Shown here piece after piece: positions 1 through 62,345 of a stretch of 62,345 nt of DNA. Below the pieces are notes generated by a model. The model searched no databases. It saw nothing but the letters and a program-made list of their open reading frames with translations, and was not told the DNA's origin. The DNA is from Acidaminococcus hominis. Its GTDB lineage: Bacteria > Bacillota > Negativicutes > Acidaminococcales > Acidaminococcaceae. The stretch covers positions 760,054 to 822,398 of the forward strand of contig NZ_OLMM01000005.1 of the NCBI RefSeq assembly GCF_900291475.1, read 5' to 3'. Position 1 is the first letter of the stretch; each line of letters begins with the position of its first letter. The position numbers and the translations under genes are program-made.

Positions 1-86
1 TTTTCACTCTGATTCGATATTCAGCATTACCATCTATACGAAACGGCACTGTCTAGAGATTGCGACAGTGGGATGTTGCTAGACAT

Positions 87-115
87 AAAAGAAGGATGGC
101 AGAAATCTGCCATCC
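87..115 (-). terminator. Terminator of ilvD
   Basis: On the minus strand a 9-bp perfect stem (GGATGGCAG at 94-102 with CTGCCATCC at 107-115, 4-base loop) is followed by a T-rich run (complement of 87-93). It lies about 35 bases beyond the ilvD stop codon. The 86 bases to its left hold only a 7-bp inverted repeat (47-53 with 64-70) and no gene that I can recognise. Confidence 0.8.
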
Positions 116-150
116 CACAATAAAACGTGAAGAGCCTGATTTTTTAGGGG

Positions 151-1818
151 TTAATTGAATTTCAGTACGGCGCCCTGGGCGGCAGAAGAAACCAGGGAAG
201 CGTAGCGGGCCAGGTAGCCCCGCTGTACTTTGGGGGGCGGGCAAACCCAGTTTTTCCGGCGTTCTTCCAGTTCCTCGTCGGTAAGGCGGACATTGAGCTT
301 CCGGTTGGGGATATCGATGTCGATGATGTCCCCGTCTTCAATCAGGGCAATGTTGCCGCCTTCCCGGGCTTCCGGAGAGATGTGGCCAATGCAGGCGCCC
401 TGGGTGGCACCGGAGAAGCGGCCATCGGTGAGCAGGGCTACGGAGCTGCCCAGGCCCATGCCGGTAATGACGGCGGTGGGGTTAAGCATTTCCCGCATAC
501 CCGGACCGCCTTTGGGCCCTTCATAGCGGATAACCACCACGTCACCCGGTTTGATTTCCTTGCCTACGATGGCTACGATGGCTTCATCTTCTGAATTGAA
601 TACCCGGGCGGGACCTGTATGGGTCAGCATTTCCGGCACTACGGCGCTTTCCTTGACCACGGAGCAGTCCTTGGCCAGGTTGCCCTTCAAGATGGCAATG
701 CCGCCGGTTTTCCGGACCGGGTCTTTGACGGTGTGAATGACTTCTGGACGGAGAATCTTGGCTCCCTTGATGTTTTCGCCTACGGTTTTGCCGGTAACGG
801 TCAGGCAATCCTTTTCAATGAGTCCGGCCCGGGACAGCTCGTGCATTACGGCCCGGATGCCGCCGGCTTCCTCCACGTCCACCATGTGGAAGGTGCCGCT
901 GGGGGAGAGTTTGGTCAGGTAAGGGGTCTTTTTGCTGATTTTATCAAATTCTTCCAGGGACAGGTCCACGCTAGCTTCATGGGCAATGGCCGGCAGATGG
1001 AGGCAGGTGTTGGTGGAGCCGCCCATGGCCATATCCACAGTAATGGCGTTTTTGAAGGCTTTGGCGGTCATAATGTCCTTGGGACAGATGTTGTGTTTTA
1101 ACAGGTCCATGATCCGTTTCCCGGCTTCCTTGGCCAGGGCCACCCGGGCACCCTGATAGGCAGCAGGAATGGTGCCGTTGCCGGGCAGACCCATACCCAG
1201 TACTTCCGTCAGGGAGTTCATGGTGTTGGCCGTAAACAGGCCGGCACAGGAACCGCAGCCGGGGCAGGCACAGTGTTCGATTTCGGACAGCTTATGCTTG
1301 GAAATCTTGCCGGCTTCAAAGCGGCCGGCAGCTTCAAACACGGTGCTGACGCTGATATCCTTGCCTTCGTAGCGGCCGGGCAGCATGGGGCCGCCGCTGA
1401 CTACAATGGCGGGGATGTTCAGCCGGGCTGCTGCCATGAGCATACCCGGAACAATCTTATCACAGTTGGGGATGAGCACCAGGGCGTCAAAGGCGTGGCC
1501 ATTGGCTACGGCTTCAATACTGTCTGCCACCAGTTCCCGGCTGGCCAGGGGGTATTTCATCCCGTCGTGGCCCATGGCAATGCCGTCGCAGATGCCAATG
1601 GCAGGGAATTCAATGGGGGTGCCGCCGTTTTCCAGGACACCATATTTAACGGCCTTGGCAATGCGGTCCAAATCCATATGGCCGGGAATAATCTCGTTTT
1701 GGGCGTTGCAGATGCCAATCAGCGGTTTTTTCAATTCATCTTCGGTGTAACCCATGGCATAGAACAAAGAGCGATGGGCAGCGCGGGTGGAACCTTTTTT
1801 TACGGTGGTACTTCTCAT
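151..1818 (-). CDS. ilvD: Dihydroxy-acid dehydratase
   Basis: Dehydrates 2,3-dihydroxy-isovalerate and 2,3-dihydroxy-3-methylvalerate to the 2-keto acids of valine and isoleucine synthesis, using an Fe-S cluster in the cytoplasm. The 555-residue length is typical. Visible family motifs are CDK near residue 119, CPGCGSC near 190 followed by TANTMN, and LPGNGT. The protein has PGH where plant and mycobacterial 2Fe-2S enzymes have PCN, which fits the oxygen-sensitive type seen in anaerobes. I chose the ATG at 1818 because GGGGAG lies 5 bases upstream; an in-frame ATG 24 bases earlier has no ribosome site. It is transcribed alone from a promoter inside the end of rqcH. A second family member lies at 35375-37078. 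Confidence 0.95.
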
Positions 1819-1863
1819 AATGTCTCCCCTTCTTCTTTTCAAAAAATGTTAAATGTAAGCTCT

Positions 1864-1892
1864 AATTTACCACGTTTTGTAACGGCTGTCAA
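1864..1892 (-). promoter_or_regulatory. Promoter of ilvD
   Basis: Minus strand TTGACA (complement of 1887-1892), 17-base spacer, TAAATT (complement of 1864-1869). The transcript would start about 40 bases before the ilvD ATG, leaving no room for a leader-peptide attenuator or T-box. The -35 box overlaps the rqcH stop codon. Confidence 0.75.
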
Positions 1893-3619
1893 CCTTTCAA
1901 GGAAGTTCGTGGATGAACATACAGGGTTTTCTGTCCGGTGTAGATGACAAAGCCGGGTTTGGCACCGCTGGGCTTTTTCACCAGGTGTTTCTCCGCGCAG
2001 TCTACGGCTACCCGATCAGAATTCTTGCCCTTGCTGTAACCGGCGGCCAGGGAAGCGGCCATAAGAATATCTTCTTCCCGGGGCTGAGGCAGGGTGGTTT
2101 TCAGGATTACGTGGGAACCGGGGATGTTCTTGGCGTGGAACCACAGGTCCTTGCCCCGGCCCAGCTTAAAGGTCACGTAATCATTTTGCTTATTGTTCTT
2201 CCCTATATATAAGGTAGTTTCCGGGGAAAGTACAATTTTCAGGGGTTCGGATTTGCTCTGGGTGGGTACCCGCTTTTTGGAGGAGGGGAGGAGTCCCAGC
2301 TGGATAATTTCCTGTTTGATTTCCCCAATCTCTCCCTTGGTGACGGCGGTGTCCAGGGAGGCGTCCAGGGACTGGAGGTAGGTGAGCAGGTCCTGGGCTT
2401 CCTGCTGTTGAAGCTTGATTTCTCCCACCGCCCGTTTGAATTTGTTGTACTTCTTGTAGTAGGCCTGGGCATTTTCCATGGGGTTTAGGGAGGGGGAGAG
2501 GGAAATTTTCATAGGTTTGCTGTCATAGATATTGGGCAGTTCACAGGAAGTCTGGCCTTTTTTCACCTGCCAGCCGTAGGCCATCAGGGTATCCGCCATG
2601 ATTTTCTGCTCTTCGGCGTTTTCCGCCTTGGCCAGGTCCTGGGCCAGGAATTTCAGCTTCTTGGCCACTTTTGCTTCCTGGGTAACCACCAGTTTGGTCA
2701 AGAGGTCCTTGTCGGGAATCTGGACGGGAACCAGGGAGGCACTGTAGGCCTGGGCTTCCAGCAGGGAAGCAAAAGGCTTTTGGGTCCACTCCGGATGGGT
2801 TTGGGGCACATAGGGCACCAGATTTTTCATCCGGTTGTGGCTGTCAATCTGGGCAATTACGGTGGAATCGGTGCCGTCCAGGCGTTTGCCGATTTCTGCC
2901 TGGAGGCCGGCCAGGGCTTTTTCCAGCTGCTGGGCCTGGGTCAGCTCCAGCAGGTTGGCCGGGCCGGAAATCCCAGCCCGGAGCAGTACTTCCTGGGCGG
3001 TATAGCGGCCAATGCCCTGGGTGGCGGAAATCAGCGCCTGTTCCAGGGGCAGGTCCCCGCAGGCAGTTACCGCTTCCCTAAGGGCGTGGGGAGAGGTTTG
3101 GAGAAAGTCCAGCCCGTCCTGGGCTGGGGGATATGCGTAAGGCTGGTTGGGCAGGATTTGACGGACCCGGCTTTGGAATTTACCAATATGGCGCAGGGCA
3201 TCCAGAATGATACCCTGTTCGTTTACGAAAATAATATTGCTGTTTTTCCCGGTCAGCTCCAGCACCAGGCGCTTGGTGATGATTTTCCGTTCCGCGCCAA
3301 TGCTGTCCACGGACAGGGTAATAATCCGGTCCAGGCCCTGCTGGCTGATTTTGGTGATGCGGCCTTCTTCCAGGTGTTTGCGCAGCAGCATACAGAAGGA
3401 AGGGGGGAGATCCGGCCGTTCAGGCAGGGTTTGGGGCAGGGTGATCAGGGGCGTGTCACCGCCCATGTCCACCAGGAGATTTTCGGTATGGTTCTGGGTA
3501 TTGATCTGCAGCAGCAGGGAACTTTTGCCGGGCATAAAAATCTTGAAAATTTTGCCGCCCAAAAGCCGGCGGCTCAGTTCCTGGGTCAGTACCTGTAGGG
3601 TGATGCCTTCTAAGTTCAT
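1889..3619 (-). CDS. rqcH: NFACT-family ribosome quality control protein RqcH
   Basis: Homologue of bacterial RqcH / eukaryotic Rqc2, older name fibronectin-binding protein. In the family it binds obstructed 50S subunits with peptidyl-tRNA and directs C-terminal alanine tailing of stalled nascent chains. The 576 residues show the N-terminal NFACT-N domain beginning MNLEGITL, a DR pair in the segment LDRIITL near residue 97 (the residues needed for tRNA-Ala binding in RqcH), a long coiled-coil middle, and the C-terminal NFACT-R domain with VSPETTLYIGKNN-like and KDLWFHAKNIPGSH signatures. The start is preceded by GAGAGGAACC. It is monocistronic and divergent from the secreted-protein gene at 3811. 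Any fibronectin binding is doubtful. Confidence 0.92.
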   Translation of the reverse strand: MNLEGITLQVLTQELSRRLLGGKIFKIFMPGKSSLLLQINTQNHTENLLVDMGGDTPLITLPQTLPERPDLPPSFCMLLRKHLEEGRITKISQQGLDRIITLSVDSIGAERKIITKRLVLELTGKNSNIIFVNEQGIILDALRHIGKFQSRVRQILPNQPYAYPPAQDGLDFLQTSPHALREAVTACGDLPLEQALISATQGIGRYTAQEVLLRAGISGPANLLELTQAQQLEKALAGLQAEIGKRLDGTDSTVIAQIDSHNRMKNLVPYVPQTHPEWTQKPFASLLEAQAYSASLVPVQIPDKDLLTKLVVTQEAKVAKKLKFLAQDLAKAENAEEQKIMADTLMAYGWQVKKGQTSCELPNIYDSKPMKISLSPSLNPMENAQAYYKKYNKFKRAVGEIKLQQQEAQDLLTYLQSLDASLDTAVTKGEIGEIKQEIIQLGLLPSSKKRVPTQSKSEPLKIVLSPETTLYIGKNNKQNDYVTFKLGRGKDLWFHAKNIPGSHVILKTTLPQPREEDILMAASLAAGYSKGKNSDRVAVDCAEKHLVKKPSGAKPGFVIYTGQKTLYVHPRTSLKG

Positions 3620-3695
3620 GGTAGGTTCCTCTCTTTGTGCTTTCCGCCCGCGGTGAAAAGGGTGGGGCTTTCAGCGAAATCAACTCCCCGCGGGT

Positions 3696-3724
3696 TTGCA
3701 CCCTTGCGTGGAATTCGTTATAAT
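3696..3724 (+). promoter_or_regulatory. Promoter of the secreted-protein gene
   Basis: TTGCAC (3696-3701), 17-base spacer, TATAAT (3719-3724). A second TATAAT at 3764-3769 lacks a convincing -35 box. The first would give a leader of about 80 bases before the ATG at 3811. Confidence 0.6.
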
Positions 3725-3810
3725 ATTTAAGTTAGGATGCGTGTTAAGGCACGTCTCCTCCAGTATAATATGACTGAACAGTTCGGTCAAACCGCAAAGG
3801 AGAGGAATCA

Positions 3811-4434
3811 ATGAAAAAAGTAGGATTTCTAGCAGCTGCGCTGCTTCTTGTTTCCCAGACCGCCTTCGCCATGCTTCCCCTTACGGATGGAGCCATCAGT
3901 CAGGCCCAGGTCTATGGCCTGGAGCGGAGAAATGCCCCATTAGGGGAACTGGTTGCCCCGTGGACCGTATACGACCGGAAGCAGACCAATAAGTATGGCC
4001 TGCGGGAACGGGTCATTGTGTATACGCCCTATCTGACGGCAGCCGTGGATGCCCAGCAGACGGGAAAAAACGGTCAAAAGCCCACCCCGGAACAGGGGTT
4101 GAAGGTAGCCAAGCAGTACGATGGGGTTCTGGCCTTGGGGTTAAATATTTCCACCAGTGTAAAACTGGAGCCCAAATCCCTCAAGGTGAAGATGTACCAG
4201 GGTACCAATGTGTTTGAGCCCTATTACGTGAACCTAAACAGTGCTTCCCAGCGGGATATGCAGGTGGTCAATGCCCAGACGGGAGCTTTGCAGAATGCCA
4301 ATGTGTGGGATTTGCAGTATTATGTGTATTTTGATCTGTCAAAAATTGATGCCAACCGGGTGATGGTACTGTCCGTTCAGGATGAGTACGGCGGTACCCG
4401 GGAGTTTGTATTAAACCTGACAAAAATGAACTAA
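3811..4434 (+). CDS. Secreted protein of unknown function
   Basis: A 207-residue protein with a clear signal peptide: MKK, a hydrophobic core up to about residue 15, and a likely cleavage after AFA at residue 20. The mature part is polar, without transmembrane helices or cysteine pairs, and appears beta-rich. I recognise no catalytic motif. Strong ribosome site AAAGGAGAGG upstream of the ATG. It lies just before yicC, with 12 bases between, so it may be cotranscribed with the yicC-coaBC operon although it is not part of the conserved set. Likely periplasmic or surface-associated. Confidence 0.7.
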   Translation: MKKVGFLAAALLLVSQTAFAMLPLTDGAISQAQVYGLERRNAPLGELVAPWTVYDRKQTNKYGLRERVIVYTPYLTAAVDAQQTGKNGQKPTPEQGLKVAKQYDGVLALGLNISTSVKLEPKSLKVKMYQGTNVFEPYYVNLNSASQRDMQVVNAQTGALQNANVWDLQYYVYFDLSKIDANRVMVLSVQDEYGGTREFVLNLTKMN

Positions 4435-4455
4435 CTCTAAGGGAGCGTGGAAAGC

Positions 4456-5358
4456 GTGGTACAAAGCATGACCGGTTACGGCCGGGGAGAAGTCCAAAAA
4501 GATGATTTTTCATTTACCATTGAAATCAAGACGGTCAATCACCGGTATGCAGAACTGGCCATGCGCCTGCCCCGCTTCCTGAATCCAGTGGAAAACCGTA
4601 TCCGGAAGCAGATTTTGGATCAGCTGCTGCGGGGACGGATTGATGTTTTTATTACCGCCAGCTACACGGGAACAGAAGGACGCCGAGTAAAGATTGACAA
4701 AGGGCTGGTAAAGGCTTATTATGATAGTTTGAAAGATATGGCCCAAATGCTGTCGATTCCGGCGGAAAACCTGGGAAACCAGCAGGAAATTCTCTTCATT
4801 GCTGGCTGTGACCAGGTTATGGTCCCGGAAGACACCGAAGTTGACCTGGAAACCCTGTGGCCGCTGATGGAAAATGCAGTGCAGCAGGCAATTCAGCGGT
4901 GCCTTGCCATGCGGCAGCTGGAGGGAGACCATATTTCCCAGGATGTGGCAAACCGCATTGCCCTCATTGGACAGCAGCTGGCCCAGGTGGAAGCCCGGGC
5001 GCCGCAAACCGTTGCAGAGTACGAGCGCCGCCTCCGTGAGAAGATTCAGGCCCTGTTGGATGAGGCAGGCGCCGGGAAATTGGATCCGGCCGGTATCCTT
5101 CAAGAAACTGCTGTTTATGCGGATCGGGTCAACGTGACGGAAGAAATTGTCCGTTTGCACAGTCATCTGCAGCAATTTACCCAGATGCTTCACGAAGAAA
5201 AGCCGGTGGGACGGCGGATGGACTTTCTGGTACAGGAAATGAACCGGGAAGCCAATACCATTGCTTCCAAGGCCGGTGATGCCCAAATCATCCAAGTGAT
5301 TGTGGATATGAAAGGCGAAATCGAGAAAGTCAGGGAACAAATCCAGAATATACAATAG
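4456..5358 (+). CDS. yicC: YicC/YloC-family endoribonuclease
   Basis: YicC-family protein; members have been described as endoribonucleases with roles in stationary phase and small-RNA turnover. The 300 residues begin with the signature SMTGYGRGE and end with the conserved C-terminal DUF1732 part (EKPVGRRMDFLVQEMNREAN, then SKAGDA). I prefer the GTG at 4456, ten bases after AAGGGAG. The alternative GTG at 4447 lies one base after that site and adds three residues. First gene of the conserved series yicC-remA-gmk-rpoZ-coaBC, the same order as in Bacillus (yloC-remA-gmk-rpoZ-coaBC). Confidence 0.88.
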   Translation: MVQSMTGYGRGEVQKDDFSFTIEIKTVNHRYAELAMRLPRFLNPVENRIRKQILDQLLRGRIDVFITASYTGTEGRRVKIDKGLVKAYYDSLKDMAQMLSIPAENLGNQQEILFIAGCDQVMVPEDTEVDLETLWPLMENAVQQAIQRCLAMRQLEGDHISQDVANRIALIGQQLAQVEARAPQTVAEYERRLREKIQALLDEAGAGKLDPAGILQETAVYADRVNVTEEIVRLHSHLQQFTQMLHEEKPVGRRMDFLVQEMNREANTIASKAGDAQIIQVIVDMKGEIEKVREQIQNIQ

Positions 5359-5373
5359 AGTAGGAGAGAATTT

Positions 5374-5664
5374 ATGGACATCAAATTGATCAACATCGGC
5401 TTTGGCAACATCGTTTCCGCACAGCGGGTGGTTACCATCATCGGACCTGAATCTGCCCCCATCAAGCGGATTATCCAAGACGGACGGGACAAGGGTGTGG
5501 TCATTGACGCCACCTACGGCCGCCGTACCAGAGCGGTCTTGATCATGGACAGCGGCCATGTGGTGCTGTCCGCCCTGCAGCCGGAAACCATCGCCAACCG
5601 GTTCAACACGGAAGATGCACCGGCTCCTCTGGCAGAGGATCTGAAGGAGGAAGAACATGAATAA
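5374..5664 (+). CDS. remA: RemA-like DNA-binding regulator (DUF370)
   Basis: A 96-residue member of the RemA/DUF370 family. Bacillus RemA forms oligomeric rings that bind and wrap DNA to activate matrix and osmoprotection genes; the target here is unknown. The core is well conserved: [17 protein letters not shown], then [13 protein letters not shown] and [12 protein letters not shown]. Its acidic C-terminal tail overlaps the start of gmk by 8 bases, so translation is probably coupled. The gene sits in this position in many Firmicutes, including ones that make no biofilm matrix. Confidence 0.88.
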
Positions 5665-6292
5665 ACCCGAAGGTATTCTGCTGGTATTATCCGGCCCCAG
5701 TGGTGCTGGCAAAGGCACCATCTGCGCCCGCCTGCTGGAAAAACGGGAAGGCATGGCCTATTCCGTGTCCTGCACCACCCGGGAACCCCGGAAGGGGGAA
5801 GTGGATGGGAAAAACTATTTCTTTAAGAGCCGGGATGAGTTTGAAGATATGATCAAGAACAACGGCCTTTTGGAACACGCCTCCGTATATGGCAACTACT
5901 ACGGGACGCCCCGCCAATACGTCATGGACAAACTGGCCGAAGGCCTGGATGTGGTCCTGGAAATCGATCCCCAGGGTGCCTTGCAGGTAAAAAAGAGCTT
6001 TCCGGACGGCGTTTTTGTATTCATTGTGCCTCCGTCCCTGGATGAACTGTCCAAGCGGATTTACAAACGGGGCACCGATGCTGTGGACGTGATCAAACGC
6101 CGGCTCAGTGCCGCTACCTCCGAACTGGCCTATGCTTCCAAGTACGACTATATTGTAGTCAACGACGAAGTGGAAAAGGCTACGGACAAGGTCAGCAAGA
6201 TTATTGACGTGGAACACCTGCGGGTGGGCCGCACCTATTATATTGTGGATGAAATTTGCCAAATGAAAGATGGCGTCTGGGTCTGCGAGTAA
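5657..6292 (+). CDS. gmk: Guanylate kinase
   Basis: Phosphorylates GMP to GDP with ATP. The 211-residue protein has the P-loop GPSGAGKGT near residue 13, the GMP-binding segment [19 protein letters not shown], and the lid region around [16 protein letters not shown]. Normal length for the family. The start ATG lies within the last codons of remA and follows AAGGAGGAA. The operon context (remA upstream, rpoZ downstream) is classical. Confidence 0.96.
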
Positions 6293-6312
6293 GCAGAAAA
6301 GGAGAATACGTT

Positions 6313-6528
6313 ATGTCTATGATTGATCCCTCTATCGATGATTTAGCAGAAAAAGTTGGCAGCAAATACGGCCTGGTTATTATGGCCGCCAAGCGTGCCC
6401 GCCAGCTGGTGGACCATGCGCCTGCCCTGGTAGAAAGCAAATCCAACAAACCTGTTTCCATTGCCATGGAAGAAATCGCCCAAGGCCTGGTAACCATTGC
6501 CGGGAAAGACGATTTGAAGAAGAAATAA
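6313..6528 (+). CDS. rpoZ: RNA polymerase omega subunit
   Basis: The small omega subunit assists beta-prime folding and polymerase assembly. Its 71 residues begin MSMIDPSIDDL and contain the conserved helix segment KYGLVIMAAKRARQL followed by the KPVSIAMEEIAQG stretch. The ATG at 6313 follows AAAAGGAG with an 8-base gap. An upstream in-frame extension overlaps gmk and has no ribosome site. Lies between gmk and coaBC as in most Firmicutes. Confidence 0.92.
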   Translation: MSMIDPSIDDLAEKVGSKYGLVIMAAKRARQLVDHAPALVESKSNKPVSIAMEEIAQGLVTIAGKDDLKKK

Positions 6529-6541
6529 AAGGAGCAGACCG

Positions 6542-7759
6542 GTGCTGGAAGGAAAAAAGATTCTTTTAGGCGTTACCGGCGGCATTGCTGCTTATAAGGC
6601 GGTTACCCTGACCAGCCGGCTGGTGCAGGCTGGGGCGCAGGTGCGGGTTATCATGACGGAAGCGGCCACCAAACTGGTGTCCCCGCTGCTGTTTAAGGAA
6701 ATCAGTACCCACCAGGTAGCCGTGGGTATGTGGGGCGGCAACGATGAATTCAACGTGGAACACGTGGCTGTGGGCCGTTGGTGTGACCTGGTGGTGGTGG
6801 CTCCGGCTACCGCCAACATCATCAGCAAAATGGCTAACGGCCTGGCTGATGACCTGCTGTCTACTACGCTGCTGGCTTGTGACAAACCCAAAATCATTTG
6901 CCCGGCCATGAATACCAATATGCTGAACAATCCGGCCACGGCCCGGAACCTGGCCACCCTGCGGCAGGACGGCGTGGTGATTATGCCCAGTGCGGCTGGT
7001 CACCTGGCCTGCGGCATTAACGGGTCCGGCCGGCTGCCTGAGCCGGAAGATATTTTGGCTTTTATTGATGGGTATCTGGCTTCCCTCCACGGGGACCTGA
7101 AGGGTATGAAAATCCTGGTGACAGCCGGGGGAACCCGGGAAGCCATTGATCCGGTGCGGTTTATCGGCAACCGTTCCAGCGGCAAGATGGGCTATGCCAT
7201 CGCCCGGGACGCGGCCCGGCGGGGCGCCCAGGTGATTCTGGTGTCCGGCCCTACGGCCCTTGAGCCGCCCCGGAATGTGGTGGTGCACCAGGTGGAAACC
7301 ACCCAGGAAATGCTGGACGCGGTTTTGAGTGCCTACGACCAGGTAGATGCAGTGATCAAGGCAGCTGCTGTGGCTGACTACAAGCCCCATCACCAGGCAG
7401 AACAGAAAATCAAAAAGCAGGACGATAATCTGGTGCTGACCCTGGACAAAAACCCGGATATTTTGAAACTGCTGGGACAGCGGAAAAAACACCAGATTCT
7501 GGTGGGCTTTGCTGCCGAAACCCAAAACCTTTTGGAAAACGCTGCGGCCAAGGTGAAGAAAAAGAACCTGGATATGATTGTGGCCAACGATGTGACCATG
7601 CAGGGAGCGGGTTTCAGCACTGACACCAATGTGGTGAAGCTGCTGTATCCCGATGGAAAAATTGAAAGCCTGGGTCTTATGACCAAGGAAGAAGTGGGTA
7701 ACCACATCTTGGATATTGTCCGGGAAAAGGTCGCCGCCAAACGCCAGGAAAAAGCCTGA
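6542..7759 (+). CDS. coaBC: Phosphopantothenoylcysteine synthetase/decarboxylase
   Basis: Bifunctional coenzyme A enzyme. The N-terminal CoaC flavoprotein half (about residues 1-180) decarboxylates phosphopantothenoylcysteine, with GVTGGIAAYK at the start and the PAMNTNM active-site clamp near residue 120. The C-terminal CoaB half (about 185-405) joins cysteine to phosphopantothenate, with TAGGTREAIDPVRFI and the NRSSGKMG nucleotide-binding segment. Starts at GTG 6542, seven bases after AAAAGGAG. Last gene of the operon, ending at a bidirectional terminator. 405 residues is the normal fused length. Confidence 0.95.
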   Translation: MLEGKKILLGVTGGIAAYKAVTLTSRLVQAGAQVRVIMTEAATKLVSPLLFKEISTHQVAVGMWGGNDEFNVEHVAVGRWCDLVVVAPATANIISKMANGLADDLLSTTLLACDKPKIICPAMNTNMLNNPATARNLATLRQDGVVIMPSAAGHLACGINGSGRLPEPEDILAFIDGYLASLHGDLKGMKILVTAGGTREAIDPVRFIGNRSSGKMGYAIARDAARRGAQVILVSGPTALEPPRNVVVHQVETTQEMLDAVLSAYDQVDAVIKAAAVADYKPHHQAEQKIKKQDDNLVLTLDKNPDILKLLGQRKKHQILVGFAAETQNLLENAAAKVKKKNLDMIVANDVTMQGAGFSTDTNVVKLLYPDGKIESLGLMTKEEVGNHILDIVREKVAAKRQEKA

Positions 7760-7769
7760 AACAACGAAA

Positions 7770-7804
7770 AAGAACCCCAAGTACGCTGAGCACTTGGGGT
7801 TCTT
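7770..7804. terminator. Bidirectional terminator, coaBC / HydE-like gene
   Basis: A 13-bp perfect stem (7770-7782 with 7792-7804) and a 9-base loop, A-rich on the left and T-rich on the right arm. It lies between the convergent stops of coaBC (7759) and the radical SAM gene (7819) and can serve both. Confidence 0.85.
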
Positions 7805-7818
7805 CTGTGTCTATAAAG

Positions 7819-8823
7819 TTAATCCACCACCATGGTGTACTCCCGGGTATCCAGGTAGGTGTAGAGCATTTCCAGGGTATGGAACAATTTTTGCCGGGAA
7901 TCATTTTTCAGGGCGCCGGGTTCTTCCGGGGGTTCCAAGGGAACCCGCACCACATTGGCACCGCTGAGTACGGACAACAGCTGGCCCTGGGCGTTGATCT
8001 TGTTCACTTCCGGGGGAGCGGTAATATCTGCCCGGGGGAACATAATTCGCACAATGGCTATCAGCCGCAGAAATTCTTCCAGGCTGGCCCGCTTTTCCTG
8101 TCGGAATGGGGTGTTGTCTCGGGGGATAAAGGGCACCAGGGAAATGGCCTTGGGGCTCAGTTCCTGGAGCAGGGTCAGGGAACGGGCCAGATATTCCGGC
8201 GTCTCAAAGGGCGCCCCTACTAGGAAGCCCGTATCCATGGTATAGCCAATCGCCTTGGCATCGTTGTAGCAGTCAATTTTGGTGGAAAGGGCCTGGGCAG
8301 GGGGATGGAGCTTGGAAAAATGCAGGGGGTCCGCTGTTTCGTAGCGAAGCAGGTAACCCTGGGCTCCGGCCTTGAACATCCGCTGGTAGGAGGCCTTGCT
8401 GCGCTCTTCCAGAGCCAGGCCAAGCTTTACCTCGGGAAACTGCTTTTTCAGGTTGGTCAAGAGATTGCACATGATCATGTCCGTGTAGTACTGGTCTTCC
8501 CCGGACTCCAAAATCAGGTACCGCATGCCCAGGTCGTATCCTTCCTGACAGGCACCCTTGATTTGCTCCCAGTTCAGCCGGAACCGGGGCAGCACAGTGT
8601 TTTCCGAACGCAGCTGGCAGTACAGGCAGTTTTTGGGACAGTGGTTGGTGAATTCCAAAACCCCTTGGACCTGGATAACCCGCTTGAACAGAACGGTTAC
8701 GGCCTCTTGGGCAGCCCCAAACAGCTTGGCCCGGGTAACGGAATCCTCGGTTTGGAGCAGCGCAATAAATTCCTCGTCAGTGAGGATGGACTCCATTTTC
8801 AGTTTTTCTACCAGATCCTCCAT
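7819..8823 (-). CDS. HydE-like radical SAM protein
   Basis: A 334-residue radical SAM enzyme. The cluster motif CPKNCLYC near residue 62 follows GVLEFTNH, the arrangement seen in HydE, which helps build the 2Fe subcluster of [FeFe]-hydrogenase. Further HydE-like segments are GFLVGAPFETPEYLARSL, SLVPFIPRDNTPF and LSGANVVRVPLEPP. The start follows GGGGA. No hydF, hydG or hydrogenase gene is nearby, so its partner is unseen. The related families BioB and PylB are alternatives, but the FIPRDNTPF stretch favours HydE. Transcribed alone from a promoter at 8857-8885. Confidence 0.75.
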   Translation of the reverse strand: MEDLVEKLKMESILTDEEFIALLQTEDSVTRAKLFGAAQEAVTVLFKRVIQVQGVLEFTNHCPKNCLYCQLRSENTVLPRFRLNWEQIKGACQEGYDLGMRYLILESGEDQYYTDMIMCNLLTNLKKQFPEVKLGLALEERSKASYQRMFKAGAQGYLLRYETADPLHFSKLHPPAQALSTKIDCYNDAKAIGYTMDTGFLVGAPFETPEYLARSLTLLQELSPKAISLVPFIPRDNTPFRQEKRASLEEFLRLIAIVRIMFPRADITAPPEVNKINAQGQLLSVLSGANVVRVPLEPPEEPGALKNDSRQKLFHTLEMLYTYLDTREYTMVVD

Positions 8824-8856
8824 GGCTGTTCCCCGCTTTCCCCTTAGAATAGTTTT

Positions 8857-8885
8857 ATTATACTATATTTGCCCAGGGACGCCAA
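8857..8885 (-). promoter_or_regulatory. Promoter of the HydE-like gene
   Basis: Minus strand TTGGCG (complement of 8880-8885), 17-base spacer, TATAAT (complement of 8857-8862). The start codon is about 35 bases downstream of the -10 box. The stretch from 8886 to 9109 shows no gene or repeat that I can support. Confidence 0.65.
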
Positions 8886-9109
8886 AGAAAAATTACAGCT
8901 GCAAGCATTTGGCCCTTGGGTGCGTCCTGGCAAAGCGAAAACTTGAAAGGCAGGGGGCGGAGGAGGTTGGGGCGCTGTCCTGCCTGCACGGCTAAAAATT
9001 TCCCTGCAAATAGAAAAAGCCAGGAACCCCTGACCGCTGCCCTTTTCTGAATTCCGGTGGGGGAATCAACTGCAGCCAGCGAAAGAGTTTCTGACCTAAA
9101 AAACAAAAT

Positions 9110-9200
<91 letters not shown>

Positions 9201-9211
9201 ATAACAAATCA

Positions 9212-9240
9212 AGTATAAACTAGGCCATTTCCCTTGTCAA
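9212..9240 (-). promoter_or_regulatory. Promoter of tRNA-Ser (UGA)
   Basis: Minus strand TTGACA (complement of 9235-9240), 17-base spacer, TATACT (complement of 9212-9217), about 12 bases before the mature tRNA. Near-consensus, as expected for a stable RNA. Confidence 0.8.
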
Positions 9241-9418
9241 GGAGAAACGAAGGCGAGCAAGGGGCGGAACACGTCTGACCTGGGAGAAAAAGGGAGAAAG
9301 GCTGCGAAGGAGGGGAGCTGGCTTAGAACACAGAATTGGAAATAGTCTGGGTGGAAGGGGAAAAGGGGAAGTAAAAACAGCTTTTAGAGCTGGAAGTATA
9401 GAAAATCGCAAAAAAGTA

Positions 9419-9447
9419 TTGACAGCTTTGGCAATATCGTGTATAGT
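9419..9447 (+). promoter_or_regulatory. Promoter of tRNA-Ser (GCU)
   Basis: TTGACA (9419-9424), 17-base spacer, TATAGT (9442-9447), 22 bases before the mature tRNA. Between this and the opposite tRNA promoter lie about 180 purine-rich bases without a recognisable gene. Confidence 0.8.
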
Positions 9448-9469
9448 AACAGAGTCAGATAGTTCCAAC

Positions 9470-9560
9470 GGAGTGGTACTCAAGTGGCTGAAGAGGACGG
9501 TTTGCTAAATCGTTAGGGGGGTTAAACCCCGCGTGGGTTCAAATCCCACCCACTCCGCCA
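9470..9560 (+). tRNA. tRNA-Ser (GCU)
   Basis: Reads AGC and AGU. A 91-base class II tRNA with acceptor stem GGAGTGG pairing with the 3' CCACTCC, encoded CCA, anticodon loop TTGCTAA with anticodon GCT, a long variable arm (AGGGGGGTTAAACCCC region) and T-loop GGTTCAAATCC. Confidence 0.97.
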
Positions 9561-9574
9561 TTATTTTTATTATG

Positions 9575-9607
9575 ACCGCATGCTTTTGGTAAGCAGGGCG
9601 GTTTTTT
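9575..9607 (+). terminator. Terminator of tRNA-Ser (GCU)
   Basis: ACCGC (9575-9579) pairs with GCGGT (9598-9602), with an inner GCTT/AAGC pairing, followed by TTTTT. It lies 15 bases after the tRNA. Confidence 0.75.
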
Positions 9608-9632
9608 ATTGCCCAAAATCGTGTGGAAAAGC

Positions 9633-9669
9633 AAAAATCGGAGAAAGCTCTAGGCTTCCTCCGATTTTT
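9633..9669 (-). terminator. Terminator of the HAD-IIA gene
   Basis: A 10-bp stem (9633-9642 with 9660-9669) with inner AGC/GCT pairing. On the minus strand it ends in a T-run (complement of 9633-9637), just after the stop at 9678. Confidence 0.75.
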
Positions 9670-9677
9670 TGTGTGGT

Positions 9678-10508
9678 TTATTTCTTTTCTTTGGCTTCTT
9701 TCGGCTCTGGTGCGTCAGCGTTATAACCGGGTACCAGATCTCCAATGCCATTTAGAATGTAGTGGGGTTGGTAGGAGAACTTCTTGATATTCTCCCGGGT
9801 GGAAACGCCGGTAAGTACCAGGACAGTTTCTAAACCGGTTTCTACCCCAGCCACAATGTCCGTATCCATTCTGTCACCAATCATTACAGAATCCTCGGAA
9901 TGGACGCCCAGCTTTTTCAGCCCGGTACGCATCATTAAAGGATTGGGTTTGCCGATGAAGTAGGCTTGCTTGCCGGTAGCCATTTCGATAGGCGATACCA
10001 AGGCCCGGCAGGCAGGAATGATACCCCGTTCACTGGGCCCGGTCAGGTCGGAGTTGGTGGCAATGAGCTTGGCCCCCTTGTGGATCAGCTCCGTGGCCTT
10101 GAGAATCATTTCGTAGTTATAGCCGGTGGTTTCCCCGACGACCACGTAATCTGGATTTACATCGTTAAAGGTAATGCCGGCATCGTACAGGGCGTTTAAC
10201 AGGCCGTGAGCCCCGATTACGTAAGCAGAGCAGTCCGGCGCCTGGTTTTTGAGAAAATGTGCCGTAGCCAAAGCACTGGTGTAGAAATGGCTTTCTTCAA
10301 TATCGATTCCCATGGCCAGCAGCTTTTTGCGCAGTTCCAGGGGAGAACGTTCACTGGAGTTGGTGAGAAAGAGAAATTGTTTCTTTTCTTTTTTCAGCCA
10401 GGCGACAAATTCCTTCACGCCGGGCAGCAGGGTGTTGCCATGATAGATGACACCGTCCATATCACTGATGAAACCTTTTTTATTGCGAATGATGTTCAGA
10501 TCACGCAT
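9678..10508 (-). CDS. HAD-IIA family phosphatase (NagD-like)
   Basis: Haloacid-dehalogenase-type phosphatase of the NagD / p-nitrophenylphosphatase subfamily; substrate unknown, family members act on nucleotides or sugar phosphates. The 276 residues show motif I DMDGVIYHG near residue 17, motif II LTNSS near 49, the large IIA cap between motifs II and III, the KPNPLMM segment, and motif IV GDRMDTDI. The tail is lysine- and glutamate-rich. Start ATG follows AGGGAG. Transcribed alone and divergent from the decarboxylase gene at 10688. Confidence 0.88.
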   Translation of the reverse strand: MRDLNIIRNKKGFISDMDGVIYHGNTLLPGVKEFVAWLKKEKKQFLFLTNSSERSPLELRKKLLAMGIDIEESHFYTSALATAHFLKNQAPDCSAYVIGAHGLLNALYDAGITFNDVNPDYVVVGETTGYNYEMILKATELIHKGAKLIATNSDLTGPSERGIIPACRALVSPIEMATGKQAYFIGKPNPLMMRTGLKKLGVHSEDSVMIGDRMDTDIVAGVETGLETVLVLTGVSTRENIKKFSYQPHYILNGIGDLVPGYNADAPEPKEAKEKK

Positions 10509-10687
10509 ATTATTTCTCCCTTCGATAGTTTAATTCTATTATCCATTTTCTCCGTAAAAATTACAACAAGGTTTTGTGATTTTCTGGGAAAATTACAAAA
10601 GAGGGGAAGGGCAGGGGACGAGTGGTTTCTAGTGGCAGGCGGCCTCCTTATATGATAAAATAAAATATTGACTAAGGAGGCATAATC

Positions 10688-12136
10688 TTGACTGCACAAA
10701 AACCTTTGCTGGCTGCGGTAGAAAAATACCGGCTGGCTCACGTATATCCTCTGCATACTCCTGGTCATAAAGGAGGCAGGGGCGCCGATCCGGATCTAAT
10801 GCATTTGGCAGGGCCGGTGGCATTGGAAAGTGATGTTTCTCTTATGGAGGAACTGGACGATATCCATCATCCTTCCGGCTGCATCAAGGCGCTGGAAGAT
10901 CAGGCAGCCAAGGTGTACCATGCTGATCGCTGCTTTTTGGGGGTGAACGGCACCACCGGGGTTATTCACGGGATGCTGCTGGGGGCTCTGAACCCTGGGG
11001 ACAAAATCCTGATTCCCCGCAATTCCCACCGTTCGGTAATGGGCGGGCTGGTACTGGGCGATTTGACACCTGTGTATGTCCGGCCCTGCTATAGCGAAAC
11101 CTGGCGGCTGAGCCTCCAGATTACCCCGGAGCAGGTGGAGCAGGCTTTTCAGGAACAGCCGGACCTGAAGGCCGTATTTTTGACCACCCCCAACTATTTT
11201 GGCCTGGCGGCGGATACGGCAAAGATTGCCCAAATCGCCCATGCTCATGGGGCGGTGCTCCTGGTAGATGAGGCCCATGGGCCCCACCTGGGGTTTTCGG
11301 AGCAGCTGCCGCCTTCGGCCATGGACTGCGGCGCCGATGCGGCGGCCCAGAGCACCCATAAAATTGTGGGGGCTATGACCCAGTGCTCGCTGCTGCAGGT
11401 CCGCTACGGACGGCTGCGGCCAGAACGGCTGGAAGCGGCCATGAGCCTGGTAACCACCACCAGCCCCAACTATATCCTTATGGGATCCCTGGACGGGGCG
11501 GTGGCCCAGCTGTTGGACCACGGCCGGGAAATGGCAGAGCAGTCCCTGCGGGCTGGCAAGCTGCTGCGGCAGGTGCTTAGAAAGCTGCCGGGACTGCCGG
11601 TCCTGGATCAGGAACTCCTTGGCCAGGGGGGCGTTGCGGCTGTAGATGGAGGAAAAGTAACCATTCAGGTCAGCGCCCTGGGCATCACCGGCCCGGAAGC
11701 GGCGCAGGCCCTGCGGGAGCAGGGAATTGCCGTGGAACTGGTGGATCAGGACCACGTGCTTTTTTTGGTAACGTATGCAGATGATACCCCGGAATTTGCA
11801 GCTGTGGCCGAAAAAATCCGGCAGGTGCTGGAAAAAATGGCGAAAGCTGCAGGGGCTATGCTTCCGGTGCCGGAGCCGGCCGCACTGCCGGAACTGGTAC
11901 TGCCGCCCCGGCAGGCCTTTTTCAGCCGCCGGCATGCGGTGCCCTTTGCTGAGGCCGCAGGAGAAATTGCTGGGGAAAGCATCAGCTTTTATCCGCCGGG
12001 GATTCCCCTGGTGGTTCCTGGGGAACGGCTTACCCAGGAAATGCTGGACTACTGCCGCAAATTGCAGGCAAAGGGGCTCTTGGTCAGCGGCCCCCGGGAT
12101 ACAACACTTGAGACCATTGAGGTGATGGACAAATGA
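10688..12136 (+). CDS. Orn/Lys/Arg decarboxylase family protein (YaaO-like)
   Basis: PLP-dependent fold-type I decarboxylase of the ornithine/lysine/arginine family, 482 residues, the short Bacillus YaaO/SpeA type without the N-terminal wing domain. Visible motifs are YPLHTPGHKGG near the start, the PLP-contacting DEAHGPH, and the PLP lysine in STHKIVGAMTQ near residue 225. Which amino acid is decarboxylated cannot be told. TTG start six bases after AAGGAGG. It overlaps tmk by four bases (ATGA), so translation is coupled. B. subtilis has the same yaaO-tmk pair at the head of the same block. Confidence 0.9.
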   Translation: MTAQKPLLAAVEKYRLAHVYPLHTPGHKGGRGADPDLMHLAGPVALESDVSLMEELDDIHHPSGCIKALEDQAAKVYHADRCFLGVNGTTGVIHGMLLGALNPGDKILIPRNSHRSVMGGLVLGDLTPVYVRPCYSETWRLSLQITPEQVEQAFQEQPDLKAVFLTTPNYFGLAADTAKIAQIAHAHGAVLLVDEAHGPHLGFSEQLPPSAMDCGADAAAQSTHKIVGAMTQCSLLQVRYGRLRPERLEAAMSLVTTTSPNYILMGSLDGAVAQLLDHGREMAEQSLRAGKLLRQVLRKLPGLPVLDQELLGQGGVAAVDGGKVTIQVSALGITGPEAAQALREQGIAVELVDQDHVLFLVTYADDTPEFAAVAEKIRQVLEKMAKAAGAMLPVPEPAALPELVLPPRQAFFSRRHAVPFAEAAGEIAGESISFYPPGIPLVVPGERLTQEMLDYCRKLQAKGLLVSGPRDTTLETIEVMDK

Positions 12137-12750
12137 ACAAAGGTTTGTTTATCGTACTGGAAGGACCCGATGGCAGCGGGAAAACTACCCAGGCTGCCAA
12201 GCTGGCAGATTGGTTCCGGCTGTATGGCCGGGAAGTGGTGGTAACCCGGGAACCCGGGGGCACGGAAGCGGCCGAAGAAATCCGGGAAATTGTCCTGGAT
12301 CCGGCCCTGAATTTGTCCGCTGAAACGGAAATCCTGCTGCATCTGGCAGCCCGGGCCGACCATGTGGCCAAGGTAATCCGGCCGGCGGTGGAAGCGGGGA
12401 AGGTGGTCCTATGTGACCGGTTCAGCGACTCTACCCTGGTGTATCAGGGGATTCTCCGGAACCGGGACCTGGGAGAGCTGGTGCAGTTAAACGGCTTTGC
12501 GACCCAGGGCCTGCTGCCGGATTTGACCCTGCTTTTGGACGGCAGTCCCCGGGCTCTCTTGAGCCGACGGAAGGACCGGGGAGTAGTGGATAAATTTGAA
12601 TTGCAGGGGCTGGACTTTCAGGAGAAGGTCAGAAATGGCTACCTGCAGCTGGCCAAAGCGGAGCCGGAGCGGTTCCTGGTGGTGGATGCCCTGGGAGACC
12701 CGGCTGTGGTGTCGGCCGAAATCACCAAGCAATTGGAAAAACTGCTGTAA
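12133..12750 (+). CDS. tmk: Thymidylate kinase
   Basis: Phosphorylates dTMP to dTDP. 205 residues with P-loop EGPDGSGKTT near residue 9, the DR(F/Y) signature CDRFSDSTLVYQG near residue 93, and a lid region around RRKDRG. Starts within the last codons of the decarboxylase gene. In Bacillus, yaaQ and yaaR lie between tmk and holB; here holB follows directly after 20-40 bases. Confidence 0.95.
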   Translation: MNKGLFIVLEGPDGSGKTTQAAKLADWFRLYGREVVVTREPGGTEAAEEIREIVLDPALNLSAETEILLHLAARADHVAKVIRPAVEAGKVVLCDRFSDSTLVYQGILRNRDLGELVQLNGFATQGLLPDLTLLLDGSPRALLSRRKDRGVVDKFELQGLDFQEKVRNGYLQLAKAEPERFLVVDALGDPAVVSAEITKQLEKLL

Positions 12751-12786
12751 ATAACGCCGCCTTGCGGCAGAATGATAGGGATGCGT

Positions 12787-13890
12787 ATGTGGGATCGTAT
12801 TGTTGGACACGAAATTGAAAAGCGCTTTCTGCAGAACCTGCTGACAGGAGAGCGGAAAACTCCTTCACTGTTGTTCTACGGGCCCGAAGGCATCGGCAAG
12901 AAGAAGCTGGCGCTGGAATTTGCCAAAAGTTTCCTCTGTTTGGAGGACCCTTTGACGGATACTTCCTGCAAAAGCTGCCGGGCCTTTGGGGCAGGGTCCC
13001 ATCCGGACCTGTTGTTGGTGGAGCCGGGCGGCAATACCAGTACCATCAGCATTGGCCAAATCCGGCAGCTGAGCCAACAGGCCCTGTACGCCCCGGTGCT
13101 GTCCCCCTATAAAGTATGCATTATCGAACAGGCGGACCATATGCAGGAAACCGCCCAAAACGCGCTGCTGAAGCTTTTGGAAGAACCGCCGGACTACTGG
13201 CTGTTCATCCTGGTGGCAGACCGGGTGGAGGCTCTTTTGCCCACCATTTTATCCAGGGTGGTACAGATCCAGTTCTATCCCCTAACCCTGGAGCAGACCC
13301 GGCAGGCTATGGAGCAGGCCCTGCTGACCCAGTGGGAAGTGCCCGAAAGCCTGGAGGGAGCAGAGCCCGGTGCCGTCCAGGCCCAGTGGCTAAAGGAAGG
13401 GCCGGTACTCAGCGCGCTTGCCGGGGGATCACCTGGCAAGGCCGTGGACTTGTTCCGGCTGGAGGCCCTCACCCTGCGGCAGCAGGTCCTGGACCTTTTG
13501 GAAAAGGTGGACGAGGACCAGCTGATGGTTTATCTTAAAGGGCTGGATTGGTTGGACAAGGCAGCCACAGCCCCCAAAAAGAAAAACAGCGGAGATGGCG
13601 AAAAGGAGCCGGCTTTTGACCGGCGGGAACCGGATTTTCTCCGGCTGGAACTTTTGCTGCTGCTGCTGCGGGACGGTTTGCTGCTCCAGGCGGGAGTGGC
13701 AGCGCCCTTGTACAATGAAGATATAAGAAAAGAGGCAGCCCTGTGCTTTGCCGGCTGGAAACCCAGCCAGCTGCGCAGAACCTTGGACCTGGTACAGGAA
13801 AGCCGGCTGGCCATTGCCCGTTTTGTGCCCCGGCGCCTGGTATTTGAGGCCCTGCTGCTAGAGATACAGGCATTGCGAAAGGAGATGTAG
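12787..13890 (+). CDS. holB: DNA polymerase III delta-prime subunit
   Basis: Clamp-loader subunit that helps open the beta clamp and place it on primed DNA. The AAA+ N-terminal region starts WDRIVGHE and has a P-loop-like GPEGIGKKKLALEFAK near residue 32, zinc-type cysteines (CLEDPLTDTSCKSC), and the segment EEPPDYWLFILVAD then TILSRVVQIQF. I chose the ATG at 12787, six bases after AGGG. ATGs at 12772 and 12781 are in frame but lack spacing to a ribosome site. Lies between tmk and ricT as in Bacillus. Confidence 0.9.
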   Translation: MWDRIVGHEIEKRFLQNLLTGERKTPSLLFYGPEGIGKKKLALEFAKSFLCLEDPLTDTSCKSCRAFGAGSHPDLLLVEPGGNTSTISIGQIRQLSQQALYAPVLSPYKVCIIEQADHMQETAQNALLKLLEEPPDYWLFILVADRVEALLPTILSRVVQIQFYPLTLEQTRQAMEQALLTQWEVPESLEGAEPGAVQAQWLKEGPVLSALAGGSPGKAVDLFRLEALTLRQQVLDLLEKVDEDQLMVYLKGLDWLDKAATAPKKKNSGDGEKEPAFDRREPDFLRLELLLLLLRDGLLLQAGVAAPLYNEDIRKEAALCFAGWKPSQLRRTLDLVQESRLAIARFVPRRLVFEALLLEIQALRKEM

Positions 13891-13891
13891 T

Positions 13892-14725
13892 GTGGTTACT
13901 ATTGTTGGAGTCCGGTTTAAGAAAGCCGGCAAGATTTATTATTTTGCTCCAGGAGAACTGAAGCTGGAAAAAGGGGACCATGTGATTGTGGAAACCGCCC
14001 GGGGAATTGAATATGGCCAAGTGGTGATTCCCCAGCAGGAAGTACCGGAAGAAAAAATTGTTTCTCCTCTGAAAACCGTACTGCGCAAGGGCACTGAAAA
14101 AGATGCCCGGCAGGTAGAAGAAAATCACCAGAAGGAAAAGGAAGCCTTCGCCATCTGTGAAAAGAAAATTGCGGCCCGGAAGCTGGATATGCATCTGGTG
14201 AACGTAGAATATACTTTTGATGTGGGCAAGATTATTTTTTATTTTACAGCCGATGGCCGGATTGATTTCCGGGAATTGGTGAAGGATTTGGCAGCGGTGT
14301 TCCGTACCCGGATTGAACTGCGCCAGATTGGCGTCCGGGACGAAGCGAAAATGCTGGGCGGCATTGGCTGCTGCGGCCGTCCCCTGTGCTGTGCCACCTT
14401 CCTGGGAGATTTTGAGCCGGTATCCATCCGGATGGCCAAGGAACAGAACCTGTCCCTGAACCCGACCAAGATTTCCGGGATCTGCGGCCGCCTGCTGTGC
14501 TGCCTGAAATACGAAAATGATATGTACTGCGGGAAGAAGAAAGAAAAACGCAAGGAACATCTTACCGTTCCCAAACCAGGTATGAAAGTGGTTACGCCCA
14601 GCGGAGAGGGCATGGTGATGCATATCAGCCGCCGGGAACAGACAGTGACCGTAGAACTGTCCCCGGGAAACCGGATTGAAGTGGCCTGGGACGAGATTGT
14701 GGAATCTTCCCGGGCGGAGGATTAA
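13892..14725 (+). CDS. ricT: PSP1-domain protein RicT (YaaT)
   Basis: Homologue of Bacillus RicT, part of the Y-complex (RicA/RicF/RicT) that carries Fe-S clusters and affects mRNA maturation, competence and sporulation. The 277 residues carry the PSP1 C-terminal domain with two cysteine clusters, CCGRPLCC near residue 160 and CGRLLCCLKYEN near 200. GTG start eight bases after AAAGGAG. The stop overlaps the next start by one base. Partners RicA and RicF are not in the window. Confidence 0.9.
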   Translation: MVTIVGVRFKKAGKIYYFAPGELKLEKGDHVIVETARGIEYGQVVIPQQEVPEEKIVSPLKTVLRKGTEKDARQVEENHQKEKEAFAICEKKIAARKLDMHLVNVEYTFDVGKIIFYFTADGRIDFRELVKDLAAVFRTRIELRQIGVRDEAKMLGGIGCCGRPLCCATFLGDFEPVSIRMAKEQNLSLNPTKISGICGRLLCCLKYENDMYCGKKKEKRKEHLTVPKPGMKVVTPSGEGMVMHISRREQTVTVELSPGNRIEVAWDEIVESSRAED

Positions 14726-15453
14726 TGAAGGACACAGAACGGAAGGACTGCCTGCCCGATGGGAAAACCGTAATCTGGCAGGATCCCCAGGAATTTTGCT
14801 TTACCACGGACGCCGTATTTCTGGCGGCTTTTCCCCATCTGGTGAAAAAGGCCAGGGTGCTGGAGCTGGGCTGCGGCACCGGGGCAGTGAGTCTGATGCT
14901 GGCCCTGCGGGGTGCCGGGTCCGTTTTGGGGGTGGACTACAATCCCCACGTGATTGAGCTGCTGAACCGCAGCATTAGGGAGAACCATCTGGAACAGGTG
15001 GTGACGGTCCACCAGCTGGATTTGCGGAATCTCCGCCAGCTGGTGCCCAGCGAAAGCCTGGACCTGGTGGCGGCCAATCCGCCCTACCGGGTAGGAGGCC
15101 GGCGGCGTCAGGTAGGCACGGCGGCTTGCCATGAGGTGGATACGACCCTGGAAGATTTTTTCCAGGCGGCGGCCTATGGCCTAAAGACCAAGGGCCGTTT
15201 TGCCCTGGTTCAGTTGCCGGAGCGGTTTACCGAGGCAGTGAAGCTGGGGCTGGCCTATCAGCTGGAATTAAAACGGCTCCAGTGGGTCCATTCCTATGTG
15301 GACCGGCCTGCCTGGATTTTTTTGGCAGAATTTGTAAAAGGGGGACGGCCGGGCCTGACGGTCCTGTCGCCCTTGTGTATGTATAACCCTGACGGGTCCT
15401 ACAGCAAGGAAACGCTGGCCTATTACCGGGCTGGCACAACAAGGGAGGAATAG
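14725..15453 (+). CDS. tRNA1(Val) A37 N6-methyltransferase-like (TrmN6/YabB)
   Basis: SAM-dependent methyltransferase, 242 residues. The glycine motif LELGCGTGAVSLML lies near residue 50, and the catalytic NPPY motif of N6-adenine methyltransferases near residue 119. The family (YfiC/TrmN6; Bacillus YabB) methylates adenosine 37 of valine tRNA. Neighbouring ricT and rsmI match the Bacillus order yaaT-(yabA)-yabB-(yazA)-rsmI; yabA and yazA are absent here. The exact target is inferred from family membership. Confidence 0.87.
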   Translation: MKDTERKDCLPDGKTVIWQDPQEFCFTTDAVFLAAFPHLVKKARVLELGCGTGAVSLMLALRGAGSVLGVDYNPHVIELLNRSIRENHLEQVVTVHQLDLRNLRQLVPSESLDLVAANPPYRVGGRRRQVGTAACHEVDTTLEDFFQAAAYGLKTKGRFALVQLPERFTEAVKLGLAYQLELKRLQWVHSYVDRPAWIFLAEFVKGGRPGLTVLSPLCMYNPDGSYSKETLAYYRAGTTREE

Positions 15454-15456
15454 AAT

Positions 15457-16287
15457 ATGGCAGAACAAGGCATTCTGTATTTGTGTGCCACTCCCATTGG
15501 GAACCTGGAAGACATGACGCCCCGGGCCCTGCGGATGCTCCAGGAGGCGGATCTCATTGCTGCCGAGGATACCCGGCATACCCGGCAGCTGCTGAACCAT
15601 TTTGACATTCATGGCCAGTTGCTGAGCTACCATGAACACAATAAGGAAAAGATGGGACCGGTGCTGCTGTCCGCACTCCAGGAAGGAAAGAACATTGCCT
15701 TGGTCAGCGATGCGGGTTTTCCCGGGATTTCTGACCCTGGGGAGCAGATTGCCAAAGAGGCCATTGCAGCCGGCATCCAGGTGGTGCCCGTGCCCGGTGC
15801 CAATGCGGCCCTGACGGCCCTGGTAGCTTCCGGCCTACCGTCCACCCCTTTCTTTTTTGGGGGCTTTTTGCCCAAGAGCCGGAGGAACCGGAAGGAAAAG
15901 CTGGAAGAATGGAAAAATATTCCCGCTACCCTGATTCTCTACGAAGCACCCCACCGGATTACGGAAGTGCTGAAGGATATGGAGGAGGTCTGGGGCAATC
16001 GGCGGCTGGCCATGTGCCGGGAGCTGACCAAGCTTCACGAGGAATTTTTCCGGGGCACGGTGGAACAGGCCCGGCAGCACCTGGATGAAAATCCGCCCCG
16101 GGGTGAATTTGTCCTGGTGGTGGAGCAGGGGGAAGTGGTCCGGGAAGAACCTCAGGGTGATCCCCTGGACGAGGTACGCCGGCTGATGGAAAGCGGCGTG
16201 GACAAGAAGACGGCCCTAGCCCAGGCTGCCAAAACCTACAAGGTGCCCAAACGGGAGCTGTACAACCGGCTGCTGAAGGAAGAATAA
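15457..16287 (+). CDS. rsmI: 16S rRNA (cytidine 1402-2'-O)-methyltransferase
   Basis: Ribose-methylates C1402 in the 30S decoding centre. 276 residues, tetrapyrrole-methylase fold: LCATPIGNLEDMT at the start, AEDTRHTRQLLNHF, the SDAGFPGISDPG loop near residue 86, and FFFGGFLP. The C-terminal domain has the usual helical KKTALAQAAKTYKVPKRELY element. Follows the methyltransferase gene by three bases, with GGGAGGAA as ribosome site. Last gene before a short gap and metG. Confidence 0.94.
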   Translation: MAEQGILYLCATPIGNLEDMTPRALRMLQEADLIAAEDTRHTRQLLNHFDIHGQLLSYHEHNKEKMGPVLLSALQEGKNIALVSDAGFPGISDPGEQIAKEAIAAGIQVVPVPGANAALTALVASGLPSTPFFFGGFLPKSRRNRKEKLEEWKNIPATLILYEAPHRITEVLKDMEEVWGNRRLAMCRELTKLHEEFFRGTVEQARQHLDENPPRGEFVLVVEQGEVVREEPQGDPLDEVRRLMESGVDKKTALAQAAKTYKVPKRELYNRLLKEE

Positions 16288-16381
16288 GCTTTTTCCAACG
16301 AAAGAAAGAAGAGAATTTTCTTTTTGGGAAGAATTGTAGTATGATAAGGAAAGATTCACTTATTCAGACAGAAAAAGGGGA

Positions 16382-18334
16382 ATGATGATGACTAAACCGA
16401 GTTTTTATATTACGACACCCATCTATTATCCCAGTGCCAACCTGCATATAGGCCATGCCTACTGCACCACCATTGCGGATACCATTGCCCGGTACAAACG
16501 GGCCAATGGTTTTGATGTCCGGTTCATTACCGGCAGTGACGAACACGGCCAAAAGATCCAGCGCAAGGCCAAGGAAGCTGGCGTTACCCCCATCCAATAC
16601 GTGGACGGCATTGTGGCCAACTTCAAAAAATTGTGGAGTATGCTGGGCATCAGCTACGACGATTTTGTCCGTACCTCCGAACCCCGCCACCAAAAAGTGG
16701 TGCAGGAAGTCCTGAAGCGGGTTTATGATAAGGGCGACATCTATAAGAAGGACTATGTGGGCAAGTATTGCGTACCCTGCGAATCCTTCTGGACGGACCA
16801 CCAGATTGAAGAAGCCGGCGGGGTTTGCCCCGATTGCGGCCGTCCGGTAGAAACCATGAAGGAATCCAGCTATTTCTTCAAAATGAGCAATTATCAGGAC
16901 AAAATCCTGGAATATATCGAAGCCCATCCTGACTTTATCCAGCCGGTAAGCCGCCGGAACGAGATGATCAGCTTCCTGAAGCAGGGGCTGGAAGATTTGT
17001 GCATTTCCCGGAGCAGCTTTGACTGGGGTATTCCTGTGCCCTGGGATCCGAAACACGTGGTATATGTATGGTTTGATGCCCTGCTGGCCTACTTTACCGG
17101 CATCGGCTGCATGGCCGACATGGAGGAATTCCATCGTTTCTGGCCGGCGGACCTGCACCTAGTGGGCAAGGAAATCGTGCGTTTCCATACCATCATTTGG
17201 CCGGCCATGCTGATGGCCATGGGTGAAGAATTGCCCAAGGAAGTCTACGGCCATGGCTGGCTGGTGGTAGACGGGGACAAAATGAGCAAATCCAAGGGCA
17301 ACGTGGTTGACCCGGTGGAACCCATTAAGGAATTTGGCCCCGACGCTGTCCGTTATTTCCTGCTGCGGGAAATCAGCCTGGGCAGCGACGGCAACTACTC
17401 CCGGAAAGGTTTGATCAGACGGGTAAACACCGACCTGGCCAACGACCTGGGGAACTTGCAGTACCGTACGGTTTCCATGATTGAAAAGTATCACGGCGGT
17501 GTGGTGCATAAGACTGTGGTGGATAACGAAGTGGATGCTGCTTTCCGGGAACTGGCTGCGGTTACCCTGAAGGATTACCGGGCTGCCATGGATAAGTATG
17601 CCATCAACGACGGGATTAAGGTAATCTGGAACTACGTAGGCGCTGCCAACAAGTACATTGACGCTTCTACGCCCTGGATTTTGGCCAAGGACCCGGCACA
17701 GGCCAAACGCCTGGAAGCTGTAATGTATAATCTGGCCGATGCAGTCCGGAATATTGCCATTCTGATTTCCTCCATGATGCCCTTTACGGCGCCCAAAATC
17801 TACGAACAGCTGGGCCTTGCCGTACCGGACCAGTTTATGCTGGACGATGTAGCCTGGGGCAACCTGCCTGACGGCACCAAGGTCCAAAAAGGTCAGCCCA
17901 TCTTCCCGAGAATTGAGGAGGAAGAAGAACCGGCTGCGGAAAAGGCTGCTCCTGTAACGGAAGCCAAAAAGGAAAGCAAGAAAGCTGCGGCTGCCGGGGT
18001 TGTTACGCCGGACCAGATTACCATTGAAGATTTCGGCAAATTGGACCTGCGGGTAGCTACCATTGAAAAGGCAGAACGGGTTCCCAAAACCGATAAATTG
18101 ATGAAAATTACGGTAAAAGTGGGCGAAGAAGAGCGGACTATTGTTTCCGGCATTGCCCAGTACTATACGGAAGAAGACCTGCCCGGCAAGAACGTGGTGG
18201 TCATTGCCAACCTGAAACCGGCCAAGCTGAAGGGCATTGAGTCCCGGGGCATGCTGCTGGCCGCTTCTGATGGTCAGGGCCATCTGGTTCTTGTAGAAGC
18301 TCCTGGGATTTCTTCCGGCAGCAAGGTGAAATAA
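16382..18334 (+). CDS. metG: Methionyl-tRNA synthetase
   Basis: Charges tRNA-Met. 650 residues: catalytic Rossmann fold with the HIGH-equivalent HIGHAYC near residue 21, a CP1 zinc knuckle with CVPC and CPDC (one metal site pattern), the KMSKSKGN loop near residue 300, the anticodon-binding helix bundle, and an alanine/lysine-rich linker. It ends in an EMAP-II/Trbp111-type tRNA-binding domain (about 540-650, signature DLRVATIEKAE and GIESRGMLLAAS). Three consecutive ATGs occur at 16382, 16385 and 16388; AGGGGA lies just before, so any may be used. Followed by tatD after one base. Confidence 0.96.
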   Translation: MMMTKPSFYITTPIYYPSANLHIGHAYCTTIADTIARYKRANGFDVRFITGSDEHGQKIQRKAKEAGVTPIQYVDGIVANFKKLWSMLGISYDDFVRTSEPRHQKVVQEVLKRVYDKGDIYKKDYVGKYCVPCESFWTDHQIEEAGGVCPDCGRPVETMKESSYFFKMSNYQDKILEYIEAHPDFIQPVSRRNEMISFLKQGLEDLCISRSSFDWGIPVPWDPKHVVYVWFDALLAYFTGIGCMADMEEFHRFWPADLHLVGKEIVRFHTIIWPAMLMAMGEELPKEVYGHGWLVVDGDKMSKSKGNVVDPVEPIKEFGPDAVRYFLLREISLGSDGNYSRKGLIRRVNTDLANDLGNLQYRTVSMIEKYHGGVVHKTVVDNEVDAAFRELAAVTLKDYRAAMDKYAINDGIKVIWNYVGAANKYIDASTPWILAKDPAQAKRLEAVMYNLADAVRNIAILISSMMPFTAPKIYEQLGLAVPDQFMLDDVAWGNLPDGTKVQKGQPIFPRIEEEEEPAAEKAAPVTEAKKESKKAAAAGVVTPDQITIEDFGKLDLRVATIEKAERVPKTDKLMKITVKVGEEERTIVSGIAQYYTEEDLPGKNVVVIANLKPAKLKGIESRGMLLAASDGQGHLVLVEAPGISSGSKVK

Positions 18335-18335
18335 T

Positions 18336-19115
18336 ATGGCACGTCTTCCTTTATACGATACCCATGCCCATTTGGACGTGGAAGATTTTGACGCGGATAG
18401 GAAAGAGCTGCTCCAGAAAATTGGTGAAAACATGGCCGGGATCATTGATCCCGGCTGTGATCTTCTTAGCTCCCAAAAAGCCCTGGACCTGGCTCATGCC
18501 TATCCCTTTGTATACGCCGCTGTAGGGCTGCACCCGGAAGAACTGTCCCATTGCAGCCTAAAGGATTTGGAGCAGCTGGATGCCTGGTGCGCCGACCCCA
18601 AGGTGGTGGCCATTGGAGAGATTGGACTGGACTACTACAACGATGAAAATTCGCCCCATGCCTTGCAGCAGGAGTTTCTCCAGGCCCAGCTGGAGCTGGC
18701 CAGGAAGCATCAGCTGCCGGTGATTCTCCACGACCGGGATTCCCACGAAGATCTGCTGGCCATTTTGCTCAGCCAGCCGGAGGACCTGACAGGGGTGCTC
18801 CACTGTTTTTCTGGCAGCTGGGAAATGGCGGAAAAACTCCTGGAACGGGGCTGGTACTTTGGCTTTGGGGGCACCAGCACCTTCAAGAACGACCGGGGGG
18901 TCCGGTCCATTTTGGCAAAAATGCCGGAAGACCGGATCCTCTTTGAAACCGATTCTCCCTACATGGCGCCGGTGCCTTATCGGGGCAAGCGGAACAATCC
19001 GCTGTATACCGCTATTGTGGCGGAGCGGGCGGCAGCCCTGAGGGGGACCACACCGGAAAAAATCATGGAATGTTCATCAAATAACGCAAAAATGTTGTTT
19101 TCCAAACTAAAATAA
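18336..19115 (+). CDS. tatD: TatD-family DNase
   Basis: Metal-dependent hydrolase of the TatD family (Bacillus YabD), with reported 3'-5' exonuclease activity on DNA and RNA. 259 residues. Metal-binding motifs: DTHAHLD near residue 8, GEIGLDYY near 93, HDRDSHED near 130, HCFSGS near 155, and ETDSPYMAPVPYRGKRN near 205. The start is one base after the metG stop, the order found in Bacillus. Confidence 0.94.
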   Translation: MARLPLYDTHAHLDVEDFDADRKELLQKIGENMAGIIDPGCDLLSSQKALDLAHAYPFVYAAVGLHPEELSHCSLKDLEQLDAWCADPKVVAIGEIGLDYYNDENSPHALQQEFLQAQLELARKHQLPVILHDRDSHEDLLAILLSQPEDLTGVLHCFSGSWEMAEKLLERGWYFGFGGTSTFKNDRGVRSILAKMPEDRILFETDSPYMAPVPYRGKRNNPLYTAIVAERAAALRGTTPEKIMECSSNNAKMLFSKLK

Positions 19116-19201
19116 GCCAAAACTATATGTAAATTTTACAAACTCGTTACATTTGCGACCGGGTAAATCGTACATAATTATCACCAGGTACTAACATCGT
19201 T

Positions 19202-19231
19202 TTGACAGAAAACCGCTTCCTATGGTAGAAT
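19202..19231 (+). promoter_or_regulatory. Promoter of the 3D-domain gene
   Basis: TTGACA (19202-19207), 18-base spacer, TAGAAT (19226-19231), about 25 bases before the TTG start codon. It marks a new transcription start inside the Bacillus-like block. The 19116-19200 stretch before it is AT-rich without a clear terminator. Confidence 0.75.
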
Positions 19232-19255
19232 TAGCCATCTTAAGGAGGCGAAAAT

Positions 19256-20239
19256 TTGCGAAAAAGAGAACATTTTAAGCGTCCCTATAAATGGGTTGTA
19301 GTTTTCCTGCTGCTCATGTCCAGCGTGAATTTCTTCGGCTTTGCTTCGGCACCGAAAAATGTCACGGTGAAAGTAGACGGGCAAACCCTGCAGCTCAGCA
19401 CCAGAGCCCTGACAGTACAGGGAGCTTTGGAGGAAGCCGGTGTAGTTCTTCATAAAGCCGACGGGTATGAAGTAGTCGGCAGTGAAAAATTCAGCGACGG
19501 TGCGACGATTGAAGTTGTCCGCGCAATGCCTATCAAGGTATGGAAGTCTGGAAGAACGACCGAGTACAACATAGGGCGGAAAACAGTGCGAGATGTATTG
19601 AACGCTGTGGGAGTCGACTATGAAGGATACCAAGTATATCCCGCTTTGGATTCAGAAGCGAAACCAGATATGACCATTAATGTCATTTCTCCCACTACCC
19701 AGCTGGGTACGGATACGGAAGAAATCCCGTATGACGTGCAGCTGCGGAACAATGATGATCTGCCCCGGGGCAGACGAAATGTAGTGTCTCCCGGCCAAAA
19801 CGGACAGGTGAAAATCACCTATCGGACCATTAAAGTGGGAGATGCAGTGGTAAAACGGGAACTGCAGCGGGAAGTAATCGCTGAACCTGTTCCTGAAATC
19901 GTGGAAGTGGGTACCGGCAACAACAATATGCTGGAAACTTCCCGTGGCTATGTGCGTTACCGTTCCGCCAGAACGGTGGAAGCCTCTGCCTATACCCTGG
20001 CAGAAGGCAGTGGTACGGGACTTACCTCCACAGGTGTGGTGCCCTACCACGGAATTGTGGCCGTGGATCCGGACGTAATCCCTTATGGGACCCGGATGTA
20101 TATTCCTGGCTACGGTTTTGCTGTAGCAGGTGACTGCGGCGGTGCCATCAACGGCAATCGGATCGACCTTTACATGGATGACTATGGTGATGCCATAGCC
20201 TGGGGCCGACGACAAGTAACCATGTATATCTTAGAATAA
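19256..20239 (+). CDS. YabE-like cell-wall protein with G5 and 3D domains
   Basis: Exported cell-wall protein, 327 residues. A membrane/signal segment (about 12-32) is followed by two ubiquitin-like DUF348 repeats (about 37-85 and 90-140), a G5-type segment (about 150-210), and a C-terminal 3D domain. The 3D domain shows the conserved aspartates in AVDPDVIPYGT, AGDCG and RIDLYMDD, the fold of MltA and resuscitation-promoting Sps/Rpf2 proteins. Likely a muralytic enzyme acting on peptidoglycan. TTG start eight bases after AAGGAGG. In Bacillus, yabE also lies between tatD and rnmV. Confidence 0.9.
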   Translation: MRKREHFKRPYKWVVVFLLLMSSVNFFGFASAPKNVTVKVDGQTLQLSTRALTVQGALEEAGVVLHKADGYEVVGSEKFSDGATIEVVRAMPIKVWKSGRTTEYNIGRKTVRDVLNAVGVDYEGYQVYPALDSEAKPDMTINVISPTTQLGTDTEEIPYDVQLRNNDDLPRGRRNVVSPGQNGQVKITYRTIKVGDAVVKRELQREVIAEPVPEIVEVGTGNNNMLETSRGYVRYRSARTVEASAYTLAEGSGTGLTSTGVVPYHGIVAVDPDVIPYGTRMYIPGYGFAVAGDCGGAINGNRIDLYMDDYGDAIAWGRRQVTMYILE

Positions 20240-20260
20240 AAAACGTTACAGGAGAAAAAA

Positions 20261-20806
20261 GTGCTGAAGGAAGTACTCATTGTAGAAGGAAAAATGGACA
20301 CCGTAGCGGTCAAGAAGGCAGTGGATGCTGAGACTATAGAAACCGGTGGCTTTACCTTGGCACCCTATACCCTGGACCTGATTAAAGCAGCCTATGAAAA
20401 GCGCGGGATCATCATTATGACCGACCCCGACGGCGCAGGGGACCGCATCCGGAAGTTTCTGACGGAGCGTTTCCCGAACGCCGGGCAGGCCTTTGTGCCT
20501 AAGGCGGAAGCCCTGGCCCACCACGATGTGGGTATTGAACAGGCGCAGCCGGAGGCCATCCTCAAAGCTCTTTCCAAGGTGCATTTTCAGGAAATGAATC
20601 CCCGAAAGGAATTTTCCTCTCGGGATTTATTTTTGTCCGGGTTGTCCGGCAGTCCTGAGGCCGCCAGGCGGCGGGACCGGGTAGGGGCCATCTTGGGCAT
20701 TGGCTACGGCAATGCCAAGCAGTTGGTCAGTCGTTTAAACAATTACGGCATCACCCGGGAAGAATTCCGCCAAGCGGTGGCCCAGGTAGCTGAAGAAGAG
20801 AAGTAG
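20261..20806 (+). CDS. rnmV: Ribonuclease M5
   Basis: Matures the 5S rRNA ends. 181 residues with an N-terminal TOPRIM domain: the catalytic glutamate in IVEGKMDT near residue 9 and the DPDGAGDRIRKFL motif near residue 56. The C-terminal DUF4093 part is present (GLSGSPEAARRRDRVG). GTG start eight bases after AGGAG. Precedes rsmA as in Bacillus. Confidence 0.93.
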   Translation: MLKEVLIVEGKMDTVAVKKAVDAETIETGGFTLAPYTLDLIKAAYEKRGIIIMTDPDGAGDRIRKFLTERFPNAGQAFVPKAEALAHHDVGIEQAQPEAILKALSKVHFQEMNPRKEFSSRDLFLSGLSGSPEAARRRDRVGAILGIGYGNAKQLVSRLNNYGITREEFRQAVAQVAEEEK

Positions 20807-20817
20807 GGAGGAACAGT

Positions 20818-21675
20818 ATGCTGCATCCTGTCATTGCCAGTCGGGAAGTGACCCATTATATTTTGCAGACCTTTGGGCTGAAGGCCAAGAAGCGCTTTGG
20901 CCAGAATTTCCTCATTAATGAAAAGGTGGTGCAGGCCATTGCCCAGGCTGCCCAAATTGGACCTGGGGACCTGGTACTGGAAATCGGTCCGGGCATTGGT
21001 ACCCTGACCCAGGCCCTGGCGGAAACCGGCGCCCAGGTAAAAAGTGTGGAAATCGACCAAAGCCTTTTGCCGGTACTGGCCAAAACCCTGGAAGGTTACA
21101 CCAATGTGGAAATTATTCCTGGGGACGTGCTGAAAGTGGATTTGGGGGAGATTACCCAGCACGAACCTTTCACGGTAGCTGCCAATCTGCCCTACTACAT
21201 TACCACTCCGATTATTTTTGCTCTCCTGGAACAGCAGCTGCCCCTGAAACGGCTGGTGGTTATGGTCCAGAAGGAAGTGGCTGAACGGATGACTGCTGGC
21301 CCGGGCACCAAGGATTACGGTCCCCTGTCCCTGGCTCTCCAGTACTACTCCGAGCCCCGGTTAGCGCTTTCCGTGCCGGCCCGGGATTTCATGCCGGCAC
21401 CCAAGGTGGATTCCATGGTAGTGGTTTGTGAAAAACGGGAGCAGCCGCCGGTGGACGCAGATCCCAAGCTGTTTTTCCAGGTGGTGCGGGCAGCCTTTTC
21501 CCAGCGGCGGAAAATGCTCAGCAATTGTCTAAAGAGTCTGGGGCTCTCCAGTGACCAGGTAAAGACCCTGATGGAACGGGCAGGGATTGACGGCAAGCGC
21601 CGGGGAGAATCTCTTTCCATGGAAGAATTTGGCAAACTGACCAAAGCCTACGCCGAAAGCCTGAAGCAAGCATGA
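20818..21675 (+). CDS. rsmA: 16S rRNA dimethyladenosine methyltransferase RsmA
   Basis: Dimethylates A1518 and A1519 of 16S rRNA late in 30S assembly (KsgA). 285 residues: KKRFGQNFLINE near residue 22, SAM motif EIGPGIGTLTQAL near 58, the catalytic ANLPYYITTPI near 122, and FMPAPKVDSMVV. RBS GGGAGGAA. It overlaps the following small ORF by four bases (ATGA). Confidence 0.96.
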   Translation: MLHPVIASREVTHYILQTFGLKAKKRFGQNFLINEKVVQAIAQAAQIGPGDLVLEIGPGIGTLTQALAETGAQVKSVEIDQSLLPVLAKTLEGYTNVEIIPGDVLKVDLGEITQHEPFTVAANLPYYITTPIIFALLEQQLPLKRLVVMVQKEVAERMTAGPGTKDYGPLSLALQYYSEPRLALSVPARDFMPAPKVDSMVVVCEKREQPPVDADPKLFFQVVRAAFSQRRKMLSNCLKSLGLSSDQVKTLMERAGIDGKRRGESLSMEEFGKLTKAYAESLKQA

Positions 21676-21908
21676 GCCAGCGGTATAAATTCTTTTCTCA
21701 CAAGGACTGTGAATTTTTCCCCTGCCACCCTGGGGCGGACCGGGAAAACTTCAACTGTCTGTTCTGCTTCTGTCCCCTGTATGCTTTGGGGGAGAACTGC
21801 GGCGGCAGCTACAGCCTGCTGCCAAATGGCGTAAAGGATTGCAGCCGCTGCCTGTATCCCCATGAAAAAGAGCATTACGATGCCATAATGGCCAAACTGA
21901 AAAAATAA
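21672..21908 (+). CDS. Cysteine-rich small-domain protein
   Basis: A 78-residue protein with eight cysteines in a pattern resembling the Pfam Cysteine-rich small domain (PF04071): CEFFPCHPG, CLFCFCPLY, ENCGG and CSRCLYPH. Probably zinc-binding; the biochemical role of the family is unknown. It is coupled to rsmA by an ATGA overlap and ends at a strong terminator, so it closes the housekeeping block. Confidence 0.85.
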   Translation: MSQRYKFFSHKDCEFFPCHPGADRENFNCLFCFCPLYALGENCGGSYSLLPNGVKDCSRCLYPHEKEHYDAIMAKLKK

Positions 21909-21910
21909 AA

Positions 21911-21957
21911 AATCAAGCCTTTTGAAAAAAAATAGTCAAAGGGCTTGATTTTTTTTT
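21911..21957 (+). terminator. Terminator after the Cys-rich gene
   Basis: A 15-bp stem with one G-T pair (21911-21925 with 21936-21950) followed by a run of nine T (21949-21957), three bases after the stop codon. Confidence 0.9.
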
Positions 21958-21972
21958 GAAACATGCTATTAT
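21945..21972 (+). promoter_or_regulatory. Probable groES-groEL promoter
   Basis: TTGATT (21945-21950), 16-base spacer, TATTAT (21967-21972). The -35 box would lie within the preceding terminator arm. The CIRCE operator starts 11 bases after the -10 box, the usual place for HrcA repression. Confidence 0.5.
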
Positions 21973-21983
21973 AGGTAATGTAG

Positions 21984-22010
21984 TTAGCACTCCTGTTAAA
22001 TGAGTGCTAA
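21984..22010 (+). promoter_or_regulatory. CIRCE operator (HrcA binding site)
   Basis: Exact match to the CIRCE consensus: TTAGCACTC (21984-21992), nine-base spacer, GAGTGCTAA (22002-22010). Binds the heat-shock repressor HrcA, so groES-groEL should be induced when HrcA loses activity on heat shock. hrcA itself is not in the window. Confidence 0.97.
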
Positions 22011-22057
22011 TAAAATCAAAAACACCAATTTGTGATATAAGAAAGGGGATTCGTAAC

Positions 22058-22345
22058 ATGTTAAAGCCTTTGGATGACCATGTTGTAGTAGAACCGATTG
22101 TACAAGAGGAGAAAACCAGTTCCGGTTTGTATCTGCCCGATACGGCCCACAAGGATAAACCTCAGACTGGCAAAGTGATTGCCGTTGGTACCGGTCGTCT
22201 GCTGGACAATGGTACGAGAGTTGCCTCCGAAGTTAAGGTGGGGGATGTGGTTGTATTCGCCAAATACTCCGGCAGCGATGTAACGCTGGATGAAAAAGAT
22301 TACATCATCCTGAGAGACAGCGATATCCTGGCTGTTGTAGAGTAA
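22058..22345 (+). CDS. groES: Co-chaperonin GroES
   Basis: The 10-kDa lid of the GroEL chamber. 95 residues beginning [13 protein letters not shown], with the mobile loop [14 protein letters not shown] near residue 20 and the typical [11 protein letters not shown] and [14 protein letters not shown] end. ATG 22058 follows GAAAGGGGA. Under CIRCE control, 66 bases before groEL. Confidence 0.97.
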
Positions 22346-22384
22346 GCAATTCCTCTCTGCAAGCAAGACACAATTACCCGATAG

Positions 22385-24043
<1,659 letters not shown>

Positions 24044-24067
24044 GCATCAGCTAGGTTTCTGAACCTT

Positions 24068-24104
24068 AAAAAACCGCATGGAGATTTCCTCCGTGCGGTT
24101 TTTT
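24068..24104 (+). terminator. Terminator of groES-groEL
   Basis: An 11-bp stem (24068-24078 with 24094-24104), inner GGAG/CTCC pairing, ending in six T, 24 bases after the groEL stop. Confidence 0.88.
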
Positions 24105-24212
24105 CATAACTGGAAAGCAATTTTCGGTCCGGGTTTTGCTTTTTGCTGTCCTTAGGGCAGAAAGCATGGTAAGATAAAGGGAGTGTTCAGGGCAGAAAAA
24201 GGAGGCGGTATA

Positions 24213-24452
24213 ATGGACAAAGAAGAATTTATCAAACGGCTGGAACAGGAAGGCCGCTATGATACCCCGCTGATTCTGCAGTATGCCGGCTGGCTGGAGA
24301 AGGAAAGCGCCAAGCTGAATATCCCTCCAGAGAAACTTTACGACAAGGAGTGGCTGGCAGGCGGTTCCATTCCCCGGGTCCGGGGCTATTACCAGGACCG
24401 GGAAGGGCAGTGGACCGATAAAATGGACTACCCTTGGAATTTTGAAAAGTAG
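24213..24452 (+). CDS. Small protein of unknown function (79 aa)
   Basis: A 79-residue acidic protein with no signal peptide, membrane segment or cysteine. The ATG at 24213 follows an excellent AAAGGAGG, which argues that it is real. I recognise no family. It stands alone between the groEL terminator and the carboxyltransferase gene, and a strong hairpin follows it. Confidence 0.65.
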   Translation: MDKEEFIKRLEQEGRYDTPLILQYAGWLEKESAKLNIPPEKLYDKEWLAGGSIPRVRGYYQDREGQWTDKMDYPWNFEK

Positions 24453-24511
24453 GGCTTTGGGGCCTTGCTTTATACTGCAGCAACCCCTTGACTAAGGGTA
24501 AACCCAAAGAC

Positions 24512-24554
24512 AGCCGGCTGCGTTTCAGCCTTTGAAAGGCTGGGCGCGCCGGCT
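24512..24554. other. Strong hairpin before the carboxyltransferase gene
   Basis: Nested perfect pairings: AGCCGGC (24512-24518) with GCCGGCT (24548-24554), GCG (24520-24522) with CGC (24545-24547), and CAGCCTT (24526-24532) with AAGGCTG (24536-24542), loop TGA. No T-run follows (TCGTTTGTC), so it is at best a weak terminator for the 79-aa gene. The remaining part of 24453-24713 holds only the -10 box described next. Confidence 0.5.
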
Positions 24555-24661
24555 TCGTTTGTCATACAGACCCAGGCTTGGTGCGGGTTTGGCGAAAGAT
24601 AAGAGTTATCTAATAAATAGGATAACCCAGAATATATTACCGTACTGTAGGGGATTATGTT

Positions 24662-24667
24662 ATAATA
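24662..24667 (+). promoter_or_regulatory. -10 box of the carboxyltransferase gene
   Basis: TATAAT, 46 bases before the ATG. The best -35 candidate is TTACCG at 24638-24643 (18-base spacer), only half matching consensus, so this promoter may depend on an activator. Confidence 0.5.
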
Positions 24668-24713
24668 CCAGAGTATAGATAGGCTATGAAGTACCAATTT
24701 AGGAGGTTGAGTA

Positions 24714-26066
24714 ATGAATAATCCGAATCCCGTTAAAATTGTGGAAACGGTCCTGAGAGATGGTCATCAGTCCATCTGCGCTACCAGAATGCGTACCAGC
24801 GATATGCTTCCTGTACTGGAAGCCCTGGATGACTGCGGCTTCTACGCTTTGGAAGCTTGGGGCGGCGCAACGTTTGACTCCTGCCTGCGCTTCCTGAACG
24901 AAGATCCCTGGGAACGCCTGCGTACCATCCGTAAACACGTTAAGAACACCAAACTGCAAATGCTGCTCCGCGGCCAAAACATCCTGGGCTACAACCATTA
25001 CGCCGATGATGTGGTTAGCGAATTCGTGAAACGCAGCGTAGATAACGGTATCGACATCATCCGTATTTTTGATGCTTTCAATGATACCCGGAACCTGGAA
25101 ACGGCTATGAAGGCAACCAAGGCTGCCGGCGCACATGCCCAGGGCACCCTGGTATACACCATCAGCCCGTACCATAAGGACAGCGACTATCTGAAGCTGG
25201 CCAAGGAACTGGTGGAAATGGGCGCAGATTCCATCTGCATCAAAGATATGTCCGGTCTGCTGGCTCCCTATGCCTGCTACTCTCTGGTATCTGCCCTGAA
25301 GAAAGAAATCAACATCCCCATCAACGTACATTCCCACTGCACCAGCGGCATGGGCGCTATGACCATTCTGAAGGCTGTAGAAGCCGGCGCTGACATTGTG
25401 GATACTGCCATGTCTCCCTTTGCTGAAAGCACCAGCCATACCTGCACCGAATCCCTGGTCTACACCCTGCAAGGTACTGAACGGGATACTAAAATTGATG
25501 TGAACAAGCTGTATCCGATTGCCGACCATTTCAAGAAGGTTCGTGCAGATCTGGAAAAGACTTTCAATCTGAACACCAACATTGGCATCAATCCTCAGGT
25601 TCTGAGCTTCCAGATTCCTGGCGGTATGCTCAGCAACCTGCGTAAGCAGCTGACTGAACAAGGTGTTGCCGATAAGTACGAAGACCTGCTGAAGGAAATG
25701 CCGAAAGTTCGTGCTGACCTGGGTTATCCTCCGCTGGTAACTCCTTCCAGCCAGATTGTAGGCTCCATGGCTACCCTGAACGTTATGTTCGGCCGGTACA
25801 AGATGATTCCGAAGGAAGTAAAAGATATCGTGCGCGGCAAATACGGCAAGACTCCGGGACCCATCAGCGAAGAACTGAAGAAACTGGTCCTGAAGAAAGG
25901 CGAAGAACCCATTACCTACAGACCGGCTGATGACATCGCTCCGCAAATGGAAAAGATGCGTGCCGACCTGGCAGCCAAGGGTTATCCTAATGCTACCGTG
26001 GAAGATGTGCTGTCCTATGCACTGTTCCCTGAAGTAGCCCTGGCTTTCTTCAAAAACAACAGATAA
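24714..26066 (+). CDS. Biotin-dependent carboxyltransferase subunit (OadA / PycB / 5S type) without biotin domain
   Basis: Carboxyltransferase of the oxaloacetate decarboxylase alpha / pyruvate carboxylase B / transcarboxylase 5S family, which moves CO2 between biotin and pyruvate or oxaloacetate. 450 residues: an HMGL-like TIM barrel with metal site ETVLRDGHQS near residue 12, the lysine that is carboxylated in the family in CIKDMSG near 183, and the HSHCTSGMG metal motif near 208. After it comes the conserved C-terminal carboxylase domain ending YALFPEVALAFF. The usual lysine-carrying biotinyl domain is absent, so a separate carrier protein is needed, as in propionibacterial transcarboxylase. 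Monocistronic, with strongly biased codon use. Confidence 0.88.
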   Translation: MNNPNPVKIVETVLRDGHQSICATRMRTSDMLPVLEALDDCGFYALEAWGGATFDSCLRFLNEDPWERLRTIRKHVKNTKLQMLLRGQNILGYNHYADDVVSEFVKRSVDNGIDIIRIFDAFNDTRNLETAMKATKAAGAHAQGTLVYTISPYHKDSDYLKLAKELVEMGADSICIKDMSGLLAPYACYSLVSALKKEINIPINVHSHCTSGMGAMTILKAVEAGADIVDTAMSPFAESTSHTCTESLVYTLQGTERDTKIDVNKLYPIADHFKKVRADLEKTFNLNTNIGINPQVLSFQIPGGMLSNLRKQLTEQGVADKYEDLLKEMPKVRADLGYPPLVTPSSQIVGSMATLNVMFGRYKMIPKEVKDIVRGKYGKTPGPISEELKKLVLKKGEEPITYRPADDIAPQMEKMRADLAAKGYPNATVEDVLSYALFPEVALAFFKNNR

Positions 26067-26071
26067 AACAA

Positions 26072-26103
26072 AAATCCGGGTGCCGCTAGGCACCCGGATT
26101 TTT
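26072..26103 (+). terminator. Terminator of the carboxyltransferase gene
   Basis: A 13-bp perfect stem (26072-26084 with 26089-26101), tetraloop GCTA, followed by T. It starts six bases after the stop. Confidence 0.92.
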
Positions 26104-26210
26104 ACGTTTAAGGGAGGATAGGTTAAGCTCTTTTGTAGAAGGCTTCAGCAGGGACATATTTCCCTTTTAAGCGGCACAGGAGACTTAGACATAAAGTTGC
26201 TTTAACCTAA

Positions 26211-26259
26211 AAAGAAATCCCATCAGAGGTCCATTTGGACGTTCTGATGGGATTTCTTT
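26211..26259 (-). terminator. Terminator of the penicillin-binding protein gene
   Basis: A 17-bp perfect stem (26211-26227 with 26243-26259) with an inner GTCC/GGAC pairing; it abuts the stop codon of the minus-strand gene. The bases 26104-26210 between the two terminators show nothing else. Confidence 0.88.
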
Positions 26260-28385
26260 TATTGCTTGGGCGGGCGCACCGGAGGAGGTGCAGCGCTGCT
26301 CTTGGAACCGCTGGAAGAAGAAGGCGGTTTGGGAACATTGCCGCCTCCTGGCAGGGCATCCTCGTCATTGTTGGAAGAGGTGTCATCACTGCTGGTGTTG
26401 GCGTTCTTCTTGTCCGTTGTCTTCTTATCCTTGTCGTCGGTCTTTTTCTTGTCGTCCTTCTTGGTATCCTGGGCAGGAGGTTCAGCCTTGGCTGCAGGCA
26501 TCTTGAAGCCGGCAGGGGCTTCGAAATCTTCCCGGGGCAGTTCTGCTACCGCACGGCTCATAAAGGTGCGCCACAGCACGGCAGGTTCGCCGCCGCCGGT
26601 CATTTCACCCAGGGAGTCGTTGTTGTCATCACCAATCCAGACTGCGCAGGCCAGGTTGGGAGTAAAGCCCACAAACCAGGCATCCCGGTATTCACTGGTG
26701 GTACCGGTCTTGCCGGCCGCAGGACGGTTAATGGCAGCTGCCCGGCCTGTGCCGCGGGTCATTACATCCCGCATCATTGAAATCAGCATATAGGCGCTGG
26801 AAGGCTTGCAGACAGTTACGGGGTCGTCCTTATGTTCGTACAGAACCTTGCCGTTCCGGTCCAGAATCTTCACGATGGGAGTGGGTTTGTTGTATTTGCC
26901 CATGTTGGCAATGGCGCCGTAGGCACCGGCCATTTCCAGCGGCGTTACGCCGTGGGTCAGGCCGCCCAAAGCCATGGCAGAGTTGTTGTCGGATTGGGGT
27001 CCGTCTTCTACCAGGGTGGTGATGCCCATTTTCTTGGCCAGGGCCAGGACATTGCTGTTGCCGTACTTCTCACTGATCTTGACCGCAGGCACGTTGTAGG
27101 AATAGGTCAGGGCCGTACGCAGGGTCATCCGGCCGTGGAAGCGGCGGTCAAAGTTCTGGGGATTCCAATTGCCGGGAATGGGGGAGTCATCCACAATGTC
27201 ATTGGGGGTGGCGCCGTGTTCCAGGGCATTCAGATACACAAAGGCTTTGAAAGCAGAACCGGGCTGGCGTTCAGCCATGACTGCACGGTTGAACTGGTCG
27301 GAACCCCGGCCGCCGATCATGGCCCGGATGTAGCCGGTCTGAGGATCGATAGCCACAATGGCCGACTGGGGCTGCTTCAATTTGTTGTCATCGGTGTAGT
27401 AGGTGGGGGTCAGGGCAGCGGCTTCTTCGGCTGCTTTCTGCATTTCAGGATCCAGGGAGGTATAGACCTTCAGGCCTTGTTTATACACGGCATCGGGACC
27501 ATATTTGTCCACCAGAATCTGGATGCAGTAATCAATGAAGTACTTCTTGGAACCCGGGCTGTCGTTAAGACTCTTGTAGGTCAGGGGTTCTGCGTAGGCG
27601 GCGTCTGCCTGTTCCTGGGTAATGAACCCATACTTGACCATCTGGTCCAGCACGGTCTGCTGCCGTTCTTTGGCGGCTTTGGGGTTGGCCAGGGGGGAGA
27701 AGTAGTTGGGGCTCTTGGGAATCCCGGCAATCATGGCACATTGGGCCAAATCCAGGTCCTGGACGTGCTTGCCGAAGTAGGTGTTGGCAGCGGTTTCTAC
27801 ACCATAGGCACCTTGGCCGAAGTAAATCTGGTTCATGTACATTTCCAGGATTTCCTTCTTGGTGTACTTCTGCTCAATCTGCAGGGCAATAAAAGCCTCA
27901 TGGATTTTCCGGGTCAGGGTTCTTTCCTGGGTCAGGAAGTAGTTTTTGGCCAGCTGCTGGGTAATGGTACTGCCGCCCTGGACTTCGCCGTAGCGGATGT
28001 AGGTGTAGATGGCACGGCCAATTCCCCGGAAGTCGATACCGCTGTGTTCGTAGAAGCGGATATCTTCTGCGGCCAGAAAGGCGTTTTGCAGGTTTTGGGG
28101 CACCTTTTCGATGGTTACGGGAATCCGGTCTTCTTCCGAATCTACGGTGGTGATCAAATCACCATTGGCATAGAAAAATTGGGAGGAGGCCATGGGAACC
28201 ATGTCCTTGGAAAGTATTTTGGCTGTCGTAAATTTTGCCAGGGCAAAAAAGGCGGCAACCGATAAAAAGCCCACCAGAATCAAAGCGAGAACAGCAGAAA
28301 AAATCGTGCTGCCTAATTTCTTTCTTCTGCGCGGATTTTTCGAACCGAAAAGGTCTTTCCAGTTCTTGTTGGAATTTCTTGTCAT
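26259..28385 (-). CDS. Class A penicillin-binding protein (PBP1A type)
   Basis: Bifunctional peptidoglycan synthase anchored in the inner membrane. 708 residues: short basic cytoplasmic part, one transmembrane helix (about 27-50), a glycosyltransferase domain with AAEDIRFYEHSGIDFRGIGR near residue 100 and GGSTITQQLAKN near 138. The transpeptidase domain has the catalytic serine in GSAFKAF near residue 375, SYN near 430 and KTGTTSEYRDAW near 555. The C-terminal 85 residues are low-complexity, rich in Lys, Asp, Ser and Pro. ATG start eight bases after AGGAG. A minus-strand TATAAT lies at 28437-28442. Confidence 0.95.
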   Translation of the reverse strand: MTRNSNKNWKDLFGSKNPRRRKKLGSTIFSAVLALILVGFLSVAAFFALAKFTTAKILSKDMVPMASSQFFYANGDLITTVDSEEDRIPVTIEKVPQNLQNAFLAAEDIRFYEHSGIDFRGIGRAIYTYIRYGEVQGGSTITQQLAKNYFLTQERTLTRKIHEAFIALQIEQKYTKKEILEMYMNQIYFGQGAYGVETAANTYFGKHVQDLDLAQCAMIAGIPKSPNYFSPLANPKAAKERQQTVLDQMVKYGFITQEQADAAYAEPLTYKSLNDSPGSKKYFIDYCIQILVDKYGPDAVYKQGLKVYTSLDPEMQKAAEEAAALTPTYYTDDNKLKQPQSAIVAIDPQTGYIRAMIGGRGSDQFNRAVMAERQPGSAFKAFVYLNALEHGATPNDIVDDSPIPGNWNPQNFDRRFHGRMTLRTALTYSYNVPAVKISEKYGNSNVLALAKKMGITTLVEDGPQSDNNSAMALGGLTHGVTPLEMAGAYGAIANMGKYNKPTPIVKILDRNGKVLYEHKDDPVTVCKPSSAYMLISMMRDVMTRGTGRAAAINRPAAGKTGTTSEYRDAWFVGFTPNLACAVWIGDDNNDSLGEMTGGGEPAVLWRTFMSRAVAELPREDFEAPAGFKMPAAKAEPPAQDTKKDDKKKTDDKDKKTTDKKNANTSSDDTSSNNDEDALPGGGNVPKPPSSSSGSKSSAAPPPVRPPKQ

Positions 28386-28436
28386 CGCGTCAGCTCCTAA
28401 ATAAAGTGAATAAAGTTCAGAACTCAGTTTATCGGT

Positions 28437-28465
28437 ATTATATCACATTCTTATCATTGCATAAA
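28437..28465 (-). promoter_or_regulatory. Probable promoter of the penicillin-binding protein gene
   Basis: Minus strand TATAAT (complement of 28437-28442), with a weak TTTATG at -35 (complement of 28460-28465, 17-base spacer). In the 343-base gap 28386-28728 the only other recognisable element is the greA promoter; 28466-28640 shows nothing that I can support. Confidence 0.5.
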
Positions 28466-28640
28466 GAAAAAGGGAATTTGTTCAGGAAAGTTTGCAGACA
28501 GGAAACTGGCGGATTTCCTTTCCCGGCAATTTGTAAAAAAATGTGTGAAGCGGGACCTGAAAAGAACCGCTGGTTGGAGAGCCTATCGGCAGACTTCCTA
28601 ATATAATGAAACAAAATAACGTTCTTCTGGCGGCGTAAGA

Positions 28641-28669
28641 TTGACAAAAAGAGCGTAAAAACCTATAAT
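28641..28669 (+). promoter_or_regulatory. Consensus promoter of greA-lysS
   Basis: TTGACA (28641-28646), exactly 17 bases, TATAAT (28664-28669): a perfect housekeeping promoter, 59 bases before the greA ATG. Confidence 0.92.
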
Positions 28670-28728
28670 TTACAAGATACGTTAAGTAAGCAAGCAGTGC
28701 CTTAAGGCCTATAAAGGAGTCGTGAACA

Positions 28729-29238
28729 ATGGCTGAACAAACGATACTGACCGAAGAAGGTCTGAAAAAATTAGAAGATGAACTGGATTATCTTCGTTCC
28801 GAGAAAAGACAGCAGGTTGCTGAACGCTTGAAGATTGCCATTTCCTATGGTGATATCAGCGAAAACTCCGAGTACGATGATGCCAAGAATGAACAGGCTT
28901 TCGTAGAAGGCCGTATTCTGACCTTGGAAAAGATGGTACGCAATGCCAAGGTTATCAAAGATTCCGAAATCAACAAAAGCGTGGTTTCCCTGGGTTCCAA
29001 AGTCAAGATTGAAGATATGGAAACCGGCGAACAGGAAGAATATACCGTTGTAGGTACTACCGAAGCCGATCCCATGGCTGAACCGCCCCGGATTTCCAAC
29101 GAATCCCCTGTGGGCAAAGCCATTTTGGGACAAAAAGTGGATTCCGTTGTAAAGGTACCCACTCCCGCCGGCGAACTGAGCTATAAGATTGTAGCCATCA
29201 GCAAACCCACCACCAAAAAGAAGAAAGCCAAGGAGTGA
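28729..29238 (+). CDS. greA: Transcription elongation factor GreA
   Basis: Rescues backtracked RNA polymerase by stimulating its RNA cleavage. 169 residues: N-terminal coiled coil with the acidic tip ([16 protein letters not shown] near residue 42) that enters the secondary channel, and the C-terminal FKBP-like domain ([16 protein letters not shown], then [16 protein letters not shown]). The lysine-rich tail makes it slightly longer than the usual 158. The stop is four bases before lysS, whose ribosome site lies inside greA; greA-lysS pairing is common. Confidence 0.96.
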
Positions 29239-29242
29239 TTTC

Positions 29243-31222
29243 ATGTCCGAAGAAAAGATTAGCCCCACGGACGCAAAGGAAGGCTTGGGCGAAGAAGAAC
29301 TGAACGAACAAATGGCTGTTCGTCTGGAAAAAGCCCGGAAGCTGGAAGAAAAGGGCATTCTGCCGTTTGGCCATGCCTATGAAGTAACCCATCATACCAA
29401 AGAAGTACATGATCAGGTAGAAGCTATGGAAGCTGCCGGTACGGTAGTGAAGGTGGCTGGCCGTTTGATGGCCATCCGCGGCCATGGCAAAACCTGCTTT
29501 ATGGATTTGCAGGATAAAACCGGTAAGATTCAGCTGTATGTCCGCAAGGACGAAATGGGCGAAGACGCCTACAGCGTAGTAAAACTGCTGGATATTGGCG
29601 ATATTGTAGGCGTGGAAGGCGTTGTTTTCAAAACCCATATGGGTGAACCTTCCATTCGCGTACAGAAACTGGAATTCCTCAGCAAGGCCCTGAAACCCCT
29701 GCCGGAAAAATGGCACGGCCTGAAGGACAAGGAAATCCGTTACCGCCAGCGTTATGTGGATCTGATTGTAAATCCGGAAGTCCGGGAGGTCTTCATCAAA
29801 CGGACCCAGATTATCAAGAGTATCCGCCATATTTTGGATGACGAAGGCTATCTGGAAGTAGAAACCCCGGTTCTGAACACCATTTCCGGCGGTGCTACGG
29901 CCCGTCCTTTTGTCACCCACCACAATGCCTTGGACATTGACCTGTACCTGCGCATTGCTACCGAACTAAACCTGAAGCGCCTGATTGTAGGCGGCATGGA
30001 ACGGGTATATGAATTGGGCCGCGTCTTCCGCAACGAAGGCATGGACATCAAACACAACCCGGAATTCACCACCCTGGAATTGTATCAGGCTTACGGTGAT
30101 TTCAATACCATGATGGACATTACCGAAAAGCTCGTTTCGGAAACTGCACAGCGGGTACTGGGTACCATGAAGATTTCCTACGAAGGTACGGAAATCGACC
30201 TGACCCCTCCCTGGCCGCGGATGACCATGATTGAAGCGGTGAAGAAGTACAGCGGCAAGGACTTTACCAGTGTCAAGGACGTGGAAGAAGCCCGGAAAAT
30301 GGCCAAGGAAGCCAATGTGGCTTTCGAACCTGCCTGGGGCGTAGGTAAAATCCTGAACGCTTTCTTTGATGCATACGTAGAAAAAGAATTGGTGCAGCCG
30401 GTATTTATTACGGGCCATCCCAAGGAAATTTCTCCTTTGGCCAAAAGCAGCCAAGCCGATCCGGAAATTACCGATCGTTTTGAAGGCTTCATTTATGGAC
30501 GGGAGCTGTGCAATGGCTTTACCGAACTGAATGACCCCATTGACCAAAGAGAACGGTTTGAAAAACAAGTGGAAGAACGGGCTGCCGGGGACGACGAAGC
30601 TGGCATGATGGACGAAGACTTCATCAATGCCCTGATGCATGGCCTGCCTCCTACAGGCGGTCTGGGTATCGGCATCGACCGTCTGGTAATGTTCCTGACC
30701 GGAGCCGTTTCCATCCGTGACGTGCTGCTGTTCCCCACTATGAGACCTCTGGAGGCCCAAAAAGCCGACAACAAGGCTGCGGAAGTACCCGCTGCTGCTG
30801 GGGAAAAAGTAGTGGAAGTCCAAAGCGCCGCTGTACCTGTGGAAATTGACTTCTCCAAGGTAACCATTGAGCCGCTGTTTGAGGACCAGGTGGAATTTGA
30901 TAATTTCGCTGCCTGCGATTTCCGGGCTGTGAAGGTCAAAGACTGCTTTGCAGTGCCCAAGAGCAAAAAGCTGCTCCAGTTTACCCTGGATGACGGAACG
31001 GGTACGGACCGGACCATCCTGAGCGGTATTCACGCTTTCTATGAACCGGAAGATTTGATTGGCAAGACCTGTATTGCCATCATCAATCTGCCTCCGCGGA
31101 AGATGATGGGTGTGGAATCCTGCGGTATGCTGCTGTCGGCAGAATACCATGAAGGAGAAGATCGGAAACTGCAGCTATTGCAGGTAGATCCTCATATTCC
31201 TGCTGGTGCCAAGCTTTGCTAA
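29243..31222 (+). CDS. lysS: Lysyl-tRNA synthetase (class II) with C-terminal tRNA-binding domain
   Basis: Charges tRNA-Lys. 659 residues, about 160 more than the usual bacterial enzyme. N-terminal OB anticodon-binding domain (about 75-170) with [17 protein letters not shown], class II core with motif 2 [20 protein letters not shown] near residue 270 and motif 3 [15 protein letters not shown] near 475. After an Ala/Glu linker a second OB domain of the EMAP-II/Trbp111 type occupies about 540-659 ([20 protein letters not shown], then [12 protein letters not shown]). The same type of appendix ends MetG in this window. Cotranscribed with greA. The fusion is uninterrupted in one frame. Confidence 0.95.
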
Positions 31223-31230
31223 AATAATGA

Positions 31231-31266
31231 AAGGGTGTGCAGCTGCGGCTGTACATCCTTTTTTTT
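31231..31266 (+). terminator. Terminator of greA-lysS
   Basis: A 13-bp stem with two G-T pairs (31231-31243 with 31248-31260), tetraloop TGCG, then eight T (31259-31266). It lies between lysS and the true start of the HD gene. Confidence 0.9.
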
Positions 31267-31291
31267 GAAAAAATTGGGAGGAGGCGGGAAA

Positions 31292-31837
31292 ATGACCGCA
31301 TGGATTACCACCTATACAGGCCGTCATGTGGACCCGGTGCAGCCGGATCCGGAGCAGCTGGTGCCGGAAGATATCGCCCACGCCCTGTCCCTGATCTGCC
31401 GGGGCAACGGCCATGTGAAAACGTTTTATTCCGTAGGGCAGCACTGTATTGCCTGTGCCCGGGAAGCCCTGGCCCGGGGCTATAGCCGCCGGGTGGCTTT
31501 GGGAGCACTGCTCCACGACGCCAGTGAATGTTACCTGTCCGACGTACCCAGTCCCTTTAAGCGGACGCTGAAGGGCTACCGGGAGCAGGAGGATGCCCTG
31601 TTGAACCTGATTTTCACCAAGTTCTTGGGCAGCCCGCTAACAGAGGAAGAAAGCCGGCAGGTATTTGATATTGACCGGGGACTGCTAGGCAGCGACCTGC
31701 GGCAGCTCTTAAACGAGGAGGAGGTCTCTTCGGCCAGCCCCCTCCTTTTGCCGGTGGACTATACCGTTCTGCCCTTTGCCCAGGTGGAGCAGACCTATTT
31801 GGAATTGTTTCATAAACTGCAAAATCCTTTTGCCTAA
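31292..31837 (+). CDS. HD-domain phosphohydrolase
   Basis: HD-superfamily metal-dependent hydrolase, 181 residues. Metal ligands visible: H in YSVGQHCIA near residue 52, the HD pair in ALLHDASECYLSD near 75, and a later D. Related proteins hydrolyse nucleotides; the substrate is unknown. The ATG at 31292 follows GGGAGGAGG. An in-frame extension to 31235 would run through the lysS terminator and is not credible. It lies directly after that terminator and probably depends on readthrough or an unseen promoter. Confidence 0.85.
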   Translation: MTAWITTYTGRHVDPVQPDPEQLVPEDIAHALSLICRGNGHVKTFYSVGQHCIACAREALARGYSRRVALGALLHDASECYLSDVPSPFKRTLKGYREQEDALLNLIFTKFLGSPLTEEESRQVFDIDRGLLGSDLRQLLNEEEVSSASPLLLPVDYTVLPFAQVEQTYLELFHKLQNPFA

Positions 31838-31840
31838 GTA

Positions 31841-31873
31841 AAACTCCCTGTCTGTGAAGGCAGGGAGTTTTTT
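31841..31873 (+). terminator. Terminator of the HD gene
   Basis: A 10-bp perfect stem (31841-31850 with 31861-31870) followed by TTT; it begins four bases after the stop. Confidence 0.85.
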
Positions 31874-31927
31874 GAAATTTTGCCGTATGTTTAGTAGAAT
31901 TTGCCGTCTTTCAGGAGTTGCAAAAAG

Positions 31928-31956
31928 TTCCTATAAAAAATGGGAAATTATATAAT
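31928..31956 (+). promoter_or_regulatory. Probable promoter of the structured RNA / TerB-like gene
   Basis: TATAAT (31951-31956) with a partial -35 TTCCTA (31928-31933), 17-base spacer. Transcription would begin near 31963, about 185 bases before the TerB-like start codon. Confidence 0.55.
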
Positions 31957-31962
31957 GAAATA

Positions 31963-32132
31963 ACGTGAAAATATTGAATAATCTTTCTTAGCGTAGTAGG
32001 ATAGTTCCTGTATGAGGGGCACGGAGCCAGGGGAGAGAGGCTTCCCTGACGGCAGTGGTACAGCTTTTCCAGGGTATAATTGATCCTGTGGGTAATAGGC
32101 TGAAGCTGGCGTGCAATCGGATTATTCGCTAA
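31963..32132 (+). ncRNA. Candidate structured leader RNA or 6S-like small RNA
   Basis: The stretch between a promoter and the TerB-like gene contains no ORF but folds by eye into a long irregular rod. Pairings: 31976-31983 with 32120-32127 (8 bp), 31987-31992 with 32099-32105 (one bulged G), 31998-32002 with 32083-32087, 32007-32010 with 32070-32073, 32014-32019 with 32064-32069 (three G-T pairs), and an apical hairpin 32028-32035 with 32041-32048. A competing pairing joins TTAGCG (31988-31993) to CGCTAA (32127-32132), which touches the ribosome site AGGAGG at 32133. It could be a switch-type leader or a 6S-like rod that runs into the gene. I recognise no known riboswitch consensus. Confidence 0.42.
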
Positions 32133-32146
32133 AGGAGGATTTTCAA

Positions 32147-32554
32147 ATGTATTTAAATTTGCTGAAAGACCAGGAAAAAAAGATGTTTTTGGATTTGTGC
32201 AAGACCATTGGCAATTCCGATGGGGATTATTCGGACAGTGAGAAAACGATCATTAAGGCCTATTGTCAGGAAATGAACATTCCTTATGATGATGAGCCTT
32301 GTCAGCAGGATGGGGAAGCCCTGATGAAAGAACTGGCGGCCCAGTGCAGCCCCCGGGAAAAGAAAATCATCGTGCTGGAGCTGATTGGTCTTGCTTTGGC
32401 CGATGAACATTTTACTGATGATGAACGGAAATTGATTGCAACGGCTACCCAGATTTTTGGGGTGGGCGAGGAATTTGCCAAGGGCTGTGAAAAGGCCACC
32501 CAGGAATACATTGAAGCCCAGAAGCTGTTTGGGCAGCTGGTGTTTGGCGCATAA
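32147..32554 (+). CDS. TerB-like helical protein
   Basis: A 135-residue all-helical cytoplasmic protein resembling the TerB / tellurite-resistance fold, with paired acidic loops SDGDYSDSEK near residue 24 and DEHFTDDERK near 88, each followed by a helix, as in TerB-type metal-binding repeats. Function in the family is unclear. The ATG at 32147 follows AGGAGG by eight bases. Upstream is a long structured RNA; downstream is a bidirectional terminator. Monocistronic. Confidence 0.65.
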   Translation: MYLNLLKDQEKKMFLDLCKTIGNSDGDYSDSEKTIIKAYCQEMNIPYDDEPCQQDGEALMKELAAQCSPREKKIIVLELIGLALADEHFTDDERKLIATATQIFGVGEEFAKGCEKATQEYIEAQKLFGQLVFGA

Positions 32555-32570
32555 GAAAATATTGCTGTAA

Positions 32571-32602
32571 AAAAATCCCTGTCCTTTTGGGCAGGGATTT
32601 TT
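32571..32602. terminator. Bidirectional terminator, TerB-like gene / nhaC-like gene
   Basis: An 11-bp perfect stem (32571-32581 with 32592-32602), A-run on one side and T-run on the other, between convergent stops at 32554 and 32622. Confidence 0.88.
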
Positions 32603-32621
32603 GTCACTTTTAAGAGGCCGG

Positions 32622-33920
32622 TCAGGCAGACGCCGGATGGCGGAAGGACTTTAACAGGGCCCACAGGGGAACCAGAATCAGGTAGCAGGCAAACAGAATG
32701 GATTCCCGGGGGGAACCGGTGGTATCCAGTACCGTGGCGCAGGCAATGGACCAGGGAATCAGGGGAGAAATCACTACGGCAGTGTCTTCCAGGCTGATAG
32801 CAAACTGATTTTTGTTGTCTGTTAAAGAGCCGCACAGTTGGGAAGTCAGAATAATGCTCAGGGTCTGATTGCAGGAAATCAGTGCCGTAAAAATAGCTGA
32901 AAGGAGGGTGGGGACAAAATAGCCGGTTTTTTGGCTAAGCCGTTCCAGGACGGCATGGACTCCATCCAGCAGGCCGGTACCTTGGAAAATCCCGGCAAAG
33001 GAGGAGGACAGGCATACGATGGCACCTACCCGCAGCATGGATACGATACCGCCGCCGTTGACCATGGGTGCCAAAACGGGGTCCTGTACGTGGAACCCAA
33101 AGAGCATAATGGACAGTAGCTCTCCGGGGGCACTTCCCTGGACTGCTACGCAGAGGATAAAGGCCAGGATAATGCTGACGCCCATATTTTTCTTTACGTT
33201 GACGTGAAAGAAGGAAAGAACCAGGATGGACAGGGCAGGCAGTACCAATATGGGTGAGAACTGGTAAAGAGATTCCAGGGCGTTATTCTGGGCCAAAAGG
33301 GTCTGGTCCACCGGCAGGGAAAGGCCTACCCCCAGGTAAATCAGGGAAGCGGCCAAAAAGGGCGGCAGGGTATCCAGAGCCATATTCCGAATGTTGGTGT
33401 ACAGGTCCGTTTCCGTCAGGACGCTGACCAAAAGGGCGCTGGTGGAAACAGGGCTCATCCGGTCTCCAAAATATACCCCGGACAAAATGGCACCGCCGGT
33501 GTAGAGGGCGGGAACCCCCAGGGTATTGCCGATGGACATGGTGATGACGCCCATGGTGGCCGCTGTGCCAAAGGAGGTTCCCAGGAGAAAGGAAATGGCA
33601 CAGTTTAACAGAAAGGCCAGCAGCAGAAAAATGGAAGGCCGGATGAACTGGGTGGCCAGGCTGATGATGTAGGCAATGGTACCAGAAGCCCGCCACAGAC
33701 CGGTGAGCATACCGATGAGCAAAAAGACCAGGAAGATGGTCTTCACGTTATTGATGCCGGCCAGGGCCATTTTCAGCACAGCCCCCAGACTGTACTTTTT
33801 GTAGAGACCATAGGCAACGAACAGCAGGAAACCAGCAAATAGTGCCAGCAGCAGGGGTACATCCATAAAAATGCAGCCAAAAAGAATCAGGCAGAACAGG
33901 GCAATAACCAGATTTTCCAA
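32622..33920 (-). CDS. NhaC-family Na+/H+ antiporter
   Basis: Integral membrane antiporter of the NhaC family, 432 residues with about 11-12 hydrophobic helices. The family signatures LLGTSFGTAATMGV near residue 115 and GAILSGVYFGDRMSPVST near 145 are visible. It probably exchanges Na+ for H+, or a dicarboxylate or amino acid with a co-ion, as some NhaC relatives do. TTG start nine bases after AAGGAG. Slightly shorter than Bacillus NhaC. It is followed by a bidirectional terminator, and the secreted-protein gene upstream ends in its own terminator. Confidence 0.88.
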   Translation of the reverse strand: MENLVIALFCLILFGCIFMDVPLLLALFAGFLLFVAYGLYKKYSLGAVLKMALAGINNVKTIFLVFLLIGMLTGLWRASGTIAYIISLATQFIRPSIFLLLAFLLNCAISFLLGTSFGTAATMGVITMSIGNTLGVPALYTGGAILSGVYFGDRMSPVSTSALLVSVLTETDLYTNIRNMALDTLPPFLAASLIYLGVGLSLPVDQTLLAQNNALESLYQFSPILVLPALSILVLSFFHVNVKKNMGVSIILAFILCVAVQGSAPGELLSIMLFGFHVQDPVLAPMVNGGGIVSMLRVGAIVCLSSSFAGIFQGTGLLDGVHAVLERLSQKTGYFVPTLLSAIFTALISCNQTLSIILTSQLCGSLTDNKNQFAISLEDTAVVISPLIPWSIACATVLDTTGSPRESILFACYLILVPLWALLKSFRHPASA

Positions 33921-33955
33921 GTAGATCAGCTCCTTGCGGGAATGGATGATAAAGA

Positions 33956-33979
33956 AAGAGGGAGCCGCAGCCCCCTCTT
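33956..33979 (-). terminator. Terminator of the 185-residue secreted-protein gene
   Basis: On the minus strand AAGAGGG (complement of 33973-33979) pairs with CCCTCTT (complement of 33956-33962), with an inner GC pairing, followed by TCTTTA. It separates this gene from the nhaC-like gene. Confidence 0.75.
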
Positions 33980-33990
33980 ATGAATGATGG

Positions 33991-34545
33991 TTACTCCAGG
34001 GATTCAAAATAGGAGAAACGCCAGCCTTTTTCAGTTTTTACGTAGGGGAAGGTCACCTTTTGTACCCGGACTACGTTGGTTTTGCCATGTTCCGGATCCT
34101 GCATAATGGGGGTAGAAGCCTGGAGCTCAATCCGGTCAGCACCCTTGCGGACGATGTTGAAGGTGGTGGTTCCCTTGTGGGGATCCAGGGGTTTGCCGTT
34201 GGGAGCAACATACAGCTTTCCGTCGAATTCCCGGTAGAAACGGCTGCCACTGATGATGAAGCTGCTCAGGGCATCGGTAAAGTTTTCGTGGACCTTGGCC
34301 TTTAACTGGGCCATGGTTCTGATGTTGGTGTCGGAAACGGAATAGTAGATCATGTAGCCGCTGTCCTTTTTGTCATTGCCATCGGTGGGCAGGGGCTGGT
34401 GTTCAAACCATTCAAAGACGGTAACGGCATTTTGGAACGCCGTAATCACTTCCTGGTCCGTGGGGGCGCTGGGAGAAGCAAAAGCGGCACCGGCTGCGGA
34501 AAGAACCAGGCAGACGGCTAAAAAGAAAGAACGGAATATTTTCAT
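33991..34545 (-). CDS. Secreted protein, possibly IseA-like
   Basis: A 184-residue exported protein: MKIFRSFFLAVCLVLSAAG with likely cleavage after AFA near residue 24. The mature part contains AQLKAKVHENFTDALSSF followed by FYREFDGKLYVAPNGKP. This recalls the IseA/YoeB family of DL-endopeptidase inhibitors, which restrain cell-wall lysis, but the match is from memory and weak. The ATG at 34545 lies nine bases after AAGGAG; a GTG three codons earlier is too close to that site. Monocistronic. Confidence 0.65.
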   Translation of the reverse strand: MKIFRSFFLAVCLVLSAAGAAFASPSAPTDQEVITAFQNAVTVFEWFEHQPLPTDGNDKKDSGYMIYYSVSDTNIRTMAQLKAKVHENFTDALSSFIISGSRFYREFDGKLYVAPNGKPLDPHKGTTTFNIVRKGADRIELQASTPIMQDPEHGKTNVVRVQKVTFPYVKTEKGWRFSYFESLE

Positions 34546-34624
34546 GGTGCACACTCCTTAAATAAATTCTTCTCTATTTTACCATATCTGGGACCGCCTG
34601 ACCATGGTTCAGGAAGAGTCGTGC

Positions 34625-34630
34625 TATAAT
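34625..34630 (+). promoter_or_regulatory. -10 box of the phosphoglycolate-phosphatase-like gene
   Basis: TATAAT, 31 bases before the ATG at 34661. No good -35 box is visible at the expected distance. Confidence 0.45.
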
Positions 34631-34660
34631 AGGAAAAGATTGAGACAAAAGGAGAATATT

Positions 34661-35305
34661 ATGAAACAGTATCAGGCAGTAATCTTTGACTTGGATGGTA
34701 CCCTGCTGAATACTTTAACGGATCTGTGGCAGGCGGTTCACTATATTACAGAAAAGTACGGCTATCCAGAGCGTTCCCACAGGGAGGTGCGGGCCGCTTT
34801 GGGAAATGGGCTGGAGCAGCTTCTGCGGCTGTCCCTGCCGGAGCTTACGGAACCCCGCTTCCAGGCACTGCTTGGGGAATTCAGGGAGTATTACGTGGCC
34901 CATTGCAATGAGGCTACCGCCCCTTATCCAGGAATCTTAGAACTCCTTGGAGAGTTGAAGCAGCGGGGACTTGCCCTGGCCATTGTATCCAATAAGGCAC
35001 AGCCGGCGGTAACTGCCCTTTGTCAGCAGTATTTTTCTGCGTATATCCAGACCGCCATTGGGGAAAGCCGCCAGGTAAAACGGAAGCCGGCTCCCGATAC
35101 GGTGCTATTGGCCCTGCGCCAACTGGGAGTGCAGCGGCAGCAGGCCGTCTATGTGGGGGACTCGGAAGTAGATTCCCAAACGGCCCGAAATGCAGGGCTG
35201 GATTGTTTTTTGGTCAGCTGGGGCTTTCGGGACCGGCAGGAATTGGAAAAGCTGCCCCGTACCCGTTTGGTGGACCGGCCGGAAGAAATCGCAAAACTGG
35301 TATAA
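34661..35305 (+). CDS. HAD phosphatase, phosphoglycolate phosphatase-like
   Basis: HAD-IA phosphatase, 214 residues. Motif I FDLDGTLLNT near residue 10, helical cap, motif II VSNKAQP near 110, lysine in KRKPAPDTV near 140, and motif IV VGDSEVDSQTA near 165. Members of this group (Gph, PpaX) dephosphorylate phosphoglycolate, pyrophosphate or other small phosphates; the substrate cannot be decided. The ATG at 34661 follows AAAAGGAG. Monocistronic, with its own terminator. Confidence 0.88.
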   Translation: MKQYQAVIFDLDGTLLNTLTDLWQAVHYITEKYGYPERSHREVRAALGNGLEQLLRLSLPELTEPRFQALLGEFREYYVAHCNEATAPYPGILELLGELKQRGLALAIVSNKAQPAVTALCQQYFSAYIQTAIGESRQVKRKPAPDTVLLALRQLGVQRQQAVYVGDSEVDSQTARNAGLDCFLVSWGFRDRQELEKLPRTRLVDRPEEIAKLV

Positions 35306-35340
35306 AAATAAGGCATCCCTGGAGAGGATGCCTTATTTTT
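35304..35340. terminator. Bidirectional terminator after the HAD gene
   Basis: A 15-bp perfect stem (35304-35318 with 35326-35340) with A- and T-runs in the arms; shared by the HAD gene and the convergent dehydratase gene. Confidence 0.92.
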
Positions 35341-35374
35341 TGCAGGGCGAAGAAACAATTGTCAGACTGGAAAA

Positions 35375-37078
35375 TCAGTCTTCTGGGTTGGGTGGGGTGT
35401 TTAGCACTGCCCCTTGGTCAGCCCCTGTTACCAGTGCGGCATAGCGGCGCAGGGCAGGGGTGGCTTTTTTCCGGATAGGAACCAGGTGCTTCAGCCGCCG
35501 TTCAATTTCTTCCTGGGGCACGCACAGGGTCAGTTTCCGGTTAGGGATATCGATGATGATTTCATCCCCTTCTTCCACGGCGGCAATGGGGCCGCCGGCA
35601 GCGGCTTCCGGGGAAATATAGCCGATACACGGCCCCCGAGTGGAGCCGGAGAAACGGCCATCGGTAATCAGGGCGCAGCTTTCGTCCATGCCCCGGCCAA
35701 CCAACAGGGAGGTGGTCATGTGCATTTCCCGCATACCGGGGCCGCCCTTAGGACCTTCATAGGTAATTACAATTACGTCTCCTGTATGGATCTGGTCACC
35801 GGAAACGGCGGCACTGGCGTCTTCCATGGAATGGAAAATTCGGGCTTTGCCTTTGAAATAGTGCATGGAGGGCTTAACCCCGGAGACTTTTACCACAGCA
35901 CCTTTGGGAGCCAGGTTGCCATACAAGATGGCCAGGCCGCCTTCCTGGCTCTTGGGGTGGGATAGGGGATAGATCAGGTCATTTTCCACTAAGGGAACAT
36001 CCTTCAGATTTTCTCCCAGGGTCTTGCCGTTCACGGTCATTTGGGTGGTGTCCAACTTGCTTTCAATGGCCTTGAGCACTGCGGGCACGCCGCCGGCTTC
36101 TTCCAGATCCAGCAGGGGATATTTTCCGGAGGGCTTGATATTGCACAGGTAAGGTACCTGGCGGCTCAGGACGTCAAAATCCTTTAGGCTCAGGTCAATG
36201 CCGCCTTCGTGGGCAATGGCCGGAATGTGCAGGGTGCTGTTGGTGGAAGCTCCCATGGCTATACTGGCAGCAATACCGTTTAAGAGAGCACCCCGGGTCA
36301 TGATTTTTCGGGGAGTCAGGTTTTCTTTTACCATTTCCACAATCCGCCGGCCGGATTCTTTGGCCAGACGGCGCTTTTTGGAAGAAACCGCATGGGAGAG
36401 CCCAACCCCTGGCAGAGTCATGCCCACCACCTCTGCCAGGCAGCACATGGTATTGGCGGTGCCCAGCATGGAGCAGGTGCCAACCCCAGGCAGAGCGCAT
36501 TTTTCCACTTCCAGCAGTTCCTCCACACTCATTTTGCCGGTTTGGGTTTTGCCAATCAGTTCTCGCATATCGGTGAGGGTCAAGGTTTTGCCCTTGTATT
36601 TGCCAGGGAGCATGGGCCCGGCAGAAACCACCAGGGCGGGGATATTTAACCGCATGGCAGCCATCAGCATACCGGGGACAATCTTGTCGCAGCCGGGCAT
36701 CAGGACCATGCCGTCAAACTGGTGGGCTTCCACCATATATTCGATGGAATCACAAATCAATTCCCGGCTGGGCAGGGGATAGCTCATCCCTTTATGACCT
36801 TGGCAGATACCGTCGCAGATGGCGATGGTGGAAAATTCTCGGGCAATGCCGCCGGCTTCGGCAATGCCCAGTTTTACATGGTCAGCCAATTCCTTCAGGT
36901 GAAAATGGCCGGGGACCATTTCTGTAAAGGAGTTGACCACAGCAATCATGGGCTTTTTGAAGTCTTCTTCGTCCAGGCCTGTGGCATACAGCAGGGCCCT
37001 GTGGGCGGAGCGCTCGATGCCATTGGTCAGCTGACCGCTGCGGTACGGTTTGTACTGCATCTTGCTTTCGTCAACCAT
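35375..37078 (-). CDS. IlvD/Edd-family dehydratase (second paralogue)
   Basis: A 567-residue dehydratase of the IlvD/Edd superfamily. Conserved: [37 protein letters not shown] near residue 115, and [20 protein letters not shown] near the end. Around the third cluster cysteine it reads LPGVGTCSMLGTANTM instead of the CPGCGSC of the ilvD product at 151-1818, and it lacks the NGT after LPG. This resembles sugar-acid dehydratases more than standard IlvD, so the substrate may be an aldonic acid, although DHAD activity remains possible. ATG at 37078 eight bases after AAAGGAGG. Divergent from a LysR gene that probably controls it. Confidence 0.85.
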   Translation of the reverse strand: MVDESKMQYKPYRSGQLTNGIERSAHRALLYATGLDEEDFKKPMIAVVNSFTEMVPGHFHLKELADHVKLGIAEAGGIAREFSTIAICDGICQGHKGMSYPLPSRELICDSIEYMVEAHQFDGMVLMPGCDKIVPGMLMAAMRLNIPALVVSAGPMLPGKYKGKTLTLTDMRELIGKTQTGKMSVEELLEVEKCALPGVGTCSMLGTANTMCCLAEVVGMTLPGVGLSHAVSSKKRRLAKESGRRIVEMVKENLTPRKIMTRGALLNGIAASIAMGASTNSTLHIPAIAHEGGIDLSLKDFDVLSRQVPYLCNIKPSGKYPLLDLEEAGGVPAVLKAIESKLDTTQMTVNGKTLGENLKDVPLVENDLIYPLSHPKSQEGGLAILYGNLAPKGAVVKVSGVKPSMHYFKGKARIFHSMEDASAAVSGDQIHTGDVIVITYEGPKGGPGMREMHMTTSLLVGRGMDESCALITDGRFSGSTRGPCIGYISPEAAAGGPIAAVEEGDEIIIDIPNRKLTLCVPQEEIERRLKHLVPIRKKATPALRRYAALVTGADQGAVLNTPPNPED

Positions 37079-37122
37079 CTTTTTTGCCTCCTTTTGGCAG
37101 GTTCTCTTGGTTGTTTCTACCA

Positions 37123-37132
37123 TACCATGGTA
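37123..37132. promoter_or_regulatory. Perfect 10-bp palindrome in the divergent promoter region
   Basis: TACCATGGTA at 37123-37132, between the dehydratase and lysR genes. A possible operator half; short enough to occur by chance. Confidence 0.3.
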
Positions 37133-37166
37133 CAATTACACTGGCAAGATTGAAAAAGATGGAGTG

Positions 37167-37186
37167 AATACACTCAAAAATGTATT
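37167..37186 (+). promoter_or_regulatory. Candidate LysR-type binding site
   Basis: AATACA (37167-37172), eight bases, TGTATT (37181-37186): an inverted repeat containing the ATAC/GTAT halves of T-N11-A LysR boxes. It ends 16 bases before the lysR start codon, suited to autoregulation. The same half-site recurs at 38290-38305. Confidence 0.45.
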
Positions 37187-37201
37187 TGTAAAGGAGAACC
37201 T

Positions 37202-38119
37202 ATGGAAACGGCCCAAGCCTATTTTTTGGTAGTAGTGCAGGAAAAAAGCCTGAAAAAAGCGGCCCAGCGGCTTTTTCTCTCTCCGCAGAATTTGGGAAAC
37301 CACATGAAGCGGCTGGAGGACCGCTATGGTCCGCTATTTGTTCGGCGACCCAGGTTTACCCTGACTGCGGTGGGACAGGCCTTGGCGGAAAGTCTTTGGG
37401 AAATCAGAAATATTGAACAGGAATTTGCCCAAAGGGCGGCCCAACTGTCCCAGACCCCGCAAGGAGAGCTGCGTATGGGGCTGAACAGCAGCCGGGCCCA
37501 GGTGCTGCTGCCCCGGCTGGTACCCACTTTTCGCCAGCAATTTCCGGAGGTAACTTTGGATTTTGTTTACGGGGATACCCAGGTTCTGGAGCAGCAGCTT
37601 TTGGAAGGGGAGCTGGATCTGGTATTGGGGGTGGATGCCCAGGAGCAGGCCCAGCTGGAACAGCTGCCGCTTTTGGCGGAGCCTATTTTGTTTGCCTTGG
37701 CGGCAGAACTGGCGGAGAAAATCGGGGCCAAGGAAAAGCGGGAATTGACACCTGACCAGGCAGCTTCTTTTCCCCTTTTGCGGAATCCGGAGTCCAGCCA
37801 TCTGCAGCAGAAGCTAACACGGTTTTGGGCCCGGCAGACAGTGCAGCCCCGCTATGACCTTACAGCCGCCGATTTTCTTCTCCAGCTGGAACTGGCTGCT
37901 CAGGGCCTGGGTGGGTGTTTTTTTCCAGCCATGCTGCTGTCCCGGCTGGAGGTTTTGAACCAGCAGCTGCCCCCAGCAAAGCAGCTTTTGGTCTATCAGG
38001 TGCAGGACCTTACTGAGAAATCCCAACTTTCGTTGGTATTGCGCAAAAAGCAGTTCCGCCCCGAATTTTTAAAGGCCTGGATCCGGCTTTGGCAGCAGGC
38101 TGCCGGCAAAGGGGCATAA
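37202..38119 (+). CDS. LysR-family transcriptional regulator
   Basis: A 305-residue regulator with an N-terminal winged helix-turn-helix (about 1-60: SLKKAAQRLFLSPQNLGNHMKRLE) and a periplasmic-binding-protein-like effector domain (about 85-300). ATG follows AAAGGAG. It is transcribed divergently from the second IlvD/Edd dehydratase, the classical arrangement for a LysR regulator and its target; the inducer may be that enzyme's substrate. A weak GAGCC/GGCTC hairpin follows at about 38125-38138. Confidence 0.9.
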   Translation: METAQAYFLVVVQEKSLKKAAQRLFLSPQNLGNHMKRLEDRYGPLFVRRPRFTLTAVGQALAESLWEIRNIEQEFAQRAAQLSQTPQGELRMGLNSSRAQVLLPRLVPTFRQQFPEVTLDFVYGDTQVLEQQLLEGELDLVLGVDAQEQAQLEQLPLLAEPILFALAAELAEKIGAKEKRELTPDQAASFPLLRNPESSHLQQKLTRFWARQTVQPRYDLTAADFLLQLELAAQGLGGCFFPAMLLSRLEVLNQQLPPAKQLLVYQVQDLTEKSQLSLVLRKKQFRPEFLKAWIRLWQQAAGKGA

Positions 38120-38289
38120 AAAAAGAGCCCGGAGGCTCCTAAAGGCATAAAAAATGGTCTCGCAAGTTTGTAGCTCGGAGGTATTCCAAAGGAACACTCC
38201 ATACAAAAGGAGGCCATTGATTATTATATAACACAACTTTGTGATTTTGTAAAATTTACAGGATGTATCTTTTTAACAGCAAGAAAAAG

Positions 38290-38305
38290 TGTATTAAATA
38301 ATACA
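38290..38305. promoter_or_regulatory. Perfect palindrome upstream of the HD-domain gene
   Basis: TGTATT (38290-38295), AAAT, AATACA (38300-38305): a 16-base perfect inverted repeat in an AT-rich region, 38 bases before the start at 38343. It shares its half-site with the repeat before lysR. The 38120-38289 stretch shows no gene. Confidence 0.45.
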
Positions 38306-38342
38306 AAACTTGTTGGAATTTTGTTAAATGAAGGAGAACAAC

Positions 38343-38933
38343 ATGGCTAAGACCCGTTTGGAAAAACAGCTGGATTTTATTTTGGAAGTGGACCAGGAAA
38401 AGAATATTTTACGGCAGACCCACCTGTCCCGCCACGGCCGGCGGGAAAATGATGCCGAGCATGCCTGGCATATGGCCCTTATGTGCTGCCTATTGAAGGA
38501 ATATGCCAATGAGCCTTTTGATCTGGCAAGAACGCTTTTAATGATTTTGATTCACGATGTGGTGGAAATTGATGCCGGGGATACTTATGCCTACGATGAA
38601 GCCGGTAAGGCTACCCAGGCAGAGCGGGAGAAGCGGGCGTCCCAGAGGATTTTTGGCCTTTTGCCGGAAGACCAGAAAGCGCTGCTTCTGGGGCTCTTTG
38701 CGGAGTTTGAGGCGGGGGATACCCCGGAAGCCAAATTTGCCCACGTGATGGATAATTTCCAACCCCTGCTGTTAAATGATGCCAATGGGGGCGGAGACTG
38801 GAAAAGCCACGGGGTGCATCGGCAGCAGGTGGAGCAGCGCAACACACGGACCGGGGAAGGCTCCCAAGCCATCTGGTCCTATATGCAGCAGCTGATTCAG
38901 AGAAATGTGGACAAGGGAAGTTTGGGGCAGTAA
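38343..38933 (+). CDS. HD-domain hydrolase (YfbR/HDDC2-like)
   Basis: A 196-residue HD-superfamily protein of the COG1896 type that includes 5'-deoxynucleotidase YfbR. Metal ligands: H in GRRENDAEHAWHMALM near residue 38, the HD pair in ILIHDVVEIDAGDTY near 68, and D in the C-terminal helix HVMDNFQPLLLND near 135. Probable nucleoside-monophosphate phosphatase; not proven. ATG 38343 follows AAGGAG by six bases. Monocistronic; a palindrome upstream suggests regulation. Confidence 0.85.
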   Translation: MAKTRLEKQLDFILEVDQEKNILRQTHLSRHGRRENDAEHAWHMALMCCLLKEYANEPFDLARTLLMILIHDVVEIDAGDTYAYDEAGKATQAEREKRASQRIFGLLPEDQKALLLGLFAEFEAGDTPEAKFAHVMDNFQPLLLNDANGGGDWKSHGVHRQQVEQRNTRTGEGSQAIWSYMQQLIQRNVDKGSLGQ

Positions 38934-38972
38934 CTGGTTTTTATAGAAAGCCGGGCAGATACGTTACAGAGA

Positions 38973-39001
38973 TTGATTTTAATTATGGAAGCAATGATAA
39001 T
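38973..39001 (+). promoter_or_regulatory. Probable promoter of icd
   Basis: TTGATT (38973-38978), 17-base spacer, GATAAT (38996-39001); leader of about 80 bases before the ATG at 39088. Confidence 0.55.
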
Positions 39002-39087
39002 TTTGTATGCTTTGCCTTTCCGGAATTGTGATAGGATATTACCAACACGAAAACCCGAGACAATACTGTAAGGCAAAGGAGAGTACT

Positions 39088-40302
39088 ATGGCAGAAAAAA
39101 TTAGCATGAAAACCCCATTGGTAGAAATGGATGGGGACGAAATGACCCGGATTCTGTGGAAGTTGATTAAGGACATTTTAATCCTTCCCTATGTGGACCT
39201 GAAATCGGAGTATTACGATTTGGGAATGTCCTACCGGGACGAAACCGATGACCAGGTGACCATTGATTCCGCTCTGGCTACGAAAAAGTACGGCGTGGCG
39301 GTAAAATGCGCTACCATTACTCCCAATGCCCAGCGGGTGGAAGAATACCACCTGAAGAAAATGTGGAAGAGTCCCAACGGCACAATCAGGGCTCTCCTGG
39401 ACGGTACGGTATTCCGGAAACCCATTATGGTCAAGGGCATCCATCCGCTGATTCCTACCTGGAAAAAGCCCATTACCATTGCCCGTCATGCCTACGGGGA
39501 TATCTACAAGAATACGGAACTTCGGGTACCCGGTGCTGGCACGGCCCAGCTGGTCTTTACGGGTGCGGACGGAAAAAAGACCGTGCAGACCATCCAGGAA
39601 TTTGACGGTCCCGGCATTGTGCAGGGGGTGTACAATACCGATGCCTCCATCGAAAACTTTGCCCGGACCTGCTTCCAATATGCTCTGGAGCAAAAGGAAG
39701 ATCTGTGGTTTGCCACCAAGGATACGGTGTCCAAAATCTACGATCATCGGTTCAAGGACATTTTCCAGGACCTGTACGACCAGGAATATAAGCCGCAATT
39801 TGAAGCCGCCGGTATCACCTATTTCTATACCCTGATTGATGATGTGGTAGCCCGGATTATTCGGTCCCAGGGGGGTATGATTTGGGCCTGCAAGAACTAC
39901 GATGGGGACGTTATGAGCGATATGATGGCTACTGCCTTTGGCAGTCTGGCCATGATGACCTCCGTGCTGGTTTCCCCCAACGGCTGCTACGAATACGAAG
40001 CGGCTCACGGCACGGTGCAGCGCCACTATTACCGGTACCTGAAAGGGGAAAAGACTTCCACCAACCCGGTGGCTACCATTTTTGCCTGGACCGGTGCCCT
40101 GCGCAAGAGAGGCCAACTGGATGAACTGCCGGAACTGGTAACCTTTGCCGGCCAGCTGGAAGAAAGTGTGCTTGCAACCCTGGAAGACGGGGTTATGACC
40201 GGGGATCTGCTGGCGGTATCCGACCTGCCCAACAAGCAGAAGGTCAACAGTGAGGAATTCCTCCTGGCTATTCAGCAGCGGCTGAACGCCCGGAGAAGCT
40301 GA
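39088..40302 (+). CDS. icd: NADP-dependent isocitrate dehydrogenase (eukaryotic-type)
   Basis: Oxidatively decarboxylates isocitrate to 2-oxoglutarate. 404 residues closely resembling the homodimeric IDH1/IDH2-type subfamily rather than E. coli Icd: [16 protein letters not shown] at the start, [20 protein letters not shown], the metal ligands in [12 protein letters not shown] near residue 272, and [12 protein letters not shown] with [15 protein letters not shown]. The ATG at 39088 follows AAAGGAG. Supplies 2-oxoglutarate and NADPH for glutamate metabolism, or runs in reverse in an anaerobe. Single gene between promoter and bidirectional terminator. Confidence 0.94.
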
Positions 40303-40318
40303 AAACGCCTGGTAAGCA

Positions 40319-40361
40319 AAAAAGCTGTACAGAAACGGATTTTGTCTCTGTACAGCTTTTT
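40319..40361. terminator. Bidirectional terminator of icd and the 76-residue gene
   Basis: A 15-bp perfect stem (40319-40333 with 40347-40361), with A- and T-runs at the arm ends, between convergent stops. Confidence 0.92.
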
Positions 40362-40370
40362 CTGTAGGTT

Positions 40371-40601
40371 TTAGTAAGCGCTTTTGCCGAAAATGGGATG
40401 GACCGTGGGCTTTAAGGTCAGCCGCTTGGCCAGTTCTACGGCTTCTTCCAGGTGCAGGTCCGTTTTTTGGCCCCGTTCCTCAAAGATGCACATGGGATTG
40501 TCGCTGCCGATTTCGCTGCCCGGCATATACATATACTGCTCATTATCCGGGTCCCCTAAAATCAGGCCGGCCTGCAGTTCTTCTGCTACAATAACTGACA
40601 T
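40371..40601 (-). CDS. Small protein of unknown function (76 aa)
   Basis: A 76-residue acidic cytoplasmic protein, beginning MSVIVAEELQAGLILGD. I recognise no family, catalytic motif or membrane segment. The ATG at 40601 follows AAGGAGG by five bases, and a minus-strand promoter precedes it. The open frame continues much further upstream, but that part is antisense to hutP. Divergent from hutP, with which it may share regulation. Confidence 0.65.
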   Translation of the reverse strand: MSVIVAEELQAGLILGDPDNEQYMYMPGSEIGSDNPMCIFEERGQKTDLHLEEAVELAKRLTLKPTVHPIFGKSAY

Positions 40602-40626
40602 AATACCCTCCTTGTTTATTGCTTCT

Positions 40627-40656
40627 ATCATAACAGAAGGAGGGAAGCTCTGACAA
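40627..40656 (-). promoter_or_regulatory. Promoter of the 76-residue gene
   Basis: Minus strand TTGTCA (complement of 40651-40656), 18-base spacer, TATGAT (complement of 40627-40632). Confidence 0.55.
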
Positions 40657-40661
40657 GGGAG

Positions 40662-40690
40662 TTTCCACAAAAGAGGAAAATTGCTATAAT
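40662..40690 (+). promoter_or_regulatory. Promoter of hutP
   Basis: TTTCCA (40662-40667), 17-base spacer, TATAAT (40685-40690), 44 bases before the ATG at 40734. Back to back with the minus-strand promoter. Confidence 0.6.
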
Positions 40691-40733
40691 AGAAGGTATC
40701 CATTAAAGCAGAACGGAAGAAAAGGAGAATTAT

Positions 40734-41162
40734 ATGGAAAAAGAAATTGCCAGCATTGATGTAGGACGGGCAGCTCTCAGAATGGCCCTGACCGCAACCA
40801 GAGAAGAAGAAGACCTTTTGAAGAAAAGTCTCCGGGACCAAGGGTACCGGGCTGCGGCTGTGGATTTTGGCGGAGAGTTTTTGCCCAGCGTGAAGAAAAT
40901 CGTAGAACGGGCCGTGGTAGCTGCCGAACGGCAGAACATTGTGACGGATACCCATGTAGGGGCTGGTACGGTGGCAGGGGCTGCCCATGAAGCCCTGGCC
41001 CAGATTATGCACAAAGCCATCGGCTTTAATGTAGGGGGAAAGATTGGCGTGGCCCGCCATGGAGAGCATTTGTGCGTGGCTGTTTATATGAGCGTGGGGG
41101 TCCTGAACCTGAATGAATTGTGTGTAGGCATGGCCCACCGGTCCCTGGCAGGAATTGATTAA
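40734..41162 (+). CDS. hutP: HutP-family RNA-binding protein
   Basis: A 142-residue member of the HutP family. In Bacillus, HutP binds L-histidine and Mg2+ and then binds hut leader RNA as a hexamer to prevent termination. The sequence fits the family through its N-terminal helix (VGRAALRMALTA), the central THVGAGTVAGAAHEALAQIM with histidine ligands, the GVARHGEHLCVAVYMSVGV strand pair, and the closing VGMAHRSLAG. No hut gene lies near. The four-tRNA cluster, beginning with tRNA-His, follows immediately. ATG after AAAAGGAG. Target RNA unknown. Confidence 0.85.
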   Translation: MEKEIASIDVGRAALRMALTATREEEDLLKKSLRDQGYRAAAVDFGGEFLPSVKKIVERAVVAAERQNIVTDTHVGAGTVAGAAHEALAQIMHKAIGFNVGGKIGVARHGEHLCVAVYMSVGVLNLNELCVGMAHRSLAGID

Positions 41163-41180
41163 AAAAGTTTCAAAATCCTA

Positions 41181-41210
41181 TTGACAAAATTCGCATCTCC
41201 ATGATAGAAT
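41181..41210 (+). promoter_or_regulatory. Promoter of the tRNA cluster
   Basis: TTGACA (41181-41186), 18-base spacer, TAGAAT (41205-41210), about 27 bases before mature tRNA-His and just after the hutP stop. Confidence 0.8.
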
Positions 41211-41236
41211 AACAAAGTCGTCAGACAAGGTAACAT

Positions 41237-41313
41237 GGTGGATATGGTGAAGCGGTTAACACACTGGATTGTGGCTCCAGCACGCGTGGGTTCGATCCCC
41301 ACTATCCACCCCA
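41237..41313 (+). tRNA. tRNA-His (GUG)
   Basis: 77 bases including the extra 5' G (41237) that pairs with discriminator C (41310), the identity element of histidine tRNA. Acceptor GTGGATA with TATCCAC, anticodon loop TTGTGGC with anticodon GTG, T-loop GGTTCGATCCC, encoded CCA. Confidence 0.97.
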
Positions 41314-41318
41314 CTTTT

Positions 41319-41394
41319 TGGGGCGTAGCCAAGTCGGTAAGGCACGGGACTTTGACTCCCGCATGCGTTGGTTCGAGTCCAGCCGCCCCAGCCA
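41319..41394 (+). tRNA. tRNA-Gln (UUG)
   Basis: 76 bases; acceptor TGGGGCG with CGCCCCA, anticodon loop CTTTGAC with anticodon TTG, discriminator G and encoded CCA. Five bases after tRNA-His. Confidence 0.97.
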
Positions 41395-41398
41395 TGAT

Positions 41399-41474
41399 GA
41401 TTCACTAGCTCAGTTGGTAGAGCACCTGACTTTTAATCAGGGTGTCCCGGGTTCGAATCCCGGGTGGATCACCA
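41399..41474 (+). tRNA. tRNA-Lys (UUU)
   Basis: 76 bases; acceptor GATTCAC with GTGGATC (one G-T pair), D-arm TAGCTCAGTTGGTAGAGCA, anticodon loop CTTTTAA with anticodon TTT, T-loop GGTTCGAATCC, encoded CCA. Confidence 0.97.
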
Positions 41475-41493
41475 TTTTTTTTTTACATAAAAC

Positions 41494-41577
41494 GCGGATG
41501 TGGCGGAATTGGCAGACGCGCCAGACTTAGGATCTGGTGTCCATGACGTGCAGGTTCAAGTCCTGTCATCCGCACCA
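41494..41577 (+). tRNA. tRNA-Leu (UAG)
   Basis: 84-base class II tRNA; acceptor GCGGATG with CATCCGC, anticodon loop CTTAGGA with anticodon TAG, long variable arm, T-loop GGTTCAAGTCC, encoded CCA. Last of the cluster. Confidence 0.97.
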
Positions 41578-41589
41578 TACGGTAATTTC

Positions 41590-41626
41590 ACCCGCTTTTC
41601 GGTTTCGGCCGGGAAGCGGGTATTTT
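41590..41626 (+). terminator. Terminator of the tRNA cluster
   Basis: ACCCGCTT (41590-41597) pairs with AAGCGGGT (41614-41621), followed by ATTTT. Confidence 0.75.
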
Positions 41627-41740
41627 GTTGTGCCCAAACAGGGGCAGGGTGCCAATGCAAGAAATTTTTACAAGGTATGGGGCTTTATGCTATACTAAAT
41701 GAGAATATTCCCCTCTGGGAAAGAAAAGAGGTTTTCCCCC

Positions 41741-42271
41741 ATGAAAAACAGCTATTTGATTGTGGTAGATATGCAGAACGATTTTGTCAATGGCAGCCTG
41801 GGAACAGAAGAAGCACAGCAGATTACTTTTAATGTGCTGAAAAAAGTGGCCAATTATCCCGGTCACGTGATTTTTACCCAGGACACCCACGGGGAAACCT
41901 ATCTGGATACCCAGGAAGGAAAGAATCTCCCTGTAAAACACTGCATCAAGGGAACCCACGGCTGGCACTTGATTCCAGGCCTGGAAAAGCTGGCCAAGGA
42001 ACACCACTGGCCTGTTTACCAGAAACCGACCTTTGGCTCTTTCACTTTGGCGGAAGATCTGAAGAAATTAAACAGCACCCGGCCTATTGAGGAAATTGAA
42101 TTGATTGGTCTGTGTACGGATATTTGTGTGGTTTCCAACGCCCTGCTGCTGAAAGCGGCCATGCCGGAAGTGCCTATTTATGTGGACAGCAGCTGCTGTG
42201 CCGGAGTAACACCGGAATCCCATAACGCTGCCCTGGCCACCCTGAAAAGCTGTCAGGTTCATGTACGCTGA
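41741..42271 (+). CDS. Isochorismatase-family cysteine hydrolase
   Basis: A 176-residue isochorismatase-like hydrolase, the fold of nicotinamidase. Catalytic triad candidates: D in VVDMQNDF near residue 10, K in HCIKGTHGWHL near 70, and C in LIGLCTDICVVSNA near 130. The HCIKGT segment resembles nicotinamidases, so NAD salvage is possible but not certain. ATG 41741 follows AAGAGG. Monocistronic, with a bidirectional terminator. Confidence 0.85.
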   Translation: MKNSYLIVVDMQNDFVNGSLGTEEAQQITFNVLKKVANYPGHVIFTQDTHGETYLDTQEGKNLPVKHCIKGTHGWHLIPGLEKLAKEHHWPVYQKPTFGSFTLAEDLKKLNSTRPIEEIELIGLCTDICVVSNALLLKAAMPEVPIYVDSSCCAGVTPESHNAALATLKSCQVHVR

Positions 42272-42286
42272 GTAAGCTAAGCAAAG

Positions 42287-42324
42287 AAAAATCCTCCAAA
42301 CCTTGTGTGGCTTGGAGGATTTTT
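42287..42324. terminator. Bidirectional terminator
   Basis: A 13-bp perfect stem (42287-42299 with 42312-42324), A-run and T-run at the ends, between the isochorismatase-like gene and the convergent CorC-type gene. Confidence 0.9.
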
Positions 42325-43619
42325 TATTCGTCGTCTTCTTCTTTTGCTTTGGGACGGACTTCTACGATGATTTCCTGGACCCGGTGGTTGTTGGCCCGGG
42401 TGACGGTAACATGCAGGTTCTTGCAGTCGAAGGAGTCTCCTTTTTGGGGGATGGTCTCCAGGGTATCCACCACCCAACCGCTGATGGAATTGTTTTCCAG
42501 ACCATAGTCGGTAATGTCCAGATCCAAATATTTGAACAGGTCAAACAAATTGGCGTTTTGGGAATTGGAGGAGCAGGAAATCATATAGCGGTTCTTGCCA
42601 ATCCGGTGGAAGGACGAAATCACCTTGTCATGCTCGTCCCAGATTTCGCCAACCAGTTCTTCCACAATGTCTTCGGTGGTGACCAACCCCTTGACGGTGC
42701 CGTAGCTGTCCATGACCATGGCCATTTCGATTTTGGCTTCCTGGAGGGTTTTCATTACCCGGGAAATTTTGGTGGATTGATGGACGAAGGCTGCTTTTTT
42801 CAGCCGTTCTTCCAGTCTAAAATGGGGGTTTTTGATATAGCCGGAAAAAAAGTCTTTAGCGTGAAGAATGCCAATGATTTCGCTATAGTCGTCCTTAAAT
42901 ACAGGAATCCGGGAGAAGCCGTAGTCGGAAAAAATCTTCAGGGCCTTTTGGTTTCCCTCGGAAATGTCCATGGCCATCATATCCACCCGGGGGGTCATGA
43001 TTTCCCGGACCCGAATATCACTGAATTCAATGGCGGATTTGATCAGTTGGCTATCCTGCTTGTTGATGGCGCCGCCGCTGGCTACTTCATCTACCATCAG
43101 AAGCAATTCTCCTTCGGTAGCACCGTGGGCCGCTTTTTTGGACAGCAGATGACTGAAAGCAGTTTTCAGCAGTTGAAACAAATAGTTTAGAGGAGTAAAA
43201 AGAAATACCAGAATGCGCAGCAGCCCTGCGGTACTCATGGCAAATTTTTCCGGATAGTCCTTGGCGGCGCTTTTGGGGAGAATTTCTCCAAATATCAGGA
43301 TGACAATGGTAGTGACTACGGTGGCCAGGGCCAGGCCGGAAGGGCCAAAGTACGCGGTGGAGCAGGCCGCAGCCAGGGAGGCTGTGGCAATATTTACGAT
43401 ATTATTGCCGATTAATATGGTGGACAAGGCATTATCAAATTTGTCCAGCAGCTTCAGCACGGTTTTGGCCCGACGGTTGCCATCTTTGGCCAAATTTTTC
43501 AGCCGCAGCTTATTGCAGCTGGTAAGTGCTGTTTCTGTGGCGGAAAAATACGCAGAAAGGGATATAAAAACAATCAGGATACCCGTCAGAAGGGTAGTGG
43601 GGATGTTGAATTCTTCCAT
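42324..43619 (-). CDS. CNNM/HlyC-CorC family membrane protein
   Basis: Membrane protein of the CNNM/CorC group, often annotated hemolysin family and probably acting in Mg2+ export or homeostasis. 431 residues: DUF21 transmembrane domain (about 1-180, with SAYFSATETALTS near residue 24), paired CBS domains (about 205-330, IMTPRVDMMAMD and VMDSYGTVKGLVTTEDI), and a C-terminal CorC/HlyC domain ending in an acidic tail. The start at 43619 has only a distant AAGGAAG, so translation may be weak. Haemolytic activity is not implied. Confidence 0.9.
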   Translation of the reverse strand: MEEFNIPTTLLTGILIVFISLSAYFSATETALTSCNKLRLKNLAKDGNRRAKTVLKLLDKFDNALSTILIGNNIVNIATASLAAACSTAYFGPSGLALATVVTTIVILIFGEILPKSAAKDYPEKFAMSTAGLLRILVFLFTPLNYLFQLLKTAFSHLLSKKAAHGATEGELLLMVDEVASGGAINKQDSQLIKSAIEFSDIRVREIMTPRVDMMAMDISEGNQKALKIFSDYGFSRIPVFKDDYSEIIGILHAKDFFSGYIKNPHFRLEERLKKAAFVHQSTKISRVMKTLQEAKIEMAMVMDSYGTVKGLVTTEDIVEELVGEIWDEHDKVISSFHRIGKNRYMISCSSNSQNANLFDLFKYLDLDITDYGLENNSISGWVVDTLETIPQKGDSFDCKNLHVTVTRANNHRVQEIIVEVRPKAKEEDDE

Positions 43620-43789
43620 AGTATGGGATCACGCTTCCTTATTAGTATACTGTCCATTATAGGTGAATTTTCCGGGGCGGTCAACGGAGACAGAAACAAA
43701 TGGCTGTAAAAAATCTATCACTCTGGGGTGTTTTCGTAAAATAAATTGGGATTTTGTAAAAGCCTGCCCGGGAAATTGGCAGAGTATGC

Positions 43790-43795
43790 TATAAT
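43790..43795 (+). promoter_or_regulatory. -10 box of the YgjP-containing operon
   Basis: TATAAT just 9 bases before the first ATG (43805), implying a nearly leaderless transcript with AGGA serving as ribosome site. No -35 box at 16-18 bases is evident. Confidence 0.4.
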
Positions 43796-43804
43796 AGGAA
43801 TGCT

Positions 43805-44464
43805 ATGATTAAAATTGCAAAAATCATCAGATCCAGACGGCGCACCCTGGCGGTAGAAATCAACCGGGAAGGCCAAGTAATTGTGCGCGCGCCCTATGGG
43901 CTGAGCAAAGAACGAATTGAATATTTTTTGGCGTCCCGTCAGGACTGGATTGCGTCCCATGTGGCAAAGGCGGCGGACGAGAAACGGGCCATACAGCCCT
44001 TGGAGCTCCGGGAAGGAGCTGCTTTGCTGTTATGGGGAAAGCGGCGAACCCTGCACCTGGTGCCGGGAGAGAATATTTTTCTGACCCAGGAGCAGCTGAT
44101 TTTGGGAGAGCAGGTGACCCTGCCTAAGCTGATCCAATATTTCCAGGAGGAGCTAGGGACCTATCTTAGGGAACGGGTACCGTACTTTGCCGGGCTCCTG
44201 GGACTTCCTGCTCCCCAAATCAAGCTGTCCCAGGCCCGGACCCGCTGGGGCTACTGCAACTACCGGAACCAGCTGGGTTTTTGCTGGCGGCTGGTATTCT
44301 GCCCGCCTGGCGTAATTGATTATGTGATTGTCCATGAGCTGTGCCATATCCGCAACAAGTCCCACAATCGGCTGTTTTGGCAGGCGGTGGAAGAAATTTT
44401 GCCGGACCGGAAGCAGCGGGAACAATGGTTAAAGACTAATAGAAGGGTTATGATTGTCTTATGA
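43805..44464 (+). CDS. YgjP-type (DUF45) metallopeptidase
   Basis: A 219-residue metal-dependent hydrolase of the YgjP/WLM type. The zinc motif HELCHIRNKSHNRLFW near residue 177 contains HExxH and a third histidine, preceded by ARTRWGYCNYRNQLGFCWRL, a family hallmark. Protease activity of the family is poorly characterised. First gene of a three-gene operon; its stop overlaps the next ATG by four bases. Confidence 0.87.
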   Translation: MIKIAKIIRSRRRTLAVEINREGQVIVRAPYGLSKERIEYFLASRQDWIASHVAKAADEKRAIQPLELREGAALLLWGKRRTLHLVPGENIFLTQEQLILGEQVTLPKLIQYFQEELGTYLRERVPYFAGLLGLPAPQIKLSQARTRWGYCNYRNQLGFCWRLVFCPPGVIDYVIVHELCHIRNKSHNRLFWQAVEEILPDRKQREQWLKTNRRVMIVL

Positions 44465-45420
44465 GTATCAACAAACGGATTATTCTTTGCTTGATAGGCT
44501 TGGTGCTGGTGGGGGTAATATCCTTTTCCCTGCTGCACAACAGCCCCAAATATCAGCAGCAGCAAAAACAGGCCCAAAACGCCCAGCTGGTCCATTCCAA
44601 GGATACCAAGCTGCCCTATGCCTATTTGAATAATGTGATTGCCCAGTCGGGGGCGGCCTGTTCCGTGTATTACCGTTCTTTGGATACCGGGGAAGTGTTC
44701 TACAACTACTCCGGCAAGATGCCGGCCGGGGATCTGATCCGTCCCTATGTGGCTGCTGCGGTTTTGGCCCAGGTGGAAAATAAGGACCTGGCATTGGATG
44801 AGGTGTACACCCTGCGGCAGCGGGATATTAGAACGGACAGCCCGGCTTTGGGACAGGTCCCCGCAGGCAGCCAAGTAACGGTTCAAAATCTTTTGGAAGA
44901 TATGCTGCTGCAAAATGACCGGACGGCTTTGTACAAGCTGATCTGGATTGCTGGCCGGGAAGACATCAACGCCTGGCTGACGGAAAAAGGATACGTGGAT
45001 ACGGTGGTGGGAAGCCATGACCTGCCCGTCAAAGAAAACGAGGAAGATAAGCTGGGGGCCCAGGAAAAACGGGAACTGAGCTATACTTCTGTTAACGATA
45101 CGGTGACCCTGTTGACTCAGCTTTACGAAGGCAAATGCCTGGGGCCCAAGGAAAATGGGTACCTGCTGGGCCTTTTGGGCCGTGCTCCCCGGCCGGATAT
45201 GCTGGGTGCCCTGCTGTCCCAAAGTGTAAATATTGCAGGCCTTCAGGCCGACCACGGCCAAGTTCTTGATGCGGCTGGCATTGTGTATGCCCGGGAGCGG
45301 TACGTGCTGGTAGTCCTGATGGACAAGGCCGTGCGTCCTGGAGAAACCCGGAAAACCATCAATCAGATTTCTTCTATCATATTTAATACGGTAAACGACA
45401 AAGAGGTGTTCAAGAAATGA
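44461..45420 (+). CDS. Membrane-anchored class A beta-lactamase-fold protein, catalytically degenerate
   Basis: A 319-residue protein with an N-terminal membrane anchor (about 6-24), a Gln-rich linker, and a domain that aligns by eye with class A beta-lactamases. Where the enzymes have SxxK it has DLIR (Asp91, Arg94) in the context PAGDLIRPYVAAAVLAQ. Where SDN is expected it has NDR (152-154), and the KTG position reads HGQ (265-267). So all three catalytic motifs are changed, and hydrolysis of beta-lactams is unlikely. A binding or scaffolding role at the outer face of the inner membrane is an inference. Coupled by ATGA overlaps to the genes on both sides. Confidence 0.72.
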   Translation: MSINKRIILCLIGLVLVGVISFSLLHNSPKYQQQQKQAQNAQLVHSKDTKLPYAYLNNVIAQSGAACSVYYRSLDTGEVFYNYSGKMPAGDLIRPYVAAAVLAQVENKDLALDEVYTLRQRDIRTDSPALGQVPAGSQVTVQNLLEDMLLQNDRTALYKLIWIAGREDINAWLTEKGYVDTVVGSHDLPVKENEEDKLGAQEKRELSYTSVNDTVTLLTQLYEGKCLGPKENGYLLGLLGRAPRPDMLGALLSQSVNIAGLQADHGQVLDAAGIVYARERYVLVVLMDKAVRPGETRKTINQISSIIFNTVNDKEVFKK

Positions 45421-46820
45421 AAAAGAATGTTGATGTAGCGATTATTGGCGGCGGCCCTGCTGCCATTTATGCGGCTTACGAGTTTGTCCTGAAATACCCC
45501 CAGGTAAAGGTGCTGATTTTGGAAGAAGGCCATGCCATTGACTTCCGCAGCTGCCCTATTATTGCCGGCAAGGTGGAAAAATGTATCCGCTGCGTACCCT
45601 GCAGCATTATGCGGGGCTTTGGCGGCGCCGGTGCGTTCTCCGACGGCAAGTACAATTTCACCACGGAATTTGGCGGCTGGCTCAGTGAGTACATTCCCAA
45701 AAAGACGGTTATGGAACTCATTGATTACGTGGATGAAATCAACTGCAAACACGGTGCCCCGGGTACGGTGTATTCCACCAAGAACTGCAAAATCGGCCGG
45801 CTGGCTCTGGGCCACGATCTACATCTGTTAAACGCTAAGGTGCGCCATTTGGGCACGGACAACAACCGGAACCTGATGGCCAGCATCTACCACTACCTGC
45901 TGGAGCATGGCATTGAAATCCAATGTGATACCCAGGTGGAAACCATCAGCCAGTCCAAAGAAGGCTATGAACTGACCATCAAGGGTTCTGAGCAGGTTAT
46001 CGGCTGCACCTATCTGATTGGGGCCCCGGGCCGGGCAGGGGCTGAGTGGTTCTCCACCCAGTGCCAGAATCTGGGCCTGCCCATGGCCAACAACCAGGTG
46101 GACGTAGGTGTCCGAGTAGAAGTCCCTTACTCCGTATTCCAGGACATTACGGAAGAAGTCTACGAGGCCAAACTGGTGTACCGGACCAAACGGTACGGGG
46201 ATCGGGTACGGACCTTCTGTATGAACCCCAATGGCTACGTGGTAGCAGAAAATACCGACGGCATTGTTACGGTAAACGGCCACAGCTTCAGCGACCCGGC
46301 CAAAAACAGCGGCAACACCAACTTTGCCCTTTTGGTCAGCAATAAATTTACGGAACCCTTTAAGGAACCCCATAAATACGGCAAGCACATTGCTTCCCTG
46401 TCCAATATGCTGGGAGGCGGCGTTCTGGTGCAGCGCTTCGGGGACCTGATCAAAGGCCGCCGGACCAACGCCCACCGGCTGAGCCAGAGCTTCCTGCATC
46501 CTACCTTGAATGCAGTGCCTGGGGACCTGAGCCTGGTACTGCCCAAACGCCATTTGGACAACATCATTGAAATGATTTATGCCCTGGATAAGGTGGCGCC
46601 TGGCACCGCCAACGACGATACCCTGCTGTACGGGGTGGAAGTGAAGTTCTACAGTTCCCGGCTGGACCTCAGCGATAAGCTGGAAACAAAAATGCCCAAC
46701 TTCTTCGCCATTGGCGATGGAGCGGGCATTACCAGAGGACTTTCCCAGGCCTCTGCTTCCGGGGTGTATGTAGCTCGCATCATTGGCGAGCGGATGAAAG
46801 CTCAATTGGCTAACAGATAA
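45417..46820 (+). CDS. FAD-dependent oxidoreductase (COG2509 type)
   Basis: A 467-residue flavoprotein with an N-terminal dinucleotide-binding motif VAIIGGGPAAIYAAYE near residue 6, a cysteine cluster CPIIAGKVEKCIRCVPC near 45 followed by GFGGAGAFSDGKYN, and a C-terminal FAD contact FAIGDGAGITRGLSQASASG near 430. This is the uncharacterised FAD-dependent dehydrogenase family COG2509, possibly with an Fe-S or redox-active cysteine site. Its ATGA start couples it to the beta-lactamase-fold gene. The last 19 bases overlap the convergent gene that follows. Confidence 0.88.
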   Translation: MKKNVDVAIIGGGPAAIYAAYEFVLKYPQVKVLILEEGHAIDFRSCPIIAGKVEKCIRCVPCSIMRGFGGAGAFSDGKYNFTTEFGGWLSEYIPKKTVMELIDYVDEINCKHGAPGTVYSTKNCKIGRLALGHDLHLLNAKVRHLGTDNNRNLMASIYHYLLEHGIEIQCDTQVETISQSKEGYELTIKGSEQVIGCTYLIGAPGRAGAEWFSTQCQNLGLPMANNQVDVGVRVEVPYSVFQDITEEVYEAKLVYRTKRYGDRVRTFCMNPNGYVVAENTDGIVTVNGHSFSDPAKNSGNTNFALLVSNKFTEPFKEPHKYGKHIASLSNMLGGGVLVQRFGDLIKGRRTNAHRLSQSFLHPTLNAVPGDLSLVLPKRHLDNIIEMIYALDKVAPGTANDDTLLYGVEVKFYSSRLDLSDKLETKMPNFFAIGDGAGITRGLSQASASGVYVARIIGERMKAQLANR

Positions 46821-47533
46821 TTATTCAGGCTTTGGCATAGTTCCATGCCCAGGGTATGGACGGACAGGGGATACCAGGAAGGATCGGCAACGGCTTTTTG
46901 GGAAAGCACCTGTCCATTGCCGTCACATAAAACTTGATACAGATCGGCGCAGGTTTTCAGCCGGACATCGTAGCGGGAATACAGCAAGATGTCCTTTACG
47001 GCAGAGGCACCTGCGCCTTTTCGCGTCCATTTGTTCCAGACGGTGATGATGCCGGTCTTCTCATCGTATTTCAGACTCTGGGTATCGAAGGAAACGGTGT
47101 AGCTGCTGTTTTCTCCCGCAGTCTGCCAGGCAGCCAGCTTGGCGGAAGGCAGGGTGGGGGTATAGACCGTAGTGGTTTCCTTGCCGTTTTCGGTGGTGGT
47201 TTCCGTAGTGGTGGCCGTTAGGCCATTGTCCAGTTGGGACGTGGAAGTGGTGCTGGCAGCAGCTGCGGCATCATCAGCTGTTTTTTTGGAGCTGTTTTTT
47301 GCGGTGGTTTGGGCAGTGGTTTGACTGGAGCTTTTGGCAGCGGCTGCTTTTTGCCGGGCAGCCCGGACAGCCGCTACCCGCTGCCGGAAGGAAAGGGGCG
47401 CTGCAGAAGCTGCATTTTCTGTTACAGCCGTGGTACTTACGGCGTCTGTTTCCGTTTTTTCCTGGGCAAAAAGCAGGGATGGGCAAAGTAAAAGAGAACC
47501 TATTACTATAGGGAATAGTGCATTTTTTTTCAT
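46802..47533 (-). CDS. Secreted surface protein, adhesin-E-like C-terminal domain
   Basis: A 243-residue exported protein: signal peptide to about residue 24 (LLLCPSLLFAQ), a basic Ala/Arg segment (RQRVAAVRAARQKAAA), a long low-complexity Thr/Ser/Ala region (about 65-130), and a C-terminal domain (about 135-243). The last resembles surface-adhesin protein E, with SLKYDEKTGIITVWNKW, a cysteine pair and PSWYPLSVHTLG. Probably periplasmic or surface-exposed. ATG at 47533 nine bases after AAAGG. Convergent overlap of 19 bases with the oxidoreductase gene, without an obvious terminator between. Confidence 0.72.
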   Translation of the reverse strand: MKKNALFPIVIGSLLLCPSLLFAQEKTETDAVSTTAVTENAASAAPLSFRQRVAAVRAARQKAAAAKSSSQTTAQTTAKNSSKKTADDAAAAASTTSTSQLDNGLTATTTETTTENGKETTTVYTPTLPSAKLAAWQTAGENSSYTVSFDTQSLKYDEKTGIITVWNKWTRKGAGASAVKDILLYSRYDVRLKTCADLYQVLCDGNGQVLSQKAVADPSWYPLSVHTLGMELCQSLNNYLLAN

Positions 47534-47638
47534 GGAATACATCCTTTCTGAATAGCCTTTGCCTTATTGTATCACAAGGCGGCTGTTTCGTCAGGGAAAA
47601 CTGGAACGGGATTTGCCCAAAGAAAATAAAAACTATGT

Positions 47639-47644
47639 TATAAT
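47639..47644 (+). promoter_or_regulatory. -10 box of the beta-CASP nuclease gene
   Basis: TATAAT at 47639-47644, about 60 bases before the start. TTGCCC at 47613-47618 is the nearest -35 candidate, but the 20-base spacer is long. Confidence 0.4.
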
Positions 47645-47706
47645 GGAAAGATGTTAACTGAGAGCTTACATACTGATGAGAGAATTTTAGAATAAGGACG
47701 GTGCTA

Positions 47707-49317
47707 ATGATGAAAATTACCTTTTGCGGCGCTGACAAGATTGTAACCGGTTCCTGCCATCTGCTGGAAATCAACGGGAAAAAAATTCTGTTGGACTGCG
47801 GTATGTTCCAAGGTCCACGGCTGATTCGGGACCTGAACCGGAGAAATTTTATTTTTAATCCGGCGGAAATTGATGCGGTAATCCTAAGTCATGCCCATAT
47901 TGACCACAGCGGCCTGCTGCCCAAACTGATTAAGGAAGGGTTCAAGGGTTTTGTCCACTGCACCCCGGTTACCGAAGAATTGTGCGAAATTCTGTTGCCC
48001 GACTGCGGCCATATCCAGGAATCCGATGCGGAGATTGCTACCCGGAAGGGCCTGCGGGCTGGCCGGGAAGCTGTGGAACCGCTGTATACGGTAGACGATG
48101 CCTATCTGGCCCTGAAACATTTTGTGACCCATGATTACGATGAGGATTTTGAACTGTATCCCGGGGTTACGGTCCGCTTCCGGGTGGCCGGCCACATCCT
48201 GGGCAGCGCCATTGTTACGTTGCAGTTGGAAGAAAACGGCAAAAAGACCAAATTGATTTTCACGGGAGATGTGGGGCAGCCCAACGTACCCATTTTGGAC
48301 GATCCCTACCAGATTGCCGGGGCGGACTTTATTATCACCGAATCCACCTATGGTAACCGGATCCACGAAGTGGCGGACCGGGAGCAGGAGCTGTGCGACA
48401 TTGTGAAGGACGCCCTTTCCCGGGGCGGGAACATCATTATCCCAGCTTTTGCGGTTGGCCGTACCCAGGTGATGCTGTACTACTTCCAGAAGCTTATGTC
48501 TTCCGGCAAGCTGCCGGTAGTGCCCATTATGGTGGACAGCCCAATGGCCATTCGGGCCACCCAGGTGATGCTGTTTAACCCTGATGAATATGATGAGGAA
48601 GCCAAGTCCATTTTCCAAAAACAGGGCGGACATCTGATTGATATGCCCAACGTGAAATACACCCAGACCACCGAGGAATCCAAGGCCATCAACGAAATGC
48701 CCAGCCCGGTCATCATCATTTCCGCCAGCGGCATGGCCGATGCCGGCCGGGTGCTGCACCACCTGAAACACAACCTGTGGCGGAAGGACAGCTCCGTGAT
48801 TTTCGCCGGCTATCAGGCCGAAGGCAGCTTGGGGCGGCTGTTGGTAGACGGGGCCAAGAAAGTCAAGATCATGGGCGAAGAAATTGTGGTGGGAGCCAAG
48901 ATCTACAATATGACCGGTTTCTCTGCCCACGCCGATAAGGAACAGCTGTTGGCCTGGTATAAGGGCATGAAAAATAAACCCAAGGCTTTCTTTGTGGTCC
49001 ATGGGGAATACGATTCTGCCGATGCTTTTGCCCATACCCTGCGTACCGAATTGGGGACGGCGGCCTACATTCCCAACTATGGGGATAAGGCCATTATCGA
49101 TGGCACCGACTGGCATATTGAAGAAACCCAGATTGTCCAAAGCGAAACTGCCGTCCAGAGCATGCGGGATTATATGCGGGGCTTCGAGAAGGATTACCTT
49201 ACCTACAAGGGCAAGATTGAACGGATTGCCGCCCATGATCCCAAGAAGGTACCGGATGTACGCTCCAAGCTGGAAAAGATCAAGAAATACATCGACGATG
49301 TCATGAAGACCTTATAA
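47707..49317 (+). CDS. MBL-fold beta-CASP RNA-processing exonuclease
   Basis: Metallo-beta-lactamase fold protein with an inserted beta-CASP domain, 536 residues, of the YSH1/CPSF73-like group of predicted RNA nucleases. HAHIDHSG near residue 60, GDVGQPNVP near 190, the beta-CASP region (about 210-400) with SASGMADAGRVLHHL, then GFSAHADKEQLL and the motif C region FFVVHGEYDSADAF near 435. I prefer ATG 47707, ten bases after AAGGA; a GTG at 47701 is also possible. Likely cytoplasmic, with an RNA substrate. Monocistronic. Confidence 0.9.
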   Translation: MMKITFCGADKIVTGSCHLLEINGKKILLDCGMFQGPRLIRDLNRRNFIFNPAEIDAVILSHAHIDHSGLLPKLIKEGFKGFVHCTPVTEELCEILLPDCGHIQESDAEIATRKGLRAGREAVEPLYTVDDAYLALKHFVTHDYDEDFELYPGVTVRFRVAGHILGSAIVTLQLEENGKKTKLIFTGDVGQPNVPILDDPYQIAGADFIITESTYGNRIHEVADREQELCDIVKDALSRGGNIIIPAFAVGRTQVMLYYFQKLMSSGKLPVVPIMVDSPMAIRATQVMLFNPDEYDEEAKSIFQKQGGHLIDMPNVKYTQTTEESKAINEMPSPVIIISASGMADAGRVLHHLKHNLWRKDSSVIFAGYQAEGSLGRLLVDGAKKVKIMGEEIVVGAKIYNMTGFSAHADKEQLLAWYKGMKNKPKAFFVVHGEYDSADAFAHTLRTELGTAAYIPNYGDKAIIDGTDWHIEETQIVQSETAVQSMRDYMRGFEKDYLTYKGKIERIAAHDPKKVPDVRSKLEKIKKYIDDVMKTL

Positions 49318-49347
49318 AGAAATTTGGGTAAAGGAATTGCCACATAT

Positions 49348-49376
49348 TTGACAGAGTGTGGAGAAAAGCATATAAT
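49348..49376 (+). promoter_or_regulatory. Consensus promoter of typA
   Basis: TTGACA (49348-49353), 17-base spacer, TATAAT (49371-49376): perfect housekeeping promoter, with a leader of about 86 bases. Confidence 0.92.
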
Positions 49377-49405
49377 TAGTAAGTCGAATTGATTTAGTTT
49401 ATTTG

Positions 49406-49431
49406 GAGGATGCTTATTGACAAGCATCCTC
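49406..49431 (+). other. Leader hairpin of typA
   Basis: GAGGATGCTT (49406-49415) pairs perfectly with AAGCATCCTC (49422-49431), six-base loop. It lies in the typA leader and is followed by TTGATTTATC, so it is not a strong terminator. It could protect the mRNA 5' end or act as an attenuator. Confidence 0.5.
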
Positions 49432-49468
49432 TTGATTTATCTGTAATGTAAGAGGGGATTGGGCTTTT

Positions 49469-51289
49469 ATGATTAGAAACGATTTACGTAACATCGCCAT
49501 CATTGCTCACGTTGACCATGGCAAGACTACCTTGGTAGATGCTATGCTGAAACAGAGCGGTGTATTCCGTGCCAACGAACGGGTACAGGAAAGAGTCATG
49601 GACTCCAACGATCAGGAAAGAGAACGTGGGATTACCATCCTGGCCAAAAACACCGCTGTCATGCATGACGGCACCAAAATCAATATCCTGGATACTCCGG
49701 GCCATGCTGATTTCGGCGGCGAAGTAGAACGGGTATTGAACATGGTTGACGGCGTACTGCTGCTGGTAGACGCCTACGAAGGTCCTATGCCCCAGACCAA
49801 ATACGTGCTGCGGAAAGCTTTGGAACACCATCTGAAACCCGTGGTGGTCATCAACAAGATTGACCGTCCGGACCAGAGAGTGGAAGAAGTGGTGGATGAA
49901 GTTCTGGATTTGTTCATTGAACTGAACGCCAGTGATGATCAGCTGGACTTCCCCGTAGTGTACGCTTCTGCCAAAAAGGGCGTTGCCAAACTGGCTATGG
50001 ACGATGAAAGCACCAACCTGGAACCGCTGTTCCGCACCATTATCGAAAATATTCCGGCTCCCGATGTGGATACGGAAGCTCCCCTGCAAATGTTGGTCAA
50101 TACCTTGGACTACGATGATTATGTAGGCCGTATCGTGATTGGCCGTATTGTCAGAGGTACCATCAAAAACGGTCAGAACATCTGCCTGATGCATGATGAC
50201 AAGCGTTCCAACGCCAAGATTGGCCGTCTGTACACCTACGAAGGCTTAAAGAGAACGGAAGTGCCGGAAGCCAAAGCTGGGGACATCATTGCCCTGATTG
50301 GTCTGGCCAACGCTGAAATCGGGGATACCATTGCTGATGTGGACAACCCGGAACAGCTGCAGGGCATCAAGGTGGATGAACCCACCCTGTCCATGACCTT
50401 CTCTGTCAACGATTCTCCTTTTGCCGGCCAGGAAGGCGACTTTGTTACCAGCCGTCATCTGCGTGACCGTCTGTACAAGGAAATTGAAACCAACGTTAGT
50501 ATGAAAGTGGAAGACACCGAATCTGCCGATACCTTCAAAGTATCCGGCCGTGGTGAACTGCATTTGTCCGTACTGATCGAAGCCATGAGAAGAGAAGGCT
50601 TCGAATTGCAGGTGGGCAAACCCAAGGTTATTATGCGCCGGGACGAAAATGGCAAGCTGCTGGAACCTATGGAAGCTTTGACCATCGACGTGCCCCAGGA
50701 TTTCATGGGTGCTGTTATGGAAGCTTTGGGTATCCGCAAGGCTGAACTCCAGAACATGACCGAACTGGCTGGCTACCTGCGTATGGAATTCATTATCCCT
50801 GCCCGGGGTCTGATCGGTTTTCGGAACCAGTTCCTGACCGATACCAAGGGCAACGGTATCATGAACCACGTATTTGCCGGCTGGGGCGCTTACAAAGGCG
50901 ATATCCCCGGCCGTACCAGAGGTTCCCTGGTTGCTTTTGAAGCTGGTGAAACCACTGCCTATGGTATTGATAAATGCCAGGCCAGAGGCACCATGTACAT
51001 CAACCCGGGCGAACAGGTTTACGAAGGCCAAATCATCGGCGAAAACAGCCGTGAAGATGATATGGACGTAAACCCCTGCAAAAAGAAACACGTCAGCAAT
51101 ATGCGTGCTGCCGGTTCCGATGATGCAGTGCGCCTGATTCCGCCGCAAACCTTCTCCCTGGAACAAGCCCTGGAACACATCAACGACGATGAAACCGTTG
51201 AAGTGACTCCCAAGAGCATCCGGATGAGAAAGAAAATTCTGTCCCGTCTGGAACGTGCCCGCACCCGTGCGCGCAACGCCAAGGCATAA
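49469..51289 (+). CDS. typA: Ribosome-associated GTPase TypA/BipA
   Basis: Translational GTPase related to EF-G, needed for ribosome assembly and growth under stress or at low temperature. 606 residues: G1 [16 protein letters not shown] near residue 13, G2 in RERGITI, G3 [15 protein letters not shown] near 73, G4 NKID near 129, domain II, and the BipA-specific C-terminal domain ([20 protein letters not shown], then [19 protein letters not shown]). ATG after AAGAGGGG. Strong promoter and biased codons indicate high expression. Confidence 0.97.
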
Positions 51290-51341
51290 GAACGATAATG
51301 GCTTCGTAATGAGTATTTGTGGGTAGGGAGGAGCAGATTCC

Positions 51342-51656
51342 ATGTTTTCTGGTTTCCATTCTGAAAAAAAGCATGAAGAAGAATACTTTGACCGGGATTT
51401 GACTTTGGTGCGTGCTCCGGCCCTGAAATTGATGCTCAGAACGCCTGCGGACCTGAAGGATATTGCTCACTACGGAAAGTTCCTCCTGGAAGGCAAGGGA
51501 CTGCTTCTGGCTCTGGATCAGCTGGAGCCAGAGGATCAGACCCGGGCCAGGGACTACTTATCCGGCATCAGTTATACCCTGGGGGTTTCGGAAACGGAAG
51601 TTTCTCCGGACGTAATGCTGTATCTGCCCAGTGAGGTAGGAATTATCGAAGCATAA
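51342..51656 (+). CDS. sepF: SepF-like cell division protein
   Basis: A short SepF homologue of 104 residues. Full-length SepF has an N-terminal membrane helix, a linker and a C-terminal FtsZ-binding domain. Here a brief N-terminal part (FHSEKKHEEEYFDRDL) precedes the conserved domain (RTPADLKDIAHYGKFLLEGKGLLLALDQLEPEDQTRARDYLSG region, ending in MLYLPSEVGI). The linker is nearly absent and no clear amphipathic membrane helix is seen. RBS AGGGAGGAG. It lies between typA and dnaE instead of in the division cluster. Confidence 0.75.
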   Translation: MFSGFHSEKKHEEEYFDRDLTLVRAPALKLMLRTPADLKDIAHYGKFLLEGKGLLLALDQLEPEDQTRARDYLSGISYTLGVSETEVSPDVMLYLPSEVGIIEA

Positions 51657-51660
51657 ACCT

Positions 51661-51690
51661 AAAGCTGTGACCCCCTGGTCACAGCTTTTT
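51661..51690 (+). terminator. Terminator after sepF
   Basis: A 12-bp perfect stem (51661-51672 with 51677-51688), tetraloop, followed by T-run; begins five bases after the stop. Confidence 0.92.
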
Positions 51691-51739
51691 TTAAAATGGG
51701 GGGAGCTGTGCCCCGGAAATTTGCAGGAAAGGAGCAGTT

Positions 51740-54700
51740 ATGGCAGAGCAATTTGTGCATTTGCACACCCATACCCAATACAGCCTGCTGGATGGGTCCT
51801 GCCGGATTCCCGAGCTGGTCCGCTACGCCAAGGAGCTGGGCATGCCCGCCCTGGCGATTACGGACCATGGGGTTATGTACGGGGCCATCGAGTTCTATCA
51901 GGAATGTGTCAAGGCTGGCATCAAACCCATTATTGGCTGCGAAGTGTATATTACTTCCGGCTCCCGGTTGAAAAAGGACCTGGAAAGCCGGAGCAAAATG
52001 TATCATCTGATTCTTTTGGCAGAAAACAAGACCGGTTACCAAAACCTGATGAAACTGGTATCCATCGGGGAAGTGGAAGGGTTCTACTACAAACCCCGGA
52101 TTGACATGGATGTGCTGCGCCAGTACAGCGAGGGGCTGATTTGCCTCAGCGCCTGCATAGCGGGGGAAGTGCCTCGGCATATCCTCCGGGGGGAATTGGA
52201 AACGGCAGAAAAGGTCATGCTGGAATACCTGGATATTTTTGGTCGGGACCGGTACTATTTGGAAATCCAAAATCATGACTTGCCGGAAGAAAAGACCGTC
52301 CGGGAAGAATTGCATAAACTGGCCAAAAAACACAATATCAAGCTGGTAGCCACCAACGACCTGCACTATATCCACCGGTCCGATGCTTCGGGGCAGGACA
52401 TTCTGCTGTGCATCCAGACCAACGCCAATTACCTGGACCCCACACGTATGCGGTTCAACAACGATTCCTACTATCTGAAAAGCCGGGAGGAAATGGAGCA
52501 GTTGTTTCCTGAGGACCAGGAAGCTTTGGATAATACCCTGGAAATTGCGGAGCGGTGTAATCTGACTCTGGAATTTGGCCATTTGCTGCTGCCGGAATTT
52601 CCCCTGCCGGAAGGGGAAACCATGGATGGGTATCTCCGGAAGCTTTGTGAGGAAAGTTTTCCCAAACGCTATCCCAATGATGATGGAACGGCCCGGAAAC
52701 GGTTGGAATATGAACTGGGCATCATCAAGCAGATGGGCTACTCCGGGTATTTTCTGATTGTATGGGATTTCATCAATTACAGTCGGACCCACGATATTCC
52801 GGTGGGCCCCGGCAGAGGCAGCGCCGCTGGTTCCATTGTGGCGTACCTTACCGGCATCACCAGTATTGATCCGCTGAAATATAATCTGATTTTTGAACGT
52901 TTCCTGAACCCGGAACGGGTAAGTATGCCCGATATTGATACGGATATCTGCTACGTGAAACGCCATCTGGTGGTGGATTATCTGGCCCGCAAGTACGGGG
53001 AAAGCCACGTTGCCCAGATTATTACCTTTGGTACCCTGGCAGCCAAGGCGGCCATCAAGGACGTGGGCCGGGCCATGGAGATACCGTTAAATGTAGTTAA
53101 CCAGGTAAACAAGCTGATTCCCAATACGCCAGGCACTACCCTGGCAGGCGTATTGGAATCCAGCAAGGAACTGCGGGCCTTGCAGGAACAGGACCCTAAT
53201 ATCGCCCAATTGCTGGACTTTGCCCAAAAGGTGGAAGGCATGCCCCGGCACACCTCCACCCATGCGGCCGGCGTAGTCATTACGCCGGGGGAACTGACCA
53301 ACTACGTGCCCCTGCAGATTACCTCCAGCAGTGACGATGAACACGAATACATCTGCACCCAGTACGACAAGGATCGTTCCGAGTCCCTGGGGCTTTTAAA
53401 GATGGATCTTTTGGGCCTGCGTACCCTGACGGTGATTGACGATGCGGTGAAAATGGTCCGGAAAAACCGGGGTATTGACCTGCATATTGAGGATATCGAC
53501 CTGCACGACCCTAAAACCTGTCAGATGCTGTGCAGCGGGGATACGGCAGCCGTGTTCCAGATGGAATCGGACGGCATGACCCGGCTGATGAAGCAACTGG
53601 CGCCCGAGGGCATGGAGGACCTGATTCCCCTGGTGGCCCTGTACCGGCCCGGTCCCTTAGGCAGCGGCATGGCGGAAGACTTTATTGCCGGCCGTCACGG
53701 ACACCGTACGGCCCAGGTACTCCACCCCCTGATGGAACCCATTGTGGCCGATACTTACGGGGTTATCCTCTACCAGGAACAGGTAATGCAGATCGCCTCC
53801 GCCCTGGCCGGTTTTACCCTGGGCGAAGCAGATATTCTGCGTCGGGCCATGGGCAAGAAGAAAGCCAGCGTACTGGACAGCATGAAGGAAAAATTTCTCC
53901 AGGGAGCAGAAAAGCTCCACGGCATCAGCCGGGAACTGGGGGATAAGATTTTCGCCTTGCTGCAGCACTTTGCAGGCTATGGGTTCAACAAATCCCACTC
54001 GGCAGCCTATGCCCTGGTAGCCTATCAGACGGCCTGGCTGAAGGCCAACTATCCGGTGGAATACATGGCGGCCTTCCTCAACAGTATTATCTCCACCGCC
54101 GACAAGGTCAGCTGGTATATCGGCGTTTGCAACGGCATGGGGGTAAAGGTGCTGCCGCCGGATATCAACAGCAGTGAAGCGGGCTTCTCTGTGGACGGTA
54201 AGAACATCCGCTTTGGCCTGGGGGCCATCAAAAGTGTCGGAGACGCAGCAGTATCCGTGATTTTGGAAGAACGGGAAAAACACGGCGTTTTTAAGGACTT
54301 TTTTGATTTTACCCGCCGGGTGGATCTCAGCAAGGTCAACAAGAGAGTGGTGGAAAATCTGATCAAGAGCGGTTCCATGGATACCTTCGGGCTGCGTCGG
54401 AGCCAGCTGCTGGCCATTATGGATCCGGCCCTGGATGTGGCTGCCAGCGAACAGCACGACCGGCTTACGGGCCAGCTGGGGCTGTTCGGGGAAGAAGATT
54501 TGGCCGGCAGCAATGCCATTCCCATTCCAGATCTGCCGGAAATTCCCCAGGCGGATATTCTCCGGCTGGAAAAGGAACTGATTGGCTTCTACGTTACCGG
54601 ACACCCGCTGGATCGGTTCCGTAAGGTGCTGAGCCGGTATACACCGCTGTTAAAATGCACGGAAGAAAACTTCCGGGACGGGGAGAGAATTGCCGTAGGC

Positions 54701-55159
54701 GGCATTATTTCGGACCTGAAAATCCGCTCCACCAAAAATGGGGACCGCATGGCCACGTTTGTGCTGGAAGATTTGTCCAGCAGTCTGACGGTGATTGCTT
54801 TCCCCAGGGCTTATGCCAAGTGCCGGCAGAACATTGAAAAAGACCGGGTGGTGAGCATCCAGGGTGTTATCAAATTGGATGAGGAAGCCGTCCGAATCTT
54901 TGCCAATGCTGTGGAGCCTTTGCAGGAAATGGCCCAGGAAGTCCATCTCCACATTGGCAAGGGCATGAATACTTCCCAGGTCCAGCAGCAGCTGGGAGGC
55001 ATTTTTATGGCCTTCCACGGGAAGAATCCCGTGTACCTGCACATTGCCGATACCCGGAAGGTTATCCGCACCGATCCCCGGTTCTGGGTGAATGCAGAGG
55101 AACCGGGCTTTGAGGATGCAGTGGTAAAAGTATTGGGTAGCGGCAGCCTGCACTATTAA
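51740..55159 (+). CDS. dnaE: DNA polymerase III alpha subunit (DnaE)
   Basis: Replicative polymerase subunit, 1139 residues. N-terminal PHP domain (about 1-210; FVHLHTHTQYSLLDGS and TDHGVMYGA), the polymerase core with catalytic aspartates in MPDIDTDICY near residue 397 and the fingers/beta-binding region. GYGFNKSHSAAYALVAYQTA lies near 750; tandem HhH and an OB fold (about 970-1050; IAVGGIISDLKIRSTKNGDRMA) follow. This is the DnaE1-type domain order with PHP and OB; no separate 3'-5' exonuclease domain is seen. AAAGGAGCAG precedes the ATG. Confidence 0.96.
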   Translation: MAEQFVHLHTHTQYSLLDGSCRIPELVRYAKELGMPALAITDHGVMYGAIEFYQECVKAGIKPIIGCEVYITSGSRLKKDLESRSKMYHLILLAENKTGYQNLMKLVSIGEVEGFYYKPRIDMDVLRQYSEGLICLSACIAGEVPRHILRGELETAEKVMLEYLDIFGRDRYYLEIQNHDLPEEKTVREELHKLAKKHNIKLVATNDLHYIHRSDASGQDILLCIQTNANYLDPTRMRFNNDSYYLKSREEMEQLFPEDQEALDNTLEIAERCNLTLEFGHLLLPEFPLPEGETMDGYLRKLCEESFPKRYPNDDGTARKRLEYELGIIKQMGYSGYFLIVWDFINYSRTHDIPVGPGRGSAAGSIVAYLTGITSIDPLKYNLIFERFLNPERVSMPDIDTDICYVKRHLVVDYLARKYGESHVAQIITFGTLAAKAAIKDVGRAMEIPLNVVNQVNKLIPNTPGTTLAGVLESSKELRALQEQDPNIAQLLDFAQKVEGMPRHTSTHAAGVVITPGELTNYVPLQITSSSDDEHEYICTQYDKDRSESLGLLKMDLLGLRTLTVIDDAVKMVRKNRGIDLHIEDIDLHDPKTCQMLCSGDTAAVFQMESDGMTRLMKQLAPEGMEDLIPLVALYRPGPLGSGMAEDFIAGRHGHRTAQVLHPLMEPIVADTYGVILYQEQVMQIASALAGFTLGEADILRRAMGKKKASVLDSMKEKFLQGAEKLHGISRELGDKIFALLQHFAGYGFNKSHSAAYALVAYQTAWLKANYPVEYMAAFLNSIISTADKVSWYIGVCNGMGVKVLPPDINSSEAGFSVDGKNIRFGLGAIKSVGDAAVSVILEEREKHGVFKDFFDFTRRVDLSKVNKRVVENLIKSGSMDTFGLRRSQLLAIMDPALDVAASEQHDRLTGQLGLFGEEDLAGSNAIPIPDLPEIPQADILRLEKELIGFYVTGHPLDRFRKVLSRYTPLLKCTEENFRDGERIAVGGIISDLKIRSTKNGDRMATFVLEDLSSSLTVIAFPRAYAKCRQNIEKDRVVSIQGVIKLDEEAVRIFANAVEPLQEMAQEVHLHIGKGMNTSQVQQQLGGIFMAFHGKNPVYLHIADTRKVIRTDPRFWVNAEEPGFEDAVVKVLGSGSLHY

Positions 55160-55183
55160 ATACTTGTTTATTTATCTATACCG

Positions 55184-55225
55184 ACAGGAATTTTTCCCAG
55201 CTGAGGAAGAATTCCTGTTTTTTTG
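55184..55225 (+). terminator. Terminator of dnaE
   Basis: ACAGGAATT (55184-55192) pairs with AATTCCTGT (55210-55218), inner TTCC/GGAA pairing, followed by seven T. In the 410-base gap 55160-55569 the remaining elements are the etf palindrome and promoter; 55226-55469 shows nothing supportable. Confidence 0.85.
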
Positions 55226-55469
55226 CTTTTGCGTGCTTGTAGAAAAGAGGGCTTTGGGTGTCTTTTGGAGAAAAACGGAAACAACTTTTTGCAGGCGGAG
55301 AAAAGCGGGGCTGGTACCCTGAAATTGAGATAATTCTTCTACAATTCTGTAGATATTTCTGTTACAGAAACCCCATGACCAGGAAAAAGAATGCCAAAAT
55401 CCGGCGAAAAAGGAAGCTTCCAGGAGGAAATTTAACATTTGTGAAAAAGTGGGAAATAAGAAGAATCTT

Positions 55470-55496
55470 TTGCAAGGGATTAGCAATCTCTTGCAA
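55470..55496 (+). promoter_or_regulatory. Palindromic operator candidate over the etf promoter
   Basis: TTGCAAGGGATT (55470-55481), AGC, AATCTCTTGCAA (55485-55496): half-sites of 12 bases, complementary at 11 of 12 positions. The right half ends with the -35 hexamer of the etf promoter, a position suited to a repressor. Confidence 0.6.
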
Positions 55497-55519
55497 CAGG
55501 GGAAAACACGTGCTACAAT
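55491..55519 (+). promoter_or_regulatory. Promoter of etfB-etfA
   Basis: TTGCAA (55491-55496), 17-base spacer, TACAAT (55514-55519), 51 bases before the etfB ATG. Confidence 0.75.
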
Positions 55520-55569
55520 GTGAAATGTGTGGTTTTGAACAATAAAGATTTTTAGGAGGTCGCTTTGTA

Positions 55570-56361
55570 ATGAACATCGTTGTATGTGTAAAACAGGTGC
55601 CGGATACCGCAGAAATGAGAATTGACCCGGTTACCAACAACCTCGTTAGAGATGGTGTAACAAATATCATGAACCCGTATGACCAGTACGCTCTGGAAAC
55701 GGCTTTGGAACTGAAAGATGAAATGGGTGCTAAGGTAACGGTTGTTACCATGGGACCTCCTCATGCAGAAGCTGTTTTGAAGGACTGCCTGGCAGTTGGC
55801 GCTGATGATGCCAAACTGATCAGTGACAGAGCTTTCGGCGGTGCAGATACCCTGGCCACCAGTGCTGCTATGGCTAACACCATTAAACATTTTGGCATTC
55901 CTGATCTGATCCTGTGCGGCCGTCAGGCTATCGATGGTGATACCGCTCAGGTTGGCCCTGAAATTGCAGAGCACTTAGACCTTCCGCAAGTTACCGGCGC
56001 TTTGAAAGTTAAGGTTGACGGCGATGAAGTAATCGTTGACAGAGATAACGAATACACTTCCCAAACCTTGGCTATGAAGATGCCTTGCGTAGTTACTGTA
56101 ATGCGCAGCAAAGACCTGCGTTTTGCCAGCATCAAAGGCAAACTGAAAGCCAGAAAGACTGAAGTTCCCGTATATACCGCTGCTGATTTGCAGATTCCTC
56201 TGGACATTATTGGTAAACCCGGTTCCCCGACCCAGGTAATGAAGAGCTTTACTCCGAAAGTTACCCAGGTTCACGGCGAAATCTTCACCGATGAAGATCC
56301 TGCAGAAGCTGTAGATAAACTGGTTGCAAAACTGGTTGAAGACAAGATTATTACGAAATGA
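55570..56361 (+). CDS. etfB: Electron transfer flavoprotein beta subunit
   Basis: Small subunit of ETF, 263 residues: MNIVVCVKQVPDTAEMRIDP at the start, ALELKDEMGAKVTVVTMGP, LCGRQAIDGDTAQVGPEIA near residue 117, and QTLAMKMPCVVTVMRS. In Acidaminococcus fermentans EtfAB is known to carry out flavin-based electron bifurcation with butyryl-CoA dehydrogenase, using NADH to reduce ferredoxin and crotonyl-CoA. The close resemblance makes the same role likely. ATG nine bases after AGGAGG. First gene of the etfBA operon; bcd is not in the window. Confidence 0.95.
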   Translation: MNIVVCVKQVPDTAEMRIDPVTNNLVRDGVTNIMNPYDQYALETALELKDEMGAKVTVVTMGPPHAEAVLKDCLAVGADDAKLISDRAFGGADTLATSAAMANTIKHFGIPDLILCGRQAIDGDTAQVGPEIAEHLDLPQVTGALKVKVDGDEVIVDRDNEYTSQTLAMKMPCVVTVMRSKDLRFASIKGKLKARKTEVPVYTAADLQIPLDIIGKPGSPTQVMKSFTPKVTQVHGEIFTDEDPAEAVDKLVAKLVEDKIITK

Positions 56362-56373
56362 GGTTTGAAATAA

Positions 56374-57396
56374 ATGGCTAACACGAAAGGTCTGAAGACC
56401 GGCAACGAAAAAGATTTATGGGTTTACGTTGAACATTATGATGGCAAACCCGTTCATGTAGTAAACGAACTGCTGGGTGAAGGCAGAACTTTGGCTGACA
56501 AATGCAACCAAAAACTGGCTGCTGTTTTGATCACCGATAAAGCAAATGACATTCCTCAACATCTGATTGCCCAAGGCGCTGACCTGGTATACGTAGTAGA
56601 AGATCCTTCCCTGAAGGAATATTCCACCGACCTGTACACCAACGCTTTCTGCGAACTGATTGCTGAATACCATCCTTCCGCTGTTCTGATCGGCGCTACC
56701 AACGACGGCCGTGACCTGGGTCCCCGCGTTGCTGCCCGTATGAACACTGGTCTGTGCGCTGACTGCACCATCCTGGATGTAGAAGAAAACGGCCTGGTTC
56801 ATTGGACCCGTCCTGCTGCTGGTGGTAACATCATGGCTACCATCCTGTGCAAAGAACATACTCCGCAAATGGGTACCGTTCGTCCTAAGACCTTCAAGGC
56901 TCTGGCTCCCGATGCTTCCCGCAAAGGCGAAGTTATCAACTACACCCTGAAGAACCATGTAGAAGACCGCGTCAGAGTCATCAGAAAAGACCCTGTTGTG
57001 GTTGAAGGCGAAATGGCCATCGACGATGCAGAATACATTGCTTCCGGCGGCCGCGGCATGAAAGCCAAAGAAAACTTCGTTCTGCTGCAAGACCTGGCTC
57101 ATGTACTGGGCGGCGCTGTAGGCGGTTCCCGTGCTGCAGTAGATGAAGGCTTCATTGAACATCCGCGTCAAGTAGGCCAATCCGGTAAAACCGTTACCCC
57201 GAAGATTTACTTCGCCTGCGGTATCTCCGGATCCGTACAGCATAAAGCTGGTATGAGCAAATCCGATACCATCATTTGCATCAACAAGGATCCGGACGCT
57301 CCTATGTTCCAAATCTCTCGGTATGGTATCGTTGGCGATGCTTTGAAGATTCTGCCTCTGCTGACTGCAAAGATCAAAGCTTTCAAAGAATCCTAA
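56374..57396 (+). CDS. etfA: Electron transfer flavoprotein alpha subunit
   Basis: Large ETF subunit, 340 residues. N-terminal domain (about 1-210) with [18 protein letters not shown] near residue 108, and the C-terminal FAD-binding domain with [15 protein letters not shown] near residue 246, [11 protein letters not shown]-like [33 protein letters not shown] near 290 and [12 protein letters not shown]. Twelve bases after etfB. Codon use is highly biased, fitting an abundant fermentation enzyme. Ends at a strong terminator before pyk. Confidence 0.95.
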
Positions 57397-57412
57397 TTCC
57401 ATATGGAAATCC

Positions 57413-57446
57413 AATAGTCCGGGCTGTTTCAGCCCGGGCTATTTTT
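57413..57446 (+). terminator. Terminator of etfB-etfA
   Basis: A 13-bp stem with one G-T pair (57413-57425 with 57431-57443), pentaloop GTTTC, T-run to 57446. The pyk start lies only 15 bases after it, so pyk depends on readthrough or a promoter hidden here. Confidence 0.88.
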
Positions 57447-57460
57447 AGAAGGGGATCAAT

Positions 57461-59209
57461 ATGAAAAAGACAAAAATTATCTGCACCCTGGGACCAGCTA
57501 CGGACAAAAAGGACCTGCTGGTCAAAATGATTCGGGCAGGGATGGACCTGGCCCGTTTCAACTTTTCCCATGGCTCCCACAGTGAATGCGAAACCCGCCT
57601 GAATCTGTTAAAGGAAGCTGTGAAGGAAACGGGAAAGGTCATTGGCTATGTAGCCGATACCAAGGGGCCTGAAATGCGGCTGGGTCTTTTCAAGGGGGAT
57701 AAGACCACGCTAGTGCCTGGCAGCCACTTTACGCTGACGGTGGACGAGGTAGAAGGAACGGCAGAAAAGGCCCATGTAAATTATGCCGGCCTGCCTTCGG
57801 AAGTCCGCAAAGGGGATAAAATCCTCTTGAATGATGGGAAACTGTCCCTGGAAGTCCAATCCACCACCGACAAGGAAATTGATACCATCGTCATCAACGG
57901 TGGGGAAATCTCCTCCCGGAAACGGGTGGCAGTGCCTGGGGCTTTCCTGAAGCTGCCCTTTATGTCCAAACAGGACGAAGACGACATTACCTTCGCTGCC
58001 CAGCAGGGCATGGACTATGTGGCGGCATCCTTTGTGCGCAATGCCCGGGACGTTATGGAAATCCGCCGTCTGCTGGAACGGATTGGCTCCTCCATGGGGA
58101 TTATTGCCAAGATTGAAAACCAGGAAGGCGTGGACAACATCGATGAGATTCTCCAGGTGGCCGACGGTGTTATGGTGGCCCGGGGGGATCTGGGGGTAGA
58201 GATTCCCATGGAAGATGTGCCCATTGTCCAAAAACAGATTATTGCCAAGTGCAACCAGCTGGGGAAGCCGGTGGTTACAGCTACCCAGATGCTGGAAAGC
58301 ATGATTACCAACTACCGGGCTACCAGGGCAGAAGCCAACGATGTGGCCAACTCCATCTTTGACGGTACCGACGCTATTATGCTCAGCGGGGAAACAGCCT
58401 CTGGGGCGTATCCTTTGGAAGCGGTGCAGACCATGGCCCGGATTGCTACCCGGACGGAGCAGGCTTTCGATTATGTGACCTTGTTCCAGCATAAGGGTAT
58501 TGGCGCCCATGTACAGATGACGGATGCCATCAGCCATGCTACCGTGCAGATTGCTACGGAACTGGAAGCCAACGCCATTTTGTCCATTACCGAGTCCGGC
58601 TATACCGCCCGGCTGGTGGCCAAATACCGGCCCAAAGCAACGGTGGTAGCCGTGTCACCGGTTCCTGCCAGCCTGCGCCGGATGACCCTCTATTGGGGCG
58701 TTACGCCGCTGATGGGGGACAACAGAACCAGCACGGATTCCCTGATTGAAACCTCCATTGAACGGGCTCTGGATGCAGACCTGCTGCACAAAGGGGATTC
58801 TGTGGTGGTAACGGCCGGCATGAACGTGGGCAAGGTGGGCAGCACCAACCTGATCCAAGTAATCCACGTTGGCCATAAGCTGGTGCAGGGCCAAGGCATT
58901 GGCAAGCGTGCTGCTACAGGCACCATTTGCAAGGTCCGGACCAAGTCCGACCTGGAAAACTTCCGCCCGAGCATGATCCTGGCAGTGGCCGCCCTGGAAA
59001 ACGAAATGGGTACCACGGCAGCCCAGGCTGGCGGCATTATTGCAGAAGAAGGCGGTTTTACTTCTCCTGCGGCCATTATCGGCATCAACTATGGTATCCC
59101 TGTTATTGTAGGGGCTTCCGGCGTCATGGATGCTGTGAAGACCGGTGACGTGGTAACCCTGGATGTAGCTACGGGTTCCGTGTATGCTGGGAAAATCAAC
59201 GTAAAATAA
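57461..59209 (+). CDS. pyk: Pyruvate kinase
   Basis: Converts PEP and ADP to pyruvate and ATP. 582 residues: TKIICTLGPATD at the start, FNFSHGSHSECE near residue 32, KGPEMRLG, the catalytic MGIIAKIENQEGVDNIDEIL near 215 and MVARGDLGVEIP. The C-terminal extension (about 475-582) is the extra PEP-utilising-type swivelling domain (GGIIAEEGGFTSPAAIIG) found in bacillary pyruvate kinases; it has Pro where the phosphocarrier enzymes have the reactive His. ATG after AAGGGGAT. Located 65 bases after etfA across a terminator. Confidence 0.96.
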   Translation: MKKTKIICTLGPATDKKDLLVKMIRAGMDLARFNFSHGSHSECETRLNLLKEAVKETGKVIGYVADTKGPEMRLGLFKGDKTTLVPGSHFTLTVDEVEGTAEKAHVNYAGLPSEVRKGDKILLNDGKLSLEVQSTTDKEIDTIVINGGEISSRKRVAVPGAFLKLPFMSKQDEDDITFAAQQGMDYVAASFVRNARDVMEIRRLLERIGSSMGIIAKIENQEGVDNIDEILQVADGVMVARGDLGVEIPMEDVPIVQKQIIAKCNQLGKPVVTATQMLESMITNYRATRAEANDVANSIFDGTDAIMLSGETASGAYPLEAVQTMARIATRTEQAFDYVTLFQHKGIGAHVQMTDAISHATVQIATELEANAILSITESGYTARLVAKYRPKATVVAVSPVPASLRRMTLYWGVTPLMGDNRTSTDSLIETSIERALDADLLHKGDSVVVTAGMNVGKVGSTNLIQVIHVGHKLVQGQGIGKRAATGTICKVRTKSDLENFRPSMILAVAALENEMGTTAAQAGGIIAEEGGFTSPAAIIGINYGIPVIVGASGVMDAVKTGDVVTLDVATGSVYAGKINVK

Positions 59210-59233
59210 ACCTGGAACCTTTCAGGCTGCAGA

Positions 59234-59264
59234 AAACCCCATCCGATCGGGTCGGATGGGGTTT
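59234..59264. terminator. Bidirectional terminator, pyk / acyltransferase gene
   Basis: A 13-bp perfect stem (59234-59246 with 59252-59264) between convergent stops at 59209 and 59279. Confidence 0.85.
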
Positions 59265-59278
59265 GTCTTTGAGAAAGC

Positions 59279-60373
59279 TCAGGCTGCCTTGGCCTTGGAG
59301 CTGCGCAGCCGGTGCCAAAGCACGGCGAACAGGTAAGAGATGAACAAGATAATTACATAGAATAGGGCAATGGAAACGTGTTCCAGGGAGCCAAACAGTT
59401 TGTTCGTTACCAGTTCCAGTTGGTCGATGAAGAAGGGGTGGACCAGATAAATCAGGAAGGAACGGTCGGACATTTTCCGCAGGGCGGTTTTACAGGGATA
59501 CCAGCCCTGTTTCAGCAGCAGGCTGAAGAACAGGATACAGGCAAGGGTGAACACCAGGCCAGGCAGGCTTAGCTGCTGCAGGTAATTGACCGTATCTTCA
59601 TAGGGCATGCCCCACAGGTTGGTCCAGCGGTAGAACAGCCAGGTATTAAAGCTGGCGCTGAGCCCAAAGAACAGGGCTATGGGCAGCTTATGCCGGGTCA
59701 GCAGTCTGTCAAAGGCGCCGTAGTGCCGGGCAATGACCCCGCCCAGCATGAATACGAACAGATAGAAAAACGGAAAGTAGTTCAGCCGGTATTGGCACAG
59801 GTTCAGCAGCACGGGATTGTCTGCAATCCAGTCCGGATAGGACCAGAACACAAAGCTGAATTGGTACAGGGCCACCTGTAAAACAAACAAAATAGCCATG
59901 CCCAGCTTCAGGCCCATTTTTTCCAGAACCCGCATCATCCCTCGCCACAGGGGGAACAGGATGTAGAACCAGAGCAGAATCACCAGGAAATAGATGTGGT
60001 AGACGCCGGTGCCAAAGAAAAGACAGAACAAAACATTCTCTGGCAGCAATAGGTTAGGATTTTGTGAAGTAAAACTGTAATAACAGATGTATAATAGAGA
60101 GGTAACCACATAGGGGAGGGCTATGCTTTTTAGCCTTTTCTGAAGGAAGCGGCCATAGGAAAAGGGTTCTTCCAGGGGATGGGTGTAAAATAGCCCGTAG
60201 CCCGAAATGAAAAAAAAGGTGGGCACGCTGTAGCGGCTCAGAATATTGGTGATCAGAACCAAAAACGGGGTGGCAGCTTCCGCACTGACGGCCATACTGC
60301 CTACGTGGATGGCAATGACCCCCAGCATACAGATGCCCCGCAGATTATCAAATATGGGATTGCGCTTTCTCAC
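59279..60373 (-). CDS. Acyltransferase 3 family membrane protein
   Basis: A 364-residue integral membrane protein of the acyltransferase 3 family, which O-acetylates or otherwise acylates cell-surface sugars. About ten hydrophobic helices; the N-terminal FDNLRGICMLGVIAIH carries the family R and the catalytic-type His near residue 22, followed by SVPTFFFISGYGLF. The acceptor is unknown; no polysaccharide genes are nearby. I chose the GTG at 60373, since GGAGG lies six bases upstream; 14 codons of open frame further upstream include no ribosome site. Confidence 0.82.
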   Translation of the reverse strand: MRKRNPIFDNLRGICMLGVIAIHVGSMAVSAEAATPFLVLITNILSRYSVPTFFFISGYGLFYTHPLEEPFSYGRFLQKRLKSIALPYVVTSLLYICYYSFTSQNPNLLLPENVLFCLFFGTGVYHIYFLVILLWFYILFPLWRGMMRVLEKMGLKLGMAILFVLQVALYQFSFVFWSYPDWIADNPVLLNLCQYRLNYFPFFYLFVFMLGGVIARHYGAFDRLLTRHKLPIALFFGLSASFNTWLFYRWTNLWGMPYEDTVNYLQQLSLPGLVFTLACILFFSLLLKQGWYPCKTALRKMSDRSFLIYLVHPFFIDQLELVTNKLFGSLEHVSIALFYVIILFISYLFAVLWHRLRSSKAKAA

Positions 60374-60550
60374 GAAAACCTCCAGGCTTACTCCCGGTGC
60401 CTGCAAACCAGGCAAAACCAGGAAATTTATGCTAACTTAATCATTATAAGTATCTCCGGAAAGAAGAACAAGAGGTTTTTCTGGTTTCTTACGGAGTATT
60501 TTCTTTTTCGCTGATTTTTCTCAGATTCTTGCAAGAAGGGAGACGGTTTT

Positions 60551-61045
60551 GTGGAAGTGAAACTATTGGTGCGGGGAGCCCTGCTGTTGGCAGTAGGGGC
60601 ACTTTCCCAGCAGCTGCGGCTGGTACTGCCCCTGCCGGTGCCGGTCTTGACTTTGCTGATAGGGACGCTGGTCAATACGGTACTGTTTCTCAGCAGCCGG
60701 TATACCTCCTCCCAGCTTGCCTGGGTCACTGCGCTGGCGCTGCCGGTGATTGCTTTTTTTCAGGGGCATATTCAGCCCTTTTTGATTCCAGTGATTTTTT
60801 TGGGCAACGGGATTTATGTGGAGCTGACAGGGCGCAGAAAGAGTTTGCGCTGGACCCTGTTTTGGGCTCCGGCGGTGAAAAGCCTGGTCCTGGGCCTGTG
60901 TCTTAGCCTGGGCCAATTGTTGGTGCTCCAGCTGCCGCCTGCCATGCTACCGCCGGTCCTGGCTGCGTTTTTGCCCTTCCAATGGCTTACCGGTATGGCC
61001 GGGGTTCTTCTGGGCCAGCTGCTGGAAGGCCGGATTCATGACTAG
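60551..61045 (+). CDS. Small integral membrane protein (ECF S-component-like?)
   Basis: A 164-residue, very hydrophobic protein with about five transmembrane helices, and the only marked charged loop around TGRRKSLRW near residue 97. The size and topology resemble substrate-binding S components of ECF vitamin transporters, but I see no diagnostic motif and no ATPase or T-component gene nearby. GTG start after AAGGGAG with a 9-base gap. Divergent from the acyltransferase gene and followed by the IS30 element. Confidence 0.65.
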   Translation: MEVKLLVRGALLLAVGALSQQLRLVLPLPVPVLTLLIGTLVNTVLFLSSRYTSSQLAWVTALALPVIAFFQGHIQPFLIPVIFLGNGIYVELTGRRKSLRWTLFWAPAVKSLVLGLCLSLGQLLVLQLPPAMLPPVLAAFLPFQWLTGMAGVLLGQLLEGRIHD

Positions 61046-61127
61046 CTAACATAGATTTATAAACTTTGTTACATTAATAGCCTAATATTCTCTAGCTTTT
61101 TTTATAGAGGTAGTGTATAGTTATTTT

Positions 61128-61153
61128 GGTAAATTGCAAGTTGAATTTGAACA
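61128..61153 (+). repeat. Left inverted repeat of the IS30 element
   Basis: A 26-base terminal repeat starting GGTAAATTGCAAG and ending TTTGAACA; 20 of 26 positions match the right repeat (reverse complement). Confidence 0.8.
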
Positions 61154-61160
61154 ACTATAA

Positions 61161-62237
61161 TCAAGAAACACACTCAATAGCATAAACTTCATCGAGGAAT
61201 GCATCAAATAGCTCTGACGGCGTATGGTAGCCCAAAACACGACGTGGGCGCTGGTTCAGCGTATCTGCCATGTTCAGGATATCCTCATCAGAGAACCGCT
61301 CTACGGACATGCCCTTTGGGATGAAATCCCTCAGCAAGCCATTGTGGCGTTCGTTTTGAGCCCGTTCCCACGAGCTGTACGAATGTGTAAAGTACATCTT
61401 GGTGCCGAGACTCTCGAACTGTGACAAGTTCTCAAACTCAGGACCGTTATCGGCCGTCATCGTCTTAAAAATCTGGCTGAAGCGCTCTGCGCCATATAGC
61501 TCCTGCAACTGTGCAAGAGCGGATTCAACGCCGGCACAGGTACGTCCAGGAATGCGGATGGCGATGTAGTTGCGCGTAACCTTTTCAACAGCAGTGAAGA
61601 CTACTGCCTCACGGCCTGCACGCTGACCAACGACCGTGTCCACTTCCCAGTGGCCAATTTCGGTACCTTCATTGACGACGGCAGGACGTTCCTCAATGGA
61701 GCGACCCTTCATACGCTTGTTCTTACGTACCCATTTCCGACGGTGTTTATGCTTTAAGGCTCGCGGGACTTCGAAGAGCGACAGCGGAAGCTTATTAGCC
61801 CAAGGCATGTTGTAAAGCGTCTTGGTACAGGGAATCTGTGCCGGCGTAAATAGCTTGTTCCGCCTAGCATAGCCAACGCAGGCATCCAGTGACCAACGTT
61901 CCTGGCGGACTTGTTCTACCATCCATTGGATGAACGATTCGCAGTCGTCATGATCGATTTTGCAAGTCTTCCTGGAGTTCTTGCGATTCTTTGCGTATGC
62001 CTTCTGACCGCGCTTTGCCATATACTGTGGGGCACGACCGTGCTTGCTTTTTCGTTCCGGCGTTCCACGCCGAAGCTCATAGAAAACAGTCGTATGAGCA
62101 CATCCTACTGCAGCAGCAATGTTGCGAAGGGAAAGCCCTTGACGATGCAGAGCTTGAATCATACCACGTTCTTCCAAAGAAAGATGGCGGCCGGGGATAC
62201 GTACGTCCTCCATTGTGTTAGAATGGATGTGATCCAT
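61161..62237 (-). CDS. IS30-family transposase
   Basis: A 358-residue DDE transposase. N-terminal helix-turn-helix (LSLEERGMIQALHRQGLSLR, then AAAVGCAHTTVFYELRRG), and the catalytic core with D in GHWEVDTVVG near residue 200, D in MTADNGPEFEN near 258, and E in AQNERHNGLLRDFIPKG near 294, the D-D-E spacing and NGLLR signature of IS30. ATG 62237 nine bases after AAAGGAG. Full length and apparently intact, so the copy could be active. Confidence 0.93.
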   Translation of the reverse strand: MDHIHSNTMEDVRIPGRHLSLEERGMIQALHRQGLSLRNIAAAVGCAHTTVFYELRRGTPERKSKHGRAPQYMAKRGQKAYAKNRKNSRKTCKIDHDDCESFIQWMVEQVRQERWSLDACVGYARRNKLFTPAQIPCTKTLYNMPWANKLPLSLFEVPRALKHKHRRKWVRKNKRMKGRSIEERPAVVNEGTEIGHWEVDTVVGQRAGREAVVFTAVEKVTRNYIAIRIPGRTCAGVESALAQLQELYGAERFSQIFKTMTADNGPEFENLSQFESLGTKMYFTHSYSSWERAQNERHNGLLRDFIPKGMSVERFSDEDILNMADTLNQRPRRVLGYHTPSELFDAFLDEVYAIECVS

Positions 62238-62319
62238 CGTGATTGCTCCTTTGTTGATGATTTCTCGCAAAACCATTTTAGCATGAGGCTTCACTATGGA
62301 TTTTTATTTTTTGATTAAC

Positions 62320-62345
62320 TGTTCAAGTTCATTTTACAACTGACC
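62320..62345 (-). repeat. Right inverted repeat of the IS30 element
   Basis: A 26-base terminal repeat that, read from the window end inward on the minus strand, starts GGTCAGTTGTAAAA and ends CTTGAACA. Confidence 0.8.

Follow-up and report, generated by a model that had tools for sequence, protein, structure and literature searches.

The 184-nt region preceding a TerB-like gene is predicted to adopt two mutually exclusive folds that share one 5' arm, in such a way that one of them (OFF) buries the Shine-Dalgarno (SD) sequence of the gene and the other (ON) leaves it free. We tentatively read this region as a lineage-specific, SD-sequestering 5' leader that would tune translation of the TerB gene by means of a co-transcriptional open fold, with a probability of roughly 0.4. 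Folding models make an ON/OFF pair at the TerB ribosome site plausible. As no relative with this fold was found, the leader is an orphan, and its function as a switch is unproven.

Results

The TerB-like gene and its putative leader

The window, this being the whole stretch of 62,345 nucleotides that was analysed, belongs to contig C7, in a bacterial genome of 2.6 Mb. The features of the locus are collected in Table 1, with positions given as those of the window.

Table 1. Features in and around the putative leader of the TerB-like gene.
Feature	Position	Strand	Basis
Terminator-like inverted repeat and T-run 3' of the upstream gene, AAAACTCCCTG...CAGGGAGTTTTTT	31840-31874	+	by eye
TATAAT -10 box	31951-31956	+	sequence reading; -35 weak; not listed by the promoter scan
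Putative 5' leader of the TerB-like gene, 184 nt	31963-32146	+	sequence and folding
5' switching arm; predicted anti-SD in the OFF fold	31974-31993	+	pair probability 1.0, 31982-31987 with 32134-32139
Predicted weak hairpin	32004-32027	+	pair probability ~0.34-0.48
Predicted strong 8-bp hairpin, CAGGGGAG/CUUCCCUG	32028-32048	+	pair probability 0.97-1.0
Predicted long irregular arm	32049-32112	+	pair probability 0.64-1.0
Predicted 3' strand of the closing (ON) helix	32119-32128	+	prefix folds; minimum pair probability 0.83 (31975-32128 folded alone)
Predicted 3' strand of the OFF helix, SD inside	32127-32146	+	MFE, prefix folds, 5'-end series
SD, AAGGAGG	32132-32138	+	sequence reading
TerB-like protein, 135 aa	32147-32554	+	PF05099, E 6.7e-11
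Intrinsic terminator-like site 3' of the TerB-like gene	32571-32602	+	terminator scan

The start of the TerB-like gene is supported by an aligned ATG in 12 of 13 other loci, and its reading frame stays open upstream of this codon as far as a GTG at 32111. Terminator-like sites lie at either side of the gene. The upstream one is absent from the terminator scan, in which the loop limit was 8, and permissive Rfam matches to terminator-bearing families land on it, all of them below their gathering scores. Upstream of the leader there is a 659-codon ORF, which we take to be lysyl-tRNA synthetase from reading its sequence, and also the 181-aa protein P0002, for which a Pfam search at E 0.001 gave no match.

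A previous inspection of this DNA, made from the letters alone (the sequence-only reading), had described about 185 bases without an ORF between a TATAAT promoter and the TerB ATG. The stretch, the box and the start codon are all present, but the absence of ORFs holds for long ones only, as the plus strand contains ORFs of 23 codons (32012-32083) and 25 codons (32055-32132) and the minus strand others of 24 and 42 codons. With only those two short ORFs on the plus strand, neither of them preceded by an SD as judged by eye, a decayed or small ORF was rejected as the identity of the leader. Regarding the promoter, the box has no good -35 element and was omitted by the promoter scan, which listed instead a 10-of-12 site at 31872-31900. 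Directly 5' of the -10 box we also noticed by eye an imperfect inverted repeat (TTCC-N10-GGGAA, 31928-31946), a possible operator.

Two predicted folds compete for one arm

The best fold of the leader (-62.6 kcal/mol) is closed by a long helix, 31974-31993/32127-32146, that buries the SD. In this OFF fold all six bases of GGAGGA (32134-32139) are paired, with a mean unpaired probability of ~0.002. Eight 5' ends ranging from 31877 to 31980 were tried, and with each of them the pair 31984-32137 of this helix kept a probability of 0.996-0.998; when the 5' end was placed at 31985, that probability dropped to 0 and the SD unpaired probability rose from ~0.002 to 0.29. Forced opening of the SD was calculated to cost 7.1-9.2 kcal/mol, varying with the 3' end.

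The ON fold derives from a closing helix drawn in the sequence-only reading. When this helix is extended (31976-31984/32119-32127), it shares its 5' arm with the OFF helix and the SD is left free; in prefix folds, the part of the switching arm at 31975-31984 also supplies the ON helix with its 5' strand. This helix is part of the MFE structure of prefixes ending at 32127, 32130, 32133 and 32136, and once the prefix extends to 32139 or beyond it is displaced by the OFF helix. In silico, the SD-closed state is favoured over the SD-open state by about 5-7 kcal/mol. Prefix and constrained folds show in silico one feature of riboswitches, namely two mutually exclusive folds that expose or hide an expression platform.

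Concerning the pairings proposed from the letters, eight of nine are fully complementary when G-U is allowed (five of the six helices of a rod, both helices of a branched alternative, and TTAGCG/CGCTAA); in the ninth, 31987-31992/32099-32105, the arms differ in length and two positions are mismatched. Folding supported the proposal that pairings at the ribosome site exclude one another, as one 5' arm serves both the closing and the SD-burying helix. The roles, by contrast, were partly reversed: TTAGCG/CGCTAA had been presented as a competitor, and the pairing is indeed predicted, being the inner six pairs of the SD-burying helix, but it is the winner. The six-helix rod fell as a fold of this RNA, since constraining the RNA to it gave -34.6 kcal/mol, a loss of 28 kcal/mol relative to the best fold, and apart from the hairpin 32028-32048 none of its pairs has a probability above 0.0.

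Known RNA classes

The covariance search against Rfam that the sequence-only reading had proposed was run, and the whole window yielded only tRNAs at gathering score. No family reached this score on the leader. In a permissive search of 31820-32180, SAM-III and nine other matches appeared, all far below their gathering scores; the one with the lowest E value (ncr952, E 0.0024, 23.7 bits against a gathering score of 100) lies on the upstream terminator-like hairpin.

SAM-III (RF01767) was the best riboswitch match on the leader region, and was rejected because it scored 16.4 bits (E 0.58) where the gathering score is 45, with a weak alignment over 32069-32149. In SAM-III, also called the SMK box, the SD is sequestered by an upstream anti-SD, as predicted for the TerB leader. 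Ligand binding is what shuts the SD in SAM-III, and this ligand-driven closure, together with the sub-threshold score, sets the two apart.

A resemblance to 6S RNA had also been suggested. The leader is similar to 6S RNA (RF00013) in length but is not a rod, and a rod with a central bubble, as in 6S RNA, was not found as a stable fold given the energies above. No RF00013 match (threshold 46.4 bits) was detected in 31820-32180 with E values up to 10, and the genome has its own 6S RNA on another contig (G000:C9:240041-240223, a full match of 82.6 bits), so that this identity was rejected. Elsewhere in the same genome, SpF41_sRNA, described from Streptococcus, has an Rfam match at L054:11766-11869 (61.2 bits, gathering score 52).

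Comparison with shuffled sequences and with real leaders

The MFE of the leader corresponds to z = -2.89, and equally stable folds were found in 2 of 200 shuffles. In a second set of 600 shuffles, in which the SD end (3' end) was kept fixed, the values of the leader were reached by two for MFE, by none for SD closure, by two for SD-opening cost and by five for the SD duplex. A joint test was then defined as an SD-opening cost as high as that of the leader plus an SD-pairing arm that, before synthesis of the SD, has 8 or more of its bases in other pairs; it was passed by 5 of 1000 shuffles, a figure to be read in the light of the statistic having been devised after the fold was seen. The opening cost alone was reached by 25 of 1000, and a looser joint test (cost of at least 4, arm of at least 8) was passed by 53 of 1000. 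The leader moderately exceeds shuffles.

For comparison with real leaders, a simple greedy rule was applied to 400 kb of the same contig and called 373 ORFs; 145 of them are preceded by a gap of 150 bases or more, and 102 of these 145 have a recognisable SD. Counting the TerB leader itself in each case, z values as low were found in 19 of the 145 leaders (30 shuffles each) and MFE values as low in 37, and among the 102 leaders with an SD the opening cost was as high in 20, the joint test was passed by 4 and the looser test by 12. The TerB leader is in the upper tail only and is unremarkable within its genome.

One of the three other leaders passing the joint test belongs to the gene at C7:912856; it contains a ZTP riboswitch recognised by Rfam (RF01750, L052:12729-12806) and serves as a single positive control. 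In the folding test its SD is buried and the arm has an alternative partner before the SD is made, as in the TerB leader; the ZTP leader matches its family at 58.2 bits (gathering score 39), whereas the TerB leader matches none at gathering score. The remaining two leaders may contain coding DNA. Three T-box leaders are found by Rfam in the surrounding 400 kb (L052:14126-14357, L053:16612-16804 and L043:15342-15558), and no gene adjoining them was among those passing the joint test. T-boxes often work at the level of transcription, so they need not pass a test based on the SD.

Search for relatives of the leader

The genome collection contains one genome per species. With blastn, the region 31880-32160 gave in 41 genomes (own included) only itself and one short match, in genome G016, with 80% identity over query positions 40-82 and inside an ORF of another protein. 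Positions 31957-32146 gave in 380 genomes of the class, besides themselves, only fragments of ~17-33 bases in 42 genomes, scattered over the query (best E after self 0.003; two candidates per genome scored). No match to the leader was found in phages and plasmids, nor was the exact 21-base hairpin pattern found in viral contigs.

The OFF fold and the ON fold were also each turned into a single-sequence covariance model (R1 and R2, respectively). R1 found in 39 genomes of the family only the leader itself and one match at E 0.5, in its own genome and overlapping an ORF, with none in the 38 other genomes; in 380 genomes of the class it found itself and two matches at E 0.3-0.4, both overlapping ORFs on both strands. 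R2 gave itself and one match at E 4.4 in nine genomes of the genus, and itself and four weak matches in the 380 genomes of the class. The best of these four (G096) has an E value of 0.0018 for one genome, equivalent to ~0.7 over 380, and lies inside a 313-codon ORF; two others (G266 and G268) are the same places as the R1 matches, and another (G035) lies ~100 bases downstream of a Moco riboswitch. The runs over the class had stricter filters, with at most six (R1) or eight (R2) candidates per genome scored among the matches listed.

As a control for the method and for RNA length, a model made in the same way from the 6S RNA of the genome (183 nt) matched 36 of 39 genomes of the family (own included) at E 1e-10 or better, or 35 of 38 without its own, although 6S is an unusually well kept RNA and hence a favourable control. 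The misses were three sampled genomes of one genus, g15. Had an RNA the size of the leader been conserved throughout the family, it would probably have been detected.

Homologues of the TerB protein were found in 2 of 9 genomes of the genus and in 21 of 380 genomes of the class, own included in each, the matches in the class lying at 23 places. The only other homologue in the genus is 31% identical, and the DNA upstream of it is unlike the leader by eye. None was found in viral contigs, and genome contigs gave two distant relatives (L006 and L007). The upstream DNA of 16 loci, three of them the window's own, was compared by eye, covering 12 of the 23 places in the class (own included), and no leader like that of TerB was seen at the 13 other loci.

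In both distant relatives (L006:3001-6049 and L007:3001-6051), the TerB homologue is followed by what appears by eye to be the same pair of proteins, of ~440 and ~345 aa, which suggests a TerB module. The TerB-like gene of the window differs from these in that no such pair follows it; instead, the terminator-like site and an ORF on the opposite strand come next.

Altogether, blastn and covariance models in genomes up to class level did not reveal a conserved, covarying aptamer in relatives, this being, within what could be tested, an outcome that the sequence-only reading had itself named as speaking against its proposal. A limited search of the literature on TerB with riboswitches, and on riboswitches of Negativicutes, did not find a terB leader among the papers listed. 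The ldh2 motif of Negativicutes is treated in PMC8632094, the main text of which contains no occurrence of "terb".

Discussion

Both folds, their common arm and the greater stability of the closed state form the in silico basis for reading the region as an SD-sequestering leader. Three points are inferred: the TATAAT box drives transcription of the leader, the two folds form inside the cell, and translation is tuned by them. In the resting state the arm 31974-31993 would pair with 32127-32146 and hide AAGGAGG, whereas during transcription the same arm would pair first with 32119-32128, with the SD still free. Translation would then be allowed by ribosomes that load early, or by a factor stabilising the closing helix. 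This proposal is favoured by the robustness of the OFF pair to the 5' end, by the succession of ON and OFF in growing prefixes, by its rarity among shuffles, by the fact that the joint test also picks the leader of a ZTP riboswitch, and by the terminator-like sites flanking the gene. It is disfavoured by the ranks of the leader among real leaders, by the failure of any T-box neighbour to pass, by the lack of a homologue and by the post hoc nature of the statistic.

About equal in likelihood is that the folding is unselected, a long 5' UTR by chance folding well and pairing its SD, with ribosomes coping and without any regulation. The ordinary position of the TerB leader among real leaders in z, SD cost and the looser test fits this explanation, as does its absence from any relative searched. 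Furthermore, the two sites that compete near the SD, GGATTATTC and GGATTTTC, resemble by eye an imperfect direct repeat, so that one arm would gain two alternative partners without selection for switching. What chance folding accommodates less well is the comparison with shuffles, so few of which pass the joint test and none of which reach the SD closure. Bolder, and improbable in our opinion, is a translational ON riboswitch that would be restricted to the species and have no relation to the classes known; a ligand bound at its multi-hairpin junction would stabilise 31975-31984/32119-32128 and free the terB SD. A multi-helix junction whose closing helix competes with the anti-SD pairing would suit such a device, and the ZTP leader found in this contig meets the joint threshold too; against it, riboswitch aptamers are normally kept across genera and here neither a homologue nor covariation nor an Rfam family at gathering score was found, and two of the junction hairpins are weak (minimum pair probability 0.34-0.60).

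Two further explanations are given little credit. An RNA thermometer, in which heat would open the SD helix, agrees with the SD being shut at 37 °C in the predicted fold but was rejected as very improbable, because up to 60 °C the SD is predicted to be unpaired with a probability of less than 0.03. A 6S-like RNA, which draws on the rod of the sequence-only reading and nothing else, is the least credible of all and can be practically discarded with the energy of that rod, the lack of a 6S match at the leader and the presence of the genome's 6S RNA on C9.

Since 4 to 12 of 102 leaders of this contig look switch-like, depending on the test, stems that compete at a ribosome site carry little evidential weight when homologues are lacking. 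If real, the SD-sequestering leader would represent a lineage-specific sequestration of the ribosome site by a long-range helix, combined with a co-transcriptional escape fold, controlling a gene for a TerB-domain protein.
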